Assembly: GCA_001885315.1 (NCBI GenBank)
Contig: MLPZ01000008.1
Span: forward strand, 1-64,000
DNA length: 64,000 nt
DNA from: Treponema sp. CETP13
GTDB lineage: Bacteria; Spirochaetota; Spirochaetia; Treponematales; Treponemataceae
Direction: 5' to 3'
Positions 1-64,000 of the stretch are shown piece after piece; position 1 is the stretch's first letter; each line of letters starts with the position of its first letter. The notes beneath the pieces are model-generated. The model saw only the letters and a list, made by a program, of their open reading frames with translations, had not been told where the DNA came from and made no database searches. A program made the translations under genes and the position numbers.

Positions 1-302
1 CTCAGTGAAAGACGATTATCATCTTTATTGCTAAAATTAAAAGGAAACGTAAATTTTTCACTGTCAATATCAATGTTAGATTGAAAAAAACGATTAAAAA
101 GTACAAAGCCATCTATGCCAATAGCATCTATTTGTTTGATAAAGCCACTAAAATTTGTGTAATAAGGACTAAGTTTTACACTTATAGGTAAGTCTATAGC
201 TTTTCTTATTTTTTTTATTACAGAAAGTTGTTCTTCTTCTATATTTGAAGAAGTACTCAGAACAATATCAGGAGAACTATATAAATTAAGCTCTATCCCA
301 TC
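1..302 (-). pseudogene. 3' part of a dihydroorotate dehydrogenase-like gene, interrupted by an IS element
   Basis: An open minus-strand frame runs off the left edge of the window. It reads DGIELNLY, then a stretch around VKLSPYYTNF, then GIDGFVLFNRFFQ. These match the strands of the TIM-barrel family annotated as dihydroorotate dehydrogenase-like proteins: the ELN strand, the VKLSP strand and the G-DG-VLFNRF strand. The frame loses homology at about position 302, exactly where the IS110-type sequence begins. The upstream half of the gene is not found on the other side of the element, so the gene looks broken rather than simply split. The rest lies outside the window. Confidence 0.6.
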
Positions 303-571
303 CGGAATATGTCAATATAGATGCTATGATTTAAGTGTTGGGTGAAAAGTGATATCCTAATCTGACGGGATCAGGAAGCCGACGGAAGGTTCAGCGACAA
401 ATTGAGAAACCTATTATAACTAATAGCAAATCTCGTAATATAGATAAACCTAAACCGACCGCCGTATAGAAAAAGGTGGCTAGACAAATGTCTAGACCGC
501 GAATAGGAGTACGGTGTTTCACTTCACCTAACATTGCTACTGATTCTAATTTTATATCAAAGGAGAAAAAA
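303..571 (+). ncRNA. IS110 non-coding left end, probable bridge RNA region
   Basis: IS110-group elements carry a long non-coding segment upstream of the transposase that is transcribed as a structured bridge (seek) RNA pairing with donor and target DNA. This segment has the right place and length. It contains a perfect hairpin, CTAGAC-AAAT-GTCTAG, at about 480-496. An ATG at 476 in frame with the transposase would make this region coding, but the translation there resembles nothing, and a TTG at 572 has a proper ribosome binding site. The RNA role is inferred from the family, not shown by the sequence. Confidence 0.45.
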
Positions 572-1190
572 TTGGAGTACAGAAGATTTGTAGGAATTGA
601 TCTTGGGAAAAGAACTTATGAAGTAAAAGTAATCAACCCAGACAAAAAGGTAACTGGTTGGAACGGGAAAACGACCAAGCAAGGAAGAGCCGAACTTTAT
701 TCTAAGCTTTTAACAAGTGATAGAGTTGCAATAGAAGCTTGTTCACTTGCAATGATAATAGCAAAGGAAATGAAGAAAGAAGTTGGCTGCGACTTGATAG
801 TGTTGAATTCTAGTAAATTAGCTGTAATTTATAGTTCAACTAAAAAAAATGATAAAGAAGATGCCCTAAAATTAGCAAGATTAGTAAAGATTTATGAAGA
901 TGAAGAGCTACCGGTTGTAAGAGTTCCAACAACAAAAGAAACTCAGCAAAGAGAAATACTTACCGAATATCGTCAAATAAAACAAGACAGAACAAAAGAA
1001 ATAAATAGATTACATTCTTTATTTGTAAGTGCTGGTTATACAGAAATTGTTAAAAAAAATCTAGCAACAATAAAAAACAGAGAAGAATATATTAAAATTC
1101 TCAGTGGATATCATAAAGAGCAAGCTCTGCGAATATTAGAAATTCTAGCCATATTAGAAAAACACATAGAAACTATATTGACACAGAGGG
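303..1190 (+). mobile_element. IS110-family insertion sequence, truncated at its 3' end
   Basis: A non-coding left end of about 270 bases is followed by a transposase gene of the IS110 (DEDD) family. The left boundary is set by loss of the neighbouring dehydrogenase-like frame near 302. The right boundary is uncertain: the transposase frame loses family resemblance near 1180-1190, before the C-terminal Transposase_20 domain. No terminal inverted repeats are seen, which is normal for IS110. The element is probably a dead remnant, since the serine-containing C-terminal domain is missing. Confidence 0.65.
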
Positions 1191-1225
1191 TTATCAGGTT
1201 TTGTCTAATAATATTAATTATTTAA
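572..1225 (+). pseudogene. IS110-family transposase, N-terminal DEDD domain only
   Basis: The protein opens with YRRFVGIDLGKRTYEV, the first Asp-bearing strand of the RuvC-like DEDD nuclease domain of IS110 transposases. IEACS and KNDKEDALKLARL supply the further acidic motifs, and a coiled segment with REILTEYRQIKQDRTKEINR follows. I place the start at TTG 572, because AAGGAG lies six bases upstream and the earlier in-frame ATG falls in the IS non-coding end. Intact relatives run to over 300 residues with a C-terminal Transposase_20 domain (helix-hairpin-helix and catalytic Ser). Here the frame runs into unrelated sequence after about residue 200, so the enzyme should be inactive. Confidence 0.75.
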
Positions 1226-1410
1226 ATAATTCATTAAAAACAACAATAAATGATCTCTATCAAATACAACAAGAATTATCAAATACTCTTGACGATAATA
1301 ACAACTTAAGCCCTGATTTTAAAACCGGAACAAATGGTAATCCATTCGCATCAATTAATGCTTTGTCGGAATTTTTAATAACTATAGATGGTGCTACTCC
1401 TCTCTCATAA
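1201..1410 (+). other. short open frame downstream of the IS remnant, possible gene fragment
   Basis: An open frame of about 70 residues, rich in Asn, Ser and Thr, begins with a TTG and overlaps the end of the transposase remnant in another frame. The frame is open upstream of the TTG into the IS sequence (reading DTEGYQVL), so it may be the tail of a broken gene joined at the IS edge. No ribosome binding site and no recognisable domain are seen. I cannot assign a function, and it may not be expressed. Confidence 0.2.
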
Positions 1411-1441
1411 TGAGAGACTCCAAAACTTAGACTAATAGGTT

Positions 1442-2429
1442 TTATCGTTTTAAAATCCTTAATTTAAGTAAAAAAATCTCTCTAATATTATCACAAATCT
1501 CAAGGACCTGATTTAAAGATTTATTTTTAAAAAGAATACAAAACTCATCCCCCTCCATATCTAAATAAATCACAATCACAGCAAAATTTTTTCATAATTC
1601 CACTTAACTCAATTAAACAGTTATCACCAGCCAGATGTCCAAACTTATCATTAAGAAGCTTAAAATTATCAACATCTATCATTACAAAAATATACTCTAC
1701 ACTCGAAGTATCTTCTTCCATATTTCTAATAGCCTTTCTAAAAGCTATACGGTTATATAATCCTGTTAAATCATCAATCTTAATCTTATGCCTCAGTTTC
1801 TGCCTTTCTAGATCTTTGCATAATGAAGCATCATTCTTTTCCCTTTCAAAGTAAATAATAACAAGACTTACCGCAAAAAAAGCCAGTAAAACAAATAATG
1901 ACACGATAAAATTACCCATTCTGATTCCATCAGAAAAAACACTAATCTTATCAACATCCCATTGTATAAACAATTCAGATACAACCAATGAAATTATACT
2001 TAAGATTGCAGTAATAGAAGATAAAGCATAATCACCATAAATAGAGGTAAGTAATATTGGAATAGCAAATATTATAAACAGTGATGATAACCCAGTATGA
2101 ATGGTAAAAACAGTAAAACAAATAGCGACTGAAACTAGCGAAACAGTAAAAATTTTAATTTTTGGAGAAAACACATTGGGATATATAACTTTGTATTCTG
2201 CAAAAATTAACAAGGCATTTAAAGTGCTGGGAATAATAAGAAACTTTATCAAATACACGGGGATAGTAGAGCTTATTTCACCAGTATGATACATCAATAA
2301 TCCTAGCAGACATTCTAACAAAAAAGTCAGAATGACAGAATAAAAAGAAATTTTAAAATGCAAATTAAGCCATTTTAAATTTATTTTTTTATATTCTTCT
2401 TCAACTTCTTTTTGAAAAACCGTATCCAT
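1442..2429 (-). pseudogene. membrane GGDEF-domain protein (diguanylate cyclase type), frameshifted and shortened
   Basis: The N-terminal half carries about six hydrophobic segments (residues about 20-195). It is followed by a GGDEF domain that starts with DDLTGLYNR and has the metal site in MIDVDNFKLLND and FGHLAGD. The signature motif itself is broken. A run of five G (minus strand, 1549-1553) instead of four turns RYGGDEF into RYGGG and a stop at 1545. Reading one base shorter restores RYGGDEFCIL, but the frame then ends about 35 residues later at 1442, too soon for a full domain, near the IS-derived junction. The start at 2429 has GGAG seven bases upstream; an upstream in-frame ATG at 2462 is less good. 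Confidence 0.75.
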
Positions 2430-2548
2430 GATGTCTCCAATATTACCTGACTTTATAGTCATTTAATTTATTGGCAGTAGTATAACATAAGAAACAAAAA
2501 ATACCGCTATTTATACAGTAAAATAAGCATACAATTTAATTTTTTTCC

Positions 2549-2586
2549 AAAAAAAAAGAGCCGTTGCAACATTTAGCAACGGCTCT
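2549..2586 (-). terminator. rho-independent terminator after thrS
   Basis: A ten-base-pair perfect stem (GAGCCGTTGC with GCAACGGCTC) closes an eight-base loop. On the minus strand it is followed by a run of T. It lies just beyond the thrS stop codon. Confidence 0.9.
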
Positions 2587-2609
2587 TCATACTTTATAAC
2601 AAATCAGTT

Positions 2610-4373
2610 TTATGGCATTTGTTTAGTATCTATTTTGTTTTGTATTTCTTTTAGTGCATCTTCAAAAGCTAGACCATTTTTCTGTTCACCACTTCTAATA
2701 CGGAAACTTACTGTATCATTTTCTTGCTCTTTAGCACCCAAAATACACATATAAGGATATTTTAGTTCTTGAGCTTTTCTAATTTTAAGCTTCATATTAT
2801 CATCGCCAGTGTCTATTTCTGCTCTAATTCCTGCAGCACGAAGTTTTTTCCATACTTTTTTAGAGTAGTCGTCAAAATCATGACCAACTGGAATAACTTG
2901 TACTTGAACAGGACAAAGCCATACTGGATATGCACCACCATAGTTTTCGATCATTACACCAAAAAATCGCTCAAGTGAGCCAAGTAAGGCACGATGAATC
3001 ATGTATGGACGTTTTTCAGTTCCATCTTTATCGACAAAGGTCATCTTAAATCGCTCTGGCAAGTTAAAGTCAAATTGAATTGTGGACAACTGCCATTCTC
3101 GTCCCATCGAGTCTTTTACTTTTAAGTCAATCTTAGGACCGTAAAAAGCTCCGCCACCTTCATCAACCTTATACTCTAAACCAGCTCGCTCAATTGCGGC
3201 TTTTAATGCTTCTTGCGCAGCATTCCAGTCTTTTTCGTCTCCTACACATTTTCCTTCTGGACGAGTACTTAAATATGCACTTACATCGGTAAAGTCAAAT
3301 GATTTGAGCATGAATAAACTAAAACGCAAAACTTCTGAAATTTCTTCATCCATTTGCTCTGGTGTACAAATAATATGTGCATCATCTTGGGTAAATCCAC
3401 GAACACGAGTTAAACCATGAAGAGTTCCTGATTTTTCGTATCGGTAAACAGTTCCAAGTTCAGCCCAACGGCAAGGAAGATCACGATACGATTTTTTACT
3501 GTCGTTATAAATCATAATATGAAACGGACAGTTCATTGGTTTACAATAGTAATCGTCTTTATCCATTTCCATTGGATTGTACATAGATTCTTTATAAAAA
3601 CCTAAGTGGCCAGATGTTTCCCACAACCAGCTTTTACCAACATGAGGAGTAAATACAATTTCGTACCCATTCTTATAATGCTCATCACGCCAAAAGTTTT
3701 CGATTGCAACACGCATTCGTCCACCCATTGGATGCCAGTACACTAATCCAGGGCCTGCTTCTTCATGAAGAGAAAATAAATCTTGTTGCTTACCAATAAG
3801 ACGATGATCTCGTTTTTTTAATTCTTCAAGATGTTCTAAATGTGCTTTTAATTGTTTAGGATCACCAAATGCTGTAGCATAAATTCGCTGTAGCATTGGG
3901 CGTTTTTCATCTCCTCGCCAGTAAGCACCAGCAACAGAAAGAAGTTTAAATCCCTGAGCGTTTAATCGACTAGTAGATTCAACATGAGGTCCTCTACATA
4001 AATCAACAAAATCTCCCATTCTATAAATGCTAATTGTTGCATCTTCTGGCAAATCGTTAATTAATTCGATTTTGTACGGTTGATCTTTAAACATTTCCAG
4101 AGCCGAAGCACGTGAAAGCTCTTCTCTTTCAAATTTGCGGTCTTCTTTAATAATCTCTTTCATGTTTTCGGTAATTACTGCAAGATCTTCTTCTGTTATA
4201 TTACGAGGAAGATCAAAATCGTAGTAAAAACCACTATCAATTGAAGGACCAATAGCAAATTTTGCTTCCGGAAACAGTTTTTGAACAGCTGCTGCCATAA
4301 CGTGAGACATGGAATGGCGTAAAAGTGCCAGTTTTTCCAGTTTTTTCTTTTCTTTGGATGTTAATTCAGCCAT
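2610..4373 (-). CDS. thrS: threonyl-tRNA synthetase
   Basis: The enzyme charges tRNA-Thr with threonine in the cytoplasm. The N-terminal part is a tRNA second additional (editing) domain with RHSMSHVMA (His20 and His24), followed by VDLCRGPHV. The class II core follows, with the zinc-ligand motif MNCPFHIM, motif 2 near GTLHGLTRVRGFTQDDAH and motif 3 in HRALLGSLERF. An anticodon-binding domain occupies the last 100 residues. At 587 residues it is shorter than the usual 640 or so because it has no N-terminal TGS domain. The gene is monocistronic between a T-box leader and a strong terminator. Confidence 0.97.
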   Translation of the reverse strand: MAELTSKEKKKLEKLALLRHSMSHVMAAAVQKLFPEAKFAIGPSIDSGFYYDFDLPRNITEEDLAVITENMKEIIKEDRKFEREELSRASALEMFKDQPYKIELINDLPEDATISIYRMGDFVDLCRGPHVESTSRLNAQGFKLLSVAGAYWRGDEKRPMLQRIYATAFGDPKQLKAHLEHLEELKKRDHRLIGKQQDLFSLHEEAGPGLVYWHPMGGRMRVAIENFWRDEHYKNGYEIVFTPHVGKSWLWETSGHLGFYKESMYNPMEMDKDDYYCKPMNCPFHIMIYNDSKKSYRDLPCRWAELGTVYRYEKSGTLHGLTRVRGFTQDDAHIICTPEQMDEEISEVLRFSLFMLKSFDFTDVSAYLSTRPEGKCVGDEKDWNAAQEALKAAIERAGLEYKVDEGGGAFYGPKIDLKVKDSMGREWQLSTIQFDFNLPERFKMTFVDKDGTEKRPYMIHRALLGSLERFFGVMIENYGGAYPVWLCPVQVQVIPVGHDFDDYSKKVWKKLRAAGIRAEIDTGDDNMKLKIRKAQELKYPYMCILGAKEQENDTVSFRIRSGEQKNGLAFEDALKEIQNKIDTKQMP

Positions 4374-4473
4374 AATTTGTACCTCTTATATGCTGAAGAG
4401 AATTTGGCTTTATTGCTATATCTTAATCATATAAATACATGATATTTAGATTGCACAATAAAACAAAAGGACG

Positions 4474-4737
4474 AAAAACCACACAGGCTCTCCGCGGTAC
4501 CACCTTTATTCACGCTGATTAGTTTTTTTACATCAACGTGCCCTTGGCTCCCCTTTATCGCAGGGTAACGGTACGGTCTACTTAGATTTCTCTGTTCGGC
4601 GTACTGCTCAGGAGGGGTTTTCTGAACTATCATGGTAGTTTTCTTGCAGCCTTGTGTTTTTCTCTCAAAAAAACACAGTGAAAAACCTCTCTGAACCATG
4701 ATGGTGTTCGTACTCGTCTCCATCAATGCTTTAGATT
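4474..4737 (-). promoter_or_regulatory. T-box leader of thrS
   Basis: Read on the minus strand, the leader of thrS holds the conserved T-box sequence AGGTGGTACCGCGG (4492-4505), which pairs with the free acceptor end of uncharged tRNA. A long stem I upstream begins GATGGAGACGAGTA and contains an AGAGA motif. Downstream of the T-box lies a U-rich stretch (TTTTTCGTCC...) suited to an antiterminator/terminator switch. An ACC threonine codon sits at 4634-4636 in the 3' side of stem I and is a candidate specifier; I have not folded the RNA. In known T-boxes, low charging of the cognate tRNA allows read-through into the gene. Confidence 0.85.
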
Positions 4738-4766
4738 AAGATACTCTTTTGTCTTATTTTTGGCAA
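4738..4766 (-). promoter_or_regulatory. promoter of the thrS T-box transcript
   Basis: On the minus strand TTGCCA is followed after exactly 17 bases by TATCTT. This places the RNA start close to the 5' edge of stem I of the T-box leader. Confidence 0.55.
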
Positions 4767-4872
4767 GTATGTGAAAACTCAATATCTTTTATATTTTTGT
4801 TACAGATTTATAGTAAATTTATTTTTTTTTATTTATTGTAACAACAATGTTATTATCTAAATAGGAGATAGT

Positions 4873-5214
4873 ATGAATACGATTGGAAATAACATAAAAC
4901 AATATAGAGAATATAATTCGATAACTCAAAAAGAATTATCTGATTATCTTGCATGTTCTAGAGAAATGATCAGATATTATGAAAACAATACGAGGGTTCC
5001 TTCTGTTCATATTCTTAATAAGATTTCTGATCTTTTTGGTATAGATTTGTGAGACTTAATAGAAGAATCTTCAGAAATTCATAAAGAAAATCTAGTTCTT
5101 GCTTTTCGCAAAGATACAAAAAATGCAGATGACTATGAAATTGTCGCTTCTTTTAAAAAAATTATTAAAAACTATATGAAAATGAAGAGGCTTTCAGAAG
5201 AACATGAATTCTAA
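4873..5214 (+). pseudogene. XRE-family helix-turn-helix regulator with an in-frame stop
   Basis: The reading frame opens at an ATG preceded by TAGGAG and encodes a typical Cro/C1-type helix-turn-helix (residues about 1-58, with TQKELSDYL and SREMIRYYENN). A TGA at 5050-5052 interrupts it where homologues commonly have a Trp. The frame then continues for 53 more codons to 5214. The downstream ATG at 5204 overlaps its end, so the gene was once coupled to an ImmA/IrrE-type protease gene. A short product of the DNA-binding domain alone remains possible. Confidence 0.7.
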
Positions 5215-5747
5215 ATTGGATTTAAATAACAAAGCTTCTAAATTTAGAATGTGCCACGGACTTGGAATAAAAGATCCTGTCCCTGTTAAAGCTTTACTCA
5301 ACAAATTAAATATACTTTGTGTATTTAAACCTTTATCTGAAAATACCTCTGGTATGGTTGGTCAATTAAATGGTTTAAATTTTATGCTTATCAATGCAAA
5401 TCATGCCATAGGTAGACAAAATTACAATTCAGACATTATTTAAAATTGAGCAATTCTATCAAACTTCAAGAATTGCATTATTGTTACGACTAAAAGGTTT
5501 AAATTTTATTACAGAAAAGTACATTGCTAATAATACAAATAATATTATTCAACAAGCAAAAATGCTTGGTTACGATACCAGTCTATATGAAAAGGGAAAT
5601 AACAATGTTGTAATTGGTGATTATGCCTTAAAAGCAAAAACTCTTTATGATAAAGATATTATTTCTGAATCAAATTATGTTGATTTTTTAATCGATCTTG
5701 GTATAAAACCAGAGGATATAAGTTTGAATGTTTTTAGTAAAGAATGA
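5204..5747 (+). pseudogene. ImmA/IrrE-family metallopeptidase remnant, internal deletion
   Basis: The first 79 residues match the N-terminal part of ImmA/IrrE (DUF955) proteins, ending in NANHAIGRQNYN, which in intact members leads straight into the HExxH zinc motif. Here the frame stops at 5441-5443. The +1 frame then carries the family's C-terminal region (EQFYQTSRIALLLRLKGL) to 5747. The HExxH helix and the sequence around it are absent, so a deletion with frameshift has removed the active site. Together with the preceding broken regulator this is a dead XRE/ImmA pair, as found in mobile elements and toxin-antitoxin-like modules. Confidence 0.7.
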
Positions 5748-5772
5748 CTTATTGTTGAATATCGACTGCTTC

Positions 5773-7050
5773 TTAATAATCAGCAAAACAAGGCTTCATT
5801 TGCTTAATAGCAGATGGTGATAATCCATAATGAGCCGCAATAGAGTGCCAATTTTGAACAATTGCGAAAATTTCTGCAACAATTTTTACTGCTTCCATTT
5901 TAGAAAGTCCAAAAAAGGGCGCTACTTTTAATGCAAGCGATGAGTTTGCTCGGTTGTCGTTTTCGGTTATGTTAAGACTCAAAGTTGCATTACCGATAGA
6001 GCCTGCAAATGGATTTGGGTTTACATCATACATGGGAGAAAGATGCCAGCCGTCATTCTGTAAAATAAATCCGTGATTACGCAAATGGTCATCGGTATTG
6101 GTAACTGCAATACTAAAAACAATACGCTTCCATAATTCAACTAAATCTTTTTGAGGCTCAGCTCCGTTACTGCGAATAAATTCTGCTATATCAAGATAAC
6201 TTGTACCGTCTGCACCAGATGCGCCGTCTTGTTTTCCAAGAAGTGTCATTGCCGATGAAAAATGAATCCGCTTACCAGAATAAATTGCAGAATCTGGTTT
6301 GCGGTCAAAACGACGGACAAGAAAGGTAGAACCATATTTAGAAAAAGTTTCCATTTTTGCGTCCGGCACATTCAGACCACATTGATCTGCTAAATCATGC
6401 ACTACCATTTCCCACGCGCCTGTATTTATTTCATCATTTTTGGAAGGAAATTTTGCTATCCACAAATTACCATCTGTATCCTGTACCGTAGCTTTTGGTC
6501 TCGCCCCACCTAAAGATGACCCTGGAGCAAGCAGAATAGAAAGCCATTCACCAAATTTCTGTGTATTTTGATTTTCACCTTCAAAATTATATGCAGCATA
6601 TTCAAGATCCCTAAGTGTTGCCCACGGAGGGGCTGCATTTTCCGATTTATCTGAAAGAAACGCACCAGACGTCTCAGTTTTATATCTAATTGCACCTATT
6701 CTTGCAATGTCATGTACACCAAGAAGAAAATCGCTTTCTGTTAACTCTTTTACTGAACGTTTTTCTTTTTCAGCATATAATGCTTCTCGGCGACGCATAA
6801 GAAGTCTGCCCCATCGGTCAGGTGAGGAATCCATAAAAACACCAAATTGGTTTTTGCTATCAGGAAGATATTGTCTACCACGATATAAATATAAATCGGG
6901 GTCAAGAAATAGACATTTGGGATTTTTAAGCCATTTGGAATCGTATTCAAAAGAAAAAAGTTCTTTTCCATGTATAAATTCTGCACGAAGAGTGCCTATA
7001 AAAGAAGTTTCATCTTCAAAGTAGACAAGAATATTTTTTGCGTCCCTCAT
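5773..7050 (-). CDS. hipA: HipA-family serine/threonine kinase toxin
   Basis: HipA toxins are kinases, in E. coli acting on glutamyl-tRNA synthetase to cause growth arrest. This 425-residue protein has the N-terminal HipA domain and the glycine-rich loop GSSLGGARPK (about residues 177-186). It also has the nucleotide-binding Lys in LWIAKFPS, the catalytic NTDDHLRNHG (about 318-327) and a metal-binding YDVNP. All key residues seem present, so the kinase should be active. Its ATG overlaps the hipB stop by four bases, so translation is coupled and both genes use the hipB promoter. Target specificity cannot be told from sequence alone. Confidence 0.93.
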   Translation of the reverse strand: MRDAKNILVYFEDETSFIGTLRAEFIHGKELFSFEYDSKWLKNPKCLFLDPDLYLYRGRQYLPDSKNQFGVFMDSSPDRWGRLLMRRREALYAEKEKRSVKELTESDFLLGVHDIARIGAIRYKTETSGAFLSDKSENAAPPWATLRDLEYAAYNFEGENQNTQKFGEWLSILLAPGSSLGGARPKATVQDTDGNLWIAKFPSKNDEINTGAWEMVVHDLADQCGLNVPDAKMETFSKYGSTFLVRRFDRKPDSAIYSGKRIHFSSAMTLLGKQDGASGADGTSYLDIAEFIRSNGAEPQKDLVELWKRIVFSIAVTNTDDHLRNHGFILQNDGWHLSPMYDVNPNPFAGSIGNATLSLNITENDNRANSSLALKVAPFFGLSKMEAVKIVAEIFAIVQNWHSIAAHYGLSPSAIKQMKPCFADY

Positions 7051-7370
7051 ATATTTTCTTCTTTTTTCGGAGCGCGTTTGTTTATAGGTAAATCTAAATC
7101 CTGAAGCTTACGACCAAGAACGTCATCTTTTGCAATAAGCAACAAATCTTTATCTAGCCCGATTGCAAGAAGAACTGCAGCGTAAATTCCGATGGCAACA
7201 GACGGAGAACCTTTTTCCACAGCCCACAATGTTGTGCGGCTTATATCGGCACGCTCGGCAACAAGTTCAGTACTGAGTTTGCGACGTAATCGCGCTAGCT
7301 TTATGTTCTGTCCAAGTTCGGTGAGTAGTTTTTGTGTTTGCGGTAGTAAAACGACTGCTTTTTTACCCAT
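7047..7370 (-). CDS. hipB: HipB-like antitoxin, XRE-family repressor
   Basis: This 107-residue protein has a central helix-turn-helix (about residues 15-72; IKLARLRRKLSTELVAERADISRTTL is the recognition region, given here in part as ADISRTTLWAVEKG). A charged C-terminal tail follows. It should bind HipA and repress the operon. It precedes hipA with a four-base overlap. No Shine-Dalgarno sequence precedes the ATG; the -10 box TATAAT lies only ten bases upstream, so the mRNA would have a leader of about three bases. Confidence 0.9.
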   Translation of the reverse strand: MGKKAVVLLPQTQKLLTELGQNIKLARLRRKLSTELVAERADISRTTLWAVEKGSPSVAIGIYAAVLLAIGLDKDLLLIAKDDVLGRKLQDLDLPINKRAPKKEENI

Positions 7371-7380
7371 AATGTTTATT

Positions 7381-7408
7381 ATTATAGACTAAATCGTGTA
7401 TTTGTCAA
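7381..7408 (-). promoter_or_regulatory. hipBA promoter
   Basis: On the minus strand a consensus TTGACA and a consensus TATAAT are separated by 16 bases. The -10 box ends ten bases before the hipB ATG, implying an almost leaderless mRNA. HipB operators would be expected to overlap this site, but I see no clear palindrome. Confidence 0.75.
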
Positions 7409-7420
7409 TAAATATAAACG

Positions 7421-8614
7421 TTACTCAACAACAATAAGAGGAACCATCATTTCCTCGCTTGTAAGACCTGCATGCATTCCTCGTTTAACTTTATTTCTTT
7501 TATTAAAGATTGTACGCTTGCCCGTTGCAAATGCCACATAATCACCTATAAAATCGGTATAGTCTTTTTTATCTGGAAATTGTTTTTTAAGCTCGTCTTC
7601 ATTTCCACCAGCACCAAAAATATGCTTATTAATAACTTCTTGTTTTGAAAGCAATATGTGATCACTACCAAATTCTTTTTTAAAATGAGTACAAAACTTT
7701 TCTCCTAATCCTTCTTTTACAAAAAAATTAGGGGTTCTACTGTCAATACTTGGAGATCTTTTTAAACAAGCTGTTATTTTAGAATAATCAGAAAGCACAG
7801 CTGGATCTACATCTATATGTCCATGATCTGCTGTTATAATAAAAACGGTATCATTTGCTTTTTTAGCCGTTACAGATTTATATAAATTCTCTAACGCAAT
7901 ATCGATTTCTTTCATTTTGGTCTTTACGGTTTTACTACCAACACCCAATTTATGCATTAGTACATCTGGTTGATTATAATAGCATTCAAGATAATGATGT
8001 CCTGGAGTTGCACACACATTTTCTATCGTATTAATTATTTCTGACAAATCAAATTCTTTGGTTTCACCTAAATGCTCAAGTGATTGTGCCTGAACAATTT
8101 TTAACAAACGAGGATCTGTTATTTTGCCATCTTCAAATTGTTCACATAAATCTTCACTATGTTTATTTATTAATCTTACAAATGGTTTATATGGACAAAA
8201 TTTTTTCATTAAATCATATTTTGCAGCAGGAAGCCCTTGCTCATCTGAGTTAAAATAGACAGTAACGTTTTTATCTACTTCGCTAAAATATTGTGTCCAA
8301 CCAAGCCATCCCGTTTCACACGGTTCAAGCCCAGAATACATTGCCGTAGAAGCAGCCGCTGTTGTTGGTGGATACACCGATGTAATTTTCTTTTTTAGAT
8401 GGGTACGTAAAAAACTATCTGGTGGTAAGCATTTTTCAAGATTATACACCCCCAGTCCATCTAAAAAAAGAAAAACAACATTTCTATACTCTTTAGCAAA
8501 AATTGTATCTAACTCTGGTAATGTTGAATGATATGGCGTTAAACCATAATGTTTCATAATCGAATTGCTTACATTTACTAAGCTATTTGTATAATCCGGA
8601 AATGTTGTTTTAAT
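7421..8614 (-). CDS. alkaline-phosphatase-superfamily (type I phosphodiesterase-like) hydrolase, paralogue 1
   Basis: The protein has the metal and nucleophile pattern of the phosphodiesterase/nucleotide pyrophosphatase branch of the alkaline phosphatase superfamily. The residues are the Asp in FLDGLG, a Thr nucleophile in PPTTAAASTA, the DVLMH pair, the TADHGH pair and a final His in MHAGLTSEEM. Homologues have an N-terminal PDYTNSL...SI segment before the first strand. The frame is open upstream of the Met at 8557 and encodes FPDYTNSLVNVSNSI. There is no ATG, GTG or TTG before the stop at 8618-8620; an ATT at 8612-8614 sits six bases after AGAGG, so I start there. It follows the peptidase gene by 14 bases. 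The substrate is unknown. Confidence 0.85.
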   Translation of the reverse strand: MKTTFPDYTNSLVNVSNSIMKHYGLTPYHSTLPELDTIFAKEYRNVVFLFLDGLGVYNLEKCLPPDSFLRTHLKKKITSVYPPTTAAASTAMYSGLEPCETGWLGWTQYFSEVDKNVTVYFNSDEQGLPAAKYDLMKKFCPYKPFVRLINKHSEDLCEQFEDGKITDPRLLKIVQAQSLEHLGETKEFDLSEIINTIENVCATPGHHYLECYYNQPDVLMHKLGVGSKTVKTKMKEIDIALENLYKSVTAKKANDTVFIITADHGHIDVDPAVLSDYSKITACLKRSPSIDSRTPNFFVKEGLGEKFCTHFKKEFGSDHILLSKQEVINKHIFGAGGNEDELKKQFPDKKDYTDFIGDYVAFATGKRTIFNKRNKVKRGMHAGLTSEEMMVPLIVVE

Positions 8615-8628
8615 AATTTACCTCTTTT

Positions 8629-9960
8629 TTATCGTGCTAAACTGCCCATTGGATCCCAAGGTTTTAGCATAATAGGTTTTTTTTCAAAATCTTTGTTTTG
8701 TGTATCTGTTAAATATTTCTTGTTTACTACTACCTGATACACATATTCATCAAACCAGTCGTCGGTCATAATAAAAAAGCCTTTTTCGCCTTTATCATCA
8801 CCCCAACTGTTTTCTACTCTCCATCGGTTAGGTTTACCTTTTTCATCGAGATTAACACCAGTTAATACCATAGCATGGGTCATTAAACTTTCGCCGTAAT
8901 CTAAACGCTGAGCTTTAGTCATTGGAAAGGTTGTCGAAAATAAGTTTTCAACATCTAAGGCTTTCATATCCATTAAACCTTTATTTTTTTCACTAAACTG
9001 GCCAACATCACTTCCAAACCAAACGGCTTTTCCGTCTTTTAGTTGTTTAATAGCAACTTCTTTAAGCTCTTGTATTGGTAGATTAAGATATTTAACCTTT
9101 CTACCTTCTTTTACACTACCTAAGTACTGCACGCTATAGGTATTATTATATGGCTTGTCTGCAGTAGGCGCATTAATTAAACTTATATAGTCACTCAAAT
9201 CCCAGCCAACATAGTCCTTAAAAAATTGCTGCGGAGTAGATTCTATTCTAATAAACTTATTATCTTTATCCCGTGTCTCGTACACAAAATGTTTAGGTGG
9301 TTTACCAAGTGAAATAACAAGCATGTTATAAATTGTTTTAAGCATGTCATCTTTTGCTTCTTGTAGTTGTTTTTTTGTTTTTCCCTCTTTTGCTGCTGTT
9401 CGTAGAGTGCAGGCAAATTCACGTAATTTTAGTGTCAAATATTTATCCATAGCACTTGTTGCACTCGATGAAATGGTTTCTTTCATACAATCTTTTGGAA
9501 CAACGCCGTACTTTTCTACCAAACCTGCAAACATATCCCACTGACCACCGTCACCTAAAGGGTCTTTTAATAAAAAAGAAATTAGCCGTGAATCAGTCTC
9601 TTGATCTGTTGTTTCTATAATATTTTCTAAAAAATAATTTGATTTTTCGAGTTTATCCCAAAACAATGGATAATTTTGACTTAATTCCATGTTTTTTAGG
9701 TTTAATTTTTTCATCACCTCAAGACGCATTACATTTAACGAAGCAAACATCCAACAACGTCCACTTTGTTTTTGATTTGTAATTTCACCTGCATCAATTA
9801 AAATCGAAAAAGAATGATTGTCTTTTTGTACTCTATCAAAATTAATGGCACTTTCATTTATACCATTTGCGGTAACTGCATTTAATGCTAATCTATTTTT
9901 GTCATTTGAATCAAAATCTTTCTCAAATTGAGCAAGATTTTCTTTTGTAATTGTAACCAT
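8629..9960 (-). CDS. pepC: C1-family aminopeptidase C (bleomycin hydrolase type)
   Basis: A papain-fold cytosolic peptidase of about 443 residues, typical of PepC/bleomycin hydrolase. The oxyanion Gln and nucleophile Cys lie in NQKQSGRCWMFA, the His in LMTHAMVLTGV and the Asn in VENSWGDD, in the expected order. The C-terminus ends MGSLAR; in bleomycin hydrolases the tail reaches into the active site and sets aminopeptidase specificity. The start at 9960 has GGAGG five bases upstream; an in-frame Met 11 codons earlier lacks such a site. No signal peptide is seen. It lies between two phosphatase paralogues and likely shares a transcript with the one downstream. Confidence 0.93.
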   Translation of the reverse strand: MVTITKENLAQFEKDFDSNDKNRLALNAVTANGINESAINFDRVQKDNHSFSILIDAGEITNQKQSGRCWMFASLNVMRLEVMKKLNLKNMELSQNYPLFWDKLEKSNYFLENIIETTDQETDSRLISFLLKDPLGDGGQWDMFAGLVEKYGVVPKDCMKETISSSATSAMDKYLTLKLREFACTLRTAAKEGKTKKQLQEAKDDMLKTIYNMLVISLGKPPKHFVYETRDKDNKFIRIESTPQQFFKDYVGWDLSDYISLINAPTADKPYNNTYSVQYLGSVKEGRKVKYLNLPIQELKEVAIKQLKDGKAVWFGSDVGQFSEKNKGLMDMKALDVENLFSTTFPMTKAQRLDYGESLMTHAMVLTGVNLDEKGKPNRWRVENSWGDDKGEKGFFIMTDDWFDEYVYQVVVNKKYLTDTQNKDFEKKPIMLKPWDPMGSLAR

Positions 9961-10043
9961 AAAGCCTCCATAGTACTCTTTTAACATAATCAAATTTTAT
10001 AGGTTTTACAAATTTTTAGGAGGTTAATAATAAATCAGTTATT

Positions 10044-11225
10044 TTAGACAATAATAAGAGGTATCATTATTTCTTCTCTTGTAAAGCCTGCATGAACTCC
10101 TTTTAAAATGCTTTTTTTGCTATTAAAAAGAGTTCTATTTCCTGTAGCAAATGCTACATAATCACCAATAAAGTCTTCATAGTTTTTTTTATCTGTAAAC
10201 TGTTTTTTTAGTAAGGCTTCATTTCCACCATTGCCAAAGATATGCTTATCAAGTACTTCTTGTTTTGTAAGCAAAATAAAATCATTCCCAAATTCATGCT
10301 TAAATAACTCACAAAACTCTTTATGCATACCATCTTTTACAAAAAAGGTGGGAGTTCTAGATTCTAAACTGGGAAGCCGTTTAAGACAAGCCATAATTTC
10401 TGGATAATCAGTTATAACAGAAACTTCTGAGTTTATGTGTCCATGATCAGCACAAATAATAAATACTGTATCGCCTGGATTTCGTTCATTTATTGTTTTA
10501 CACATTTTTTCTACAGACTTGTCTATTTTTTCAATTAAAAGCTTAACTTCTTTACTATCAACGCCTTTTTCATGCATGGTAAAATCAGGTTGATTGTTAT
10601 AGCATTCAAGGTAATGACGCCCTGGTTTTGAGCAATACGTCTCAATGGTAGTAAAAAGTTCATCAAAATTTGAATACGGCACATCGCCAAAAGGCGAAAC
10701 AGCATGAGCTTCTACTCTTGTATCTAATTTATTATTGCAGTTTTTGCACTGTTCATTTATTTGTTGAACAACAGGCTTAAAAGGGCAATATTTTTGAGCA
10801 ATGCTCATTTTTGATTCATCTGGATAATTTGAAATTTTATTACCGTCATCATCTGTATTCAAAAAAACAGTATCGTTTTTATCTACTTCACTAAAATATT
10901 GCGTCCAACCAAGCCAGCCACTTTCACATGGTTCAAGGCCTGAATAAAGAGCAGTTGTTGCTGCAACTGTTGTCGGAGGATATACTGATGTAATTTGCTT
11001 ATAAACATGAGAGCGTAAAAAACTATTTGGTGGTAAACACATTTCTAGGTTATAGATACCCATTGCGTCAAAAAACATAAACACAACATTTCGATAGTTT
11101 TTTTTCAAAACTAAATCTAATTCTGGTAATGTCTTATGATATGGGGTTAATCCATAATGTTTAATAATCGAATTACTTACATTTACTAAGCTATTTGTAT
11201 AATCTGGAAATATTGCCTTTGTAAT
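10044..11225 (-). CDS. alkaline-phosphatase-superfamily hydrolase, paralogue 2
   Basis: A close paralogue of the gene at 7421-8614, with the same ligand set: Asp in FFDAMG, Thr in PPTTVAATTA, DFTMH, CADHGH and VHAGFTREE. The only canonical start, a TTG at 11108, would remove the N-terminal segment conserved with the sister gene. Upstream the frame encodes FPDYTNSLVNVSNSI as in the sister, and the only start-like codon is ATT 11223-11225, six bases after GGAGG. An in-frame TAG lies just before that. Both paralogues therefore share the same unusual start arrangement. The substrate is unknown; a nucleotide or phosphodiester is likely for the family. Confidence 0.85.
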   Translation of the reverse strand: MTKAIFPDYTNSLVNVSNSIIKHYGLTPYHKTLPELDLVLKKNYRNVVFMFFDAMGIYNLEMCLPPNSFLRSHVYKQITSVYPPTTVAATTALYSGLEPCESGWLGWTQYFSEVDKNDTVFLNTDDDGNKISNYPDESKMSIAQKYCPFKPVVQQINEQCKNCNNKLDTRVEAHAVSPFGDVPYSNFDELFTTIETYCSKPGRHYLECYNNQPDFTMHEKGVDSKEVKLLIEKIDKSVEKMCKTINERNPGDTVFIICADHGHINSEVSVITDYPEIMACLKRLPSLESRTPTFFVKDGMHKEFCELFKHEFGNDFILLTKQEVLDKHIFGNGGNEALLKKQFTDKKNYEDFIGDYVAFATGNRTLFNSKKSILKGVHAGFTREEIMIPLIIV

Positions 11226-11276
11226 TTCTTTCCTCCAAAACTAAAAAAATCAAACTACCATCAAATTTAAACTCAT

Positions 11277-12230
11277 TTAAACTTGATTTATAATAGAATT
11301 GTTTAAAAAAGCTTTTACATTGTTTACACCAATATCCAAAAGACGCTCTCTAGTTTCCTTAGCTGCCCAGGCAATATGTGGTGTCAAAATACAATTTTTT
11401 GCTTTTAATAGAGGGTTTTCTTTATTTATAGGCTCTACTGATACAACGTCGCAGGCAGCCCCTCCAATTTTCCCACTGTTTAATGCTTCAGCTAAATCGT
11501 TTTCATTAATTAACGGTCCCCGTGAAGTATTTATCACTAAAACTCCCTTTTTCATTTTTGCAATAGTATCTTTATTTATAAGACCTTCATTCTCTTTTGT
11601 TAAAGGACAGTGAAGAGAGATTACATCAGAACGTTTCAATAAGTCCTCTAAAGATACAAATTCAAAATTTGAATTATCAATTTTTTTTGGATGTGGAGTA
11701 TATACAATTATCTTTAATCCAAGAGCAGAAAATATTTCTGCTGTTCTTTTACCAATTCGTCCAAAACCAATTATTCCTGCAGTTTTACCCGATAGTTCTA
11801 TTAGCGGAGAATGCCAATAACACCATTCTATGCTATTTTCCCATTCACCCTTGTATACAGAATGTGAATGTTCCCCAATATGATGACACAGCTCCAATAA
11901 TAAACCAGTAGCAAATTGTGCAACAGCGTTTGTACCATAATTTGGAATATTGCATACTGGAATTCCTTTTTCTTTTGCTGCATCTATATCTACAACATTA
12001 TAACCAGTAGCTAAAACTCCAATATATTTAATATTCTTACATGCTGTTAACGTTTCTTTTGTAATAGGAGTTTTATTCATTAAGACAATTTCAGCATCTC
12101 CAATTCTTGGTATTATATCTGCTTTATTTAGTGTTCTGTCATATATTGTCAAATCACCTAATTCTTCTAATTTTGCCCAACTGATATCTCCAGGATTTAA
12201 AGAATATCCATCTAAAACAACTATTTTCAT
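11277..12230 (-). CDS. D-2-hydroxyacid dehydrogenase
   Basis: An NAD-dependent dehydrogenase of the glycerate/2-hydroxyacid family, about 317 residues. The split catalytic domain holds LATGYNVVDIDAAKE, and the Rossmann domain holds GIIGFGRIGKRTAEIF. The catalytic triad is visible as Arg in INTSRGPL, Glu in VSVEPI and His in TPHIAWAAKE. The closest motif pattern is that of hydroxypyruvate/glycerate dehydrogenases, but the substrate is not certain. The start at 12230 has AGGAG about seven bases upstream; a Met six codons earlier lacks such a site. No obvious operon partner. Confidence 0.88.
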   Translation of the reverse strand: MKIVVLDGYSLNPGDISWAKLEELGDLTIYDRTLNKADIIPRIGDAEIVLMNKTPITKETLTACKNIKYIGVLATGYNVVDIDAAKEKGIPVCNIPNYGTNAVAQFATGLLLELCHHIGEHSHSVYKGEWENSIEWCYWHSPLIELSGKTAGIIGFGRIGKRTAEIFSALGLKIIVYTPHPKKIDNSNFEFVSLEDLLKRSDVISLHCPLTKENEGLINKDTIAKMKKGVLVINTSRGPLINENDLAEALNSGKIGGAACDVVSVEPINKENPLLKAKNCILTPHIAWAAKETRERLLDIGVNNVKAFLNNSIINQV

Positions 12231-12271
12231 AAAACAACTCCTAGCCATATTTTAATATAGTATATGTCATT

Positions 12272-12308
12272 AAATAAAACCCGTATACTCTATAAAGCAT
12301 ACGGGTTA
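12272..12308 (-). terminator. rho-independent terminator of the exported-protein gene
   Basis: A nine-base-pair stem (AACCCGTAT with ATACGGGTT) is followed on the minus strand by TTTTATTTA. It lies about 45 bases beyond the stop of the gene at 12351-12818 and would insulate the dehydrogenase gene downstream. Confidence 0.8.
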
Positions 12309-12350
12309 TTATTAAACTACAAATATTAAGTAATTATCTAAACTGCTAAA

Positions 12351-12818
12351 TTAAAACCAAAAACGAAGTCCAAAATTTAAAGGACATACAAAATCACTGC
12401 CTATTCCATTGCCAATATTTATTGCTAATCCAGGTGCCATTTGTAAATAGAGTTCCAAAACGTTTTTTGCAAAAAAGGTATTAATACCAATGGGAAGTCT
12501 TGGTCCTATATCAAATCCAGAATAGCTATCACTTATATATAAATCAGCAAAAGCTCCTACACCAATATAATAATTAAGTGGCCCACTAATATTTTCGTTA
12601 ACAATCCAATAATCACCTGTTACACCTATGGATAAAGGATCAAAAGAAGGAATTCCAACAGCAAAAATCAATGGATATTGATCTAGCTTAAATGTAACAT
12701 CTAAGCTACTATTTCCACTGTTTGCTACATCGGATCCTGCCTGAATTCCAATTCCTGCTGCAAATATTGCAGATGTACTTAAAATACAAAATGTTAAAAC
12801 TAAAAAAATTTTTTTCAT
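12351..12818 (-). CDS. exported beta-barrel-like outer membrane protein
   Basis: A 155-residue protein with a clear Sec signal peptide (KKIF, hydrophobic core, cleavage likely after AIFAA near residue 21). The rest alternates polar and hydrophobic residues with many Gly and aromatic residues and ends in Phe (FGLRFWF), the pattern of small outer membrane beta barrels. It resembles the small spirochaetal surface-barrel proteins in length and layout, though I cannot name a family with certainty. AGGAG lies seven bases before the ATG. It is a single gene with its own terminator. Confidence 0.7.
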   Translation of the reverse strand: MKKIFLVLTFCILSTSAIFAAGIGIQAGSDVANSGNSSLDVTFKLDQYPLIFAVGIPSFDPLSIGVTGDYWIVNENISGPLNYYIGVGAFADLYISDSYSGFDIGPRLPIGINTFFAKNVLELYLQMAPGLAINIGNGIGSDFVCPLNFGLRFWF

Positions 12819-12886
12819 ACATGGCTCCTATACTAATCTCTGCTTACATTCTACAAATTCTAGCAATTAATACAATACAATGATAC

Positions 12887-13918
12887 CTAAATTTGAGGTT
12901 TTATACTTACTTCTCCCGATAATAATTCCATTTTTTCACCATTTTCTTTTTCTACAATTAAATGAGCTTTAGAAGTTATATTTACAACTTTAGCCCTAAA
13001 GTTTTTTTCACCTTGAAAAACAGTAACAAACTTTCCTTTAACCATTGAATATTCAGAATATTCATTCATAACAACAGGCAGCTTTTCAGGATGCAAATAT
13101 ATAGCACACACTTCATTTAAAATTTTTGCAGTAAGTTCATTACGATCTGGTACAGAAGAATCGTTTTGAGAAAATGCAACTCCGGCTATTTCTTTTAATT
13201 CTTTAGAAAAACTTGCTGTGCTATAAACATTTATTCCGATACCCAGGACTATTGCATCTATTACACCAGTTTCTAAGTTTATTGTACCTTCTGTTAAAAT
13301 ACCACATATTTTTTTATCATTTATATAAATATCATTAACCCATTTTATTTTTGGTGCAATGTTGTATTTTTCTAAAACTCTACACACCGCAACAGCAGCA
13401 GCTGCAGTCATAACTGTCGTATCTATAGTTTTTGAATTAGACTTAAAAATTATACTCATATAAATTCCATTATGTCCTGGAGAATAAAAACTACGTCCTA
13501 ATCTTCCCCTTCCAGCTGTTTGTTTTTCTGCTATTAAAACAGTTCCATTTAAAGATTCAGAATTTGTATTACTTGAAAGTCTTTTTTTTGCTTCTGTATT
13601 AGTTGAGTCAATTTCAGAAAACAATTCAATTTTTGTATTATTTGAACCAATAGCAGAATTTGTTTTTTTGCAAAAACTTAAAACTTCATTATTTAAATTT
13701 TTTTCTATTTGTTTTAAATCTAAAGAATCAACAAAATTCAATAATTGATAGCCTGTTTTTCGTTGAGCTTTAATCAAATATCCTTCGTTTATAAGTTTAT
13801 TTATAGCTTTCCAAACAGACGTACGCGAAATTTGTAATTCTTTTGCAATTTCTTCACCAGAAACAGCAGATCTTTTATGTTTTTTTAATAATTCAAGAAC
13901 TTTTTCTGAAGTTTTCAT
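12887..13918 (-). CDS. birA: bifunctional biotin-protein ligase and biotin operon repressor
   Basis: The N-terminal 65 residues form a winged helix-turn-helix (SRTSVWKAINKL). The biotin ligase domain contains SEIDSTNTEAKKR, the biotinyl-adenylate loop GRGRLGRSF (from about residue 136) and KWVNDIYINDKKICGIL. A small C-terminal domain closes the protein. It attaches biotin to carboxylase carrier proteins and, bound to biotinyl-AMP, may repress biotin genes. Its ATG directly follows the mtnN stop codon with no gap, so the two are co-translated. Confidence 0.95.
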   Translation of the reverse strand: MKTSEKVLELLKKHKRSAVSGEEIAKELQISRTSVWKAINKLINEGYLIKAQRKTGYQLLNFVDSLDLKQIEKNLNNEVLSFCKKTNSAIGSNNTKIELFSEIDSTNTEAKKRLSSNTNSESLNGTVLIAEKQTAGRGRLGRSFYSPGHNGIYMSIIFKSNSKTIDTTVMTAAAAVAVCRVLEKYNIAPKIKWVNDIYINDKKICGILTEGTINLETGVIDAIVLGIGINVYSTASFSKELKEIAGVAFSQNDSSVPDRNELTAKILNEVCAIYLHPEKLPVVMNEYSEYSMVKGKFVTVFQGEKNFRAKVVNITSKAHLIVEKENGEKMELLSGEVSIKPQI

Positions 13919-14614
13919 CTAGTTACCTAATTTTTTTAATAAATGTTCAACAAGAAACCCTGAATATTTTGCAGCTTTTTCTTCTTCATATACTTCATCT
14001 GTATTTTCAGCCATATCAGAAATTGCTCTTATTATAATAAATGGAACTTTATTTAAATATGCAACTTGTGCAACTGCCGCTCCTTCCATTTCGCAACATA
14101 CAGGATTGCAAATATCGACTATTTTTGCTTTAGCTTCTGCTGTAGAAACAAAGACATCTCCAGAAGCAACTCGTCCTTCTTTTATTTTTTTGTCAAAACT
14201 ACCTTCTTTATAGGCTTCTTTGGCTAGTTCAATCATTTTTTTATCAGCAGGAAATGAAATTGTATCTAACCCTGGAACTTCGCAGATTTTATATCCAAAA
14301 CCAACAGCATTCATATCATGATGAATTACATCTGTTGAAACTACTATATCAAAAATAGATAAATCTTTACTCATGCCTCCTGCAACACCTGTATTTATTA
14401 AATGTGTTACTTTAAATGTTATTATAAGTATTGTTGTCACCATAGCTGCATTAACTTTACCAACACCACTTTTAACTAAAACGATATTTGTTTTACCAAT
14501 TTTACCTTCATAAAAAACTAAATTTCCTATTTTAATTTCTTTACAATCTTTCATAATGGTATGCAAATGATTAATTTCAACTTGCATTGCTCCAATAATT
14601 CCTATTTTGTTCAT
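13919..14614 (-). CDS. mtnN: 5'-methylthioadenosine/S-adenosylhomocysteine nucleosidase
   Basis: The enzyme cleaves adenine from methylthioadenosine and S-adenosylhomocysteine in the methyl cycle. At 231 residues it has the standard length. It opens with IGIIGAMQVEI, has TGVAGGM in the nucleoside-binding part, CCEMEGAAVAQVA with the catalytic Glu, and RAISDMA with the Asp proton donor. AAAGGAG precedes the start. It is the first gene of a two-gene unit with birA. Confidence 0.96.
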   Translation of the reverse strand: MNKIGIIGAMQVEINHLHTIMKDCKEIKIGNLVFYEGKIGKTNIVLVKSGVGKVNAAMVTTILIITFKVTHLINTGVAGGMSKDLSIFDIVVSTDVIHHDMNAVGFGYKICEVPGLDTISFPADKKMIELAKEAYKEGSFDKKIKEGRVASGDVFVSTAEAKAKIVDICNPVCCEMEGAAVAQVAYLNKVPFIIIRAISDMAENTDEVYEEEKAAKYSGFLVEHLLKKLGN

Positions 14615-14712
14615 TTTAACACTCCTTTAATATTTTATTTTTAAGATTTTTTTCTCAATTTTCATCATTATACATATATTCTGTAAAGAACCGCAACAAA
14701 TGCGAAATAATG

Positions 14713-14741
14713 TTGACATTTTTTAGATATTTAACTATATT
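14713..14741 (+). promoter_or_regulatory. promoter of a short transcript
   Basis: A consensus TTGACA (14713-14718) lies exactly 17 bases before TATATT (14736-14741). No protein gene follows; instead an intrinsic terminator begins about 23 bases downstream. Confidence 0.7.
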
Positions 14742-14747
14742 AATTTT

Positions 14748-14808
14748 AGCAGCAATAATAACGAAATCGGGAAGCTTTTTTCTCCTCCTTTAGCTTCCCG
14801 ATTTTTTT
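14748..14808 (+). ncRNA. candidate small RNA with anti-Shine-Dalgarno loop
   Basis: Between the promoter at 14713-14741 and a run of seven T lies about 60 bases with no reading frame worth naming. The RNA would have a short single-stranded 5' part (AGCAGCAAUAAUAACG), then a perfect 13-base-pair stem (14764-14776 with 14792-14804). The stem closes a 15-base loop that contains UCUCCUCCUUU and is followed by U residues. The loop is complementary to Shine-Dalgarno sequences (AAAGGAGGAG), as in C/U-rich-loop regulatory RNAs of other bacteria. It may act on mRNA ribosome binding sites; no such target is shown by the sequence. Confidence 0.6.
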
Positions 14809-14826
14809 ATTTAAAATCTACCTTTT

Positions 14827-15870
14827 CTAATTATATTTCCTAAGTTCTTTTGTAATTGTATCCATATATTTTTTAGGATCATAAAAATAACTTCCTATAT
14901 GTGGTGCATTATTTACTTTTACAATAGTATTTTTTGTTATGGCTTTTTTTTGTGCAGCTAAATAAAGTAAATCTGCATTTTCAGGAAATACTAACTTATC
15001 TTTTGTTCCCTGAAAAATTATCAAAAAAGGCCGATTAGCATTTTGATTCTTATCATTTAATTCGATATTAAAATTTTCAATCACTTTTGTTGGAAAGCTT
15101 TTACCTATAAAAAAACCTGCATGAAAATAGCACGAAAAAGAGCACCCTAAATATATCATATTTCCTATTACTTTCTGTATTCGTGAAAAGCCTAAGCTTC
15201 CTTGAATTTGTAAGCTAATTTGATCTTTAAAACATGAAAAACCACAATCTGCAACTGCACCAATAATCTTACATCCATCTTCGTTCCAAGTTTTTTTTGA
15301 AAACAAAGTCTGAACTACCGTACCTGCTCCCATACTTATCCCATGAATAATTATTTTAATATTTTCACCAAATTTTTCTCTTAAATAGTCTATCCATAAA
15401 TTTAAATCCTTTTTATCTAAATAACCTAGACCAGGATATTCTCCTGAACTTTGTCCATGAGCTCTTAAATTTATAGATAAAACTATAAAATTTAATTTAT
15501 GATATTCCTCTGCAAGATATCCCATACCATCACTTGAATCAGAAAAACCGTGTACAATTATTACTACAAAAGATGAATTCGTTACCCATAATTCTCCACA
15601 TAAAATTGGAACTTTATGCCATTGTATACTTTTTTTAACAAATCCTTTTATTTTTACACATTCAATATTTCTCACACTTTTTTTTAGTGTCCATTGCTGC
15701 TTTTTCTCAAGTAATGGTTCCATTATTATGGGATCTTTTACATGTGCTTCATTATTAACAAAAGATTTCTTTTCATAATTACTTCTTTTAAATCTAGATT
15801 TGTAAATATAATTGCCAGCACTTAGAGAAAATACTACTGTGCCAATAATCACTAACAATACCCATATCAT
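14827..15870 (-). CDS. membrane-anchored alpha/beta hydrolase
   Basis: A 347-residue protein with one N-terminal membrane segment (residues about 2-22) followed by an alpha/beta-hydrolase domain. The oxyanion strand is VIIVHGFSDSSDG, the nucleophile elbow is IHGISMGAGT (Ser in GISMG), and the acid and His lie in GTKDKLVFPENAD and NAPHIGSY. It resembles the bacterial peptidase/esterase branch often annotated as alpha/beta hydrolase of unknown substrate. The catalytic domain probably faces the periplasm. AAAGGA lies eight bases before the ATG. Confidence 0.85.
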   Translation of the reverse strand: MIWVLLVIIGTVVFSLSAGNYIYKSRFKRSNYEKKSFVNNEAHVKDPIIMEPLLEKKQQWTLKKSVRNIECVKIKGFVKKSIQWHKVPILCGELWVTNSSFVVIIVHGFSDSSDGMGYLAEEYHKLNFIVLSINLRAHGQSSGEYPGLGYLDKKDLNLWIDYLREKFGENIKIIIHGISMGAGTVVQTLFSKKTWNEDGCKIIGAVADCGFSCFKDQISLQIQGSLGFSRIQKVIGNMIYLGCSFSCYFHAGFFIGKSFPTKVIENFNIELNDKNQNANRPFLIIFQGTKDKLVFPENADLLYLAAQKKAITKNTIVKVNNAPHIGSYFYDPKKYMDTITKELRKYN

Positions 15871-15905
15871 CGGTTAATTCCTTTACTTAATATTAATTAA
15901 ACAAG

Positions 15906-15925
15906 TTTTCCACAATTTATGCACA
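15906..15925 (+). promoter_or_regulatory. two tandem DnaA boxes
   Basis: TTTTCCACA (15906-15914) and TTATGCACA (15917-15925) both fit the DnaA-box consensus TTWTNCACA. They stand in the same orientation, with starts 11 bases apart. They lie in the divergent intergenic region upstream of the small gene at 16002. Confidence 0.5.
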
Positions 15926-16001
15926 ATCAAGAATTTAATCGCTTTATTTTATTTTTCAAATAAAGTAAACTCATATAAACAGTACACTTAGAGGGTTATA
16001 T

Positions 16002-16406
16002 ATGTCAAAAAAAATTTCGAGTTCTCCTCGCTCTAATATTTTTTTTATATCTTTATCTATTGAAAATAAAGAGTATATAAAAAATATGAATTCCTACATG
16101 AATTCTCCAATAAATCTAAAATCTTTATTAGATTCACCTATTTTTAAACAAAATTTTGCTCAAATTCTTATTTTTGCAATAAAATTTCGTATCATTATAC
16201 AACAATTATATGATTCTTTTAGTGCGCTTGCCTACTGTGTATATTATACAAATACCACATATACAAGCTACATAAACAAATTTTTCGATGTGCAAAACTT
16301 AGATCTTATTCTAAAAGCGAATAGAAGCTTTCTTCAAAAGTTTTTAACAATTAATGCATCTCTTCTCATCAGTTTTTACACAAGTTATCCACAATATGAA
16401 ATCTGA
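16002..16406 (+). CDS. uncharacterised 134-residue protein upstream of tcdA
   Basis: I do not recognise this protein. It has no signal peptide, no Cys-rich motif and no clear membrane segment beyond a hydrophobic stretch near residues 55-70. It is rich in Ile, Phe, Ser, Asn and Tyr. Support for it being real comes from AGAGGG seven bases before the ATG and from the 11-base overlap of its end with the tcdA start, which suggests coupled translation. It is oriented against the flanking minus-strand genes, with tcdA. Confidence 0.5.
   Translation: MSKKISSSPRSNIFFISLSIENKEYIKNMNSYMNSPINLKSLLDSPIFKQNFAQILIFAIKFRIIIQQLYDSFSALAYCVYYTNTTYTSYINKFFDVQNLDLILKANRSFLQKFLTINASLLISFYTSYPQYEI
16385..16393 (+). 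promoter_or_regulatory. perfect DnaA box over the tcdA start
   Basis: TTATCCACA, the exact consensus DnaA box, lies two bases before the tcdA ATG and within the end of the preceding small gene. The site is about 9 kb from the origin-side DnaA boxes. Confidence 0.5.
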
Positions 16407-17127
16407 ACAATTTATACGCACAGAAAAACTCATAGGTTCAATCTCACAAAAGAAAATACAGGAATCTACGATTGCTGTATTTGGACTTGGAGGTGTAGGT
16501 TCTTTTACTGTAGAAGCACTAGCACGTGCAGGAATAGGTACCATTATTATAATTGATAACGATACAATAAACGAAAGTAATATAAATCGCCAATTGTTTG
16601 CAACACATTCTACAGTAGGAAAACTTAAAATAGATATAGCACGAATGCGTATTTTAGATATAAATCCCAATTGCATTGTAAAAGCTTATCCAGTCTTTTA
16701 TAAACCAGAAGAAACAAATATTACTAATACTTTAAACAAAGATTTAGCACAATGTTCATATATCATTGATGCAATCGACACCGTAAGTTCAAAATTAAAA
16801 CTGTATGAAACTGCACAAAATTTAAATATACCAATTATAAGCTGTATGGGAACAGGTAATAAACTTGATGCTACAAAATTTTGTATTTCTGATATATACA
16901 AAACCTCTGTATGTCCCCTTGCAAGAGTCATTCGACGAGAATGCAAAAAGAGGCGAATAAAACATCTAAAAGTGCTTTATTCAACAGAAACACCAAGAAC
17001 TTCTATAATAAAAAACGATCAAGAAGAGTCTAGAAAAATTGCTCCAGCAAGTATTAGCTTTGTTCCCTCTGTGGCAGGACTTTTACTCGCTGGAGAAGTT
17101 ATAAAAGAAATAATTAGTAAAGATTAG
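16396..17127 (+). CDS. tcdA: tRNA threonylcarbamoyladenosine dehydratase, ThiF/E1-like
   Basis: The protein adenylates and cyclises the t6A modification at position 37 of tRNAs to ct6A. It has the E1-type nucleotide-binding motif [11 protein letters not shown], then [16 protein letters not shown] and [12 protein letters not shown] with the ATP-contacting Arg and Lys, then [13 protein letters not shown]. At about 243 residues it fits TcdA/CsdL. I chose ATG 16396; the 14 residues upstream add nothing conserved. Its stop overlaps the converging stop of the immunophilin gene by three bases with no terminator between. Confidence 0.9.
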
Positions 17128-18080
17128 TTTTTTAACAATTCTACATCAAAACAAATAAATGAATTCTCTGGAATAACACCAGGAACTCCTCTGGCACCAT
17201 ATGCAAATTCAGGAGGTAAAATAATTGTTCTATTTTCATTTAATTGCATATCTTGAACCATTATATCAAATCCAGGAATCATTTGTTTAGCTGCAGTTGT
17301 AAAATCGAGAGGAGCTCGTCCAACCGAAGTATCAAATACGTCACCATTAAGAAAATAGCCTTTATATTCAACAGAAACAGCTCTGTTTGCACCTGTCTTT
17401 GAGCCAGTACCTACTTTATTAATTTCGTAAAAGATACCATTTTCATTTTTTTGAACATTTGGAAATTTTTTTTGTATTTTTTTTATAATAGATATATATT
17501 TTTTTTCTTTTTCAGCTTTTTCATCTTCTGCTACTTTAGCTGATAAAGCATTAAAATCTGATTGTTCACATTTAAAAGACTCAGCTTCTTTGCCTTGTCT
17601 TATTATAGTAATTTTTATGATTTTATCATTTTGTTTAATTGCATTAACAACGTCTTGACCCTCTACAACTTCGCCAAAAATTGTATGTTTGCCATTTAAC
17701 CATGGAGTCGGAACATGAGTAATAAAAAATTGGCTTCCATTTGTTCCTGGTCCAGCATTTGCCATTGCAAGTTTTCCAGGTGCATCAAATACCAAATCGT
17801 CTTTACATTCGTCTGCAAATTTATATCCTGGTCCACCACGACCTGTACCTTCTGGATCTCCACCTTGTATCATAAAATCTTCAATAACACGATGAAACAA
17901 CAAACCATCATAAAAAGATTCACCATCAGTTACATCTAAATTTCCTTCCGCTAAGCCCACAAAGTTAGTTACAGTTAAAGGTGTTTCTTTATAAAATAAT
18001 TTACAAACGATGTCACCTTTAGAAGTTTTCATTACTGCAAAGATTCCATCTTTACCTTTTATTTCTGCACTAGTACTCAT
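17124..18080 (-). CDS. cytoplasmic dual immunophilin, cyclophilin-FKBP fusion
   Basis: A peptidyl-prolyl isomerase with two unrelated catalytic domains. The cyclophilin domain (about residues 12-165) contains [35 protein letters not shown] and [13 protein letters not shown] charged linker leads to an FKBP domain (about 225-318) with [17 protein letters not shown] and [19 protein letters not shown]. No signal peptide is present, so it should be cytoplasmic. AGGAG precedes the ATG. It is the downstream copy of a tandem pair. Such cyclophilin-plus-FKBP proteins are known from treponemes and a few other bacteria. Confidence 0.92.
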
Positions 18081-18095
18081 AAATAATCTCCTATC

Positions 18096-19106
18096 TTAAT
18101 TTGTTAATAGTATAATATCAAAACAAATATAAGAATTACCCGGAATAGGTCCATAATCTTGTGATCCATATCCCAATTGCGGTGGTATAATAATAGTTCG
18201 GTTTTCGCCAACTCTCATATTTTGAACCATAATATCAAAACCTTTAATCATTCGCCCTGCATCAGTTGTAAATTCTAGTGGTTGTCTGCCACTTACTTGT
18301 GAATTGTCAAAAACCTTTCCATTAAGAAAATAGCCTTTATAATCTACTGTTACAGTCTTATTTGATCCGGTAATAGAACCTGTACCCTTTTTATTAATTA
18401 CATAATAAATACCGTTTTCATCTTTTTGAGCATTAGGAAATTGTTTTTTTATTGTTTCAATAACATCAGCAATACCTTTATTTACTAATGTATCAAAATC
18501 TTTTTGCGTACAAGAAAAAGATTTTGCATCCTCTCCATTACGTACTATAGTTACAGTTTTAATTATATCATTTTGCTCGATTGCATTAACAACGTCTTGA
18601 CCCTCTACAACTTCGCCAAAAATTGTATGTTTGCCATTTAACCATGGAGTCGGAACATGAGTAATAAAAAATTGGCTTCCATTTGTATTTGATCCAGCAT
18701 TTGCCATTGCAAGTTTTCCAGGTGCATCAAAAATTAAATCATCTTTAAATTCATCAGCAAATTTATATCCTGGCCCACCACGGCCGGTACCTTCTGGATC
18801 TCCGCCCTGTATCATAAAATTATCTATAACTCGATGAAAAGTAAGTCCATTATAAAACGGTTTTCCATTGGTTGCATCTAATGTTCCTTCAGCCAAACCT
18901 ACAAAGTTAGTTACAGTTAAAGGTGTTTCTTTATAAAACAATTCTAAAACTATTTCACCTTTCGAAGTATCCATAATTGCAAAGATACCATCTTTATCTT
19001 TTATAGAATCTATGGTTTTTTGAGATGCCTTTGTTTCATTACATCCAACAAAACTTAATAAACTTGAAATTATAATAAAAATAGCTGATATTTTTTTTAC
19101 GTTCAT
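18096..19106 (-). CDS. lipoprotein dual immunophilin, cyclophilin-FKBP fusion
   Basis: A paralogue of the next gene with an added signal: [21 protein letters not shown] ends in a spirochaete-type lipobox (SFVGC, Cys22), so it should be a periplasm-facing lipoprotein. The cyclophilin domain ([35 protein letters not shown]) and the FKBP domain ([34 protein letters not shown]) follow. The pair thus provides one folding catalyst on each side of the membrane. Its start directly abuts the jag stop, so it sits at the end of the rpmH-rnpA-yidC-jag unit. A 107-base stretch is identical to the sister gene. Confidence 0.93.
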
Positions 19107-19796
19107 TTATTTAATACCCTTATAAATAACCCGTACTTGTTTATATAAACCATCTCCATCACTTTTTGTTTCTACATCACTAATATCATTTAAGGTTGTA
19201 TGTATAAGTCTTCTTTCAAATGGATTCATAGGTTCTAACAAAACAGATCGTTTGTTAATTCGAACTTCATCTGCTGTATTATATGCAAGTCTAACTAGAG
19301 ATTCTTCCCGACGTATACGATAATTTTCTGTATCAAGAATTACACGTATATCTTGTCCACCAATTCTACTTGCATATACATTAGTTAAAAGTTGAAGGGC
19401 ATCTATATTTTTACCTTTGCGACCAATTAAAATAGAAGAATTATTACTATTTAATTTTATACCTATCTTATGATCTTCTCTAAATTGAATTTCTACAGAA
19501 GTTTCATACCCCATTTTTCTAACTAATGATGCTACATAATCAATTATTTGTTTTTCAAATTCATTTTTTGGAAGAGGATCTGCAAATAATCTTTTAGGAG
19601 CTTCATTTACATTTTCTTTTTTAACGTTATCTTCATCTTGGGTGTGAACTCTAATTTTCACATAGCCTTTTTTAAATAAAGTATTTTTTTGTGTCTCAAG
19701 AATTTCAACATCAAATTGATCTCTTTCTAAATTAAGTTCTGAAGCTGCAATTTCTATAGCTTCTTTTTCTGTTTTTCCTTCATATTCATATTTCAT
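19107..19796 (-). CDS. jag: Jag/KhpB RNA-binding protein
   Basis: The protein (229 residues) has the order typical of Jag (KhpB). A Jag-N domain (EYEGKTEKEAIEIAASEL) is followed by a linker, then a KH domain with the loop GRKGKNIDALQ (about residues 123-133), then an R3H domain ending in MNPFERRLIHTTLND. KhpB proteins bind many RNAs and affect cell division and envelope growth. The gene lies directly after yidC, the usual context. GAGGT precedes the ATG. Confidence 0.93.
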   Translation of the reverse strand: MKYEYEGKTEKEAIEIAASELNLERDQFDVEILETQKNTLFKKGYVKIRVHTQDEDNVKKENVNEAPKRLFADPLPKNEFEKQIIDYVASLVRKMGYETSVEIQFREDHKIGIKLNSNNSSILIGRKGKNIDALQLLTNVYASRIGGQDIRVILDTENYRIRREESLVRLAYNTADEVRINKRSVLLEPMNPFERRLIHTTLNDISDVETKSDGDGLYKQVRVIYKGIK

Positions 19797-19848
19797 AAAC
19801 GCACCTCGCGTATAAATTTTTTGCTACATTTTATATGTAAATTTTGTC

Positions 19849-21729
19849 TTATCGTTTATTTTTTTTTCTTGATGCTGCTTTTTTTTTGCTTTCTTGCATT
19901 TTTTTAGCACTTGGAGGTAGTCTTACCTCTTTTTTTGGAACAGCAACACCTTCTTCTTTTTTTTCTTTTCCATGAACAAAACCATTTATTATTGCTTGTT
20001 GAATTGTCATAAGTACATTACTTAATATCCAATAAATAAGTAGTCCAGCAGGAGCATTGTAAAAAATAAAGAAGAACATTAATGGCATACCATACATCAT
20101 TATTTTCATAGAAGAACCAGAAGATCCAGCTGTATTTTGTGTCTGGGTAAATTTCATAGATAAAATTTGTGTAGCTACATAAATTATTGGTAGTAAATGT
20201 AATTCATTTCCTAAAAATGGAATATTAAAACCAAAAGTAGCAACTAAATCTGGATTAGATAAATCTGGAATCCAACCAGGAATAAACATTGCTCCACGAA
20301 AATCAAAATAATTATTAAACAAATTATACATCGCTATAATTATTGGAAATTGAATAAGCAATGGTAAACAACCTGACATAGGATTATAACCAGTTTGTTT
20401 ATAAAATTTTGCTGTTTCTTCGTTTAATTTTTTTGGATTATCTTTATATTTAGCTTGTAATTCTTTTATTTGAGGCTGCAATTCTTGCATTTTTACTGTA
20501 CCCTCTGATTGTTTTTTTGTCAAAGGAAACATAAATATACGGAATATAATTGTCATCAAAATAATAGATACACCCCAGTTAGGAATAACTTTATACAATA
20601 TTTCCATAAACCATTTTAATATAACTTCTAACCAAGTAAGAATACCTGAGGTTCTTAAAGCATCATCAAGATGCAAATTAGAAACGCCCCATGAATTATT
20701 AGAAGCACTATTATATTTTTTGAGGGTATTATTTGTTCTAGGGCCTACATATATATAATAAGTATCAGAATTTGCAGCATTCGTTTTTAATGGATTTCTA
20801 GTAACTTTTACCTGAGCATTTGCATAATCATCAACTTCTATTTTTGTAGAATATGTAGAATGCGAAATAGTTGTTGTATCTGAAGGAACAATTAATTCTA
20901 CAAAATATTTATTAGCAATACCTGTCCAAGTAAAGGAATTACCATATATTTCAGATTTACCTTCACCGAGAGTCTTTTTCTTTTGTTTTCCATCTGTATA
21001 CGACATAAAAGTTCTATTTTCATATCGATCAGCAGATTTATCCCAGTATGGACCTATTTGTGGAGAACCACGTAATGTATATGAACTATTATTATAATTA
21101 ATACCAACATAGTTTTCTGCTGGTTCAATATGAATATCTAATTTAAATAAATATTCATCTTGGTGAAAAGTATATTCTTTTACTAAAATAAAATTACTTT
21201 CTGTTCCATCAGAATTTTTAATTTTAAAAGCTTTATAAAATCCTATTCCCTTATCTCCAAGAATTGTAGGATCAGGATCGTTAATTATTTTAGCATTAAA
21301 TATTTCATTTATAATTGAATTATCTTCAGTCCCAAAAGCTAAAGAAAAAGCTCTATTAGCTTCATTAATATTATCTGCCATTTGAACAAATTCTTCGCCA
21401 TCTTTGTGTTTTAATAACTGATAATCAATTATATCTCCTCCGCGATTTGTAAAAACAACTTTCACATAATCGGTAGTAATAGTAAAATTTTCTTCTTTTA
21501 CATCACTTTCATCAAGAGGCATTTCTGTACTTTCATCAGCTTTTTCAATTGCTGTTGAAAGTATTTCAGTAGTATTGTTTGGCTGATTTTTTTCTTCTTC
21601 AATTACTGATTCGATTGGGGTTTCACTTTCAGTAGCTACTTCAGTTGGAAAATATGTAGTTTGAATCCACATAAATGCACCAAGCACAATGGCAGAAAGT
21701 AAGATTGCCCATACAGTATTCTTTTCCAT
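19849..21729 (-). CDS. yidC: membrane protein insertase
   Basis: YidC inserts and folds inner membrane proteins, alone or with SecYEG. At 626 residues it has the long Gram-negative form: an N-terminal membrane segment (about 7-26), a large periplasmic P1 domain (to about 355), then the conserved core of five segments. The core contains the hydrophilic groove region with KKQSEGTVKMQELQPQ and NPMSGCLPLLIQFPIIIAMY. The tail is strongly basic (KKMQESKKKAASRKKNKR), as expected for ribosome contact. It sits between yidD and jag. Confidence 0.97.
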   Translation of the reverse strand: MEKNTVWAILLSAIVLGAFMWIQTTYFPTEVATESETPIESVIEEEKNQPNNTTEILSTAIEKADESTEMPLDESDVKEENFTITTDYVKVVFTNRGGDIIDYQLLKHKDGEEFVQMADNINEANRAFSLAFGTEDNSIINEIFNAKIINDPDPTILGDKGIGFYKAFKIKNSDGTESNFILVKEYTFHQDEYLFKLDIHIEPAENYVGINYNNSSYTLRGSPQIGPYWDKSADRYENRTFMSYTDGKQKKKTLGEGKSEIYGNSFTWTGIANKYFVELIVPSDTTTISHSTYSTKIEVDDYANAQVKVTRNPLKTNAANSDTYYIYVGPRTNNTLKKYNSASNNSWGVSNLHLDDALRTSGILTWLEVILKWFMEILYKVIPNWGVSIILMTIIFRIFMFPLTKKQSEGTVKMQELQPQIKELQAKYKDNPKKLNEETAKFYKQTGYNPMSGCLPLLIQFPIIIAMYNLFNNYFDFRGAMFIPGWIPDLSNPDLVATFGFNIPFLGNELHLLPIIYVATQILSMKFTQTQNTAGSSGSSMKIMMYGMPLMFFFIFYNAPAGLLIYWILSNVLMTIQQAIINGFVHGKEKKEEGVAVPKKEVRLPPSAKKMQESKKKAASRKKNKR

Positions 21730-21751
21730 AAAATTTTCCTGTATTTAGAGA

Positions 21752-21973
21752 TTACGGAACAGGATCATAGCCTCCATGGCAAAATGGGTTACAACGTATG
21801 ATACGTTTTATTGCCAACCATAATCCTTTAATGGCTCCGTATTTTTTTATAGCTTCAAGTGAATAACTTGAGCAAGTTGGATAAAATCTGCAACTAGGAG
21901 GAAAAAGAGGTGAGATATTTAACTGATAAAACCTAATAATTTTGCATATAATAAACGATGGTGTTATTTTCAT
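21752..21973 (-). CDS. yidD: membrane protein insertion efficiency factor
   Basis: YidD is a small membrane-associated protein that helps YidC-dependent insertion. The 73-residue sequence has the family's Cys pattern: [14 protein letters not shown], then [15 protein letters not shown] at the C-terminus. Its ATG overlaps the rnpA stop by four bases and yidC follows, the usual gene order. Confidence 0.97.
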
Positions 21974-22329
21974 ACTAATTTTTCTATTGCAAGATTAGAC
22001 TTTTCGCACAGTTTACTAAATTGGGCACACCGCGTGCGGAACGAATCATTTCCTGGATATATAAGTAATAATAAATCATATCCAGTGTTCAAGTGTGTCT
22101 TATAATATCGGTATACTTCACGGCTATACCTTTTGCTGAGATTGCGTTCTACAGCATTACCATAACCGCGGGGAATTGCAAATCCAATACGATTAAATTG
22201 CTTGTCGTTTTTTAGCACAAAAAGTTTTGCTCCTTTTGTACTATAACGTTTTCCCTTTTTAAACAGATTCTGAATATCTGCAGAACGTTTAATCCTTTCA
22301 TCACGACTAAAACGTCCAGTTTTATTCAA
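21970..22329 (-). CDS. rnpA: ribonuclease P protein component
   Basis: RnpA is the protein partner of the RNase P ribozyme, which trims the 5' ends of pre-tRNAs. The 119-residue basic protein opens [23 protein letters not shown] and contains the RNR-like signature as [17 protein letters not shown]. It lies between rpmH and yidD. Confidence 0.95.
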
Positions 22330-22356
22330 GGTTCATACCTCTTTAAAGACTACAGA

Positions 22357-22512
22357 TTAATATGGTTTTTTTTCGTCAGAAACTGATAGTTTTGAGCGAC
22401 CTTTAGCTCTTCGTCTTTTTAATATCATTCGACCACCATGAGTCTTCATTAAAGAACGAAATCCAAATTTTCTTGTACGTTTAGTTCTACTTGGTTGAAA
22501 TGTCCGTTTCAT
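22357..22512 (-). CDS. rpmH: ribosomal protein bL34
   Basis: A 51-residue, very basic protein beginning [20 protein letters not shown] and continuing through [17 protein letters not shown], the full bL34 signature, with a seven-residue tail (SDEKKPY) beyond the usual end. AAGGAG lies upstream of the ATG. It heads the rnpA-yidD-yidC unit. Confidence 0.97.
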
Positions 22513-22604
22513 GAACATGTCTCCTTATAATACAGAATTTGCTTAGAACAAATTCTTTTAATTTTAATAGTATTGTATATTGGTTTGTTAAATTACCATA
22601 AATA

Positions 22605-23123
22605 TTAATGATTGGTCAATATACTATTTCGTAATTTATCAAGACATTTTTGTAATTCAGGGTTTATTTCTTGTTTTTTATTTACATTATCATTTTTTAT
22701 ATACTTTTTGGTATATTTATCTGAATCTTTAACTCTTTCTGTAATAACTTTATCCATTGATTCAAAAGATGGTTTTTTTTGACTATCTGTAGTTTCAAAA
22801 TTATCACCTTTAAGTTTAAAACCAATAGTAGATATTTCTAAATCTGGAAATTGTAATTTTAAACCTTTTAATATATACGAACGTCGCATTTGTAAAAGCT
22901 GTGTCCATCCTGGATGATCTGTTTCTACTAAAAGAATATTATTTTTTAAATCAATTATACGGCTATGCGCTGCTAATTTTTCTCCATCAGGTTTTATTTT
23001 TGAAACTATGTTTTTCCAAGCATTTACAACAGAATTTGTTTTTTTCATTTGAGCAGAATCGATATTATCAAAAACATTAGTAAGTAATTCTGCTGCAGAA
23101 CTATAGTCCACTGGTAACTTCAT
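22605..23123 (-). CDS. dciA: DciA-family helicase loader (DUF721)
   Basis: The protein (about 172 residues) has an N-terminal DUF721 domain (KLPVDYSSAAELLTNV, then VVNAWKNIVSKI, then ILLVETDHPGWTQLLQMRR). A poorly conserved Lys-rich tail follows. DciA is the ancestral loader of the replicative helicase DnaB in bacteria that lack DnaC/DnaI. The Met at 23123 begins the conserved domain and has AAGGA upstream; it overlaps the end of recF by 23 bases. The position next to recF matches other treponemes. Confidence 0.88.
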   Translation of the reverse strand: MKLPVDYSSAAELLTNVFDNIDSAQMKKTNSVVNAWKNIVSKIKPDGEKLAAHSRIIDLKNNILLVETDHPGWTQLLQMRRSYILKGLKLQFPDLEISTIGFKLKGDNFETTDSQKKPSFESMDKVITERVKDSDKYTKKYIKNDNVNKKQEINPELQKCLDKLRNSILTNH

Positions 23124-24195
23124 TCCACATTCCTTCTTCAATGGTATAAATTCGTGTTTCCGAGTGTTTATAACGTTCATATGGTTCACCTGGTAAAAAA
23201 GTACAAAATAATTGATCATATTCAGGTAATAGAGCCGTTATTTTTTGTCTTTTATCAGGATCTAATTCTAATAATACATCATCCATTAGTAAAACAGGTT
23301 TTTTATTTGTAATTTCACTATAATGAATAGCCTGACATATTCTTAACAGTAATGCAGCTAAGCGTTGTTGTCCAGTAGATGCTGTAGATATAAATGGTTT
23401 TTTGTCTTTTATAAATTTTATTCGATCACGATGAGGACCACTCATTGTTGTATGCATTACTTTATCCACTTCTCTTTTAGAAATTAATAAATCGTTAATT
23501 TCACTTTCGGATTTATTCTTCCAAGAAGAATCATATTTAATACTTACATTTTTAATTCCAGTTATTTCTTCATACAAATGTGGATAAATTGTATTAAATT
23601 GTAAAATTGCAGCATTACGTTTTTTGACTATTTGTATTCCAGTTTGAATCAATTCTGAGTCATAAACAGAAAGCATTTGTAAATCTGCATTTTCATTTTT
23701 TAAAATAGAATTACGGCTTTTTAGAATTTTGTTATATTTACGGGTAATATCAACATATAAGATATCATACATCGATAATGACTGGTCAATAAAAAATCGT
23801 CGTCGTTCAGGAGCTCCAATTGCAAAATCTAAATCATCATGTGAAAAAAGTACACAAGGAATTGTATTTATTATTTCTTTTCTGTCTTTTATGATTTTTG
23901 CATTTTTACGAATTTGTTTTTTTCCACTTTTCCATGTAACATTTATAGAATCTGTTTTTTCATTTGATTGTTTATAGAGTGCTCGTATAGAATAATCTGT
24001 ATGATTATTTTTTACAATTTCATTTTCTATACGAGTTCTAAAAGAAGAACCATAGGCTGAAATATAGAGAGCTTCTAGTAAATTACTTTTGCCTTGTCCA
24101 TTTTCGCCTATAAAAAATACTTCGTTTGCTAATAAATCTATAGCTTTATCTTCGAGATTTCTATAATTAGTAAAAGATAAAGAAAGAAAAGGCAT
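23101..24195 (-). CDS. recF: DNA replication and repair protein RecF
   Basis: RecF is an SMC-like ATPase that loads RecA at gaps. The Walker A motif is GENGQGKSNLLE near residues 33-44, the ABC signature region is STGQQRLAALLLRI, and the Walker B is PVLLMDDVLLELD. The length of 364 residues is standard. It follows dnaN by nine bases, the classical order, and its end overlaps dciA. Confidence 0.96.
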   Translation of the reverse strand: MPFLSLSFTNYRNLEDKAIDLLANEVFFIGENGQGKSNLLEALYISAYGSSFRTRIENEIVKNNHTDYSIRALYKQSNEKTDSINVTWKSGKKQIRKNAKIIKDRKEIINTIPCVLFSHDDLDFAIGAPERRRFFIDQSLSMYDILYVDITRKYNKILKSRNSILKNENADLQMLSVYDSELIQTGIQIVKKRNAAILQFNTIYPHLYEEITGIKNVSIKYDSSWKNKSESEINDLLISKREVDKVMHTTMSGPHRDRIKFIKDKKPFISTASTGQQRLAALLLRICQAIHYSEITNKKPVLLMDDVLLELDPDKRQKITALLPEYDQLFCTFLPGEPYERYKHSETRIYTIEEGMWNEVTSGL

Positions 24196-24204
24196 TTTAA
24201 ATAA

Positions 24205-25308
24205 TTATTCCATTTGCATTGGCATAATTATATGTAAAAAATCTGATTCAGGATTTGGTTTTAAAGTTACAGCTTTCATAGCCTCTGTAAATTCAAATTT
24301 TATTTGATCTGAATTTATTACTTTTAGAGGTTCTAATAAATACAATAAGTTCATTGCAATAGTAATTTCATCACCAGAATATTCACATGGAATTTCTTCT
24401 TTTGCTGTACCAATATCACTTTCTTGTGATGTAATTGTAAGCATTCCATCAGATAATCCAAAATAAATTCGACGGGATTTTTGTTCTACTAACAAGCCAA
24501 CACGTTTTAGAGCTTCAAGTAATTCTTGGCGATTAAGCATAAAATGATGATCTTGGGCTTCTGGTATAACTCTAGAATAATTTGGAAATTGTCCATCTAT
24601 GAGGACTGATGAGAAACTATAAGAGTCAAATTTAAAAAATATCATTTTTTCTATAATTGCAATTGAAATATTACCTTCTGAAGAGGCATGTTTTAATATA
24701 CTAGATAAAATTTTAGGAGGAACTATAGCTGGTTCAAAAGTATCAATACCTTGAAAAACTGGTTTTGAAATAAAAGCTAAACGACGACCATCTGTTGCTA
24801 CTAGAATAAGATTATCATCTTTTTTTTCAAAATAGACACCATTCATAAAGAATCTTGTTTCATCATCTGAAACAGCAAATATTGTCTGAGTTACCATATC
24901 TTTAAATTCTTTTGCTGGAATATCAAAATAAGAAATATTTTCTTCGGATGCAAATTCAGGAAATTTATCTGTAGCCATACTTTTAAGAGTAAATTGTACT
25001 TTTTTTGTAGTTGGTTTAATTTTTATGTTTGTATTTGATTGATTGAATTCAACTTCTCCTGAAGGTAATGAATTAAGTATACTTATAAATTTATCACAAA
25101 ATACAGTTGTAGAACCTTCTTCTTCAACTTCAATAGGAATTTGAGTTACAAAGTTTACTTTTATATCTGTTGCTTTAATAGTTAAAGTGTCATTTTCTGC
25201 AATTAAAAAAACATTAGATAAAATAGAAAGTGCATTTTTAGTTGCTATGATTTCTTGTGCTATTGCAATCTCTTTTAGCATTGCATCTTTATCAAAAATA
25301 AATTTCAT
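24205..25308 (-). CDS. dnaN: DNA polymerase III beta sliding clamp
   Basis: The ring-forming processivity factor of replication. At 367 residues it shows the three-fold repeated clamp domains: the N-terminal KFIFDKDAMLKEIAIAQEII, the middle RFFMNGVYFE and VATDGRRLAFI, and the C-terminal end LHIIMPMQ. GGAGG lies six bases before the ATG. It is downstream of dnaA across the origin region and starts the dnaN-recF-dciA unit. Confidence 0.97.
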   Translation of the reverse strand: MKFIFDKDAMLKEIAIAQEIIATKNALSILSNVFLIAENDTLTIKATDIKVNFVTQIPIEVEEEGSTTVFCDKFISILNSLPSGEVEFNQSNTNIKIKPTTKKVQFTLKSMATDKFPEFASEENISYFDIPAKEFKDMVTQTIFAVSDDETRFFMNGVYFEKKDDNLILVATDGRRLAFISKPVFQGIDTFEPAIVPPKILSSILKHASSEGNISIAIIEKMIFFKFDSYSFSSVLIDGQFPNYSRVIPEAQDHHFMLNRQELLEALKRVGLLVEQKSRRIYFGLSDGMLTITSQESDIGTAKEEIPCEYSGDEITIAMNLLYLLEPLKVINSDQIKFEFTEAMKAVTLKPNPESDFLHIIMPMQME

Positions 25309-25533
25309 TTTTTCCTCCAGGTTATATCTATATATATTTAAATATAATAGTAATAGTAATAATAAGGGTTGTGTAAAACTGTATAAGTTATATAAACCTT
25401 TATAATATAAATAAATATATTGTTAAGAACTAATGCATTTTATTAAAATTTTATACACAATATTAACAATCATAACTATTTTTACTAATGTATTAACAGT
25501 ATAGTAACACATTTTACACAATTAGAAAATATA
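25309..25533. other. probable replication origin (dnaA-dnaN intergenic region)
   Basis: This AT-rich gap holds three DnaA boxes of the TTWTNCACA form: TTTTACACA reversed at 25370-25378, TTATACACA at 25451-25459 and TTTTACACA at 25512-25520. Next to the first box come GGG and then, reading away from it toward dnaN, seven tandem trinucleotides TAA/TAG (25345-25365). This equals the DnaA-box, GC spacer and DnaA-trio order of the basal unwinding system described in Bacillus subtilis, where it also lies between dnaA and dnaN. Gene orientation on both sides switches in the adjacent dnaA-gyrB gap. Confidence 0.7.
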
Positions 25534-26979
25534 TTACTTTTTATAATCTTTTACCGCTCTCATTAAGGTTTGTAAAGTAGATTCTAAAGTAGAATCGGAT
25601 CTAAGAAGTTCTTCTATCTTTTGACATGAATGCATGACTGTAGAATGATCTCTACCTCCAAATTCAATTCCAAGTTCTGTTGTTGAATATTCAGTTAGTT
25701 CTCTTGATATATACATGGCTAACTGTCGTGGAAGTGTAACATTTCGAGTTCTTTTTTTACCTTTTAAATCTGATATTGATATATTAAAGTAATCTGCTAC
25801 TACTCGTTGAATATTGTCTACGCTTATATTTGCTTGTTTGGGGGAACTAAAGGTATCCCTCAATTGTTGTTGAGCTATTTCAAGAGTTACTTCTTTTCCT
25901 ACTAAGTCTGTATATGCAATTATTTTTGTTAAACAAGCTTCTAAATCTCGTACATTAGTCGCAATATTTTGAGCAATTAAATCTATAACATCATTTGGAA
26001 TTTGTTTACCTAAAGATGTTAGTTTTTTTTCTAAAATTGCATGTCGTGTTTCATAGTTTGGTGGTTGAAGATCTACATTTAATCCTCTAACAAATCTAGA
26101 ACGTAATCTGTCAGATAATTTTTTTAATTCTGATACTGGGCGATCACAGGTAAATATAATTTGTTTTTTCGCATCATATAATGCATTAAAGGTATGAAAG
26201 AGCTCTTCTTGTGTTCCGTCTTTACTTTCTAAAAAATGAATATCATCAATTAAAAGTACATCAGCATTTCTATATTTATTTTTAAAACTTTGTGCTGCAT
26301 TTCTATCTGATCCTTTTATAGATCTAATAAATTCATTTGTAAAATTTTCTGCAGTAATATAAATAATTTTAGAATCTGGAATATCTGTAGTTTCATATAT
26401 TTCATTACCTATTGCTTCCATAAGGTGAGTTTTGCCTAATCCAACTCCACCATAAATAAGCATAGGATTATATGCTTTACCTGGGTTTTTAGAAATTGCT
26501 TTTGCTGCATTATAAGCAAAGGAATTATTATCTCCAATTACAAAAGATTTAAATGTATATTCTTCTTTTAATAGAGGATGTTGTTTTTTTTTGATAGGAT
26601 ATTCTTTTGTTTGTTTATTTTGAGGTGAAGAATAAACATTTTCATTTACTGTTTTTTGTAATGAGTTGCTAACATATACATTTTTTTTATTTTCTGTAGA
26701 AATAGTACTAGAAAGAGGTTTAACAATCATTTCAATAAATAAATCTTGTCCAGAAATTTCTTTTATTTTAGAAATTAATAGTTTATAATAATTACGTCTT
26801 TTAAATTGATCTGTAATAAATTTTGAAGGTAATGATATAATAATTGAGTTTTCTGTCGATTCTTCATATTGAACTTTGAACCACATAAGAAATTCTTGTT
26901 CACGTTTTTCACTTTTAAAACTTTCGTGAATTTGCGATAGAGCTTCGTCTAAAAATACTTTATAATTCCAATCTGCCAT
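25534..26979 (-). CDS. dnaA: chromosomal replication initiator DnaA
   Basis: DnaA binds DnaA boxes and melts the origin. The 481-residue protein has an N-terminal domain I (to about 90) and a variable linker. The AAA+ core has Walker A GGVGLGKTHL and Walker B VLLIDDIHFLESKDG, and domain IV has the DNA-binding signature GGRDHSTVMHSCQKI. No Shine-Dalgarno sequence precedes the ATG, but TATAAT ends eight bases before it, so the message should be almost leaderless. It points away from gyrB. Confidence 0.98.
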   Translation of the reverse strand: MADWNYKVFLDEALSQIHESFKSEKREQEFLMWFKVQYEESTENSIIISLPSKFITDQFKRRNYYKLLISKIKEISGQDLFIEMIVKPLSSTISTENKKNVYVSNSLQKTVNENVYSSPQNKQTKEYPIKKKQHPLLKEEYTFKSFVIGDNNSFAYNAAKAISKNPGKAYNPMLIYGGVGLGKTHLMEAIGNEIYETTDIPDSKIIYITAENFTNEFIRSIKGSDRNAAQSFKNKYRNADVLLIDDIHFLESKDGTQEELFHTFNALYDAKKQIIFTCDRPVSELKKLSDRLRSRFVRGLNVDLQPPNYETRHAILEKKLTSLGKQIPNDVIDLIAQNIATNVRDLEACLTKIIAYTDLVGKEVTLEIAQQQLRDTFSSPKQANISVDNIQRVVADYFNISISDLKGKKRTRNVTLPRQLAMYISRELTEYSTTELGIEFGGRDHSTVMHSCQKIEELLRSDSTLESTLQTLMRAVKDYKK

Positions 26980-26987
26980 AGTGACAC

Positions 26988-27017
26988 ATTATAACTCGCC
27001 TTTACTTTTTTTAGCAA
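26988..27017 (-). promoter_or_regulatory. dnaA promoter, leaderless type
   Basis: On the minus strand TTGCTA and the consensus TATAAT are separated by 18 bases. The predicted RNA start lies two bases before the dnaA ATG. The divergent dnaA-gyrB gap of about 110 bases holds no TTWTNCACA box. Confidence 0.6.
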
Positions 27018-27090
27018 TACAGATATAATTATTTATCTTTCCTAAGGTGAAGTAATTAAAAAAAAATCTTCACAAATTTAAGGGTTATCC

Positions 27091-29007
27091 ATGAATTCCA
27101 CATATTCCGCAACTAATATACAGGTTTTAAAAGGACTTGAGGCTGTTCGTAAACGCCCAGGGATGTATATCGGTTCTACTGGTCCTAACGGACTTCATCA
27201 TCTTATATATGAAGTAGTTGACAATTCTATTGATGAAGCAATGGCAGGTCAATGTGATCAAATTACTGTTGCTCTCGAAAAAAACGGCTATGCGAGAGTC
27301 GAAGACAACGGGCGAGGTATACCAGTTGATATGCATCCAACTGAAGGTATCCCCGCTTTAGAATTAGTTCTAACTAGGCTTCATGCAGGGGGCAAATTTG
27401 ATAAAGGCTCCTATAAAGTCTCTGGAGGCCTTCATGGTGTTGGTGTGTCGTGTGTAAATGCGTTATCAAAACATCTTGAAGCAACAGTTGCTTTAAACAA
27501 TAAATTGTATCGCATGAATTTTGAATGCGGTAAAACTAAAAGTAAATTAATAGAGTTAGGGTCTACTGATAAGCAAGGAACAACAATTCGTTGGCAAGCA
27601 GATGATACTATTTTCAAAGAAACTACTGAATATAATTATGAAGTACTTTTAAATAGACTTCGCGAACTTGCATTTTTAAATAGTGGCATTACAATTATTT
27701 TTCGTGATGAGCGTTTAGAAGAACCTAAAGAAACTGTTCTTAAATTTGATGGTGGTATTAAACATTTTGTTTCATATTTAAACGAAAATAAAAAAGTTAT
27801 TCCTGCAGAGCCATTGTTTATCGAAGGAACTAAAGATGACATTCAAGTTGAAGTTGCTATCCAATATAATAATGGCTATTCAGAAAATATACTTCCGTTT
27901 GTAAATGATATTCATACTCGTGAAGGTGGTACTCATGTTGAAGGTTTTAAAACTGCACTCACCCGAGTTATGAATAAGTTTTTGGATAAAAATCCAAAAT
28001 TGCAAAAAAAAATGTTTAAGGATGAAAAATTAATTGGAGATGATGTTAGAGCTGGATTAACGGCTGTTCTTTCTACTAAAGTTCCTGATCCTCAGTTTGA
28101 AGGTCAAACAAAAGAAAAATTAGGGAATAGTGAAGTAAAAGGTATTGTTGATTCAGTTGTTAATGAATATTTAACATTATATTTTGAGCAAAATCCTAAA
28201 GTTATCGAAAGTATTTTAGAAAAATGTATTGCAGAAGCAAAAGCTCGAATTGCTGCAAGAAAAGCAAAAGATGCAACACGTAGAAAGAGTGGATTAGATA
28301 GTTTTGGATTACCTGGTAAGCTTTCTGATTGTTCGTCAAAAAATCCTAGTGAATGTGAAGTATATATAGTGGAAGGAGACTCGGCAGGAGGTTCTGCAAA
28401 GAAAGGTCGGGATAGCAAAACTCAAGCTATTTTACCACTTTGGGGCAAAATGCTTAATGTTGAAAAAACACGTGTAGATAAAGTTATAAATAACGAAAAA
28501 CTTCAACCAGTAATTGCATCATTAGGTGCTGGAATAGGTGCCGATTTTAATACAGATAAATTACGATATCACAAAATAATTATAATGGCAGATGCAGATG
28601 TTGATGGATCTCATATACGAACATTATTACTTACTTTCTTTTTTAGATATATGACACCTTTACTTGAAAAAGGATTTGTTTATTTAGCCATGCCTCCTTT
28701 ATATAAAATCACTCTGAAAAAGAAAGAATGGTATGTTTATTCTGATGAAGAAAGAATTGCTATTCTACAAACCTTAGGAGATGAAAAGGATAAAGCATCC
28801 GTTCAACGCTATAAAGGTCTTGGTGAAATGGATGGAAATCAATTATGGGAGACGACCATGGATCCATCTAAACGACGAATGATGAGAGTTTCTATTCCGG
28901 ATGCTGTAGAAGCAGATAAAATGTTTACAACTCTGATGGGTGAAGAAGTTGAGCCACGTCGTAAATTTATTGAAGAAAATGCTGTTTATGCAACTTTGGA
29001 TGTTTAA
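27091..29007 (+). CDS. gyrB: DNA gyrase subunit B
   Basis: GyrB provides the ATPase of DNA gyrase, which adds negative supercoils. At 638 residues it is the short form without the Gram-negative insert. The GHKL ATPase shows VDNSIDEAMAG, EDNGRGIPVDMH and VSGGLHGVGVSCVNAL. The TOPRIM domain has VEGDSAGGSAKKGRD and MADADVDGSHIRTL. AAGGG lies six bases before the ATG. It is the first rightward gene from the origin, followed by gyrA. Confidence 0.98.
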   Translation: MNSTYSATNIQVLKGLEAVRKRPGMYIGSTGPNGLHHLIYEVVDNSIDEAMAGQCDQITVALEKNGYARVEDNGRGIPVDMHPTEGIPALELVLTRLHAGGKFDKGSYKVSGGLHGVGVSCVNALSKHLEATVALNNKLYRMNFECGKTKSKLIELGSTDKQGTTIRWQADDTIFKETTEYNYEVLLNRLRELAFLNSGITIIFRDERLEEPKETVLKFDGGIKHFVSYLNENKKVIPAEPLFIEGTKDDIQVEVAIQYNNGYSENILPFVNDIHTREGGTHVEGFKTALTRVMNKFLDKNPKLQKKMFKDEKLIGDDVRAGLTAVLSTKVPDPQFEGQTKEKLGNSEVKGIVDSVVNEYLTLYFEQNPKVIESILEKCIAEAKARIAARKAKDATRRKSGLDSFGLPGKLSDCSSKNPSECEVYIVEGDSAGGSAKKGRDSKTQAILPLWGKMLNVEKTRVDKVINNEKLQPVIASLGAGIGADFNTDKLRYHKIIIMADADVDGSHIRTLLLTFFFRYMTPLLEKGFVYLAMPPLYKITLKKKEWYVYSDEERIAILQTLGDEKDKASVQRYKGLGEMDGNQLWETTMDPSKRRMMRVSIPDAVEADKMFTTLMGEEVEPRRKFIEENAVYATLDV

Positions 29008-29057
29008 CAGTTATAAAATTTAAGATTTAGTTATTCCTTTAACTGGGAGATTTATAA

Positions 29058-31571
29058 ATGGAAGAAATAAAAACTGAAGCAGGTGGTGTTTTAATACCAA
29101 TGCCAATCGAACAGGAAATGAAAAAAGCTTATATTGATTATTCAATGTCAGTTATTGTAAGCCGTGCACTTCCTGATGTTCGTGATGGATTAAAACCAGT
29201 TCATAGACGTATTTTATATTCAATGGAAGAAAAAGGACTTAGAAATTCTGGTCCTACCCGTAAGTGTGCAAAGATTGTTGGAGATGTACTTGGTAGTTAT
29301 CATCCACATGGTGATGCATCTGTATATGATGCTCTTGTTAGATTAGGTCAAGATTTTTCTCAAAGATATACAGTTATAACTCCTCAGGGAAATTTTGGTA
29401 CTATTGCTGGTGATCCTCCAGCAGCTTATCGTTATACAGAAGCAAAAATGGCTAAATTAGCCGAAACAATGGTAGAAGATATAAAAAAAGATACTGTTGA
29501 TTTTATTCCTAACTTTGATGAAAGCACTCAAGAACCAACTGTTTTGCCTGGTAAATTTCCATTCTTATTATGCAATGGTGGATCGGGAATAGCTGTTGGT
29601 ATGGCAACAAATATGCCACCACATAATCTTACAGAAGTAGGGCAAGCAATTGCTGCTTATGTAGATAATCCTAATATCACGATAGATGAATTAGAAACAT
29701 ATATTTCTGGACCAGATTTTCCTACTGGTGGTATTATTTATGGACACAATGGTATAAAACGAGCGTATCATACTGGTCGTGGAAAAATTATTATTCGTGG
29801 TCGTTTTACAATTGAAACTGAGGATAAAGGTAAAGAAAAAATAATTTTTACAGAAGTTCCTTATCAGGTAAACACAACCACTCTTTGTGAAAAAATTGGT
29901 GCTCTTGCTAGAGATAAACAAATTGAAGGAATCTCTTCTATTAATGATGAAAGTTCTGATCGTACTGGATTGCGAATAGTAATAGGTCTTAAAAAAAGTG
30001 CAATTGCAAAAGTTGTATTAAATCAGTTGTTTTCTAAAACCCAATTACAATCTTCCTTTGGAGTAATTAATCTTGCTTTAGTAAATGGTCGACCACAAGT
30101 TTTAAATCTAAAACAAATGATTAAATATTTTGTTGATCATAGAGAAATTGTAATTACTCGCCGTATTCAGTTTGAATTAAAGAAAGCAGAAGCAAGAGCT
30201 CATATTTTAAGAGCGTTAATAATTGCTATTAATAATATTGATGAAGTTATTCAAATTATCCGTTCATCGCGGGATACTCAAGCTGCTAAAAATGCTTTAA
30301 TATCACGTTTCGAGTTTGATGAGATTCAATCTCAAGCAATTGTTGACATGCAATTAAAACGCTTGACTTCTTTAGAAATAGAAACACTTAAAAAAGAATT
30401 AGAAGAACTCGAAATTTTTATTGAAAAATGTAAGGATCTTCTTGCTCACCCAGAAAAAATATTAAAAATTGTTAAAACAGAAACGCTTGAACTTGTAGAT
30501 AAATTTGGTGATAAAAGAAAAACCGATATTGTTCCCGATGAAATAGAAAAAATTGATGTTGAAGATTTAATTAAAGAAGAAGATATGGTTATTTTAATAT
30601 CTCGTCTTGGGTATATTAAACGTATACCGATTACATCGTATAAAAATCAAGGGAAGGGTGGAAAAGGTTCTAATTCTGCAAAACTTGTTGATGAAGATTA
30701 TGTAAAACAAATATTTATTGCTTCTACTCATGATTATCTTATGTTTATTTCTAATGAGGGAAAAGCTTATTGGATTAAAGTGCATGAAATACCAGAATCT
30801 AGTCGTACTTCTCGTGGAGCTCATATTAAAGGCCTTTTACAAATTAGTTCAGACGAAAAAATAGCTACAGTTGTAAATCTTAAAGATTTTTCTGAAAATG
30901 AATTTATTTTTATGGCTACTCAAAAAGCAGTAGTTAAAAAAGTTAAAACCTATGATTTTAGAAATGCTAAAACGCGTGGTATTTTTGCTATTAATTTGGA
31001 TGAGGGTGATAAAGTCGTTTCTGCATTACTAACTTCTGGTAGTGATGATTTATTATTGTTTTCAAAGAACGGTAAAGCTCTTCGTATGAATGAGGCTCAA
31101 GTTAGACCGATGGGAAGAAGTTCTCATGGTGTAGGTGGTTTACGACTTGCACAAGGAGATTCTCTTACTGCTGCTATTAGAGTTGAAGATGATAAGAAAA
31201 TGCTTTTACTTACAGAGTTTGGATATGGTAAAAGAACAGAATTCTCACAATATTCAACTCATTCACGTAATACACAAGGCCAAATTGGTTATTCTATAAA
31301 TGAAAAAACTGGTAAAGTTATTGGTGCTATTACTATAAGTGAAGAAGACGAATTAATGTGTATTACTAGTCAGGGTAAAACATTGCGTGCAAGTGCTAGT
31401 ACAATTAGTATTCAAGGGCGTTCAACACAAGGAGTAAGAGTTTTAACTATTAATCCACCAGATATGGTAATTGGAATTGATAAGATTGATGCTCAAGATG
31501 TTGATAATGAAGCTAAAACTAGTGAGTCTATTGATGAAAACCTTGATAAAAGCAAAAGTAATAGTGAATAA
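29058..31571 (+). CDS. gyrA: DNA gyrase subunit A
   Basis: GyrA breaks and rejoins DNA. The 837-residue protein has the breakage-reunion domain with [11 protein letters not shown], in which the Tyr is the catalytic residue. The C-terminal beta-pinwheel carries the wrapping motif near RSTQGVRVL, and an acidic tail closes the protein. In the quinolone region it reads [10 protein letters not shown], so the residue equal to E. coli Ser83 is Ala. GGGAG precedes the ATG. A bidirectional-looking terminator follows. Confidence 0.98.
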
Positions 31572-31594
31572 TATGCATAATAATAAAGTATAAA

Positions 31595-31630
31595 TAAAGG
31601 CCGTTGAAAAACATCAACGGCCTTTATTAT
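31595..31630 (+). terminator. rho-independent terminator after gyrA
   Basis: AAAGGCCGTTGA pairs with TCAACGGCCTTT around a six-base loop, followed by TATTATTTT. The A-rich upstream side could also serve the converging argA gene. Confidence 0.88.
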
Positions 31631-31638
31631 TTTAAATA

Positions 31639-31654
31639 TGTTTCACGTGAAACA
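31639..31654. promoter_or_regulatory. parS centromere site 1
   Basis: TGTTTCACGTGAAACA is a perfect match to the bacterial parS consensus bound by ParB. It lies in the convergent gap between gyrA and argA, about 6 kb from the origin region. Confidence 0.93.
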
Positions 31655-31656
31655 AT

Positions 31657-33051
31657 TTATTTAAAACTTATTCGAAAAACTTTACTTCCTCTTTGAGGAG
31701 TCCATTTGTTTTTGCGTTCTAAAGGAAGCGATTCAATGGAGTCTTCATTAAATCCAAGTTGTAAAAACCAATCAGCGGTTTGTGTAGTTAAAACAAATAC
31801 AGAAGAACAGTTTTTTTCTTTTGCTCGAGCTATTAAATAATTTACTAATTTTGGTCCTGTACCAAGGTGAAAAATAGATTTATCAACAGCTATAGCAGCT
31901 ATTTCTGCTTGCATATCTTTGTATATATGAAGGGAGGCACAAGCTTTTATTCCTCCATCCATTTCAAATACTATGTAATCATTAAGTTGTGAACTAATTG
32001 TTTCTGCATTTCGATATAATAAAATTCCTTTTTCGATAAAAGGTCGCATTAAATTAAGAACATCTGGTATATCATTTGTTTGCATATTACGAATGCCACC
32101 ATAGTCACTTTTATAAATCATTGTTCCAGAGCCAATTCCACTAAAGATTTCACAAGGTAAAGCTCCATCTAAAGATCCATTAATAATATGAACTCGAGTA
32201 ACACCTTGCAGACATGCATTATATGCTTTTGTAAGTAACTGTAACTTTAAATTACAAGTAAGTGAATCTTTTGCTTGATTTGTTTCACGTGAAACATTTC
32301 TAATTTTTTTTAATTGTGAAATATATAATTTAACTTCAGTTAAATCCATTGCCGGAATGGGAATTTTAGAGTCAGCAATAGTTTCCGCTGAAGTATTAGA
32401 AATGAGCATATCGGAGGTGACAAAAAAGAGCTTTTCGGACGAAAGTCTTATTGCAAGTTCTGTTGCTAAAGAAGTCGACAAAATATTATAGGCAATCCCA
32501 GTAGAGTTCCATCCAACACATGGGAAAATAGGAATAAAATTTTCTTCTAAAACACGTTCAATAGCTGAAATGTTTAATCGTTCAATTTCTCCTGATGAAC
32601 CGTAATTAACACCATTGATTATACCTTTTGCCCTTGCTTTTACCCAATTTCCAATAAGTGCGGTTTTCCCTTCACCTGCAAGTGCTGTCATGGTAATATT
32701 TGCAGTATCAAAAGCAGCCATTTTAATTAATGACATTTCTTCTGGATCGGTAATTCGTATCCCATTATGAGTTTTCCAAGAAATATTTGACGAAGTAAGA
32801 ACTTCATCAATGCGATTTTTTGCTCCAGGGACGATAAGAATTTTTATTCCAGTTTCATGAATGTAACAAATATCTTTTATTATACTTGGGAAAGATGGAG
32901 AATAAATTACTTTGTCATCCAATTGAATAACAATTCGTGAGTTCTTAAACTTTTTAAGATAACGTAATACATCACGAATATTACCTGCTTTTGTGTAAAC
33001 TTGTTCGGCTGTTGTTTCTGTAATATGATTATCTATCTTTCTTTGTTGCAT
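31657..33051 (-). CDS. argA: N-acetylglutamate synthase, kinase-like domain plus acetyltransferase
   Basis: The first step of arginine synthesis: acetylation of glutamate. Residues about 25-300 form an amino-acid-kinase fold (IVIQLDDKVIYSPSF, KILIVPGAKNRIDEVL, then FIPIFPCVGWNSTG). Residues about 325-464 form a GNAT domain with AEIAAIAVDKSIFHLGTGPKLV as the acetyl-CoA loop region. This is the classical ArgA layout. Its start overlaps the end of queH by 23 bases. A parS site lies inside the coding sequence. An arginine feedback site is likely in the kinase-like domain. Confidence 0.88.
   Translation of the reverse strand: MQQRKIDNHITETTAEQVYTKAGNIRDVLRYLKKFKNSRIVIQLDDKVIYSPSFPSIIKDICYIHETGIKILIVPGAKNRIDEVLTSSNISWKTHNGIRITDPEEMSLIKMAAFDTANITMTALAGEGKTALIGNWVKARAKGIINGVNYGSSGEIERLNISAIERVLEENFIPIFPCVGWNSTGIAYNILSTSLATELAIRLSSEKLFFVTSDMLISNTSAETIADSKIPIPAMDLTEVKLYISQLKKIRNVSRETNQAKDSLTCNLKLQLLTKAYNACLQGVTRVHIINGSLDGALPCEIFSGIGSGTMIYKSDYGGIRNMQTNDIPDVLNLMRPFIEKGILLYRNAETISSQLNDYIVFEMDGGIKACASLHIYKDMQAEIAAIAVDKSIFHLGTGPKLVNYLIARAKEKNCSSVFVLTTQTADWFLQLGFNEDSIESLPLERKNKWTPQRGSKVFRISFK
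32281..32296. promoter_or_regulatory. parS centromere site 2, inside argA
   Basis: A second perfect TGTTTCACGTGAAACA, 642 bases from the first and within the argA reading frame, where it encodes part of NVSRETNQ. Confidence 0.93.
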
Positions 33052-33781
33052 TGTTTTCTCGCTGTTTTTCAGTGTTTATTTTTGAGTATATACATCCACA
33101 GTAATCTTGTCTGTACATATTATAGGCTTTAGAAATTTCTGTTGATCGTTTATAGCCATTTTTTTTCTTAAAGTCAGAAAATAAATAACGAGAAATAAAT
33201 GTGTCTGTATTTTTCCCTTTTGTTTCTAAAGCTAGTTTATTTTCAATTTCTTTACCTAATGTATTCAATTTAAGTGCATCTTTATAAGGACTAATAGAAA
33301 GGGTTGTTGTAAAAAAATCGAAATGGTGTTCTTGTGCATATTTTGCTGTACGTTCTAGTCGTAAAAGATAACATCTACTGCAACGAATTCCTCGTTCAGG
33401 TTCATTTGCAAGCTCTGGTTCTTTAGCAATATCAATTGCTGTATAAAATTCTTGTGGATCATAAGGTACGGTAGCAAGTTTGACGGAACTTGCTAAAGGA
33501 AAGGTTTGTATAAATGTATTTTGTTCTTTAAGACGAATGTCAAATTCTTCTGGAGGATAGATATTTGGATTATAGTAAAAGATTGTAATATCAAAAATAG
33601 GGGCTAGATATTCAATCACATAAGAACTACAAGGAGCGCAACATGAGTGGAGCAAAAGGGAGGGGCGACGACTAAGATTTAAGAACTCTTGTTTAATTTG
33701 TGCAATTTGTTCTTCTTGCAAACGTTGAAAGTTTTGTTTAGTTGAGCCGTGGTTTATTTTATTATTTTGATTATCTACCAT
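33029..33781 (-). CDS. queH: epoxyqueuosine reductase QueH
   Basis: QueH (DUF208) reduces epoxyqueuosine to queuosine in tRNA, replacing QueG in many anaerobes. It has the two Cys pairs expected for its metal and FeS sites: LLHSCCAPCSSYV near the N-terminus and RCSRCYLLRLERTA. It also has TTTLSISPYKD and a C-terminal YCGCIYSK. I start at the Met at 33781: it has no Shine-Dalgarno sequence, but TATACT ends six bases before it, so the RNA would begin at the start codon. An earlier Met would include sequence of the lipase gene. Confidence 0.92.
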   Translation of the reverse strand: MVDNQNNKINHGSTKQNFQRLQEEQIAQIKQEFLNLSRRPSLLLHSCCAPCSSYVIEYLAPIFDITIFYYNPNIYPPEEFDIRLKEQNTFIQTFPLASSVKLATVPYDPQEFYTAIDIAKEPELANEPERGIRCSRCYLLRLERTAKYAQEHHFDFFTTTLSISPYKDALKLNTLGKEIENKLALETKGKNTDTFISRYLFSDFKKKNGYKRSTEISKAYNMYRQDYCGCIYSKINTEKQRENNATKKDR

Positions 33782-33787
33782 AATATT

Positions 33788-33793
33788 AGTATA
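33788..33793 (-). promoter_or_regulatory. -10 box for leaderless queH
   Basis: TATACT on the minus strand ends exactly six bases before the queH ATG. No convincing -35 hexamer is seen at the normal distance. Confidence 0.4.
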
Positions 33794-33822
33794 ACGAGAA
33801 AACATAAAAAATGTGAGAGGTC

Positions 33823-34800
33823 TTATATTGTTTTGCGTCCAGTGCGCGCTATAAAATTCCAAATATTAATTGTATAAATGACAGGCGAATGAGCATCTAA
33901 GTTAGATTTTCTTACAAAATGAGTAAAATTTTTTATAGATTTATTTTCTGGTTTTTTAAGTAACGAAGTCAATGCTGTCTTGGCTACATTGGTTACAGTA
34001 TGTTTTGCATTGTTTTTTAGAAGATTTAAAATATTGGAAGTTTTCTCTGCAGAAATTCGAGAAAGATTTCTATTTTGATCGAAAAGGAGTAAATCACCAC
34101 AATGAGTAAAAAGATTTTCTTTCTGAACTCCAAGAATATTAGGAGGAAGAAAAGGAACAGGATCACCGATATTAATAAACTGAAATCGTTTTTTAGTTAC
34201 ATGTGTTCCAAATAAATAATTCCCTACTCGTGGAGATCCAAAAGTTGTAAGTATGTGCGGTTTATTTTCAAAATATGCAGAGGCGAGTGTTGCAATAGCA
34301 CCACCTAAACTGTGTCCAGTAAAATGTAATTCATCAATGTTTTCTTGTTCCATGATTTTATAAACATACTTCCATAAGCCTACTTTTTCTGACATAGTTT
34401 CTTCAAAAGCTAATTTGAATCCTTTATGAACAAGACCTTTATTATAAAAATCTACCATTTTAAAGGAAACATCGCTCATTAAATCTGCTATTCCGTTAAT
34501 ATGTTTTACTTCTGTTCCACGAAAAGATACAACACATTTATTTTGAATAGTAAATACAAATGCTTGAGTGATAATACCAGAAAAAAACTTATAATTGTTT
34601 GCTCCAATAAGACGCATTGCCAAATGAATAAATCCAGGGTGTTCGTAGGCTATTAAAGAACTTTCTGCTAACCACCAGGCAGCTACTAAATTACAGGAGG
34701 AATCATAATTGGGAAAAGGAAAATCTTCGAATCCATCAAAATATGCGAAGTTCATATTTGGTGGGAATAGAATGCTAAAATCGACATTTTTTTCTTTCAT
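33823..34800 (-). CDS. class 3 lipase-like alpha/beta hydrolase
   Basis: The protein has the Lipase_3 pattern: NKCVVSFRGTE for the oxyanion strand, LHFTGHSLGGAIATLA with the nucleophile Ser, and TFGSPRVGNYLFG. An Asp (NIGDPVPFLPP) and a C-terminal HFV His complete the triad. No signal peptide is visible, so it may act on intracellular or membrane lipids, or be released by another route. It precedes queH with separate promoters likely. Confidence 0.87.
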   Translation of the reverse strand: MKEKNVDFSILFPPNMNFAYFDGFEDFPFPNYDSSCNLVAAWWLAESSLIAYEHPGFIHLAMRLIGANNYKFFSGIITQAFVFTIQNKCVVSFRGTEVKHINGIADLMSDVSFKMVDFYNKGLVHKGFKLAFEETMSEKVGLWKYVYKIMEQENIDELHFTGHSLGGAIATLASAYFENKPHILTTFGSPRVGNYLFGTHVTKKRFQFINIGDPVPFLPPNILGVQKENLFTHCGDLLLFDQNRNLSRISAEKTSNILNLLKNNAKHTVTNVAKTALTSLLKKPENKSIKNFTHFVRKSNLDAHSPVIYTINIWNFIARTGRKTI

Positions 34801-34889
34801 TTATAAAATTATACCTTTTGATTTCTTAGTGTGCAATTCATATAATGTTTTTATTTAATATTTAAAGTATACTAATAAAGAGAAAGAAA

Positions 34890-34961
34890 ATGAATAATCC
34901 GTTTGTAAAAAATAATTGTTTAGGTAAATCGCAAAAAACAAGCGTTTGTAATTGTAAATGA
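34890..34961 (+). other. possible 23-residue Cys-containing micro-ORF in a 171-base gap
   Basis: The gap between the lipase and MATE genes holds an ATG frame encoding NNPFVKNNCLGKSQKTSVCNCK. TATACT lies 16 bases upstream, with a weak purine-rich AAAGAGAAAG before the ATG. No -35 or terminator is clear. It may be chance. Confidence 0.18.
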
Positions 34962-34971
34962 GTAAACAATA

Positions 34972-36351
34972 CTATTGAACACTTATAATTTTTGTAGCGA
35001 TTCTCTTTTTATTAGTAATATATAAAAAATATATTGTATTAATAACAGCACGCACTGTTTCATCTGCGAGAACAGTGATAAAAATTGCTGCAAGACCAAA
35101 GTTAAATAAATTTATTAATACATAAGACATGATTATGACCAAAGCAGTTCCAATAATTTGTGTGTACAACATCCATCTAGTGTTTCCGGTTGCCCGTATT
35201 CCGTGACCTATAATTACATTAATAGATTTTGGATAAAGGGTTATAAGAATATAGATAATTAACGGTAGTGCTAATCCAATTAATTGATTATCGTTTGTAA
35301 ATATTTCTAGAATAGGTACTGTAAAAAGTTTAATTAAAAAGGCTAATAGAGTAATTACTACAAGATTATACAGTATGCTTCTTTTTATAATAGGGCGAGT
35401 GCTATCATAATCTTTCGCACCTAATTGTTGTGCGATTAAAGTCATAGAAGTTTTTGCTATTCCTAGATAAATTATCATAACAAATCCATTTATTGTCGAT
35501 ACAAGTACATACACCGCTACACCCATGATATCAATCTTGTTTAGAAAACTAATTAGTACTATGTTCCCAAAATGCCATAGAAAAAACTCCATTCCTGAGG
35601 GTAACCCTATAGCTGCAATTTGTGTATATAATTTCCATTTATAATCAATTAACTGAGAAAGGTGCATCTTAATTGGTAATCCCTGTGCGTTAGTAAAATA
35701 AAAGATTACTATGCAACTTGTTGCAATATTTGCAGCAAGTGTTGCAATTGCAGCACCTTCAATACCCATGGGAGGCAATCCAAACTTACCAAATATTAAT
35801 ACCCAATCTAAAAAAATATTAAGAAATACTTTTACTATTCCTGCATACATGATTGGTTGAGTCTTACCAAAGGCTTGTAACGCTCCTTGTAAGGTTCCAT
35901 CAATTGCAAAAAAAGGTAAGTACATAACTATAATTTTAATATACGTTAATGCGTAAGGCAAAACAGATTTATCTACATTTAATAGAATAAGTATTTTTTC
36001 TCCAAAAATAAACCATATAGACATTAAGATTAAGGCAAAAATAATACTATAAGTAATAGTAGAAGCTATAGATTCTTTCATCTTTTGCATTTTATTTGCA
36101 CCATATTGATGTCCAACAATAATGCTTAAGCCGGTAGAAATAGCCATTATGAGAGTCATGGTCATATGAAAAGGAGATTGAGTAACTCCGATTGCGGTAA
36201 GATATTCTGTTTTTAGATTACCTAAAAAAGCTTTATCAACAATGTTTTGTAATTGAAAAACTAATCCTTGAATCATGATTGGGATTGCAATACTAAAGAA
36301 CATAGATACACTATAGTTTTGTTTAATTTTTACCTTTTCTAATTTTACCAT
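34972..36351 (-). CDS. MATE-family multidrug/sodium antiporter
   Basis: A polytopic membrane protein of about 459 residues with twelve hydrophobic segments. The two homologous MatE halves begin IPIMIQGLVFQLQNIVDKAFLG and IGLPSGMEFFLWHFGN (shown in part). MATE transporters export cationic drugs or metabolites in exchange for H+ or Na+. The start at 36351 has GAGGA six bases upstream; the Met ten codons earlier lacks one. The substrate cannot be told. Confidence 0.9.
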   Translation of the reverse strand: MVKLEKVKIKQNYSVSMFFSIAIPIMIQGLVFQLQNIVDKAFLGNLKTEYLTAIGVTQSPFHMTMTLIMAISTGLSIIVGHQYGANKMQKMKESIASTITYSIIFALILMSIWFIFGEKILILLNVDKSVLPYALTYIKIIVMYLPFFAIDGTLQGALQAFGKTQPIMYAGIVKVFLNIFLDWVLIFGKFGLPPMGIEGAAIATLAANIATSCIVIFYFTNAQGLPIKMHLSQLIDYKWKLYTQIAAIGLPSGMEFFLWHFGNIVLISFLNKIDIMGVAVYVLVSTINGFVMIIYLGIAKTSMTLIAQQLGAKDYDSTRPIIKRSILYNLVVITLLAFLIKLFTVPILEIFTNDNQLIGLALPLIIYILITLYPKSINVIIGHGIRATGNTRWMLYTQIIGTALVIIMSYVLINLFNFGLAAIFITVLADETVRAVINTIYFLYITNKKRIATKIISVQ

Positions 36352-36537
36352 TTGTTCCTCAGCAAACATTGTATTTAACAATAATTATAACATAATTAAC
36401 GAAAAGTAGTCGTTTACAAACAATTAAAGGAATGTGCATTAGTATTGCATCTAATAAAATAGAAAAAAAATAATATTTTACAACATAAAAACACTGTATC
36501 ATGCTAAAATATTTTACCAATAAAATAGGAGATATGC

Positions 36538-37830
36538 ATGAGAAAAAATTTAATGCTACAAATAATGATAGCATTCATAGTTGGTCTAGTTTTAGGAATT
36601 GTTCTTTGGGTAAGTGGAATTGATGTAACTACTTATATTACATGGGTTTCACCGTTTGGAAATGTTTTTGTTTCTATGTTAAAGATGATTGTTGTGCCTG
36701 TTATTTTTTTATCGTTAATAACAGGGGCTGCTTCTTTACCAACAGGTCAATTTGGTAAAATTGGTCTGAAAGTAATTATTTGGTATTTTGCTACCTCATT
36801 AGTTGCTGCAATTTTAGGTTCTTTTTTGGCGCTTGTATTTAATCCAGGGGCAGGAAGTTCAATGGCAGCATGGTCAACTTTAGCGGCGTCAGAAACACCA
36901 AAAGTAGCGGCAACAACTACTTCTACAAGTAGTGCATTAATCGATGTCTTTCTTGGAATGTTTCAAAACCCTTTTGCAGCACTTGCAAATGGTTCTTTTC
37001 TTGCAATAATTGTTTTTTCTATTGCTTTTGGTTTAGGCATTAAAATATTATATGACAGTGAAAAAACAAGTGAGTCGTTACGATCAAAGATAACAGGAAC
37101 TTTAGATTTAATAGAAGTCTGTAAAGAAGTAACATTCAAAATGGTAGATTGGATATTGGCTTATTCCCCAATAGGTGTTTTTGCTTTAACTTCATGTAAT
37201 TTTGCAAATTATGGGTCAGCTTTATTTGGTCCGTACGTAAAATTGGCGGTTGGAGTAATTGCAAGTGTATTAATACTTATTTTTGTTGGTTATCCTATAA
37301 TGGTGGGGATATTTACACGAACAAATCCTTATAAAATAATGAATAAGATTAAAGATGCCTCATTGACAGCTTTTGTTACTCGAAGTAGTGCTGCAACACT
37401 TCCTGTTTCAATGAAAATTTCTGATGAAAATTTAAATGTAGACCCTGCGCTTAGTGCTTTTTCTTTACCTTTAGGGGCCACAATAAATATGGATGGTGTT
37501 TGCGTACATTTACCATTTTTTGCTGTTCTTGCCGCAAATATGTTTGGTATTAATTTAGGACTACCTGGTTTAATTATATTGGTTGTAACGACTGTATTAG
37601 CTTCAGTTGGAGCTGGAGGAGTCCCTGGTGGTTCTTTAATGTTACTATTTATTATCTTACAAAACATGGGATTAGGAACAGATCAGACTGCAATAATAGT
37701 CGGACTTGCTCTTGGAATTAATCCTATTTTGGATATGTTCGAAACAATGAATAATGTAACTGGAGATTTAATTTGTACCTACGCAGTTGCAAAACAATCA
37801 AACATGATTATTAAAAAAGAAGAAGAGTAA
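36538..37830 (+). CDS. dicarboxylate/amino acid:cation symporter (DAACS family)
   Basis: A membrane transporter of 430 residues with the hallmarks of the glutamate/dicarboxylate family. These are KMIVVPVIFLSLITG in the third segment, the TRSSAATLP serine-rich HP1 tip, NMDGVCVH in segment 7, GAGGVPGGS at the HP2 tip, and NPILDMFETMNNVTGD in segment 8. The last motif carries the substrate-binding Asp and Asn. The TRSSAATLP form and MNNVTGD suggest a Na+-coupled amino acid carrier. AGGAG precedes the ATG. It is divergent from the MATE gene. Confidence 0.92.
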   Translation: MRKNLMLQIMIAFIVGLVLGIVLWVSGIDVTTYITWVSPFGNVFVSMLKMIVVPVIFLSLITGAASLPTGQFGKIGLKVIIWYFATSLVAAILGSFLALVFNPGAGSSMAAWSTLAASETPKVAATTTSTSSALIDVFLGMFQNPFAALANGSFLAIIVFSIAFGLGIKILYDSEKTSESLRSKITGTLDLIEVCKEVTFKMVDWILAYSPIGVFALTSCNFANYGSALFGPYVKLAVGVIASVLILIFVGYPIMVGIFTRTNPYKIMNKIKDASLTAFVTRSSAATLPVSMKISDENLNVDPALSAFSLPLGATINMDGVCVHLPFFAVLAANMFGINLGLPGLIILVVTTVLASVGAGGVPGGSLMLLFIILQNMGLGTDQTAIIVGLALGINPILDMFETMNNVTGDLICTYAVAKQSNMIIKKEEE

Positions 37831-37944
37831 GAATGTTACAGTGTTAATTAGGTCTAGGTAAGTAAATTTCTTGGAATGGACCTAATTAGCATAAAAAGGT
37901 GATATTGAGATTTTATATGTAATGGTATATACTTTTAAAAATCT

Positions 37945-37976
37945 ATTATGACATAGTCGACAACGAATGTCATAAT
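37945..37976. promoter_or_regulatory. inverted repeat upstream of the acyl-CoA ligase gene, possible operator
   Basis: ATTATGACAT and ATGTCATAAT are perfect ten-base arms around a 12-base spacer. The repeat lies 12 bases downstream of a TATACT box (37928-37933) and 29 bases before the ATG. No T run follows, so it is not a terminator. A second inverted repeat (TAATTAGGTC with GACCTAATTA, 37845-37888) lies just after the symporter gene, also without a T run. Confidence 0.4.
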
Positions 37977-38005
37977 GACGGTAAATCAATTTCAAGAGGT
38001 ATTTT

Positions 38006-39952
38006 ATGCCAACAAAAAATCAAAAGAATATCCCAGTAAACTCCTTACCAGAAACACTGCCTAAGATGTTTTCAGAAGTGGCAGCAAAATATCCAAAAAT
38101 TGCTGCCCAATGTTATAAAAACAAAAATAAAAATTATACATATATTTCTTATCAAGATGTAGAGCAAATTTCTCTTGATTTTGCAGCTGGTTTATTATCA
38201 TGCGGAGTTCAACGTGGCCAATTGGTTGGGCTTATTTCAGATAGTAGATTTGAATGGCAACATATTAGCATGGGTATTATGACTATTGGGGCGGTAGATG
38301 TTCCAAGAGGATCTGATGCTAATGAAAAGGATTTAACTTTTATTCTTTCTTTTGCCGAATGCGAAACAGTTATTCTCGAAAATGATGATCAGGTTAATAA
38401 AATATTAAGAATCAAAGATTCTCTAAATAATTTAAAAATAATAATTGTTATAGATTCTATAAAAGAAGAAACAGTTAAAAAATGTGAAGAAAAAAAACTT
38501 CTAGTTTTAACCTATGACACTATTCTTGCAAAAGGAAAAATTTTTCGTTCTCAAAATAATAATAAAGTAGAAGAGGAACGTTCAAAGGGTCATTCTAGCG
38601 ATCTTGCTTGTGTAATTTTTACTTCTGGAACAACGGGACAACCTAAAGGCGCAATGTTAACACACGGTAATTTTATAACGCAATTAGATGAACTTCAAGA
38701 ACGTATATATTTGAACCCAGGCGAGAAAGCCTTATCAGTTCTACCTGTATGGCATGCATTTGAAAGATTATGCGAGTATGTTGTAATGATTCAAGCTGCA
38801 ACTCTTTGTTATTCTAAGCCTGTAGGACAAAGAATGCTAGAAGATTTTAAAAACCTAAATCCACAATTGCTTCCTGCGGTTCCTCGGGTATTTGAAGCTT
38901 TATATGAAGGTATTGTTCGTGCAATGCGAAAACAAGGAGGAGTGGTATATTTTGCTTTTAAGCTTTTTTTGTTTATTGGAAAACTTTATAGAAGAATCAC
39001 ACGAATCTTATTTAGAAGAAAGGCTCGTATTCAAGAAGATAATTTAATCTTAAACTGGATGATTTTATTTATTCCTTTTATTTTACTTTGGCCTTTTAAT
39101 AAGCTTGGAGATAAAATAGTATTTTCGAAGATTAGAGATCGATTAGGTACTTCTTTTAGGGCCGGAATTTCAGGAGGAGGGGCTCTTCCTCCGGCTGTAG
39201 ATGAGTTTTTTTGGGCTGTAGGGATTTGTGTTGTTGAAGGGTATGGATTAACAGAAACAGCACCTGTTATTTCTGTTAGACCAATTAAAAATCCCATTTT
39301 TGGTACAATTGGAGCTCCTATTCGAGGTGTTGAAGTCAGAGTTCTTGATAATAAGGGGCGTGAACTTCCTGCAGGAATACAAGGGGTTATTGAAGTTCGT
39401 GGTGGTACCGTTATGAAAGGATATTATAAGCAGCCAGAATTAACCAGTAAAGTAATTAATAAAGAGGGATGGTTTAATACCGGAGATATTGGTTTAAAAA
39501 CTATAAACGGGGAATTAATTCTTAAGGGGCGAGTTAAAGACACCATCGTCTTAAGAGGTGGTGAAAATGTTGAACCTCTTCCAATCGAAATGAAATTAAA
39601 TGAATCGAGATATATTTCTCAATCTATTGTTGTTGGACAGGATCAAAGACATTTAGCTGCTCTTTTAGTTCCAGACGAAATTGAAATTAAAGAATATGCA
39701 GAAAAAAACGAGATTTCGTATACGACTTATGATGAATTATTAAAGACCACTGAAATACATGATCTACTAGAAAATGAAATTATAAATCTTATTAGCGCTA
39801 AAAATGGCTTTAGGATGTTTGAAAGAATTAGTCATTTTGATTGTATAAGTAAAAAGCTTGAAATTGGGGTAGAGCTTTCAGCTAAACAAGAAATAAAAAG
39901 GTATGTTATACGAAAAATGTATGCAAATGTAATTAAAAATTTATTTTTGTAA
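38006..39952 (+). CDS. long-chain fatty acid-CoA ligase (AMP-binding)
   Basis: The enzyme activates fatty acids to acyl-CoA through an acyl-AMP. The P-loop-like motif is FTSGTTGQPKGAMLTHGN, followed by LSVLPVWHAFER. The adenylate motif GYGLTETAPVISV, FNTGDIG and the C-terminal GRVKDTIVLRGGENVEP complete the pattern. At 648 residues it has a hydrophobic insertion (about 315-365) typical of spirochaetal and eukaryotic-like long-chain ligases, which may bind the membrane. Treponemes usually depend on host fatty acids, which fits. AAGAGG precedes the ATG. Confidence 0.94.
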   Translation: MPTKNQKNIPVNSLPETLPKMFSEVAAKYPKIAAQCYKNKNKNYTYISYQDVEQISLDFAAGLLSCGVQRGQLVGLISDSRFEWQHISMGIMTIGAVDVPRGSDANEKDLTFILSFAECETVILENDDQVNKILRIKDSLNNLKIIIVIDSIKEETVKKCEEKKLLVLTYDTILAKGKIFRSQNNNKVEEERSKGHSSDLACVIFTSGTTGQPKGAMLTHGNFITQLDELQERIYLNPGEKALSVLPVWHAFERLCEYVVMIQAATLCYSKPVGQRMLEDFKNLNPQLLPAVPRVFEALYEGIVRAMRKQGGVVYFAFKLFLFIGKLYRRITRILFRRKARIQEDNLILNWMILFIPFILLWPFNKLGDKIVFSKIRDRLGTSFRAGISGGGALPPAVDEFFWAVGICVVEGYGLTETAPVISVRPIKNPIFGTIGAPIRGVEVRVLDNKGRELPAGIQGVIEVRGGTVMKGYYKQPELTSKVINKEGWFNTGDIGLKTINGELILKGRVKDTIVLRGGENVEPLPIEMKLNESRYISQSIVVGQDQRHLAALLVPDEIEIKEYAEKNEISYTTYDELLKTTEIHDLLENEIINLISAKNGFRMFERISHFDCISKKLEIGVELSAKQEIKRYVIRKMYANVIKNLFL

Positions 39953-40031
39953 TATATTCAATAATTTTTCTTTAAATATATGTACTCGTTTGTGATATAC
40001 TATAATAAGTGTTTATTAAAGGATTTTATCA

Positions 40032-40931
40032 ATGAGTTATGATTTAAGTAGAAAATTAGTTGTGGCTATTTCTTCACGAGCTCTTTTTGATTTAGAGACA
40101 GAAAATAGAATTTTTGAAGAAAAAGGTGTCGAAGAATATGCAAAATTTCAACTAGAACATGAAGATAATGTTCTTAAAATTGGCACAGCTTTTCCATTAG
40201 TAAATGCGTTGCTTTCATTAAATGATAAATTTGAAGAACCAATTGTCGAAGTTATCGTTATGTCTCGAAATTCGCCAGAAACAGGTTTGCGTGTTTTTAA
40301 TTCAATTGATTCTCACGGTCTTAATATAGTTAGAGCTGCTTTCACTGGGGGAGAAGCTATAGCAAAATATATAAGTGCCTTTGATGTTGATTTATTTTTA
40401 TCAAAAAATGAAGAAGACGTTCAAGATGCAATAAATAATGGCTATGCTGCTGCATTAATTTATGATAATCCTAAACATTTTGAACCAGATAATAATCAAA
40501 TACGAATAGCATTTGATGCTGATGCGGTAGTTTTTTCTCCAGAATCCGAGAAAATATTTAAAGACGAAGGGTTAGAAGCTTTTCAACAGCATGAAAAAGA
40601 TAATGCATACAATGATTTGCATGAAGGACCTTTTGCTAAATTTTTACGTACAATCTCGCTTATAAAAGAAAAAGATCCAAATCTAATAAAGATTGCTATT
40701 GTAACCTCTCGTGATAGCCCTGCACATAAAAGAGTTATTTTTACTCTACGACATTGGGGTGTAAAAGTTGACGAAGCTTTTTTTTTAGGTGGAGTAAATA
40801 AAAAGGAAGTACTAAAAGCTTTTAATGCACATATATTTTTTGATGACCAGGATGTCCACGTAAAACCAGCAAGTACAGTTATACCTGCAAGTCGAGTTCC
40901 TATTCGACAAGATAGAACAAAAAACCCCTAA
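40032..40931 (+). CDS. cytosolic 5'-nucleotidase (NT5C1-like)
   Basis: A 299-residue protein matching the 5'-nucleotidase family related to eukaryotic cN-I (PF06189). The N-terminal KLVVAISSRALFDLETE is followed by VMSRNSPETGLRVF, IAFDADAVVFSPE and VTSRDSPAHKRV. LGGVNKKEVLKAFNAHIFFDDQ comes next, with AS-VIPASRVPI near the end. It should remove phosphate from nucleoside monophosphates. AAAGGA precedes the ATG and a TATACTATAAT -10 region lies upstream. It converges on htpG. Confidence 0.88.
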   Translation: MSYDLSRKLVVAISSRALFDLETENRIFEEKGVEEYAKFQLEHEDNVLKIGTAFPLVNALLSLNDKFEEPIVEVIVMSRNSPETGLRVFNSIDSHGLNIVRAAFTGGEAIAKYISAFDVDLFLSKNEEDVQDAINNGYAAALIYDNPKHFEPDNNQIRIAFDADAVVFSPESEKIFKDEGLEAFQQHEKDNAYNDLHEGPFAKFLRTISLIKEKDPNLIKIAIVTSRDSPAHKRVIFTLRHWGVKVDEAFFLGGVNKKEVLKAFNAHIFFDDQDVHVKPASTVIPASRVPIRQDRTKNP

Positions 40932-40960
40932 TTACCAAAAGGTTTAGGGGTTTCTGTTTT
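40922..40960 (+). terminator. terminator between the nucleotidase and htpG genes
   Basis: AAACCCCTAA pairs with TTAGGGGTTT; the left arm contains the nucleotidase stop codon. T-rich stretches lie on both sides (CTGTTTTTAAT plus strand, TTTTTTG minus strand), so it can serve both converging genes. Confidence 0.8.
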
Positions 40961-40992
40961 TAATAATAAAATTTTGTAGAAAAGAACTACAA

Positions 40993-43005
40993 TTATTTAA
41001 CTAATAATTTATTCATTCTTTTTATAAAGTCAGAAGGATCTTTTAGTTCTGCTCCTCCAATTAAGAGAGCCTGGTCTAAAAGAATGGCCGAAATATCAGC
41101 AATAGTTTCTTCGTCACTTGTATCAGCGATTTGTTTTATAAGAGCATGGTCGCCGTTGACTTCTAAAATTGGTTTTAGTTCCATTCCTGGCATTCCTTGA
41201 CCCATTGCTTTCATCATTCTTTCCATCTGAATAGAAGGATCATTTTCATCTACAACTATACAGCAAGGTGAATCAGAAAGTCTCTTTGATAAAACAACGT
41301 CTTTTACCTTATCTCCTAAAGCCTTTTTAATCTTTTCTACCACAGGTTTAAATTCTTCGGCTTTTTTTTCTGCTTCTTTTTTGTCTACACCGAGTTCTTC
41401 ATCACTACCAGCACGATTAACTGCTTTTAAATCCCATTCTTTGTATTTTGCAAGGGCTGGAATGACAATGTCATCTACTTCATCTGACATTATAAGAACT
41501 TCAAAACCTTTTGCTTTATAGGCTTCTAAAAGAGGAGAATTACGCAATTGTGCTTCATCCGTGCCTGAAATATAATAAATTGCTTTTTGACCTGTTTTCA
41601 TTCTTTCGACATAGTCAGCAAAGCTAGTCCATTTATCAACGCCAGTTCCTTCTTTATCAGTAGATTTAAATCGAATAATTTCACAGAGGTCATCTCGGTG
41701 TCCAAAATCCGAATAAAGACCTTCTTTTAGAGGACGGTTATACTCTCGAACAAATGTTTCCCATTTATTGATTTTAGCTTGATTTTTTTCATTCTTTTTC
41801 TTATCTGCATCGGATAATTCTTTACCATCTTCGACAGTTATAAGCTCGTTTTCGGCTTTTTCTGCAGCTTTGGCCATTTTCTTAAATTCACCAAGAAGTT
41901 TTTTTACAGAAGCTTCTTTTATATTGGATAGAATACGATTTTGTTGCAAAATTTCACGACTTACATTAAGAGGAAGGTCTTCTGAATCAATAATACCTCT
42001 TACAAATCGTAAATAAGATGGAAGAAGATCTTTTTCATCATCTGTAATAAATACTCGTTTAACATACAATTTCATGCCACTTTTATAGTCTGCTTGGTAC
42101 ATATCAAATGGAGCTTTTTCTGGAACATAAAAAAGTGTTGTGTATTCTTGTGTTCCTTCTGCATGTGTATGAACATACATAAGAGGATCGTTCATATCGT
42201 GAGAAAGAGTTTTATAAAATTCGTTATAATCTTTTGGTTTTAAAGTGCTTTTTTGTTGTTTCCATAAAGCACTAGCAGAGTTTACCTGATCGACGGTTGG
42301 TTTTTTACCAGTTTCTTTCCCTTTATCATCATATTCTGTTTTAATATAATGCAAAAATATTGGGAATCCAATATGGTCTGAATATCGTTTAATTAGTTCT
42401 TCTATCTTCCATCTAGAAGCATATTCACCACTATCTTTATTTAAATACATTATAATTGCAGAACCTGAAGATGATTCATCATCAAAACCATAGGCTTTTG
42501 CTTCTTCACTTGTTGCATCAATTTTATCTAAATCATAGTCGTTTGTACCTTCACTAGCCCATTTAAATAAATCTTTTTGATTTGCTTTACGAGAAATAAC
42601 TTCAATCTTACTTGCAGCCATAAACGCGGAATAAAACCCAACCCCAAACTGTCCAATCAAATCAGAATTCTTTGCAGCATTTTCTTCGAGTTTAGCTAAA
42701 AAGTTTTTAGTACCAGAACGAGCAATTGTTCCAATATTTTCGTTTAAATCTTCCTCGTTCATACCAATTCCGTTATCACGAACAGTAATTGTTTTTTTCT
42801 CTTCATCAAAGTATAAATCAATTTTACCGTCAAACTTGATTGTTTTGTAATTATCATCAGATACAGTTAAGTATTTTAGTTTATCAAGTGCATCAGATGC
42901 ATTGGAAATAATTTCTCGTAGAAAAATATCTTTGTTAGAATAAAGTGAATGAATAATAAGTTTTAGAAGTTGATTAACTTCTGTTTGAAATTGATGTTTG
43001 GCCAT
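40993..43005 (-). CDS. htpG: Hsp90-family chaperone HtpG
   Basis: An ATP-dependent cytoplasmic chaperone. The GHKL ATPase domain has REIISNASDALDKL, VRDNGIGMNEEDL and GQFGVGFYSAFM. The middle domain has FVRGIIDSEDLPLNVSREIL, and the C-terminal dimer domain follows. The length of about 670 residues is slightly above usual, with a charged insertion near AAEKAENELI. I start at the Met of AKHQFQTEVNQL, the family's N-terminus, although the GGAG upstream is 14 bases away. Confidence 0.96.
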   Translation of the reverse strand: MAKHQFQTEVNQLLKLIIHSLYSNKDIFLREIISNASDALDKLKYLTVSDDNYKTIKFDGKIDLYFDEEKKTITVRDNGIGMNEEDLNENIGTIARSGTKNFLAKLEENAAKNSDLIGQFGVGFYSAFMAASKIEVISRKANQKDLFKWASEGTNDYDLDKIDATSEEAKAYGFDDESSSGSAIIMYLNKDSGEYASRWKIEELIKRYSDHIGFPIFLHYIKTEYDDKGKETGKKPTVDQVNSASALWKQQKSTLKPKDYNEFYKTLSHDMNDPLMYVHTHAEGTQEYTTLFYVPEKAPFDMYQADYKSGMKLYVKRVFITDDEKDLLPSYLRFVRGIIDSEDLPLNVSREILQQNRILSNIKEASVKKLLGEFKKMAKAAEKAENELITVEDGKELSDADKKKNEKNQAKINKWETFVREYNRPLKEGLYSDFGHRDDLCEIIRFKSTDKEGTGVDKWTSFADYVERMKTGQKAIYYISGTDEAQLRNSPLLEAYKAKGFEVLIMSDEVDDIVIPALAKYKEWDLKAVNRAGSDEELGVDKKEAEKKAEEFKPVVEKIKKALGDKVKDVVLSKRLSDSPCCIVVDENDPSIQMERMMKAMGQGMPGMELKPILEVNGDHALIKQIADTSDEETIADISAILLDQALLIGGAELKDPSDFIKRMNKLLVK

Positions 43006-43160
43006 AATGTTTAGCAAAACTCCTGTATTTGAAATAGTTTTTTATGTGTCAGAAAAAACTGACCAAATAAAATATACTAAAAAGCAGTCTATATCGGCAA
43101 TAATTTTTTACCCACAAACAAATAAAAATTAAGTTGTCAATAAAATGCAAAGCATATTTA

Positions 43161-43189
43161 TTGACAAAACTTACTTGTTCTGTTTTAAT
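43161..43189 (+). promoter_or_regulatory. promoter of the his leader transcript
   Basis: TTGACA (43161-43166) and TTTAAT (43184-43189) are separated by 17 bases. The predicted RNA start at about 43196 lies three bases before the leader-peptide ATG. Confidence 0.65.
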
Positions 43190-43198
43190 AATATTGTA

Positions 43199-43276
43199 AT
43201 GAATAAAGCAGTACTACATCTACACATCCATCATTCTCATAAAAGTACCCGAATGGGGGATGTGTTAGTTTTATAG
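43199..43276 (+). CDS. hisL: histidine operon leader peptide
   Basis: A 25-residue frame encodes MNKAVLHLHIHHSHKSTR and a short tail, with five His codons among eight consecutive codons. It stands directly before the hisG attenuator. In his attenuation the ribosome stalls at such a run when charged tRNA-His is scarce and shifts the RNA from terminator to antiterminator. The ATG is preceded by no Shine-Dalgarno sequence but lies close to the predicted RNA start, so it may be read as a leaderless message. Confidence 0.8.
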   Translation: MNKAVLHLHIHHSHKSTRMGDVLVL

Positions 43277-43350
43277 CTGTAAAAGACAGCACTATAAAAT
43301 GAAGCCGCTAACCTGTTCGCTTATATGCGAAATAGGGAGCGGCTTTTTTT
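43222..43350 (+). terminator. his attenuator: pause hairpin, middle hairpin and terminator
   Basis: ACACATCC (43222-43229), which overlaps the His codons, pairs with GGATGTGT (43258-43265). A second hairpin is TATAGCTGT with ACAGCACTATA, across the leader stop codon. The terminator is AGCCGCT...CGC with GCG...AGCGGCT (43303-43344), followed by seven T. The antiterminator pairing has not been worked out. Confidence 0.75.
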
Positions 43351-43378
43351 ATTAATTGCTAAAAATTAGGAGACAATT

Positions 43379-44233
43379 ATGGACAAACTTAAAATCTTAT
43401 TACCAAAAGGTAGAATTTACGAAAACGTTGTAAGCTTATTTAGTGGAGCAGGAATTAAAATTTCTCTACCAGATCGTGCATATCGACCAACTGTAAACCA
43501 AGATGATCTTGAAGCAAAGGTTATGAAACCACAAAACATTGGCAAACTTTTGGAACTCGGAGCTCATGATGTAGGGTTTACAGGACGTGATTGGGTTGAA
43601 GAAACAGGTGTAGAAGTAGAAGAAATCCTAGATTTAGGATTTGATAAAGTTCGCCTTATAGCTGCTGTCCCAAATGAAATTGATGATAGTTTTATATATA
43701 GTAAACGAGTAATTGTTGCAACTGAATATGATAAAATTGCACAAAGATGGCTTGATAAACAAAAAATAAACGCTCTTGTAGTGCACACAAATGGAGCAAC
43801 AGAAGTTTTCCCACCAGATGATGCTGATATGATTATTGATAACACTTCGACAGGACGTACTCTAAAAGAAAACGGATTACGTATTGTAGATACAATTATG
43901 ACAAGTTCTACACGAATGTTTGCATCTAAAGAAGCAATGAAAGATCCCGCTAAAAAACAAAAAATTATGGAACTCAAAATGCTTTTTGAAGCAGTTTTAG
44001 ATGCTCGAGATAAGGTGATGCTCGAAATGAATGTTACAAAAGAAAATTTCGAGCAATTAGTCAAAGGGATTCCTGCTATGCGTAGCCCTACTGTTTCTCC
44101 ATTATATGGGAATGATGGATATGCGATTAAAGTAGCTGTATCTAAGGGTGAAGTTCCTGTGTTATTGCCACAGCTTAAAAAATTAGGTGCAACAGATATT
44201 TTGGAATATGATTTACGTAAAGTGCTTGCATAG
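43379..44233 (+). CDS. hisG: ATP phosphoribosyltransferase, long form
   Basis: The first enzyme of histidine synthesis, condensing ATP with PRPP. At 284 residues it is the long, self-sufficient form. The catalytic bilobed part has KILLPKGRIYENV, GFTGRDWVEE and the PRPP loop DMIIDNTSTGRTLKENGL. The C-terminal regulatory domain binds histidine (IPAMRSPTVSPLYG and the last 80 residues). TAGGAG precedes the ATG. It is the first gene behind the attenuator, with hisB next. Confidence 0.96.
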   Translation: MDKLKILLPKGRIYENVVSLFSGAGIKISLPDRAYRPTVNQDDLEAKVMKPQNIGKLLELGAHDVGFTGRDWVEETGVEVEEILDLGFDKVRLIAAVPNEIDDSFIYSKRVIVATEYDKIAQRWLDKQKINALVVHTNGATEVFPPDDADMIIDNTSTGRTLKENGLRIVDTIMTSSTRMFASKEAMKDPAKKQKIMELKMLFEAVLDARDKVMLEMNVTKENFEQLVKGIPAMRSPTVSPLYGNDGYAIKVAVSKGEVPVLLPQLKKLGATDILEYDLRKVLA

Positions 44234-44269
44234 GATAAGTGCAATTACGGTAAAAAACAGGAGAAAAAG

Positions 44270-44875
44270 ATGGCACGAATAGCAACAATAAAAAGAGATA
44301 CAACAGAAACACAGATAACCCTAACCCTTAATCTTGATGGGACAGGTAAATGTTCAGTAAAAAATCCTATAGGATTTTTTAATCACATGCTTAGTGCTTT
44401 TTGTAAACACGGTATGTTCGATTTAAGTGGTGAATTAAAAGGTGATTTAGAAGTTGACCAACACCATTTAATCGAAGATACAGGAATAGTTCTTGGACAA
44501 TGTTTTATTAAAGCGCTTGGAAACTGTGCAGGTATTTATAGAAGTGGCTCTTGTTTGTATCCTATGGATGAAAGTCTTTGTCGTGCTGCTGTCGATTTTG
44601 GTGGCCGTCCGTATTTAGTTTGTGAGGCAGATTTAAGTAATATACCACTTGTTTCAGATGGTAAATCATTTCAGACGGATTGTTTTGAAGATTTTTGGCA
44701 AGGGTTTGTTTCCCATGCGCAATGCAATTTGCATCTTGATATTTTACGTGGCCGAAATGATCACCATAAAATGGAAGGACTTTTTAAAGCAGCAAGTCGA
44801 GCCATTCGCGAAGCTGTGACAGTTGATGAGCGACGGAAAGGTCAAATACCTTCAACTAAAGGGATAATCGTTTAA
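44270..44875 (+). CDS. hisB: imidazoleglycerol-phosphate dehydratase
   Basis: The enzyme of step six or seven of histidine synthesis, a manganese enzyme. The 201-residue protein shows the repeated metal motifs GFFNHMLSAFCKHGMFD, DQHHLIEDTGIVLGQ, SHAQCNLHLDI and RNDHHKMEGLFKAASRA. It has no phosphatase domain, so histidinol-phosphate phosphatase is elsewhere. GGAG lies before the ATG. Only hisG and hisB are here; the other his genes must lie outside the window. Confidence 0.96.
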   Translation: MARIATIKRDTTETQITLTLNLDGTGKCSVKNPIGFFNHMLSAFCKHGMFDLSGELKGDLEVDQHHLIEDTGIVLGQCFIKALGNCAGIYRSGSCLYPMDESLCRAAVDFGGRPYLVCEADLSNIPLVSDGKSFQTDCFEDFWQGFVSHAQCNLHLDILRGRNDHHKMEGLFKAASRAIREAVTVDERRKGQIPSTKGIIV

Positions 44876-44893
44876 TATTTTGCTCAAAAGTAA

Positions 44894-46123
44894 CTATATG
44901 TAGTATCTGATTTCTTTATGGACGATTAATTTTTGTTTGTATGCAATAAGATAACTACAGAACATTGCAACAAGAGCATCCATAGCTGCTGCGAATGAAC
45001 AAATGATTCCAGCAGCTGGTTTTAGTAGCAAATAACCTGCTTCAAAACCACGTCCATACGAACTAAATAATAGAATAAGAGCAACATAACTTCCTCCTGT
45101 GGGAAGTGCTCCCAAGCAGAATGAAAACAGAAATCCCATAACTGCAATCCAACAAATATCAAAAAAAGAAATACTTAAACTTGAATACGATCTAAGAACA
45201 ACTACAAATGATATAACAATTGTTAATGCTGAGCCTGCCCGCAAAAAAGTCGAAAAAACAGGAAGAGTAATAGTTCCACTACTACGGCGTACTCCTAGAC
45301 TTTCATGAAGATGTCGTATATTTAAAGGTAGAGCAAAATTAGCATCACCAGAAAAGAATGCAGCAAAAATGGACGTTAAAGATGCATACAGAACTTTGTA
45401 AGGATGCATTTCTTTACAGGTTAGTCGAAGAATTAGTGGTAAAATCACTGTTGCTGTAATTATAAAATCTATTAAAAGCAAAATAAATAAACCGTTGTAT
45501 GTTCCTGATATTATAATGTCAAAGAAATTAATTGACCATGTGCAAGTAATTGCAACCATACCTACAGCAATAATATCTGTAAAAAAACAAAGTATTTGGT
45601 AAGAAACTTTAGAAAGAGAATCAAAAACAGTAAAAGCAGCTTTTGATTTTGTTCGGTCAGAAGCAAATCCAGCGCCTGCAAAACCTGCTAACACATACAA
45701 TGGAAGCAAAAAAGCACCATCAAACAAACTGCCAATTCCATTATACGGAAATATTTTTAAGATGTTATCAATCAAATTAAGACTAACCGTTCCAGAAACT
45801 TTTTCTACAGAAATTGGAATGCGTGGAAGTGTAACAAAAATAACAGAAAGAATGCCTATAATTACAAAAAGTGCTGTAACAAAAAGACTTATTAAAATTA
45901 TATACAAAGAAGTACTTAATAATTTTTTAGCCTCATACAATTTACAAACTGCAACAGTCATACTAAAAAATACAAGGGGTAATACCATGTACCGTCCAGC
46001 TCGAATAGAAATTTCTGTAAAAAAACTAAGAACTTCATTCGCTTGAGTGGAATCGAATGAAAAAACAAGTGCCATTACTATACCAAGAATACAGCCAATT
46101 AAGTATTTAATCCAAATTTTCAT
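44894..46123 (-). CDS. divergent DAACS-type cation:dicarboxylate symporter
   Basis: A 409-residue membrane protein with about eight to ten segments. It keeps RYMVLPLVFFSMTVAVCKL, VRRSSGTITLPVFSTF in place of the serine-rich HP1 tip, and GALPTGGSYVALILLF in place of HP2. Compared with the gene at 36538, the binding motif NMDG is missing and the final segment differs (MDALVAMFCSYL), so the substrate probably differs. It faces away from the neighbouring gene at 46184 and converges on hisB with no clear terminator. Confidence 0.82.
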   Translation of the reverse strand: MKIWIKYLIGCILGIVMALVFSFDSTQANEVLSFFTEISIRAGRYMVLPLVFFSMTVAVCKLYEAKKLLSTSLYIILISLFVTALFVIIGILSVIFVTLPRIPISVEKVSGTVSLNLIDNILKIFPYNGIGSLFDGAFLLPLYVLAGFAGAGFASDRTKSKAAFTVFDSLSKVSYQILCFFTDIIAVGMVAITCTWSINFFDIIISGTYNGLFILLLIDFIITATVILPLILRLTCKEMHPYKVLYASLTSIFAAFFSGDANFALPLNIRHLHESLGVRRSSGTITLPVFSTFLRAGSALTIVISFVVVLRSYSSLSISFFDICWIAVMGFLFSFCLGALPTGGSYVALILLFSSYGRGFEAGYLLLKPAAGIICSFAAAMDALVAMFCSYLIAYKQKLIVHKEIRYYI

Positions 46124-46170
46124 ACAAAAAAGAATACCTTATGGGACTGGTACAGTCAACTAGATTGTGT

Positions 46171-46176
46171 TATTCT
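46171..46176 (+). promoter_or_regulatory. -10 box for the gene at 46184
   Basis: TATTCT ends seven bases before the ATG, with no Shine-Dalgarno sequence; the RNA should begin at or one base before the start codon. The -35 is weak. Confidence 0.4.
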
Positions 46177-46183
46177 TTTTTAC

Positions 46184-46900
46184 ATGATTAAATCTGTAAT
46201 AATAAGTGGAAATGAATATCCTGCGACAGTAGCTCTAGTTCAAACTGCCATTGAAGCTGAAAAAAATGTACTTGTTTCGATATCTGAAAAAAAAGAAGCC
46301 AAAACACCAGAAAATGGAGCTCTTACTTATCCATGGTGTAAAAATTCACCTATTTCAGCTCGCTCAATGTTATTAAAAGCAGAAAGTTCATTCGAAAATT
46401 TAGACTGTGGTTTTATTTTTTTTGATTCAGAAGATTTTGTTTCAAAATTTGAAGGTTTATCGCTTGAAAATATATCTCGAGCAAATGATGAGATGTTACT
46501 TTCTATTGAATATCTCACCTATGAATTTTGTAAGCGGTTTGAAATGACAAAAAAAGGACTTCTTTGCTTTGTGCTAAATCCAATACATTCTTTTGCCGAC
46601 ACAATGCGAAATCCACATCTTAGTCCTAATATATCTCATTTTTCAACCTTAACATCAGTAGCGCAGGCTGGTTTTCGTTCTTTTGCAGAAAATATTTCTG
46701 CTACTGCAAGTGTATCAAAATCATATAAAGTTCTTTTACTTGAAAAAGGAATAGAATCTCGAGATGAGTTTGCAAAATGGGTAATTTCTTTTGCTGATTC
46801 TTATAGTGATTCAGAAAAAATATATACGGGAAAGGATTGTGTAAAATGGCATCATATTGGGGCTAAACTACCAGCTTCGCGTTCCTTTTTTGGACACTAA
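46184..46900 (+). CDS. uncharacterised protein, degenerate SDR-like fold
   Basis: I cannot name this 238-residue protein. The beginning (KSVIISGNEYPATVALVQTA) has the strand-turn-helix of a Rossmann domain but lacks the glycines of a nucleotide loop. The middle (LDCGFIFFDSEDF, SRANDEMLLSIEYLTYEFCK, GLLCFVLNP) follows the layout of short-chain dehydrogenases without the Tyr-Lys pair. It may be a non-catalytic relative. It lies just upstream of the XPB helicase gene, each with its own start-proximal -10 box. Confidence 0.6.
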   Translation: MIKSVIISGNEYPATVALVQTAIEAEKNVLVSISEKKEAKTPENGALTYPWCKNSPISARSMLLKAESSFENLDCGFIFFDSEDFVSKFEGLSLENISRANDEMLLSIEYLTYEFCKRFEMTKKGLLCFVLNPIHSFADTMRNPHLSPNISHFSTLTSVAQAGFRSFAENISATASVSKSYKVLLLEKGIESRDEFAKWVISFADSYSDSEKIYTGKDCVKWHHIGAKLPASRSFFGH

Positions 46901-46913
46901 AATAATTAACGTA

Positions 46914-46942
46914 TTGAAGAAATATCAATTGCAATCTAAAAT
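46914..46942 (+). promoter_or_regulatory. promoter of the XPB helicase gene, leaderless type
   Basis: TTGAAG and TAAAAT are separated by 17 bases, and the -10 box ends eight bases before the ATG at 46951. No Shine-Dalgarno sequence is present. Confidence 0.55.
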
Positions 46943-46950
46943 AGTAGATT

Positions 46951-48723
46951 ATGCAGAATCCTCAATTTAATCCATTAATGGTTCAATCAGATAAGACTCT
47001 TCTTCTTGATGTCCACGCGCCTCGAGCAGAAGAATGTCGAAATGCGCTTATTCCCTTTGCTGAATTAGAACGTTCTCCGGAACATTTACACACATATAGA
47101 TTGACAGCTCTTTCTTTATGGAATGCAAGGAGTGCTGGGTTTACTGCGGATGATGCAATAAATGTTTTGCATGAATTTTCACGGTTTGAAGTTCCTCAAT
47201 CTGTTTGTATGTGGATTGAAGAAACTTCAATGCGTTTTGGTAGGCTTAGACTCGTTCCAGACGAGGATTGCTCTCCTCTATCAGTGAAAGAAGAAGATAA
47301 AGCAGAATACTTAAATTTAATTACAGATAAAATGCTTATCTATAAAGAAATAAGTGCAACAAAAAATATGCAAAAATATTTAGAGCCTATTGGATGTAAA
47401 AAAAACGAGAACGGAGATCCGTGTGAATGGAGATTCAGATTACTTCTTACTAATAGGGGAACGGTAAAACAAGCTCTGCTTTCTTTGGGGTGGCCGGTAA
47501 AAGACGAAGTACCTCTAAAAGAGGGAGAGGCATTAGATGTTTCTTTGCGAACAAGAACTTTAAGTGATAATGAACCTTTAAAAATAAGATCATACCAAAA
47601 AGAGGCAGCAGAATCTCTTGTTGGGGATAAAGGTCCAGGAACTGGATTTGGCACAATAGTTTTACCTTGTGGTGCAGGAAAAACTATTGTTGGTATGGTA
47701 ATTATGGATATGCTTAAAACAAATACTCTCATATTAACAACAAATATTTCTGCTGTGCACCAATGGATTGATGAGCTAATTGATAAAACGAATCTAACTG
47801 CTGATCAAATAGGAGAATATACAGGAGAACATAAGTGTATAAAACCGGTTACAGTTGCAACGTATCAGGTTTTAACTTGGTGTCCTAAGACGGAAGGACC
47901 TTATCCTCATTTTAAGATTTTTCGTGATAATCCATGGGGTCTTATTATCTATGATGAGGTTCATCTGTTGCCAGCTCCTGTGTTTAGAGTTACGGCAGAG
48001 CTTCAGGCTGTGCGACGAGTAGGCTTAACAGCGACGCTTGTAAGAGAAGATGGTTGCCAAGGTCATGTTTTTAGTCTGGTTGGACCAAAGCGATATGATG
48101 TTCCTTGGAAAGAACTTGAAGCTACAGGATGGATTGCAGAAGCTGAATGCATAGAACTTCGGCTCGATTTAGACGAAGAAAAAGAAATTGAATATGCAAT
48201 ATCAACTCCCCATAAAAAGCAACGCATAGCAAGTGAAAATTCACTCAAAATTGATGTAGTCGAAAAATTAGTAAATCGATATACAAAAGATAAAATATTA
48301 GTAATTGGTCAATATTTAGATCAGCTCCATAAGATTTCAGATAGATTAAAAGTACCAATAATAACCGGAAAAACACCAAATGTTAAACGAGATGAAATAT
48401 TTGGTAAATTTCGTAATGGAGAATTGCGAGTTCTTGTTGTATCTAAAGTTGCAAATTTTGCAATTGATTTGCCAGATGCAAGTATGGCCATTCAGGTTTC
48501 AGGAACTTTTGGAAGCCGTCAAGAAGAAGCGCAAAGGCTTGGTCGTATCTTGCGACCAAAAGAAAGGTTGTCCAGATTTATTACGCTGATTACACGTGGT
48601 ACCCTTGAAGAAGAGTTTGGAGCTAATAGGCAGAAGTTCCTAGCAGAACAAGGATACACATACAGAATGGTTAGTGCTGTAGAAGATATTCCAGATTATT
48701 TGGAGAGTGACAATGATTCCTAA
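46951..48723 (+). CDS. XPB/Ssl2-like superfamily 2 DNA helicase
   Basis: A 590-residue helicase related to the eukaryotic repair helicase XPB. An N-terminal region of about 200 residues (damage-recognition-like) precedes the RecA-like core. The core has Walker A LPCGAGKTIVGMV, LTTNISAVHQWIDEL, the DEVH box IIYDEVHLLPAPVFR, VGLTATLVREDG with the XPB RED-type motif, and AQRLGRILRPK as motif VI. It should unwind DNA during repair or transcription-linked processes. Its end overlaps the next gene by 17 bases, so the two proteins are made together. Confidence 0.93.
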   Translation: MQNPQFNPLMVQSDKTLLLDVHAPRAEECRNALIPFAELERSPEHLHTYRLTALSLWNARSAGFTADDAINVLHEFSRFEVPQSVCMWIEETSMRFGRLRLVPDEDCSPLSVKEEDKAEYLNLITDKMLIYKEISATKNMQKYLEPIGCKKNENGDPCEWRFRLLLTNRGTVKQALLSLGWPVKDEVPLKEGEALDVSLRTRTLSDNEPLKIRSYQKEAAESLVGDKGPGTGFGTIVLPCGAGKTIVGMVIMDMLKTNTLILTTNISAVHQWIDELIDKTNLTADQIGEYTGEHKCIKPVTVATYQVLTWCPKTEGPYPHFKIFRDNPWGLIIYDEVHLLPAPVFRVTAELQAVRRVGLTATLVREDGCQGHVFSLVGPKRYDVPWKELEATGWIAEAECIELRLDLDEEKEIEYAISTPHKKQRIASENSLKIDVVEKLVNRYTKDKILVIGQYLDQLHKISDRLKVPIITGKTPNVKRDEIFGKFRNGELRVLVVSKVANFAIDLPDASMAIQVSGTFGSRQEEAQRLGRILRPKERLSRFITLITRGTLEEEFGANRQKFLAEQGYTYRMVSAVEDIPDYLESDNDS

Positions 48724-50923
48724 CCCTTATACAAATGATATATTGCAATGGCGAGATTCATTAAGTCGTATGCCAGACCATCATTTTTTTGAATTGTTGC
48801 GTATGTATTTGGGAGATATTAAGACTCCATACAATAAACAAAATTTAATTGAACAATTAAGTGCATTTTTACGGCATGAAGATAATAAAAAAAATATAGC
48901 AATGTTACTATCTCCAATAGATGTCCTTATATTGGCATCTATTGATGCTCTTCCAAATCCAACCCACGAAAAGTTAACTCAATTTTTTGAATTTGATTTT
49001 TCAATTTCTGAATTATATGAGAGATTGATGAATCTTGAAGAGCGTTTACTTATTTTTAGAGTATATAAAGATGAAGTGGCTTTTTCATTTAAGATTAATC
49101 CTTTATTGCGTTCTGTTATAAATCCTTTATTAACAAAGAATGTTCTTATTCCTTCTTCACAAGTAGTTGGTGCTAATACTTTTTCAAAATCACGATCAAA
49201 TAATAATGAACCTCGATTATCACCTTCTTTGTTAGCAGGATGGATTTCTTTTATCTTTTTGCATAGAGATTTATGTAAAGCGAGTGGGGATTTTAAAAAG
49301 AAAACAGTTATTCAAATACGTGAAGTTTTTCCACAAATACACAATACAGAGTTTTTTTTATATTTGACAACGGCTTTGTATAATTTACATCTTTTAAAAC
49401 TCTCTGAAGGTGAATTTAACCCAGATCTAAAAAACTTTCGTAGTTTTGCATCGATGACTGAAGAAGCTCAATTTTCGTATATTTGTGCAGCAGCTTGTGG
49501 ACGATGTTCTCGAGATATTCTTCATGTTAAAGCACAACTTGTATGTGATTTATTAGCCTGTATAGGTGAAAAATCTTTCACAAAAGCAGTCTTAGTAAGA
49601 GCTGCTTATTTGCAACTACAAAAAAAAGGAACTGCACGTGAAACAAAAAGACGAAAAAGTCGTTTTTTGACTATACTAGAAAAAGAAAGTGTTAATAGTT
49701 CTAACGAAAGTAAAAAGAATTTACAAGAAGATGATGATTCAGACAATTTACAAAAATTAGTTTCTGTTATGCATATTTTTGGGTTGTTACAATGGGTTGG
49801 CAAAAATGAATCATCAAATGATGTTTATAGATGTGCTTCTTGGGTGAATGAAATACAAAAGGCAAAAAATAGTTCAATTGTACAAAATGAAACATCAAAT
49901 GTTTTTCAAGGATCAATTGTGATTAATGCTGGTTTTTCTGTTACTATTTTACAAAAACTTTCTCTTTTGACTCTGTTGGATGTAACAGAATGCATGGAAA
50001 TTCAGCGATTAGATGGAATTGCAGAATATAAAATTACTCGCAACGCGTGTATGAGATGTTTTGATACTGGAAAAACACCAGAAGAGATAAAAAAAAGTTT
50101 ATTACCTACTTTGGCACATAAAATACCGCAAAATTTAGAATTTTCTTTAGATGATTGGTATAAAAGTTACTCTTCTGCCTCATTGTATAAAGGCTATGTA
50201 TTACGAGTTGATACTGAAAAAGAAGGCGCTATAAAAAATATTCCAGAAATTTCTAAACGAATTAGAGAGGAACTAGCTCCTGGGATATATTTAATAGATT
50301 TTTTAAATGATGAAGAAGCTTCTAAAATTATAAACAAAGCAGGTCTAGATTTTGTTGGTGCTGTAAAAAAAATGCCATATGAATCTAAATCTTTTTCTTT
50401 TCCGCTAGTTTCTTTAATAGACCAAAATAAAGTTCAAGAAAAAAACGAAAATGTAGGGCTTCCTGATGGTAAAGGTGTAAAGAACTTTAATGATAATAAT
50501 GTTAAAAAATTCATGGATTCTCTAAAAGTTAAACTTAAGACATATGATTTTGAGAGTGATCAAGCAGATGCTCTCTTATCTCGAATAAATAGAAAAGTTA
50601 TTGTAAATGAAGCTCAACTAAGAGCTGATTCTGTTCGCCCAGAAAAAAATGAAGCCTCTGGAATGGATTTTTTGGGGAAGATTCATGTTGTAGAACATGG
50701 GATCTTATCTAAAAGCTTCCTAAAAATTACAGTTAGTGAAACTGCTGCTATCGATGGAGTCACAGAATTTTTAGGAACTCCTCTTTCTATAGAAAAACAA
50801 AATGATGATGCACTCGTTCGTTTTAGACTTGAAAGTTCGGATGAAATTGTCATACTGTCAATTGGCCAGGCACAAAACATAAAACGTATTCGAGGGTCGA
50901 TTTTTAAAGAAACTAAATATTAA
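48707..50923 (+). CDS. helicase-associated partner of XPB (Helicase_C_3 type)
   Basis: A 738-residue protein of the type found next to bacterial XPB, as in actinobacteria (the mycobacterial Rv0862c/Rv0861c pair). The middle region (about 400-560; FQGSIVINAGFSVTILQ, MRCFDTGKTPEEI, LEFSLDDWYKSYSSASLYKG) resembles the helicase C-terminal-like, XPB/Ssl2-N-terminal-like domain. No Walker motifs are present. The start is GTG 48707 or ATG 48713 inside the XPB gene. It probably forms a complex with the helicase. The nature of the complex and its DNA substrate are unknown. Confidence 0.75.
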   Translation: MTMIPNPYTNDILQWRDSLSRMPDHHFFELLRMYLGDIKTPYNKQNLIEQLSAFLRHEDNKKNIAMLLSPIDVLILASIDALPNPTHEKLTQFFEFDFSISELYERLMNLEERLLIFRVYKDEVAFSFKINPLLRSVINPLLTKNVLIPSSQVVGANTFSKSRSNNNEPRLSPSLLAGWISFIFLHRDLCKASGDFKKKTVIQIREVFPQIHNTEFFLYLTTALYNLHLLKLSEGEFNPDLKNFRSFASMTEEAQFSYICAAACGRCSRDILHVKAQLVCDLLACIGEKSFTKAVLVRAAYLQLQKKGTARETKRRKSRFLTILEKESVNSSNESKKNLQEDDDSDNLQKLVSVMHIFGLLQWVGKNESSNDVYRCASWVNEIQKAKNSSIVQNETSNVFQGSIVINAGFSVTILQKLSLLTLLDVTECMEIQRLDGIAEYKITRNACMRCFDTGKTPEEIKKSLLPTLAHKIPQNLEFSLDDWYKSYSSASLYKGYVLRVDTEKEGAIKNIPEISKRIREELAPGIYLIDFLNDEEASKIINKAGLDFVGAVKKMPYESKSFSFPLVSLIDQNKVQEKNENVGLPDGKGVKNFNDNNVKKFMDSLKVKLKTYDFESDQADALLSRINRKVIVNEAQLRADSVRPEKNEASGMDFLGKIHVVEHGILSKSFLKITVSETAAIDGVTEFLGTPLSIEKQNDDALVRFRLESSDEIVILSIGQAQNIKRIRGSIFKETKY

Positions 50924-50999
50924 AATTTGGACAAATTCTGGTTTTATTAGTATTATTAGACAATATTCTACATATATTAATATTAAATCTGGAGGGAAA

Positions 51000-51608
51000 A
51001 TGAAAAACGGAACAAAGAGCTTAATAATTGTTATTGGTGTAATTGCAGTTCTCATTATAGGAAGTTGTAGTTTTTATTCTAATTCATATAATTCAATGGT
51101 TTCACAAGATGAAGCTGTAAAATCTGCATGGAGTCAGGTTGAAAATCAATATCAACGTCGTCTTGATTTAATACCTAATCTTGTATCAACTGTAAAAGGT
51201 TATGCTGAACATGAAAGTTCTGTGTTTACTGATGTTGCTGAAGCTCGAGCTTCTGCTGGTGGCGTAATGGAAATGAGCTCTGATTTGCTTGACGATCCAG
51301 AAGCTTTTGAAAGATTTCAAAAAGCACAGGCTTCTTTAAGTGGAGCATTAACAAGGTTGCTTTCTGTAACAGAAAATTATCCAGAATTAAAAGCAAATGA
51401 ACAATTTTTAACTTTGCAAGATCAATTAGAGGGCACTGAAAATCGGATTTCTACAGAGCGAAAGAGATTTAATGAAACAGTTCAAAGTTATAATACATAC
51501 ATAAGGATGTTTCCTAAAAATATAATTGCAAATATGAGTGGTTTTAGGCAAAAGGAATATTTTGAATCTCAAGAAGGCGCAGACAGTGCCCCAAAAGTAG
51601 AATTTTAG
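51000..51608 (+). CDS. lemA: LemA family protein
   Basis: A membrane-anchored coiled-coil protein of 202 residues. The N-terminal membrane segment (LIIVIGVIAVLIIGSC) is followed by the LemA signature YNSMVSQDEAVKSAWSQVENQYQRRLDLIPNLV (given in part) and the conserved YPELKANEQFLTLQDQLEGTENRIS region. The Cys at about 22 may be lipidated. It is followed after nine bases by two TPM-domain genes, a common LemA neighbourhood. The function of LemA is not well known. GGAGG precedes the ATG. Confidence 0.93.
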   Translation: MKNGTKSLIIVIGVIAVLIIGSCSFYSNSYNSMVSQDEAVKSAWSQVENQYQRRLDLIPNLVSTVKGYAEHESSVFTDVAEARASAGGVMEMSSDLLDDPEAFERFQKAQASLSGALTRLLSVTENYPELKANEQFLTLQDQLEGTENRISTERKRFNETVQSYNTYIRMFPKNIIANMSGFRQKEYFESQEGADSAPKVEF

Positions 51609-51617
51609 GAGGATTAT

Positions 51618-52343
51618 ATGACTGGTTCTAAGTATATCGAAAAGGTATTAAAACGTGCCCATTTAACAGAGACAGATTTAGATAATATAAAAAAAGCTGT
51701 AAATAGTGCCGAGAAAAAAACAAATGGCGAGATTGCTATTGCATTAACTCCTGCAAGTCATGATTATTCGTTTTGGGAATTACTTTTTTCTCTTGCTGCT
51801 GGGATAATTGTCTTTTGTGTGATGTTACCATTTTCAGATTCTATTGTTAATTGGATATCTGCTCATTTATGGGCTAAATGCCCTGCTTGGTATCTACCTG
51901 GTTTTTTTGGCCTTGTTTTGGTTCTTATAATCGGTCTTGTTTTCTTATTGGTAAATATTCCTGCGATAGATAGATTTATTGTTCCTGTTGACGCAAGAAC
52001 TTCTGCTGTTACACATCGTTCTGCTCGTCATTTTACAGAAAGTGGTGTATACGCTACAAAAGAAAATTCAGGGATTTTAATTTTTATTTCGCTTTTAGAA
52101 CGTGAAGTACGTATTGTAGCAGATTTTGGAATTTCATCAAAAATAGATCAACTTGAATGGGATACCTTGGCTGCAGGATTAGTTAATGGATTTAATTATA
52201 AAAATAATAAAGTAACGGCAGGAGAAGCCGTAGTAAATACCATTGAGAAATGTGGTAATTTGCTTGCTAAATATTTTCCCCCACGAGAGGAAAATCCAAA
52301 CGAATTGAATGATGGTCTGGTTATTCTTCCATCTGGAGAATAA
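51618..52343 (+). CDS. membrane TPM-domain protein, cytoplasmic-type
   Basis: A 241-residue protein. An N-terminal stretch (AEKKTNGEIAIALTPAS) begins a TPM-type domain, split by two membrane segments (about 55-75 and 95-120). It then continues with HRSARHFTESGVYATKENSGILIFISLLEREVRIVADFGIS (in part), the family's core. It belongs with the COG3762-like proteins that accompany LemA and YgcG. AGGAGG precedes the ATG. The role is unknown; a link to envelope upkeep is likely from the neighbours. Confidence 0.8.
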   Translation: MTGSKYIEKVLKRAHLTETDLDNIKKAVNSAEKKTNGEIAIALTPASHDYSFWELLFSLAAGIIVFCVMLPFSDSIVNWISAHLWAKCPAWYLPGFFGLVLVLIIGLVFLLVNIPAIDRFIVPVDARTSAVTHRSARHFTESGVYATKENSGILIFISLLEREVRIVADFGISSKIDQLEWDTLAAGLVNGFNYKNNKVTAGEAVVNTIEKCGNLLAKYFPPREENPNELNDGLVILPSGE

Positions 52344-52344
52344 A

Positions 52345-53205
52345 ATGGATTATATAAATATGAAATCAAAAACAATTCGAAAAAATATGACTACTTTATT
52401 AGTTATATTTTTGGGTCTGTTTTTTATTACAATTCCTTTTTATGCAGAGCCTCAGGTTCCTACACAAACTGCATGGGTAATGGATACGGCACAAGTGATG
52501 TCGGAAACTGAAAGAGCCCAACTTGAACAGTATTTAGTAAATTTAGATACACAAACTGGTATACAAATAGCTGTCTATACAGTGAACTCTTTAGAGGGCT
52601 ATTCTTTAGAAGATTATTCAATGGCAGTAGCTGAAAACTGGCAACTCGGACAAAAAAATGCTGACAATGGCGTTCTTGTTTTTGTTGCAATGAATGAGCG
52701 AAAAATACGTATTGAGGTTGGCTATGGGCTTGAAAGTTCTTTAACCGATGCAAAAAGTGGATTAATTATACGAAAAGTTATTGCCCCTTATTTTCAAGAT
52801 GGTCAATATAGTGCTGGAATTATAGCAGGGGTGCAAACTATAGCAAATGTTGTGGTAGGTGAAAATGCTGGATATGTAGATACAGAATTGGCAACGAGCG
52901 TTCCAGAAACGGAAAGTGCAGCCCCTTCCTCAGGGTTTTCAGCAATTGTACTAATTTTGTTTTTAATTTTAATGCTCGTAAACATGTCACATCGTGGAGC
53001 TAAATCAGGTAAATATAAAAGAGACTCAACTGGAAGGGTTATTAAAGATATTATTTGGTTAAATATACTGTACAGTATGTTTGGCCCGCGTGGACCACGA
53101 GGCGGGGGAGGTCTCGGCAGTGGTGGCGGAAGTAGTAGTTTCGGTGGTTTTTCTGGCGGCGGTGGCGGTAGTTTTGGCGGCGGCGGTGCTTCAGGAGGAT
53201 GGTAG
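52345..53205 (+). CDS. exported TPM-domain protein YgcG-like
   Basis: The protein has a signal peptide or membrane anchor (to about residue 32), then a TPM domain (WVMDTAQVMSETERAQLEQ, IQIAVYTVNSLEGYSLEDYS, NGVLVFVAMNERKIRIEVGYGLE). A second membrane segment (VLILFLILMLVNM) and a Gly/Ser-rich tail follow. The TPM fold is known in plant Psb32 and bacterial homologues. The start at 52345 has GGAG six bases upstream and lies two bases after the previous stop. It is the third gene of the lemA operon. Confidence 0.88.
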   Translation: MDYINMKSKTIRKNMTTLLVIFLGLFFITIPFYAEPQVPTQTAWVMDTAQVMSETERAQLEQYLVNLDTQTGIQIAVYTVNSLEGYSLEDYSMAVAENWQLGQKNADNGVLVFVAMNERKIRIEVGYGLESSLTDAKSGLIIRKVIAPYFQDGQYSAGIIAGVQTIANVVVGENAGYVDTELATSVPETESAAPSSGFSAIVLILFLILMLVNMSHRGAKSGKYKRDSTGRVIKDIIWLNILYSMFGPRGPRGGGGLGSGGGSSSFGGFSGGGGGSFGGGGASGGW

Positions 53206-53267
53206 GATAATAAGTCCTATTTATTTTAGAACAGTTTTATTCTCTTTTCTTTTTATATAAATTACGT

Positions 53268-53273
53268 TATTCT
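53268..53273 (+). promoter_or_regulatory. -10 box for leaderless dnaX
   Basis: TATTCT ends exactly six bases before the dnaX ATG, so the RNA would begin at the start codon. No Shine-Dalgarno sequence is present and the -35 is poor. Confidence 0.4.
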
Positions 53274-53279
53274 TACAAT

Positions 53280-55019
53280 ATGGCTTATGAAGTAACAGCG
53301 ACACGCCTTCGTCCGCAAAAGTTTTCGGATTTGGTTGGTCAGGATTTTGTTGTAGCGACACTTGAAAACGCTATAAAAAGTGGAAAAGTAGCTCATGCAT
53401 ATCTGTTTTCGGGACCACGAGGTTGTGGAAAAACATCGTCAGCTCGTATCCTTGCAAAAATGTTAAACTGTGAAAAAGGTGTTGAACAAGCTCCTTGCGG
53501 TGAATGTATTGCTTGTAAAGAGATTGCAAAAGGCTCTTGTATGGACGTGATAGAAATCGATGGTGCATCAAACACGTCTGTTAATGATGTTAGACAAATA
53601 AAAGATGAGATTCTTTTTCCTCCAAATTCATGTAAATATAAAATCTACATAATAGACGAAGTGCACATGTTATCTACAAGTGCATTTAACGCTCTTTTAA
53701 AAACAATAGAAGAACCCCCTCCATACGTAATTTTTATTTTTGCAACAACAGAAATACATAAAGTTCCAGCAACTATAAAAAGTCGTTGCCAGCAATTTAA
53801 TTTTAGGCTTGGTTCCGTAGAACAAATAAAAGATTTATTAACTAAAACTGTAGTGGAAATGGGTATTAAAGCTGATGAAGAGGCTCTTTATTGGATATCT
53901 CGTGAGTCTACAGGTAGTTTTCGTGATGCATATACTTTATTAGACCAAGTTGCAGCCTTTAGTAATGGGTATATTACTTTTGATAAAATTCGTGAAAAAC
54001 TCGGAATTACTGGTGTTGAACAACTTAATAATCTTTGCGAAGTATGTATAACTGGAAATACGTCAAAAGCACTCGAATTAATTGATGAAATCCTTGAAGT
54101 GGGAGTTTCTATTGAACAATTCATTACTAATATTACAGATTATTTACGAAATTTATTACTTATTAAAAGTGGTATAACAAAAGAGGGCTTATTAGGTCAA
54201 TCGTCAAATAGATTTTCTAAACCTGTTATTGATGCCTGGTCTTGTGTGCAAATTGAACATGCTCTTTCTCTTTTTTTGCAACTTTATAGAGATGTAAGAT
54301 ATTCTCTTAATCCTCGTTATGAATTAGAGCTAAATATTTCTCGTCTTTGTTGGTTGACTGATTGGGTTTCAGCAAAAGATATGAAGAATGCAATAGCTCA
54401 GGCTAAAAATTTATTAAACGCGGGATCTGATTCTGTGACTCCTACTGTAACTCAGATGCGACCTTCTCAAATGCAACAAAATGAAAGGAATTTATCTCGC
54501 CCTTTTGTTAATAGCGGTGACTTAAATCCAGTTACCGCACAAACTCAAAAAAAAGAGCCAAATAATAAAATCCAATCAGAACAGAAGCCTTTTATTTCGG
54601 CAAAAGAAACTTCCTCTATAAAAAAAACCGAGGATGTTTTTTCTGATATCACTGTTGATTCTACTTTGAGTATACAAGAGTTGCGAGATGTTGCGATTAA
54701 AGAATATGGAAGAATACGTCCTCTTGTTGCTGCAGCTCTTATGCAGACTAGTGAATGGAGTGTCTCGGGTTCAATAATCACAACAAGTATAGAACAACCA
54801 TTTACTAAAAAGCAAATTACCGAATGGAATAAAGAAATAAATAATTTATTAAGTCACATTTGGGAAAAAAGTGTTACATTTAATGTAGAGTTGAAAAAAA
54901 CACAAAAAAAAACAGAGTACATTCCTGAAACGGTAGAGTATATATGCCAAGTGTTTAATGGGAGTGTTACTTCCGTAAATAAAACTAAGAAGTTACAAGG
55001 AGAAGATAATGAACATTAA
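53280..55019 (+). CDS. dnaX: DNA polymerase III gamma/tau subunit
   Basis: The clamp-loader ATPase of the replicase. The AAA+ domain has GPRGCGKTSSARILAK, the zinc Cys set CEKGVEQAPCGECIACKE, YIIDEVHMLSTSAFNALLKTIEEPP and the sensor region. Domain III ends near residue 370, and a low-complexity linker and a C-terminal tau part follow. Two runs of eight A in the linker (54547-54554 and 54620-54627) are each followed by a stop a few codons into the -1 frame, a possible route to a short gamma form. Its end overlaps ybaB by 11 bases. Confidence 0.96.
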   Translation: MAYEVTATRLRPQKFSDLVGQDFVVATLENAIKSGKVAHAYLFSGPRGCGKTSSARILAKMLNCEKGVEQAPCGECIACKEIAKGSCMDVIEIDGASNTSVNDVRQIKDEILFPPNSCKYKIYIIDEVHMLSTSAFNALLKTIEEPPPYVIFIFATTEIHKVPATIKSRCQQFNFRLGSVEQIKDLLTKTVVEMGIKADEEALYWISRESTGSFRDAYTLLDQVAAFSNGYITFDKIREKLGITGVEQLNNLCEVCITGNTSKALELIDEILEVGVSIEQFITNITDYLRNLLLIKSGITKEGLLGQSSNRFSKPVIDAWSCVQIEHALSLFLQLYRDVRYSLNPRYELELNISRLCWLTDWVSAKDMKNAIAQAKNLLNAGSDSVTPTVTQMRPSQMQQNERNLSRPFVNSGDLNPVTAQTQKKEPNNKIQSEQKPFISAKETSSIKKTEDVFSDITVDSTLSIQELRDVAIKEYGRIRPLVAAALMQTSEWSVSGSIITTSIEQPFTKKQITEWNKEINNLLSHIWEKSVTFNVELKKTQKKTEYIPETVEYICQVFNGSVTSVNKTKKLQGEDNEH

Positions 55020-55347
55020 TCCTTTAGAATTTATGAAAAATGCGTCTAAAATACAAGAACAAGCTAAGCACGCCCAAGAACAGTTAGATACTATATCTGC
55101 TACAGGTTCTGCTGGTGGTGGAATAGTAAAAGTTACTTTTAATGGTAAGATGGAAATGACAGACATATATATAGATCCAATTGCCGTAGATCCACGAGAT
55201 GTTCAAATGCTTCAAGATTTAATAGTTGCGGCAAGCACTGCAGCGAGAAAAAATGTACAAGATGAAATTAAAGTAAAGTTAGGCCCTATGGTAGATGGCT
55301 TAAATATACCAGGATTATCTGGCATGCTTGGAAATTTAGGATTATAG
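55009..55347 (+). CDS. ybaB: YbaB/EbfC nucleoid-associated protein
   Basis: A 112-residue DNA-binding dimer first studied in spirochaetes as EbfC. It has NPLEFMKNASKIQEQAKHAQEQL, a helix, then GIVKVTFNGKMEMTDIYIDP and a closing helix. AAGGAG lies before the ATG, within the end of dnaX. It stands between dnaX and recR, the widespread order. Confidence 0.95.
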   Translation: MNINPLEFMKNASKIQEQAKHAQEQLDTISATGSAGGGIVKVTFNGKMEMTDIYIDPIAVDPRDVQMLQDLIVAASTAARKNVQDEIKVKLGPMVDGLNIPGLSGMLGNLGL

Positions 55348-55353
55348 TCATAT

Positions 55354-55941
55354 ATGAATGCAATTGATGAATTAACAGATAGTTTTTCTCGTCTTCCGGG
55401 AATTGGTAAAAAAAGTGCTTCTCGTATAGCTTATAGTTTGCTAAAGTGCGACCAAAAATTTTTAAAACAATTTGCTTCTGAATTAATGACCTTACATGAG
55501 AGAATAACTACCTGTTCAATTTGTGGTGCATATACAGAAAGTGATCCATGCGCTATTTGTACAAGCCCGTTAAGAGATAAACATATTATTTGTGTTGTAG
55601 AACAACCACAAGATGTTCAGACAATAGAAAATTCACATGAATTTAGTGGTCTTTTTCATGTTTTAGGTGGAGCAATTGCTCCGTTGGAAGGGATAGGCCC
55701 TGACCAGCTTACAATTAATAAACTGGTCAATCGGGTACACAAAGGTGATATTACTGAATTAATAATTGCGACAAATCCTACGGTAGAAGGCGATACTACG
55801 GCCCTCTATTTACAACATATATTTGCTGACACAAAAATTAAAGTTACTAGATTAGCATCCGGACTCCCTGTTGGGGGAGATCTGGAATATGCTGATAAAC
55901 TTACTTTAGCTCGTTCTTTTCGAGGCAGAACAATATTATAA
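55354..55941 (+). CDS. recR: recombination mediator RecR
   Basis: RecR works with RecO and RecF to load RecA at gaps. The 195-residue protein has the helix-hairpin-helix LPGIGKKSASRIAYSLL, the C4 zinc finger CSICGAYTESDPCAIC, and a Toprim domain with VVEQPQDVQTIE and ATNPTVEGDTTALYL. The length is standard. It follows ybaB by six bases. Confidence 0.97.
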   Translation: MNAIDELTDSFSRLPGIGKKSASRIAYSLLKCDQKFLKQFASELMTLHERITTCSICGAYTESDPCAICTSPLRDKHIICVVEQPQDVQTIENSHEFSGLFHVLGGAIAPLEGIGPDQLTINKLVNRVHKGDITELIIATNPTVEGDTTALYLQHIFADTKIKVTRLASGLPVGGDLEYADKLTLARSFRGRTIL

Positions 55942-55958
55942 AGTATAATACTAGTAAA

Positions 55959-56822
55959 TTAGCCTTGTAATAAACTAAGAACCCCTTGTGTTGATTGATT
56001 TGCTTGAGACAGCATAGCTGTACCAGCTTGGCTAAGAATATTATTTTTAGTCATTTCAACCATTTCACTTGCCATATCTGTATCACGGATGGTACTTTCT
56101 GCAGCTGTCAAATTCTCTGCGCCATTATTAAGTCCATTTATGGTTTTAGCAAGACGGTTTTCATAAGCTCCGATATCAGCTCTTTGTTTATTGATTTTAG
56201 TAAGAGCTTCATCCAATGTCCCAATTGCACGGTTTGCGTTGTCAGGAGTATCTAAGGTCATTATTGTTTCATCTCCCACATTTCGTAATCCGAGAGCACT
56301 TGCCGTCATTGTACCAATGAATACTTGTGTTCGTTGATCCATATTTGCACCAACATGTAACCACATAGAAGCTGTAACTGAGTTTTCTCCTTCTTGGCGA
56401 GCAAATCGACCTGTTAACATATTTAGTCCATTAAACTGTGCTTGGCTAGCAATTCTATCTACTTCAGCAACAAGTTGAGATACTTCAACTTGAATTTGCA
56501 TTCGATCTTCTGCAGAATAAATACCATTTGAAGCTTGAACAGCGAGTTCACGGATACGTTGTACAATGTCACTTGTTTCTTGTATATATCCTTCAGTAGT
56601 TTGCAAAAAAGAAACACCATTTTCGGCATTTTTAGAAGCTTGATTTAAACCTCTAATCTGACTACGCATTTTCTCAGAAACTGCTAGTCCAGAAGCGTCA
56701 TCACCTGCACGATTTATTCTTTCTCCAGATGATAATTTTTCCATGTTTTTTTGGGTTGCAGAGGTCGTTACCCCTAATGTTCTGTTAGCGAACATTGCGC
56801 TCATGTTGTGATTTATAACCAT
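55959..56822 (-). CDS. flaB: core periplasmic flagellin FlaB
   Basis: FlaB proteins form the core of the spirochaete periplasmic filaments. The 287-residue protein has only the conserved D0/D1 ends of flagellin, [14 protein letters not shown] through [17 protein letters not shown] and [23 protein letters not shown], with a short middle, as in FlaB1-3. It has no signal peptide, since export is by the flagellar system. AAGGAG precedes the ATG and a sigma-28-type promoter lies about 55 bases upstream. Other FlaB copies must lie outside the window. Confidence 0.96.
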
Positions 56823-56877
56823 AGCTAATCTCCTTGGGTTTATTAATACATTGACTGTTTTTTTAACCGATACTTTA

Positions 56878-56904
56878 TTTTCGGGTTTAAAAATAAAGAC
56901 TTAA
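56878..56904 (-). promoter_or_regulatory. sigma-28-type promoter of flaB
   Basis: On the minus strand TTAAGTCT and CCCGAAAA are separated by 11 bases, each matching six of eight positions of TAAAGTTT-N11-GCCGATAA. Confidence 0.5.
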
Positions 56905-56993
56905 GCTCTTTTTAAAAAAAATCAAGGAAATGTATATAGTCTTTAGCTATGGTGATAGTTGAAAATTAATTTACATTGTATAGAAAGGTTTAC

Positions 56994-57404
56994 TTAATTT
57001 TTAATTCCGCATTTAATGCAACCTGTTATGTGCAAATGATTTTTCTTATTTTCATGATTAAATAAATATGCGTCTAGGTGATCATTTTTGCCAAGTTCTT
57101 TATGACAAACAGGACACGTACGTTTGATTCCTTGTTCTGGCGTTGGATAGCAGTGGGGGCATCCATGTATAATGCATACCTGTTCTTTTTTATTATTACT
57201 CTTGTAAAGAGTAGTAAATATTGTTTCAGATCCATATAAAATCGAATTACAAATGGGACAAGGGACTTTTTTTGCTTTTGGTTTAAAAGTTTGTTTTTTA
57301 GCTTTTTCGTTAACAAAGAATTTTATAAAATAGCGAAACGCAAAATAGAATAAAAATAGAAAAACAAGAACTAATCCAATTAAAAATAAATTTGTTATAT
57401 GCAT
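56994..57404 (-). CDS. membrane-anchored zinc-ribbon protein
   Basis: A 136-residue protein with one N-terminal membrane segment (about 5-28) and a basic stretch. Four Cys pairs follow: CPICNSIL, CIIHGCPHCY, CPVCHKEL and CIKCGIKN. They would form two zinc ribbons on the cytoplasmic side. It is like a conserved treponemal protein of unknown function; I cannot name it. It lies between flaB and the rsmI-flgM pair. Confidence 0.65.
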   Translation of the reverse strand: MHITNLFLIGLVLVFLFLFYFAFRYFIKFFVNEKAKKQTFKPKAKKVPCPICNSILYGSETIFTTLYKSNNKKEQVCIIHGCPHCYPTPEQGIKRTCPVCHKELGKNDHLDAYLFNHENKKNHLHITGCIKCGIKN

Positions 57405-57496
57405 AATACTAATATAAACTTTTTTGTTAGAAAATCATATTCTTCTGCAATTTCTTTGAAACGAATGATATAAGAAAATACATGGCATAAGTATAG

Positions 57497-57525
57497 TTGC
57501 AGAAAAACTAAACAACATGTATACT
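57497..57525 (+). promoter_or_regulatory. promoter of rsmI, leaderless type
   Basis: TTGCAG and TATACT are separated by 17 bases, and the -10 box ends exactly six bases before the GTG start. Confidence 0.6.
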
Positions 57526-57531
57526 TAAATA

Positions 57532-58212
57532 GTGTCAAAATTATATATTGTAGGTACACCGATTGGTAATCTTGGTGATATAACTTATAGAGCTATAGAA
57601 ACTTTTAAATCGGTAGATCTCATTGCTGCGGAAGATACTCGTCATACATTACGATTATTGACACATTTTGAGATACGTAAGCCATTAGTGTCTTGTCGAT
57701 CTCAGAATGAAAGTATAGTAGCCCTTAGAATAATTAAAGAGATGGATGCTGGAAAAAATGTAGCTTTTGCTAGTGATGCAGGCACTCCAGGGGTTAGTGA
57801 TCCGGGGGCTGTTTTAGTTCAAATGGTTCGAGAAGCAGGACATGAAGTAATACCTATTCCGGGAGCTTCGGCTTTTGCTACTTTGGTAAGTGTTGCAGGT
57901 CCTGGCGGAAAACTTGTTTGTTTTGCTGGGTTTTTATCACCCAAAAAAGGTAGACGACGTTCAAGTTTACGTGAATTAATGCAAATGGAAGGAGCAATAG
58001 TTTTATATGAATCTCCTTTTAGAATTGTTAAGCTTTTAATAGATATTGCCGATATAGACAAAGAGCGTCGTGTGGTAGTTGGTAGAGAATTGACAAAAAT
58101 ACATGAAGAAATTGTTGAAGGAACTGCAGAACACGTACGCGATATTTTTTTAGAAAGACAGAAAATACTTGGAGAGTTTGCAATTTTTATTTCTGCAAAT
58201 AAAAACGCTTAA
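57532..58212 (+). CDS. rsmI: 16S rRNA (cytidine-1402) 2'-O-methyltransferase
   Basis: RsmI methylates the ribose of C1402 in the decoding centre. The 226-residue protein is a SAM-dependent tetrapyrrole-methylase-fold enzyme with LYIVGTPIGNLGDIT, AAEDTRHTLRLLTHF, ASDAGTPGVSDPGA, PIPGASAFATLVSVAG and GFLSPKKGRR. The homology begins directly at the GTG at 57532, which has no Shine-Dalgarno sequence but a well-placed promoter whose RNA start is the GTG itself. Confidence 0.94.
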   Translation: MSKLYIVGTPIGNLGDITYRAIETFKSVDLIAAEDTRHTLRLLTHFEIRKPLVSCRSQNESIVALRIIKEMDAGKNVAFASDAGTPGVSDPGAVLVQMVREAGHEVIPIPGASAFATLVSVAGPGGKLVCFAGFLSPKKGRRRSSLRELMQMEGAIVLYESPFRIVKLLIDIADIDKERRVVVGRELTKIHEEIVEGTAEHVRDIFLERQKILGEFAIFISANKNA

Positions 58213-58235
58213 CTTATTTGGAAACTATCCGATAA
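58209..58235 (+). promoter_or_regulatory. sigma-28-type promoter of flgM
   Basis: TTAACTTA and TCCGATAA are separated by 11 bases; the second element matches the sigma-28 consensus GCCGATAA at seven of eight positions. It lies 22 bases before the flgM ATG. Confidence 0.6.
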
Positions 58236-58257
58236 TATTATAGAGGCAGGTTAAGAT

Positions 58258-58545
58258 ATGGTTATTGAAAAGCTTGGAGGAATTGATCCTCTAAAAAACA
58301 TTCAGAATGCTAAAAAAATAAGTGATACTAAAGAACTGTCATCAGCACCTGATAGCATAGCTATTTCGAAAGAAGCGAAAGAGATGTCTGAATTGTATTT
58401 TATGAATGAAGTTGCAGCTGGAACTCCTGATGTTCGTGCTGATCGTATAGCAGATGTAAAAGCAAAGATACAAGATCCAGATTATTTAAATTCTAAGACA
58501 ATAGCATCAACAGCTAGTAAAATTATGGAAAGTTTTGGAATCTAA
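58258..58545 (+). CDS. flgM: anti-sigma-28 factor FlgM
   Basis: FlgM holds the flagellar sigma factor inactive until the hook-basal body is complete. The 95-residue protein has DSIAISKEAKEM in the middle. The C-terminal sigma-binding helices follow: VRADRIADVKAKIQDPDYLNSKT and IASTASKIMESF (shown in part). GAGGCAGG precedes the ATG. A sigma-28-type promoter just upstream suggests feedback control. A strong terminator follows. Confidence 0.85.
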   Translation: MVIEKLGGIDPLKNIQNAKKISDTKELSSAPDSIAISKEAKEMSELYFMNEVAAGTPDVRADRIADVKAKIQDPDYLNSKTIASTASKIMESFGI

Positions 58546-58569
58546 ATTTTATTAAAATGATTTAAAGAA

Positions 58570-58600
58570 GGCGGGAACGAATTGTTTCCGCCATTTTTAT
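58570..58600 (+). terminator. rho-independent terminator after flgM
   Basis: GGCGGGAAC pairs with GTTTCCGCC around a five-base loop, followed by ATTTTTATTT. Confidence 0.9.
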
Positions 58601-58614
58601 TTAAGGATATATAT

Positions 58615-59763
58615 ATGGCAGATTTTAATTTTAAGATATCACCAAATATTATTTTGGGGTCATATTCTTCAAGTAGAATTGGGCAATTTGTTCATGAATG
58701 GGGAACGAGATTTATGCTTGTCATCGATCCTGTTTTAAATGAATCAAAAGTTGGTGAAAAAATAGGTAAATCATTAACAAATAGAAATATTGAATATTTT
58801 ATATTTGATGAAATTCCTTCAGCCCCAGATACTGAAATAATTACTCGTGCTTTAAAATTAGCAAAGGAATCTCATGTCCATGGAGTTTTAGCGGTTGGAG
58901 GTATGAAAGCTGCTACTGTAGGACGAGCGGTTTGTGCATTATACAATGAAAACCATGATATATATGATTTTGTAGATGGAGCACAACCCACAACAGCATC
59001 ATTGCCATATATTTGTATGCCATCAACAATTAGAGATCCATATTTATTTATAGATAGAAACCCTGTCGTTGATGCACGATCTAGACAGGTAAAATTATTA
59101 AAACTTCAATCAGGTTTATGTAAACTGGCTGTATTCGATCCAAATTTGCTTGTTTCTCTTACAGAAAATCAAATGGCGTCGATGTCAATAGAAACTTTGT
59201 GTATAGCCTGTGAGTGTTATATCTCTCAAAAAGCCAATTTTTTCTCGGATACTATTGTAGAAAAGGCTGTAGAAATGCTTGCAGATGGATTAGACGGAAC
59301 ATCGACAATATCAAATACGATTTCTAGAGATCAATTATTAATGCAAGGTGGTTGCATGGCTTCACTTGCAGCTGGATGTAGTTCGATTGGAGTTGCTTCT
59401 TTAATTGGAAGTGCTGTTCACGCGCGATATAAAATATCTCGATCATTAACAACTACAATTTTATTTCCCTATATGTTAGAAGAGGCTGCCAAGTATAAAA
59501 CTGATAAGTTAGCTCGGCTGGCACGCATAATGAAAGTTTCTTCTGGTTCTTCAAATGATAATACTGCAGTAGTAAATTTTGCAGAAAATATACGTAATCG
59601 AATAGCCCTTGCTAATTTACCAGCAAGGTTAAAAGATTTATCGCTTTCTATAGATGATTTTGCACTAGCTTCTGAAGATGCTGCAAATCTTGAATTTACA
59701 AATTTTATGCCAAGATCTATGAACGCGGATGATTTTTTTGACATAATAAAACAGGCTTATTAA
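58615..59763 (+). CDS. iron-alcohol-dehydrogenase-fold protein lacking metal ligands
   Basis: A 382-residue protein with the layout of group III (iron) alcohol dehydrogenases and dehydroquinate synthase relatives. The N-terminal domain contains GVLAVGGMKAATVGRAV in place of the GGGS motif, then YICMPSTIRDPY, and an all-helical C-terminal half follows. The four metal ligands (Asp and three His) of the active enzymes align with Glu, Ser, Ser and Arg, as judged from ETLCIACECYIS and IGSAVHARYKISRSLTTTILFP. It is therefore probably not a metal-dependent dehydrogenase. AAGGA precedes the ATG. Confidence 0.75.
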   Translation: MADFNFKISPNIILGSYSSSRIGQFVHEWGTRFMLVIDPVLNESKVGEKIGKSLTNRNIEYFIFDEIPSAPDTEIITRALKLAKESHVHGVLAVGGMKAATVGRAVCALYNENHDIYDFVDGAQPTTASLPYICMPSTIRDPYLFIDRNPVVDARSRQVKLLKLQSGLCKLAVFDPNLLVSLTENQMASMSIETLCIACECYISQKANFFSDTIVEKAVEMLADGLDGTSTISNTISRDQLLMQGGCMASLAAGCSSIGVASLIGSAVHARYKISRSLTTTILFPYMLEEAAKYKTDKLARLARIMKVSSGSSNDNTAVVNFAENIRNRIALANLPARLKDLSLSIDDFALASEDAANLEFTNFMPRSMNADDFFDIIKQAY

Positions 59764-59765
59764 TT

Positions 59766-60569
59766 GTGATTGAACCAGGTAAACTCTTTCAATTAAAAGG
59801 CGGGCAACGTAGAAGAAAGCTAGCTCTGACTTTTGGTGCCTTAGAACGTGATATTGCTGGTATAGCTGAAAAAGGGAATGAATATAATTTTTCCTCTATA
59901 GCTCGTCCGGATTATACAAAAGCATTGATAAAAATTGTTTTAAAAGATTCAAAATTACCATTAGATGCAAAAGTAGAACTTCAAAAATTAATAGATACGG
60001 ATCCCTTTGATGAACGTCGTGCGTGTAATTATGCTCGAAATCAGTTATTACAAATAATAGGTACTTTCCCTGCTGAATGGGATTTAGTTATTGCTCCTCA
60101 TAACACAGCTTCTACAGTAACAGAAAGAACTTTTTATCCAGGAGTTATGGTCTATGCTGAAGATATTCGCTCTCCATTTAATTTAGGTTCAATTTTTCGT
60201 ACGGCTGAAGCAATGGGCGCCGAAAAGGTTTTTCTTTCTCCTTTTTGCACAGATCCTAATCATCCTCGTGCTATTCGTTCTGGGATGGGATGTATAGAAA
60301 ATATTCCATGGGAAAGGTGTGCGTTGAATGAATTACCAAAAGATATACCCATATTTGTCTTAGAAACAGGGGGAACTCCAATTAACGAATTTAAATTCCC
60401 AAAAAAAGGAATTGTAATTATTGGATCGGAAGAATTAGGAGTGAGCCCAGAAGCCTTAAATTTTGCTAGTGGTTGTGTTTCAATTCCTATGAAAGGTATG
60501 AAAGCCTCATTAAATGTAGGGGTTGCATTTGGAATAGTCATGCAATCGTGGATTACACACCTAAAATAA
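59766..60569 (+). CDS. TrmH/SpoU-family RNA 2'-O-methyltransferase
   Basis: A SPOUT-fold methyltransferase of 267 residues. The N-terminal 120 residues are not familiar. The C-terminal domain has the three SpoU motifs: EDIRSPFNLGSIFRTAEAMG, IVIIGSEELGVSPEAL and SIPMKGMKASLNVGVAFGIV. The target, tRNA or rRNA, cannot be told. It begins with GTG two bases after the previous stop, so it is translated from the same message as the ADH-fold protein. Confidence 0.88.
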   Translation: MIEPGKLFQLKGGQRRRKLALTFGALERDIAGIAEKGNEYNFSSIARPDYTKALIKIVLKDSKLPLDAKVELQKLIDTDPFDERRACNYARNQLLQIIGTFPAEWDLVIAPHNTASTVTERTFYPGVMVYAEDIRSPFNLGSIFRTAEAMGAEKVFLSPFCTDPNHPRAIRSGMGCIENIPWERCALNELPKDIPIFVLETGGTPINEFKFPKKGIVIIGSEELGVSPEALNFASGCVSIPMKGMKASLNVGVAFGIVMQSWITHLK

Positions 60570-60589
60570 AATTTGATATTATAAATATA

Positions 60590-62077
60590 TTATTTTACAC
60601 TTTGTTTATATGCTTTATCTAATTTTAAAGAAAGAGCATCTAATTGAAGCTTATTTGTAATATTTATTAAACGAAGCATTGTTATGTCAAATTGATAAAA
60701 TTCTACAAGACCTTCCTGATAATGCCAAATTAAATTTGAAAGATATATTATTCCCACCAATTTTTTGTATTCGTTTGGAGCTTCTTTCGGTTCGTGGTGA
60801 TAACGTATTGATGCAATAATGCTTGGTGGAAAGTTCCATTTTTTAGCTATTTCTGCTCCAATTTGTGCATGATTAACACCTGAAGCTAATTTTTCAAATA
60901 ACTCAGTAGACAATGCCTTATCTTTGCAACATTTCTTAAAATTATCTAGTAATGCAGGATGTGCAGATTCAAAAATAACACGTCCTATATCATGTAAAAG
61001 CCCACAAACATAAGAATCATCAATTATTTTATGTTCAGAAGGGAAGAAATTTCTAGCAATATTATATGAATAAAAAGCAACTTGTGAAGAGTGATCCCAA
61101 AGGACTTTTTGTTCTTTTGTTGAAGAACCTAAACTTTTCATTGCTCCAACAGAAAGTAACATGTTTTGTAATCCACGAATCCCAACAAGTTTTACTGCAG
61201 AATAAATGCTAGTGCAAGGATTTGCTAGAGAGAATGCTGCCGAATTTGTAATTTTTAATAAATCGCTTGTAAGTGATACATCTCTACTTACGTATGTTGC
61301 AATCTCTGAAAATTTTGATTTTGGATTATTAAGTAAATTTATAATATGTAAAATATTATCGGGAAAGTGGGGTAATTGGTCTATCAAAACAACTAGTTCT
61401 CTTGAAATTTCTGAGATAGTTTCTTGTTTTTGTTTATTTAGAGGCAATATTATTCGTGAAATAGTTTCTCCATTTTCAGAAAGAATAGTGTAGTTATCAT
61501 CGGAAACGCCAATTTTTTTGAGCATTAAAACCATAATAATTATGCCAAGTCCAGCTCCCTCTGTATCGTCAAGAATTTGCGAAAAAGCATCATCCACTGA
61601 ATCATATTTTCTAGAACGGGCGATTTTATCATGGATTCGCATAAACTCAAATTTTGTAAGAGCTGCATTATTTCTAATTTCTATTTTAATTTTGCCATTT
61701 TTTACTTGTAAAATTGTTTTTATATAATAGCCAGCTTGTTTTTGTAAAGAAAGCCAGTATTGAATATTATTTAAAGTGTCTTTTTTAAAGGTTTTCATTC
61801 CTTGTTCATAATTGTCGGGATTATTTATATCTAAACATTTTTCACGAAAATAAACTCTTTTTGTATTTGCTTTTTTTGCATTTGTAACAAGTTCGTTCAT
61901 ACAGTATATAAGGTATTCTGCCATAAATTCTTCGTCTATTTCTTTTAAAAAAGAGCGCAAAATCTCTGCCATATAAATTTCCATTTCATGGGGAAAAGTA
62001 TAAGTTGTAATAGAAAGAGGAATTCCAGTTTGAATAGCCTGTTTTAATTTAGAATGATCTAAAGCATTAGTAACCAT
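60590..62077 (-). CDS. GHKL ATPase-like and HDOD domain fusion protein
   Basis: A 495-residue signalling protein. The N-terminal half (about 40-215) resembles a histidine-kinase-type ATPase: YCMNELVTNAKKANTKR as N-box and TEGAGLGIIIMVLMLKKIG as G-box. No phosphoacceptor His domain is seen. The C-terminal half (about 235-440) is an HDOD domain with LPHFPDNILHIINLL, DVSLTSDLLKITNSAAFS, YVCGLLHDIGRVIF with an intact HD pair, and IRYHHEP. HDOD proteins often take part in motility and c-di-GMP or stress signalling. The gene stands alone. Confidence 0.8.
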   Translation of the reverse strand: MVTNALDHSKLKQAIQTGIPLSITTYTFPHEMEIYMAEILRSFLKEIDEEFMAEYLIYCMNELVTNAKKANTKRVYFREKCLDINNPDNYEQGMKTFKKDTLNNIQYWLSLQKQAGYYIKTILQVKNGKIKIEIRNNAALTKFEFMRIHDKIARSRKYDSVDDAFSQILDDTEGAGLGIIIMVLMLKKIGVSDDNYTILSENGETISRIILPLNKQKQETISEISRELVVLIDQLPHFPDNILHIINLLNNPKSKFSEIATYVSRDVSLTSDLLKITNSAAFSLANPCTSIYSAVKLVGIRGLQNMLLSVGAMKSLGSSTKEQKVLWDHSSQVAFYSYNIARNFFPSEHKIIDDSYVCGLLHDIGRVIFESAHPALLDNFKKCCKDKALSTELFEKLASGVNHAQIGAEIAKKWNFPPSIIASIRYHHEPKEAPNEYKKLVGIIYLSNLIWHYQEGLVEFYQFDITMLRLINITNKLQLDALSLKLDKAYKQSVK

Positions 62078-62127
62078 AAAAGTAGTATAACATAATTTAA
62101 TAAAAAAAAAATAAATCAGGACTTCTG

Positions 62128-62156
62128 TTGTTAAATTTTCATAATTATTTTATCAT
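62128..62156 (+). promoter_or_regulatory. promoter of the gene at 62165, leaderless type
   Basis: TTGTTA and TATCAT are separated by 17 bases, and the -10 box ends eight bases before the ATG. No Shine-Dalgarno sequence. Confidence 0.45.
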
Positions 62157-62164
62157 ACTACAAT

Positions 62165-63166
62165 ATGTCGGATTTATTAATTGCAGAATTGTTAATACTT
62201 ATTTGTCTCCTTCCAGTTGTTTTACGATTTGCTTTTATTCGTTCTCATCGAGTAGATTCCATAGTATTGCTATCCCCCATAGCTTTTATTGTCAGTATAA
62301 TCTTATGGTTTGTATATGATCTTTCTTTTTCATTATTATGTGTTACGCTGATAGTTTTTATAATTTTAATCTCCAATTTTAGAGCTTTATTGCGATATTT
62401 TGATGGTTTATTTGTTGATTATTATAGTTATAAATTTAGGATTGCTACTTTTATTGAAGCTATTGTATTAGTTTTTTTTACAATTGTATTGTTGATTTTT
62501 CGACCATATCCTGTGAAAGAACATTATGTTCAAGTTTTTTCTGGTTCTTGCTCTAGGGGTTTTATAGAAAAAACAGATGTTTTCCAAAGTGCAAATCTTT
62601 TTATAACAAGATTTGAAAAAAGAGACAGTTCTGATTCTTTATTTACTGCCAAAAAAAGTGTTTTATATCCATTACAAGACGAAGAATTTCATAATAATCA
62701 AACCCCTGTTATTTTATATATTCCTCAAGTGTATTCTTCTACATATGATGTTTCTCCTCGTTTAGAGGCACTTGCCAAAAATGGATATACTGTTATATGT
62801 GCAGAATTTTATACTGATGATGTACGACTTTTTGGTAATCGTTTTGATTTAAAAATATTTCGTGCTTTTTTTGCACGTAGAAAAACTCCAAAAGACGATT
62901 TTTCTGAAGAAAGGGCTATAGAAAAAAAAGCTTTATTAGATTTGATGTCATCTAAATATAAAAATCTTTATTTTTATGAACCGGATGTTAATGAAGTAAC
63001 CCCTTTAAAAGAAGATTTTTATTTAACTCGTCCGTTAGAGGCTTGGTTACAAAACCCTAAAAATTATCATAGCCTTCGAGCAAAAGCGGAGTGTGTTCCT
63101 AGAATGGTGGTCTTAGATGTTAATAAAAAATTAGCGACTTTATCTGGGTTTGAAGAGAAAAAATAA
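62165..63166 (+). CDS. uncharacterised membrane protein upstream of lspA
   Basis: A 333-residue protein with four hydrophobic segments in the first 115 residues and a soluble C-terminal part of about 215 residues. The part TPVILYIPQVYSSTYDVS followed by RLEALAKNGYTVICAEFY looks like the first strands of an alpha/beta hydrolase. No nucleophile elbow is seen, so it may be a degenerate relative. It lies two bases before the first possible lspA start. I cannot assign a function. Confidence 0.6.
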   Translation: MSDLLIAELLILICLLPVVLRFAFIRSHRVDSIVLLSPIAFIVSIILWFVYDLSFSLLCVTLIVFIILISNFRALLRYFDGLFVDYYSYKFRIATFIEAIVLVFFTIVLLIFRPYPVKEHYVQVFSGSCSRGFIEKTDVFQSANLFITRFEKRDSSDSLFTAKKSVLYPLQDEEFHNNQTPVILYIPQVYSSTYDVSPRLEALAKNGYTVICAEFYTDDVRLFGNRFDLKIFRAFFARRKTPKDDFSEERAIEKKALLDLMSSKYKNLYFYEPDVNEVTPLKEDFYLTRPLEAWLQNPKNYHSLRAKAECVPRMVVLDVNKKLATLSGFEEKK

Positions 63167-63207
63167 TTATGTTATACTTAAAAAAGTTTGTAAACAAAGG
63201 ATTTAAT

Positions 63208-63735
63208 GTGAAAAATAAAATTAGGCCATTATTTTTAACTGTTGCGATTATTATTTGCGATCAAGTATCAAAATTGATTGTACTTAAAAATGTAGACCCT
63301 TATTCGATTGGGGCAAGTTTTTTTAATGGTTTTTTTAGAATAGTTAATATCTATAACAAAGGAATTGCTTTTAGTATTGGGGTTGGACTTTCGGACAATG
63401 TAAGAAGATTTTTATTTGCGTTAATTCCATTATTAGTATTAATTTTGGTATTAGTGTTCTACTTTAAGAGCAATGATTTTACTCGAATTCAGGAATGGGC
63501 CGTATGTGGTATTGTTGGAGGCGGCTTAGGAAATCTTATAGATCGTTTTTTTAGGCCTCAGGGTGTAGTTGATTGGATTGATTTTCGTTTTTTTGGGTTG
63601 TTTGGTTTCGAACGATTCCCAACTTTTAATATTGCAGATGCTTCAGTTGTCGTCTGTGGTATTTTGCTTGTTGTTTCTCTTATATATACATTGAGTCGTG
63701 AAGAAAAAAAAATTTCAGAGTCAAAATATGAGTAA
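63208..63735 (+). CDS. lspA: lipoprotein signal peptidase (signal peptidase II)
   Basis: LspA cuts the signal peptide of prolipoproteins after lipid attachment; spirochaetes have many lipoproteins. Four membrane segments are visible. The catalytic Asp residues lie in GGLGNLIDRFFRPQGVVDWIDF (in part) and FNIADASVVVCG. I choose GTG 63208, which has AAAGGA six bases upstream; an ATG at 63169 would add 13 residues and has only a weak site. Its end overlaps the next gene by eight bases. Confidence 0.92.
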   Translation: MKNKIRPLFLTVAIIICDQVSKLIVLKNVDPYSIGASFFNGFFRIVNIYNKGIAFSIGVGLSDNVRRFLFALIPLLVLILVLVFYFKSNDFTRIQEWAVCGIVGGGLGNLIDRFFRPQGVVDWIDFRFFGLFGFERFPTFNIADASVVVCGILLVVSLIYTLSREEKKISESKYE

Positions 63736-64000
63736 TAATGATGTAGATAAGACACCTTTGACAAGTGGTCAAAAAAAACGTAATACAGTATTTTTTATTA
63801 TTGTAGGTACATTATTGAATGTTGTATTATGTTTATTTTTATTATTTGTTTTTATAGGATTAGTGTCTAAATTTCTTCCTAATCAAATTGCTATAATAAT
63901 GCCTTTTATATTTATAGTTGCAGTTATATTGGCTATGGTGATATATCAAAAACTAATAAATTGGATAATTATAAAATGGAATCTCGAGGAAAAATTAGAG
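63728..64000 (+). CDS. membrane protein, 5' part only
   Basis: The frame opens with MSNNDVDKTPLTSGQKKRN inside the end of lspA and runs off the window. It has two strong membrane segments (about residues 20-45 and 57-76) after a charged N-terminus. It is likely a conserved spirochaetal inner membrane protein coupled to lspA. I do not recognise the family. Confidence 0.65.
   Translation, partial: MSNNDVDKTPLTSGQKKRNTVFFIIVGTLLNVVLCLFLLFVFIGLVSKFLPNQIAIIMPFIFIVAVILAMVIYQKLINWIIIKWNLEEKLE

Follow-up and report, generated by a model that had tools for sequence, protein, structure and literature searches.

The hisG gene of Treponema sp. CETP13 is preceded by a short reading frame rich in histidine codons and by a hairpin with a U tract, which raises the question of whether the two form an attenuator of histidine biosynthesis. 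The original prediction read this leader as his attenuation by ribosome stalling, guessed that the peptide might be translated from a leaderless RNA, and knew of no description of such control in spirochaetes. We likewise found no published description of his attenuation in spirochaetes or in Treponema in the open-access literature searched. The window analyzed here is the whole stretch of 64,000 nucleotides at positions 1 to 64,000 of contig MLPZ01000008.1. By computation we established the anatomy of the leader, its conservation, folds that depend on the position of the ribosome, and a missing Shine-Dalgarno sequence combined with fixed promoter spacing. We conclude that the leader is very probably a transcription attenuator worked by the ribosome, which turns on hisG-hisB when charged His-tRNA runs short.

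A histidine-rich leader upstream of hisG

The 25-codon frame that had been predicted is present (Table 1), and its His codons are codons 7, 9, 11, 12 and 14, counting the ATG as codon 1. CAT or CAC makes up five of the eight codons from 43217 on, and the frame ends with a stop codon at 43274-43276. When the intergenic region was shuffled with dinucleotides preserved, only 1 of 3000 shuffles contained 5 His codons in 8 in any forward frame.

Table 1. Features of the hisG leader and the genes that follow it, in coordinates of the window.
Feature	Position	Strand	Basis
-35 element, TTGACA	43161..43166	+	sequence; TTGAC common to relatives
-10 element, TTTAAT, spacer 17	43184..43189	+	sequence; -10 scores
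his leader peptide ORF, 25 codons, MNKAVLHLHIHHSHKSTRMGDVLVL then stop, no Shine-Dalgarno	43199..43276	+	sequence
Regulatory stretch, His codons at 43217, 43223, 43229, 43232 and 43238	43217..43240	+	sequence and shuffles
Segment 1 (43222-43229 pairs with 43258-43265, 43231-43236 with 43251-43256)	43222..43236	+	fold; family shuffles
Segment 2, 5' strand of the candidate antiterminator, CGAATGGG, codons 18-20	43250..43257	+	folds of ribosome-masked RNA
Middle hairpin containing the stop codon 43274-43276	43268..43300	+	folds
Intrinsic terminator with U tract, 5' arm containing segment 3	43301..43350	+	folds
Segment 3, CCTGTTCG, within the terminator 5' arm	43312..43319	+	folds
hisG Shine-Dalgarno, AGGAG	43368..43372	+	sequence
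hisG, ATP phosphoribosyltransferase, long form	43379..44233	+	TIGR00070, PF01634 and PF08029
hisB, imidazoleglycerol-phosphate dehydratase	44270..44875	+	PF00475

An HSP90 family gene (PF00183) lies upstream of the leader in divergent orientation, and a sodium:dicarboxylate symporter family gene (PF00375; 44897-46123, minus strand) is convergent with hisB. Elsewhere in the window, at 25534-31571, a 481-aa ORF on the minus strand that reads as DnaA is followed by plus-strand ORFs that read as GyrB and GyrA (names taken from the translations), a layout typical of a replication origin region. A Leu-rich, leaderless short ORF at 27254 was set aside as a chance match, since it falls inside the gyrB-like gene.

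Distribution of the leader among spirochaetes

A HisG scan of public genomes yielded a first sample of 80 related loci from Treponema and other spirochaetes, and we scanned the 800 nt upstream of hisG for His codons in 81 loci, the window included. At least 5 His codons in 8 occurred on the forward strand of 16 of these 81 upstream regions versus 1 on the reverse strand; as a control, sequence within and 3' of hisG reached that level in 1 of 80 loci. Cultured species are among those with a leader, for example Brucepastera parasyntrophica (L043, MSTVLNLCHHHHAFLQGAIPG) and Breznakiella homolactica (L052). Pattern searches for His runs elsewhere in the window's own genome, with 24 and 35 matches, proved too unspecific to serve alone.

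A second sample, which shared few genomes with the first, comprised 296 genomes of the phylum and 80 upstream regions, 22 of which contained leaders. By family, leaders preceded hisG in 5 of 37 regions in f1 (plus the window), 2 of 2 in f2, 3 of 6 in f3, 1 of 1 in f4 and 10 of 11 in f12; none was found in the single f13 region or in the 22 regions from outside the class. Within the window's own family, no leader was seen in any sampled genome of the large genus g4, and Treponema parvum and T. socranskii also had none. Family f12 shares the window's class but falls in another order, and its HisG proteins are only about 30% identical to that of the window. Its leaders therefore indicate either an early origin of the device within the class or more than one origin.

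Altogether we examined 53 loci with His-rich leaders upstream of hisG, window included, and the clustered His codons that characterize leader ORFs of amino acid gene attenuators were found throughout. The His codons are kept in frame after the start codon while the remainder of the peptide varies. In dozens of relatives, then, the His run and the competing stems described below have both been kept. In three leaders (L035, L127 and L128) the start codon seems to be GTG and not ATG, though they too are without a Shine-Dalgarno sequence.

The genome of the window has a second his cluster (L188, contig C10, 88500-97500) with hisD and a HisA/F-family gene, and no His-rich leader was found there. 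Because this other located cluster is without a leader, attenuator control in this genome may be directed mostly at the pathway's first enzyme.

Promoter placement and a predicted leaderless start

Nearly all leaders (52 of 53) are without a Shine-Dalgarno-like stretch of at least 4 bases, whereas 50 of the 53 hisG starts have one. In those 52 leaders, TTGAC lies 35-43 nt 5' of the start codon (35-40 nt in 51 of them). The best -10 element, sought 16-18 nt past the -35, has its end 6-10 nt ahead of the start codon in 51 of the 53 loci. Start codons were mostly chosen using promoter position, so the spacing is partly circular as evidence, which the missing Shine-Dalgarno is not. The -10 elements scored 4.98, versus 3.44 (sd 0.14) for shuffled spacers, across the 53 loci. 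Absence of a Shine-Dalgarno sequence together with a promoter placed at the start codon is the sequence signature of a leaderless mRNA, with the reservation that the choice of start was partly guided by the promoter. From this arrangement the predicted RNA 5' end is no more than about 4 nt away from the start codon, which in the window puts it at about 43195-43199. On the plus strand between 43276 and the hisG start, a simple scan, which also missed the TTTAAT promoter, returned no promoter-like site.

The same attenuator could instead be read from an ordinary mRNA with a 5' UTR and a promoter further upstream, so that the leaders would be leaderless in appearance only. We consider this improbable. 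It would accommodate the window, where TTTAAT is an imperfect -10 element ending 9 nt before the ATG and allows a 5' UTR of a few nucleotides, and one locus of f12, L145 (genome G250), indicates that the device tolerates a 5' leader. The missing Shine-Dalgarno sequences, the position of TTGAC, the -10-like scores far above those of shuffled spacers and the narrow range in which the -10 ends all argue against it. L145 itself is the sole leader with a Shine-Dalgarno sequence (AGGAGG), and its -35 lies at 57 nt instead of 35-43 nt; this pairing of a Shine-Dalgarno with a displaced promoter is what would be expected if the other leaders are leaderless. L145 would be a natural switch between the leaderless and leadered states. 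A leaderless start is the best-supported reading, and the leaders look leaderless, in keeping with the earlier guess.

A terminator between the leader ORF and hisG

The terminator, predicted to lie 29 bases before hisG, was borne out: the hairpin at 43301-43346 plus its U tract has a folding energy of -26.3 kcal/mol and lies 29 nt 5' of the hisG ATG by script count. The stretch 43296-43355 folded at -27.5, versus -11.1 (sd 2.7) in shuffles, and the leader as a whole gave a z of -6.3 against shuffles. An intrinsic terminator thus separates the leader ORF from the structural gene in the window. Hairpins with a U-rich tail occur in nearly all relatives, eight of the hairpins having been set by hand.

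We also weighed whether the main effect of the hairpin is on hisG translation or RNA stability and not on transcription termination. In six loci (L053, L061, L062, L067, L073 and L097) it stands just 15-19 nt before the hisG start, close enough to suit such a role, but most hairpins lie 28-112 nt from hisG, the window's among them, too far to mask the Shine-Dalgarno directly, and the U-rich tract that follows nearly all of them points to termination. This alternative is accordingly highly improbable.

State-dependent folding and a candidate antiterminator

The minimum-energy fold of the free RNA contains the pairing over the His codons that had been foreseen (43222-43229 with 43258-43265), along with an extra stem, 43231-43236 with 43251-43256, and together these segment 1 pairings sequester segment 2. 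The middle hairpin across the stop codon was found as well, and is possibly a pause hairpin.

The original prediction named no antiterminator. We folded the RNA with the part covered by a ribosome masked (12-nt mask) and with its end set before the 3' arm of the terminator, and found that segment 2 pairs with segment 3 and encloses the middle hairpin. This pairing, 43250-43257 with 43312-43319, is the likely antiterminator. In the window it formed only when the A site lay on codons 6-16, and was absent for A-site codons 2-5 and from about codon 18 to the stop. Upstream pairing of the terminator 5' arm was accordingly about 13 of 20 bases at A-site codons 6-16 and 0.2 at the stop. Varying the mask offset between 9 and 15 nt moved the A-site range by one codon in either direction, and His codons 7-14 always remained inside it.

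Taken by itself, the antiterminator of the window is not significant: 18 of 60 shuffles reached its stall level and 4 of 60 its stall-stop difference. The significance therefore comes from the family. Across the 53 loci, mean pairing of the 5' arm was 0.74 at the His stall versus 0.28-0.46 at the stop, and stall exceeded stop in 46-52 loci, depending on the mask offset. In a set of 30 loci, the mean stall level was 0.74 versus 0.56 (sd 0.04) for shuffles. The preference for the antiterminator at the His stall exceeds shuffles family-wide. For 35 dissimilar leaders, both competing pairings exceeded composition-matched chance: shuffles that kept composition gave a mean z of -1.42 (SE 0.18) for the pairing of segments 2 and 3, and of -1.56 (SE 0.28) for that of the His strand with its partner. 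Swapping partners between loci weakened both pairings, and none of 20000 permutations equalled the true pairs, a test that is inflated by relatedness and shared base composition and for which the shuffles on 35 leaders correct better.

Five loci (L003, L004, L005, L007 and L022) gave no clear loss of the antiterminator at the stop with the 12-nt mask. In these loci the leader ORF is short, with 15-16 codons, and the off state may be reached by release of the ribosome and refolding of the His strand.

Comparison with known attenuators

The attenuator of the enterobacterial his operon is laid out in six segments, A-F. In E. coli trpL, the regulatory codons overlap with segment 1, and segment 1 keeps segment 2 paired; when free, segment 2 pairs instead with the 5' arm of the terminator. 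The window shares with trpL a segment 1 over the regulatory codons and a segment 2 directed at the terminator 5' arm, and departs from it in its codons (His in place of Trp), in the middle hairpin that separates segments 2 and 3, and in an apparently leaderless start. Its predicted topology is closer to the three-segment trp-type switch than to the six-segment his attenuator. With enterobacterial hisL (PMC3896937, PMC9413887), the window has in common a leader peptide in which His codons cluster, placed ahead of the first his gene, together with an intrinsic terminator and a competing antiterminator. The seven His codons of hisL are consecutive (PMC3896937), while those of the window are interrupted; the window also differs in its missing Shine-Dalgarno sequence, its promoter-proximal start and its single antiterminator stem (segments 2 and 3) enclosing the middle hairpin.

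Both features have precedents elsewhere, separately: his attenuators are established in enterobacteria, and leaderless attenuator peptides have been reported in other phyla. Further reports give predicted his attenuators in the Bacillus cereus group, Peptostreptococcaceae and Erysipelotrichales (PMC9413887) and a his leader before hisS/hisZ in bacilli (PMC2965389). These Firmicutes systems, found by comparative genomics, likewise have a His-codon leader peptide, a terminator and an antiterminator; they belong to another phylum, are likened here by description, and in the excerpts of both sources leaderless starts are not mentioned. Attenuator peptides whose translation begins at the extreme 5' end of the transcript, as we propose for the window, are those of Sinorhizobium meliloti trpL (PMC7298713) and Streptomyces lividans leuL, trpL and ilvL (PMC8079986), which concern other amino acids and phyla and whose 5' ends were mapped, whereas that of the window is inferred. 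In Leptospira, also a spirochaete, 5'-end mapping has revealed many leaderless mRNAs (PMC5243855).

We give almost no credence to the idea that hisG responds to a bound protein or tRNA, for instance through a T-box, and that the His run is incidental: T-boxes and the HisR repressor do control his genes in Firmicutes (PMC9413887), but neither the window nor 11 related loci matched any Rfam family (release 15) at gathering thresholds, and it is the His codons that are kept in frame while the rest of the peptide varies. The T-box riboswitch gave no covariance-model match in the window or the 11 loci and was not among the weak matches to the window leader. His_leader (RF00514) had no match at gathering score in the window or the 11 loci, and none at E values up to 5 in the window leader.

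Proposed mechanism and implications

The conserved His codons, the competing stems and the state-dependent folds support attenuation by ribosome stalling as originally proposed; how stalling, termination and read-through would proceed in the cell we infer from the folds. RNA polymerase would start at, or no more than about 4 nt from, the leader ATG, and a ribosome would load directly on the RNA 5' end. Stalled at the His codons, the ribosome would hold segment 1 and leave segment 2 free to pair with 43312-43319 as the 5' arm of the terminator emerges; the antiterminator would then block the terminator and hisG would be transcribed. With histidine plentiful, the ribosome would reach the stop codon and mask segment 2, and the terminator would form. 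If no ribosome has loaded, segment 1 would pair across segment 2, again favoring the terminator. Once complete, the terminator of the window exceeds the antiterminator in stability, so the switch must be a kinetic one that acts while transcription is under way.

A broader proposal is that this is an old, class-wide his attenuator of Spirochaetia whose leader is obligately translated from leaderless RNA, making it a sensor that needs ribosome loading at the 5' end and may also report the state of leaderless translation, such as the availability of 70S ribosomes. We regard this broader proposal as speculative and rather unlikely.

As no Rfam family was matched, the leader could become a new Rfam entry. 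The attenuator described here would extend translation-coupled amino acid attenuation to a phylum for which we found no description of it in the open-access literature. For a leaderless peptide to govern a terminator some 100 nt further on, transcription and translation in these spirochaetes would have to be tightly coupled, and the conserved start, if leaderless as it appears, would be a natural, testable reporter for leaderless initiation.
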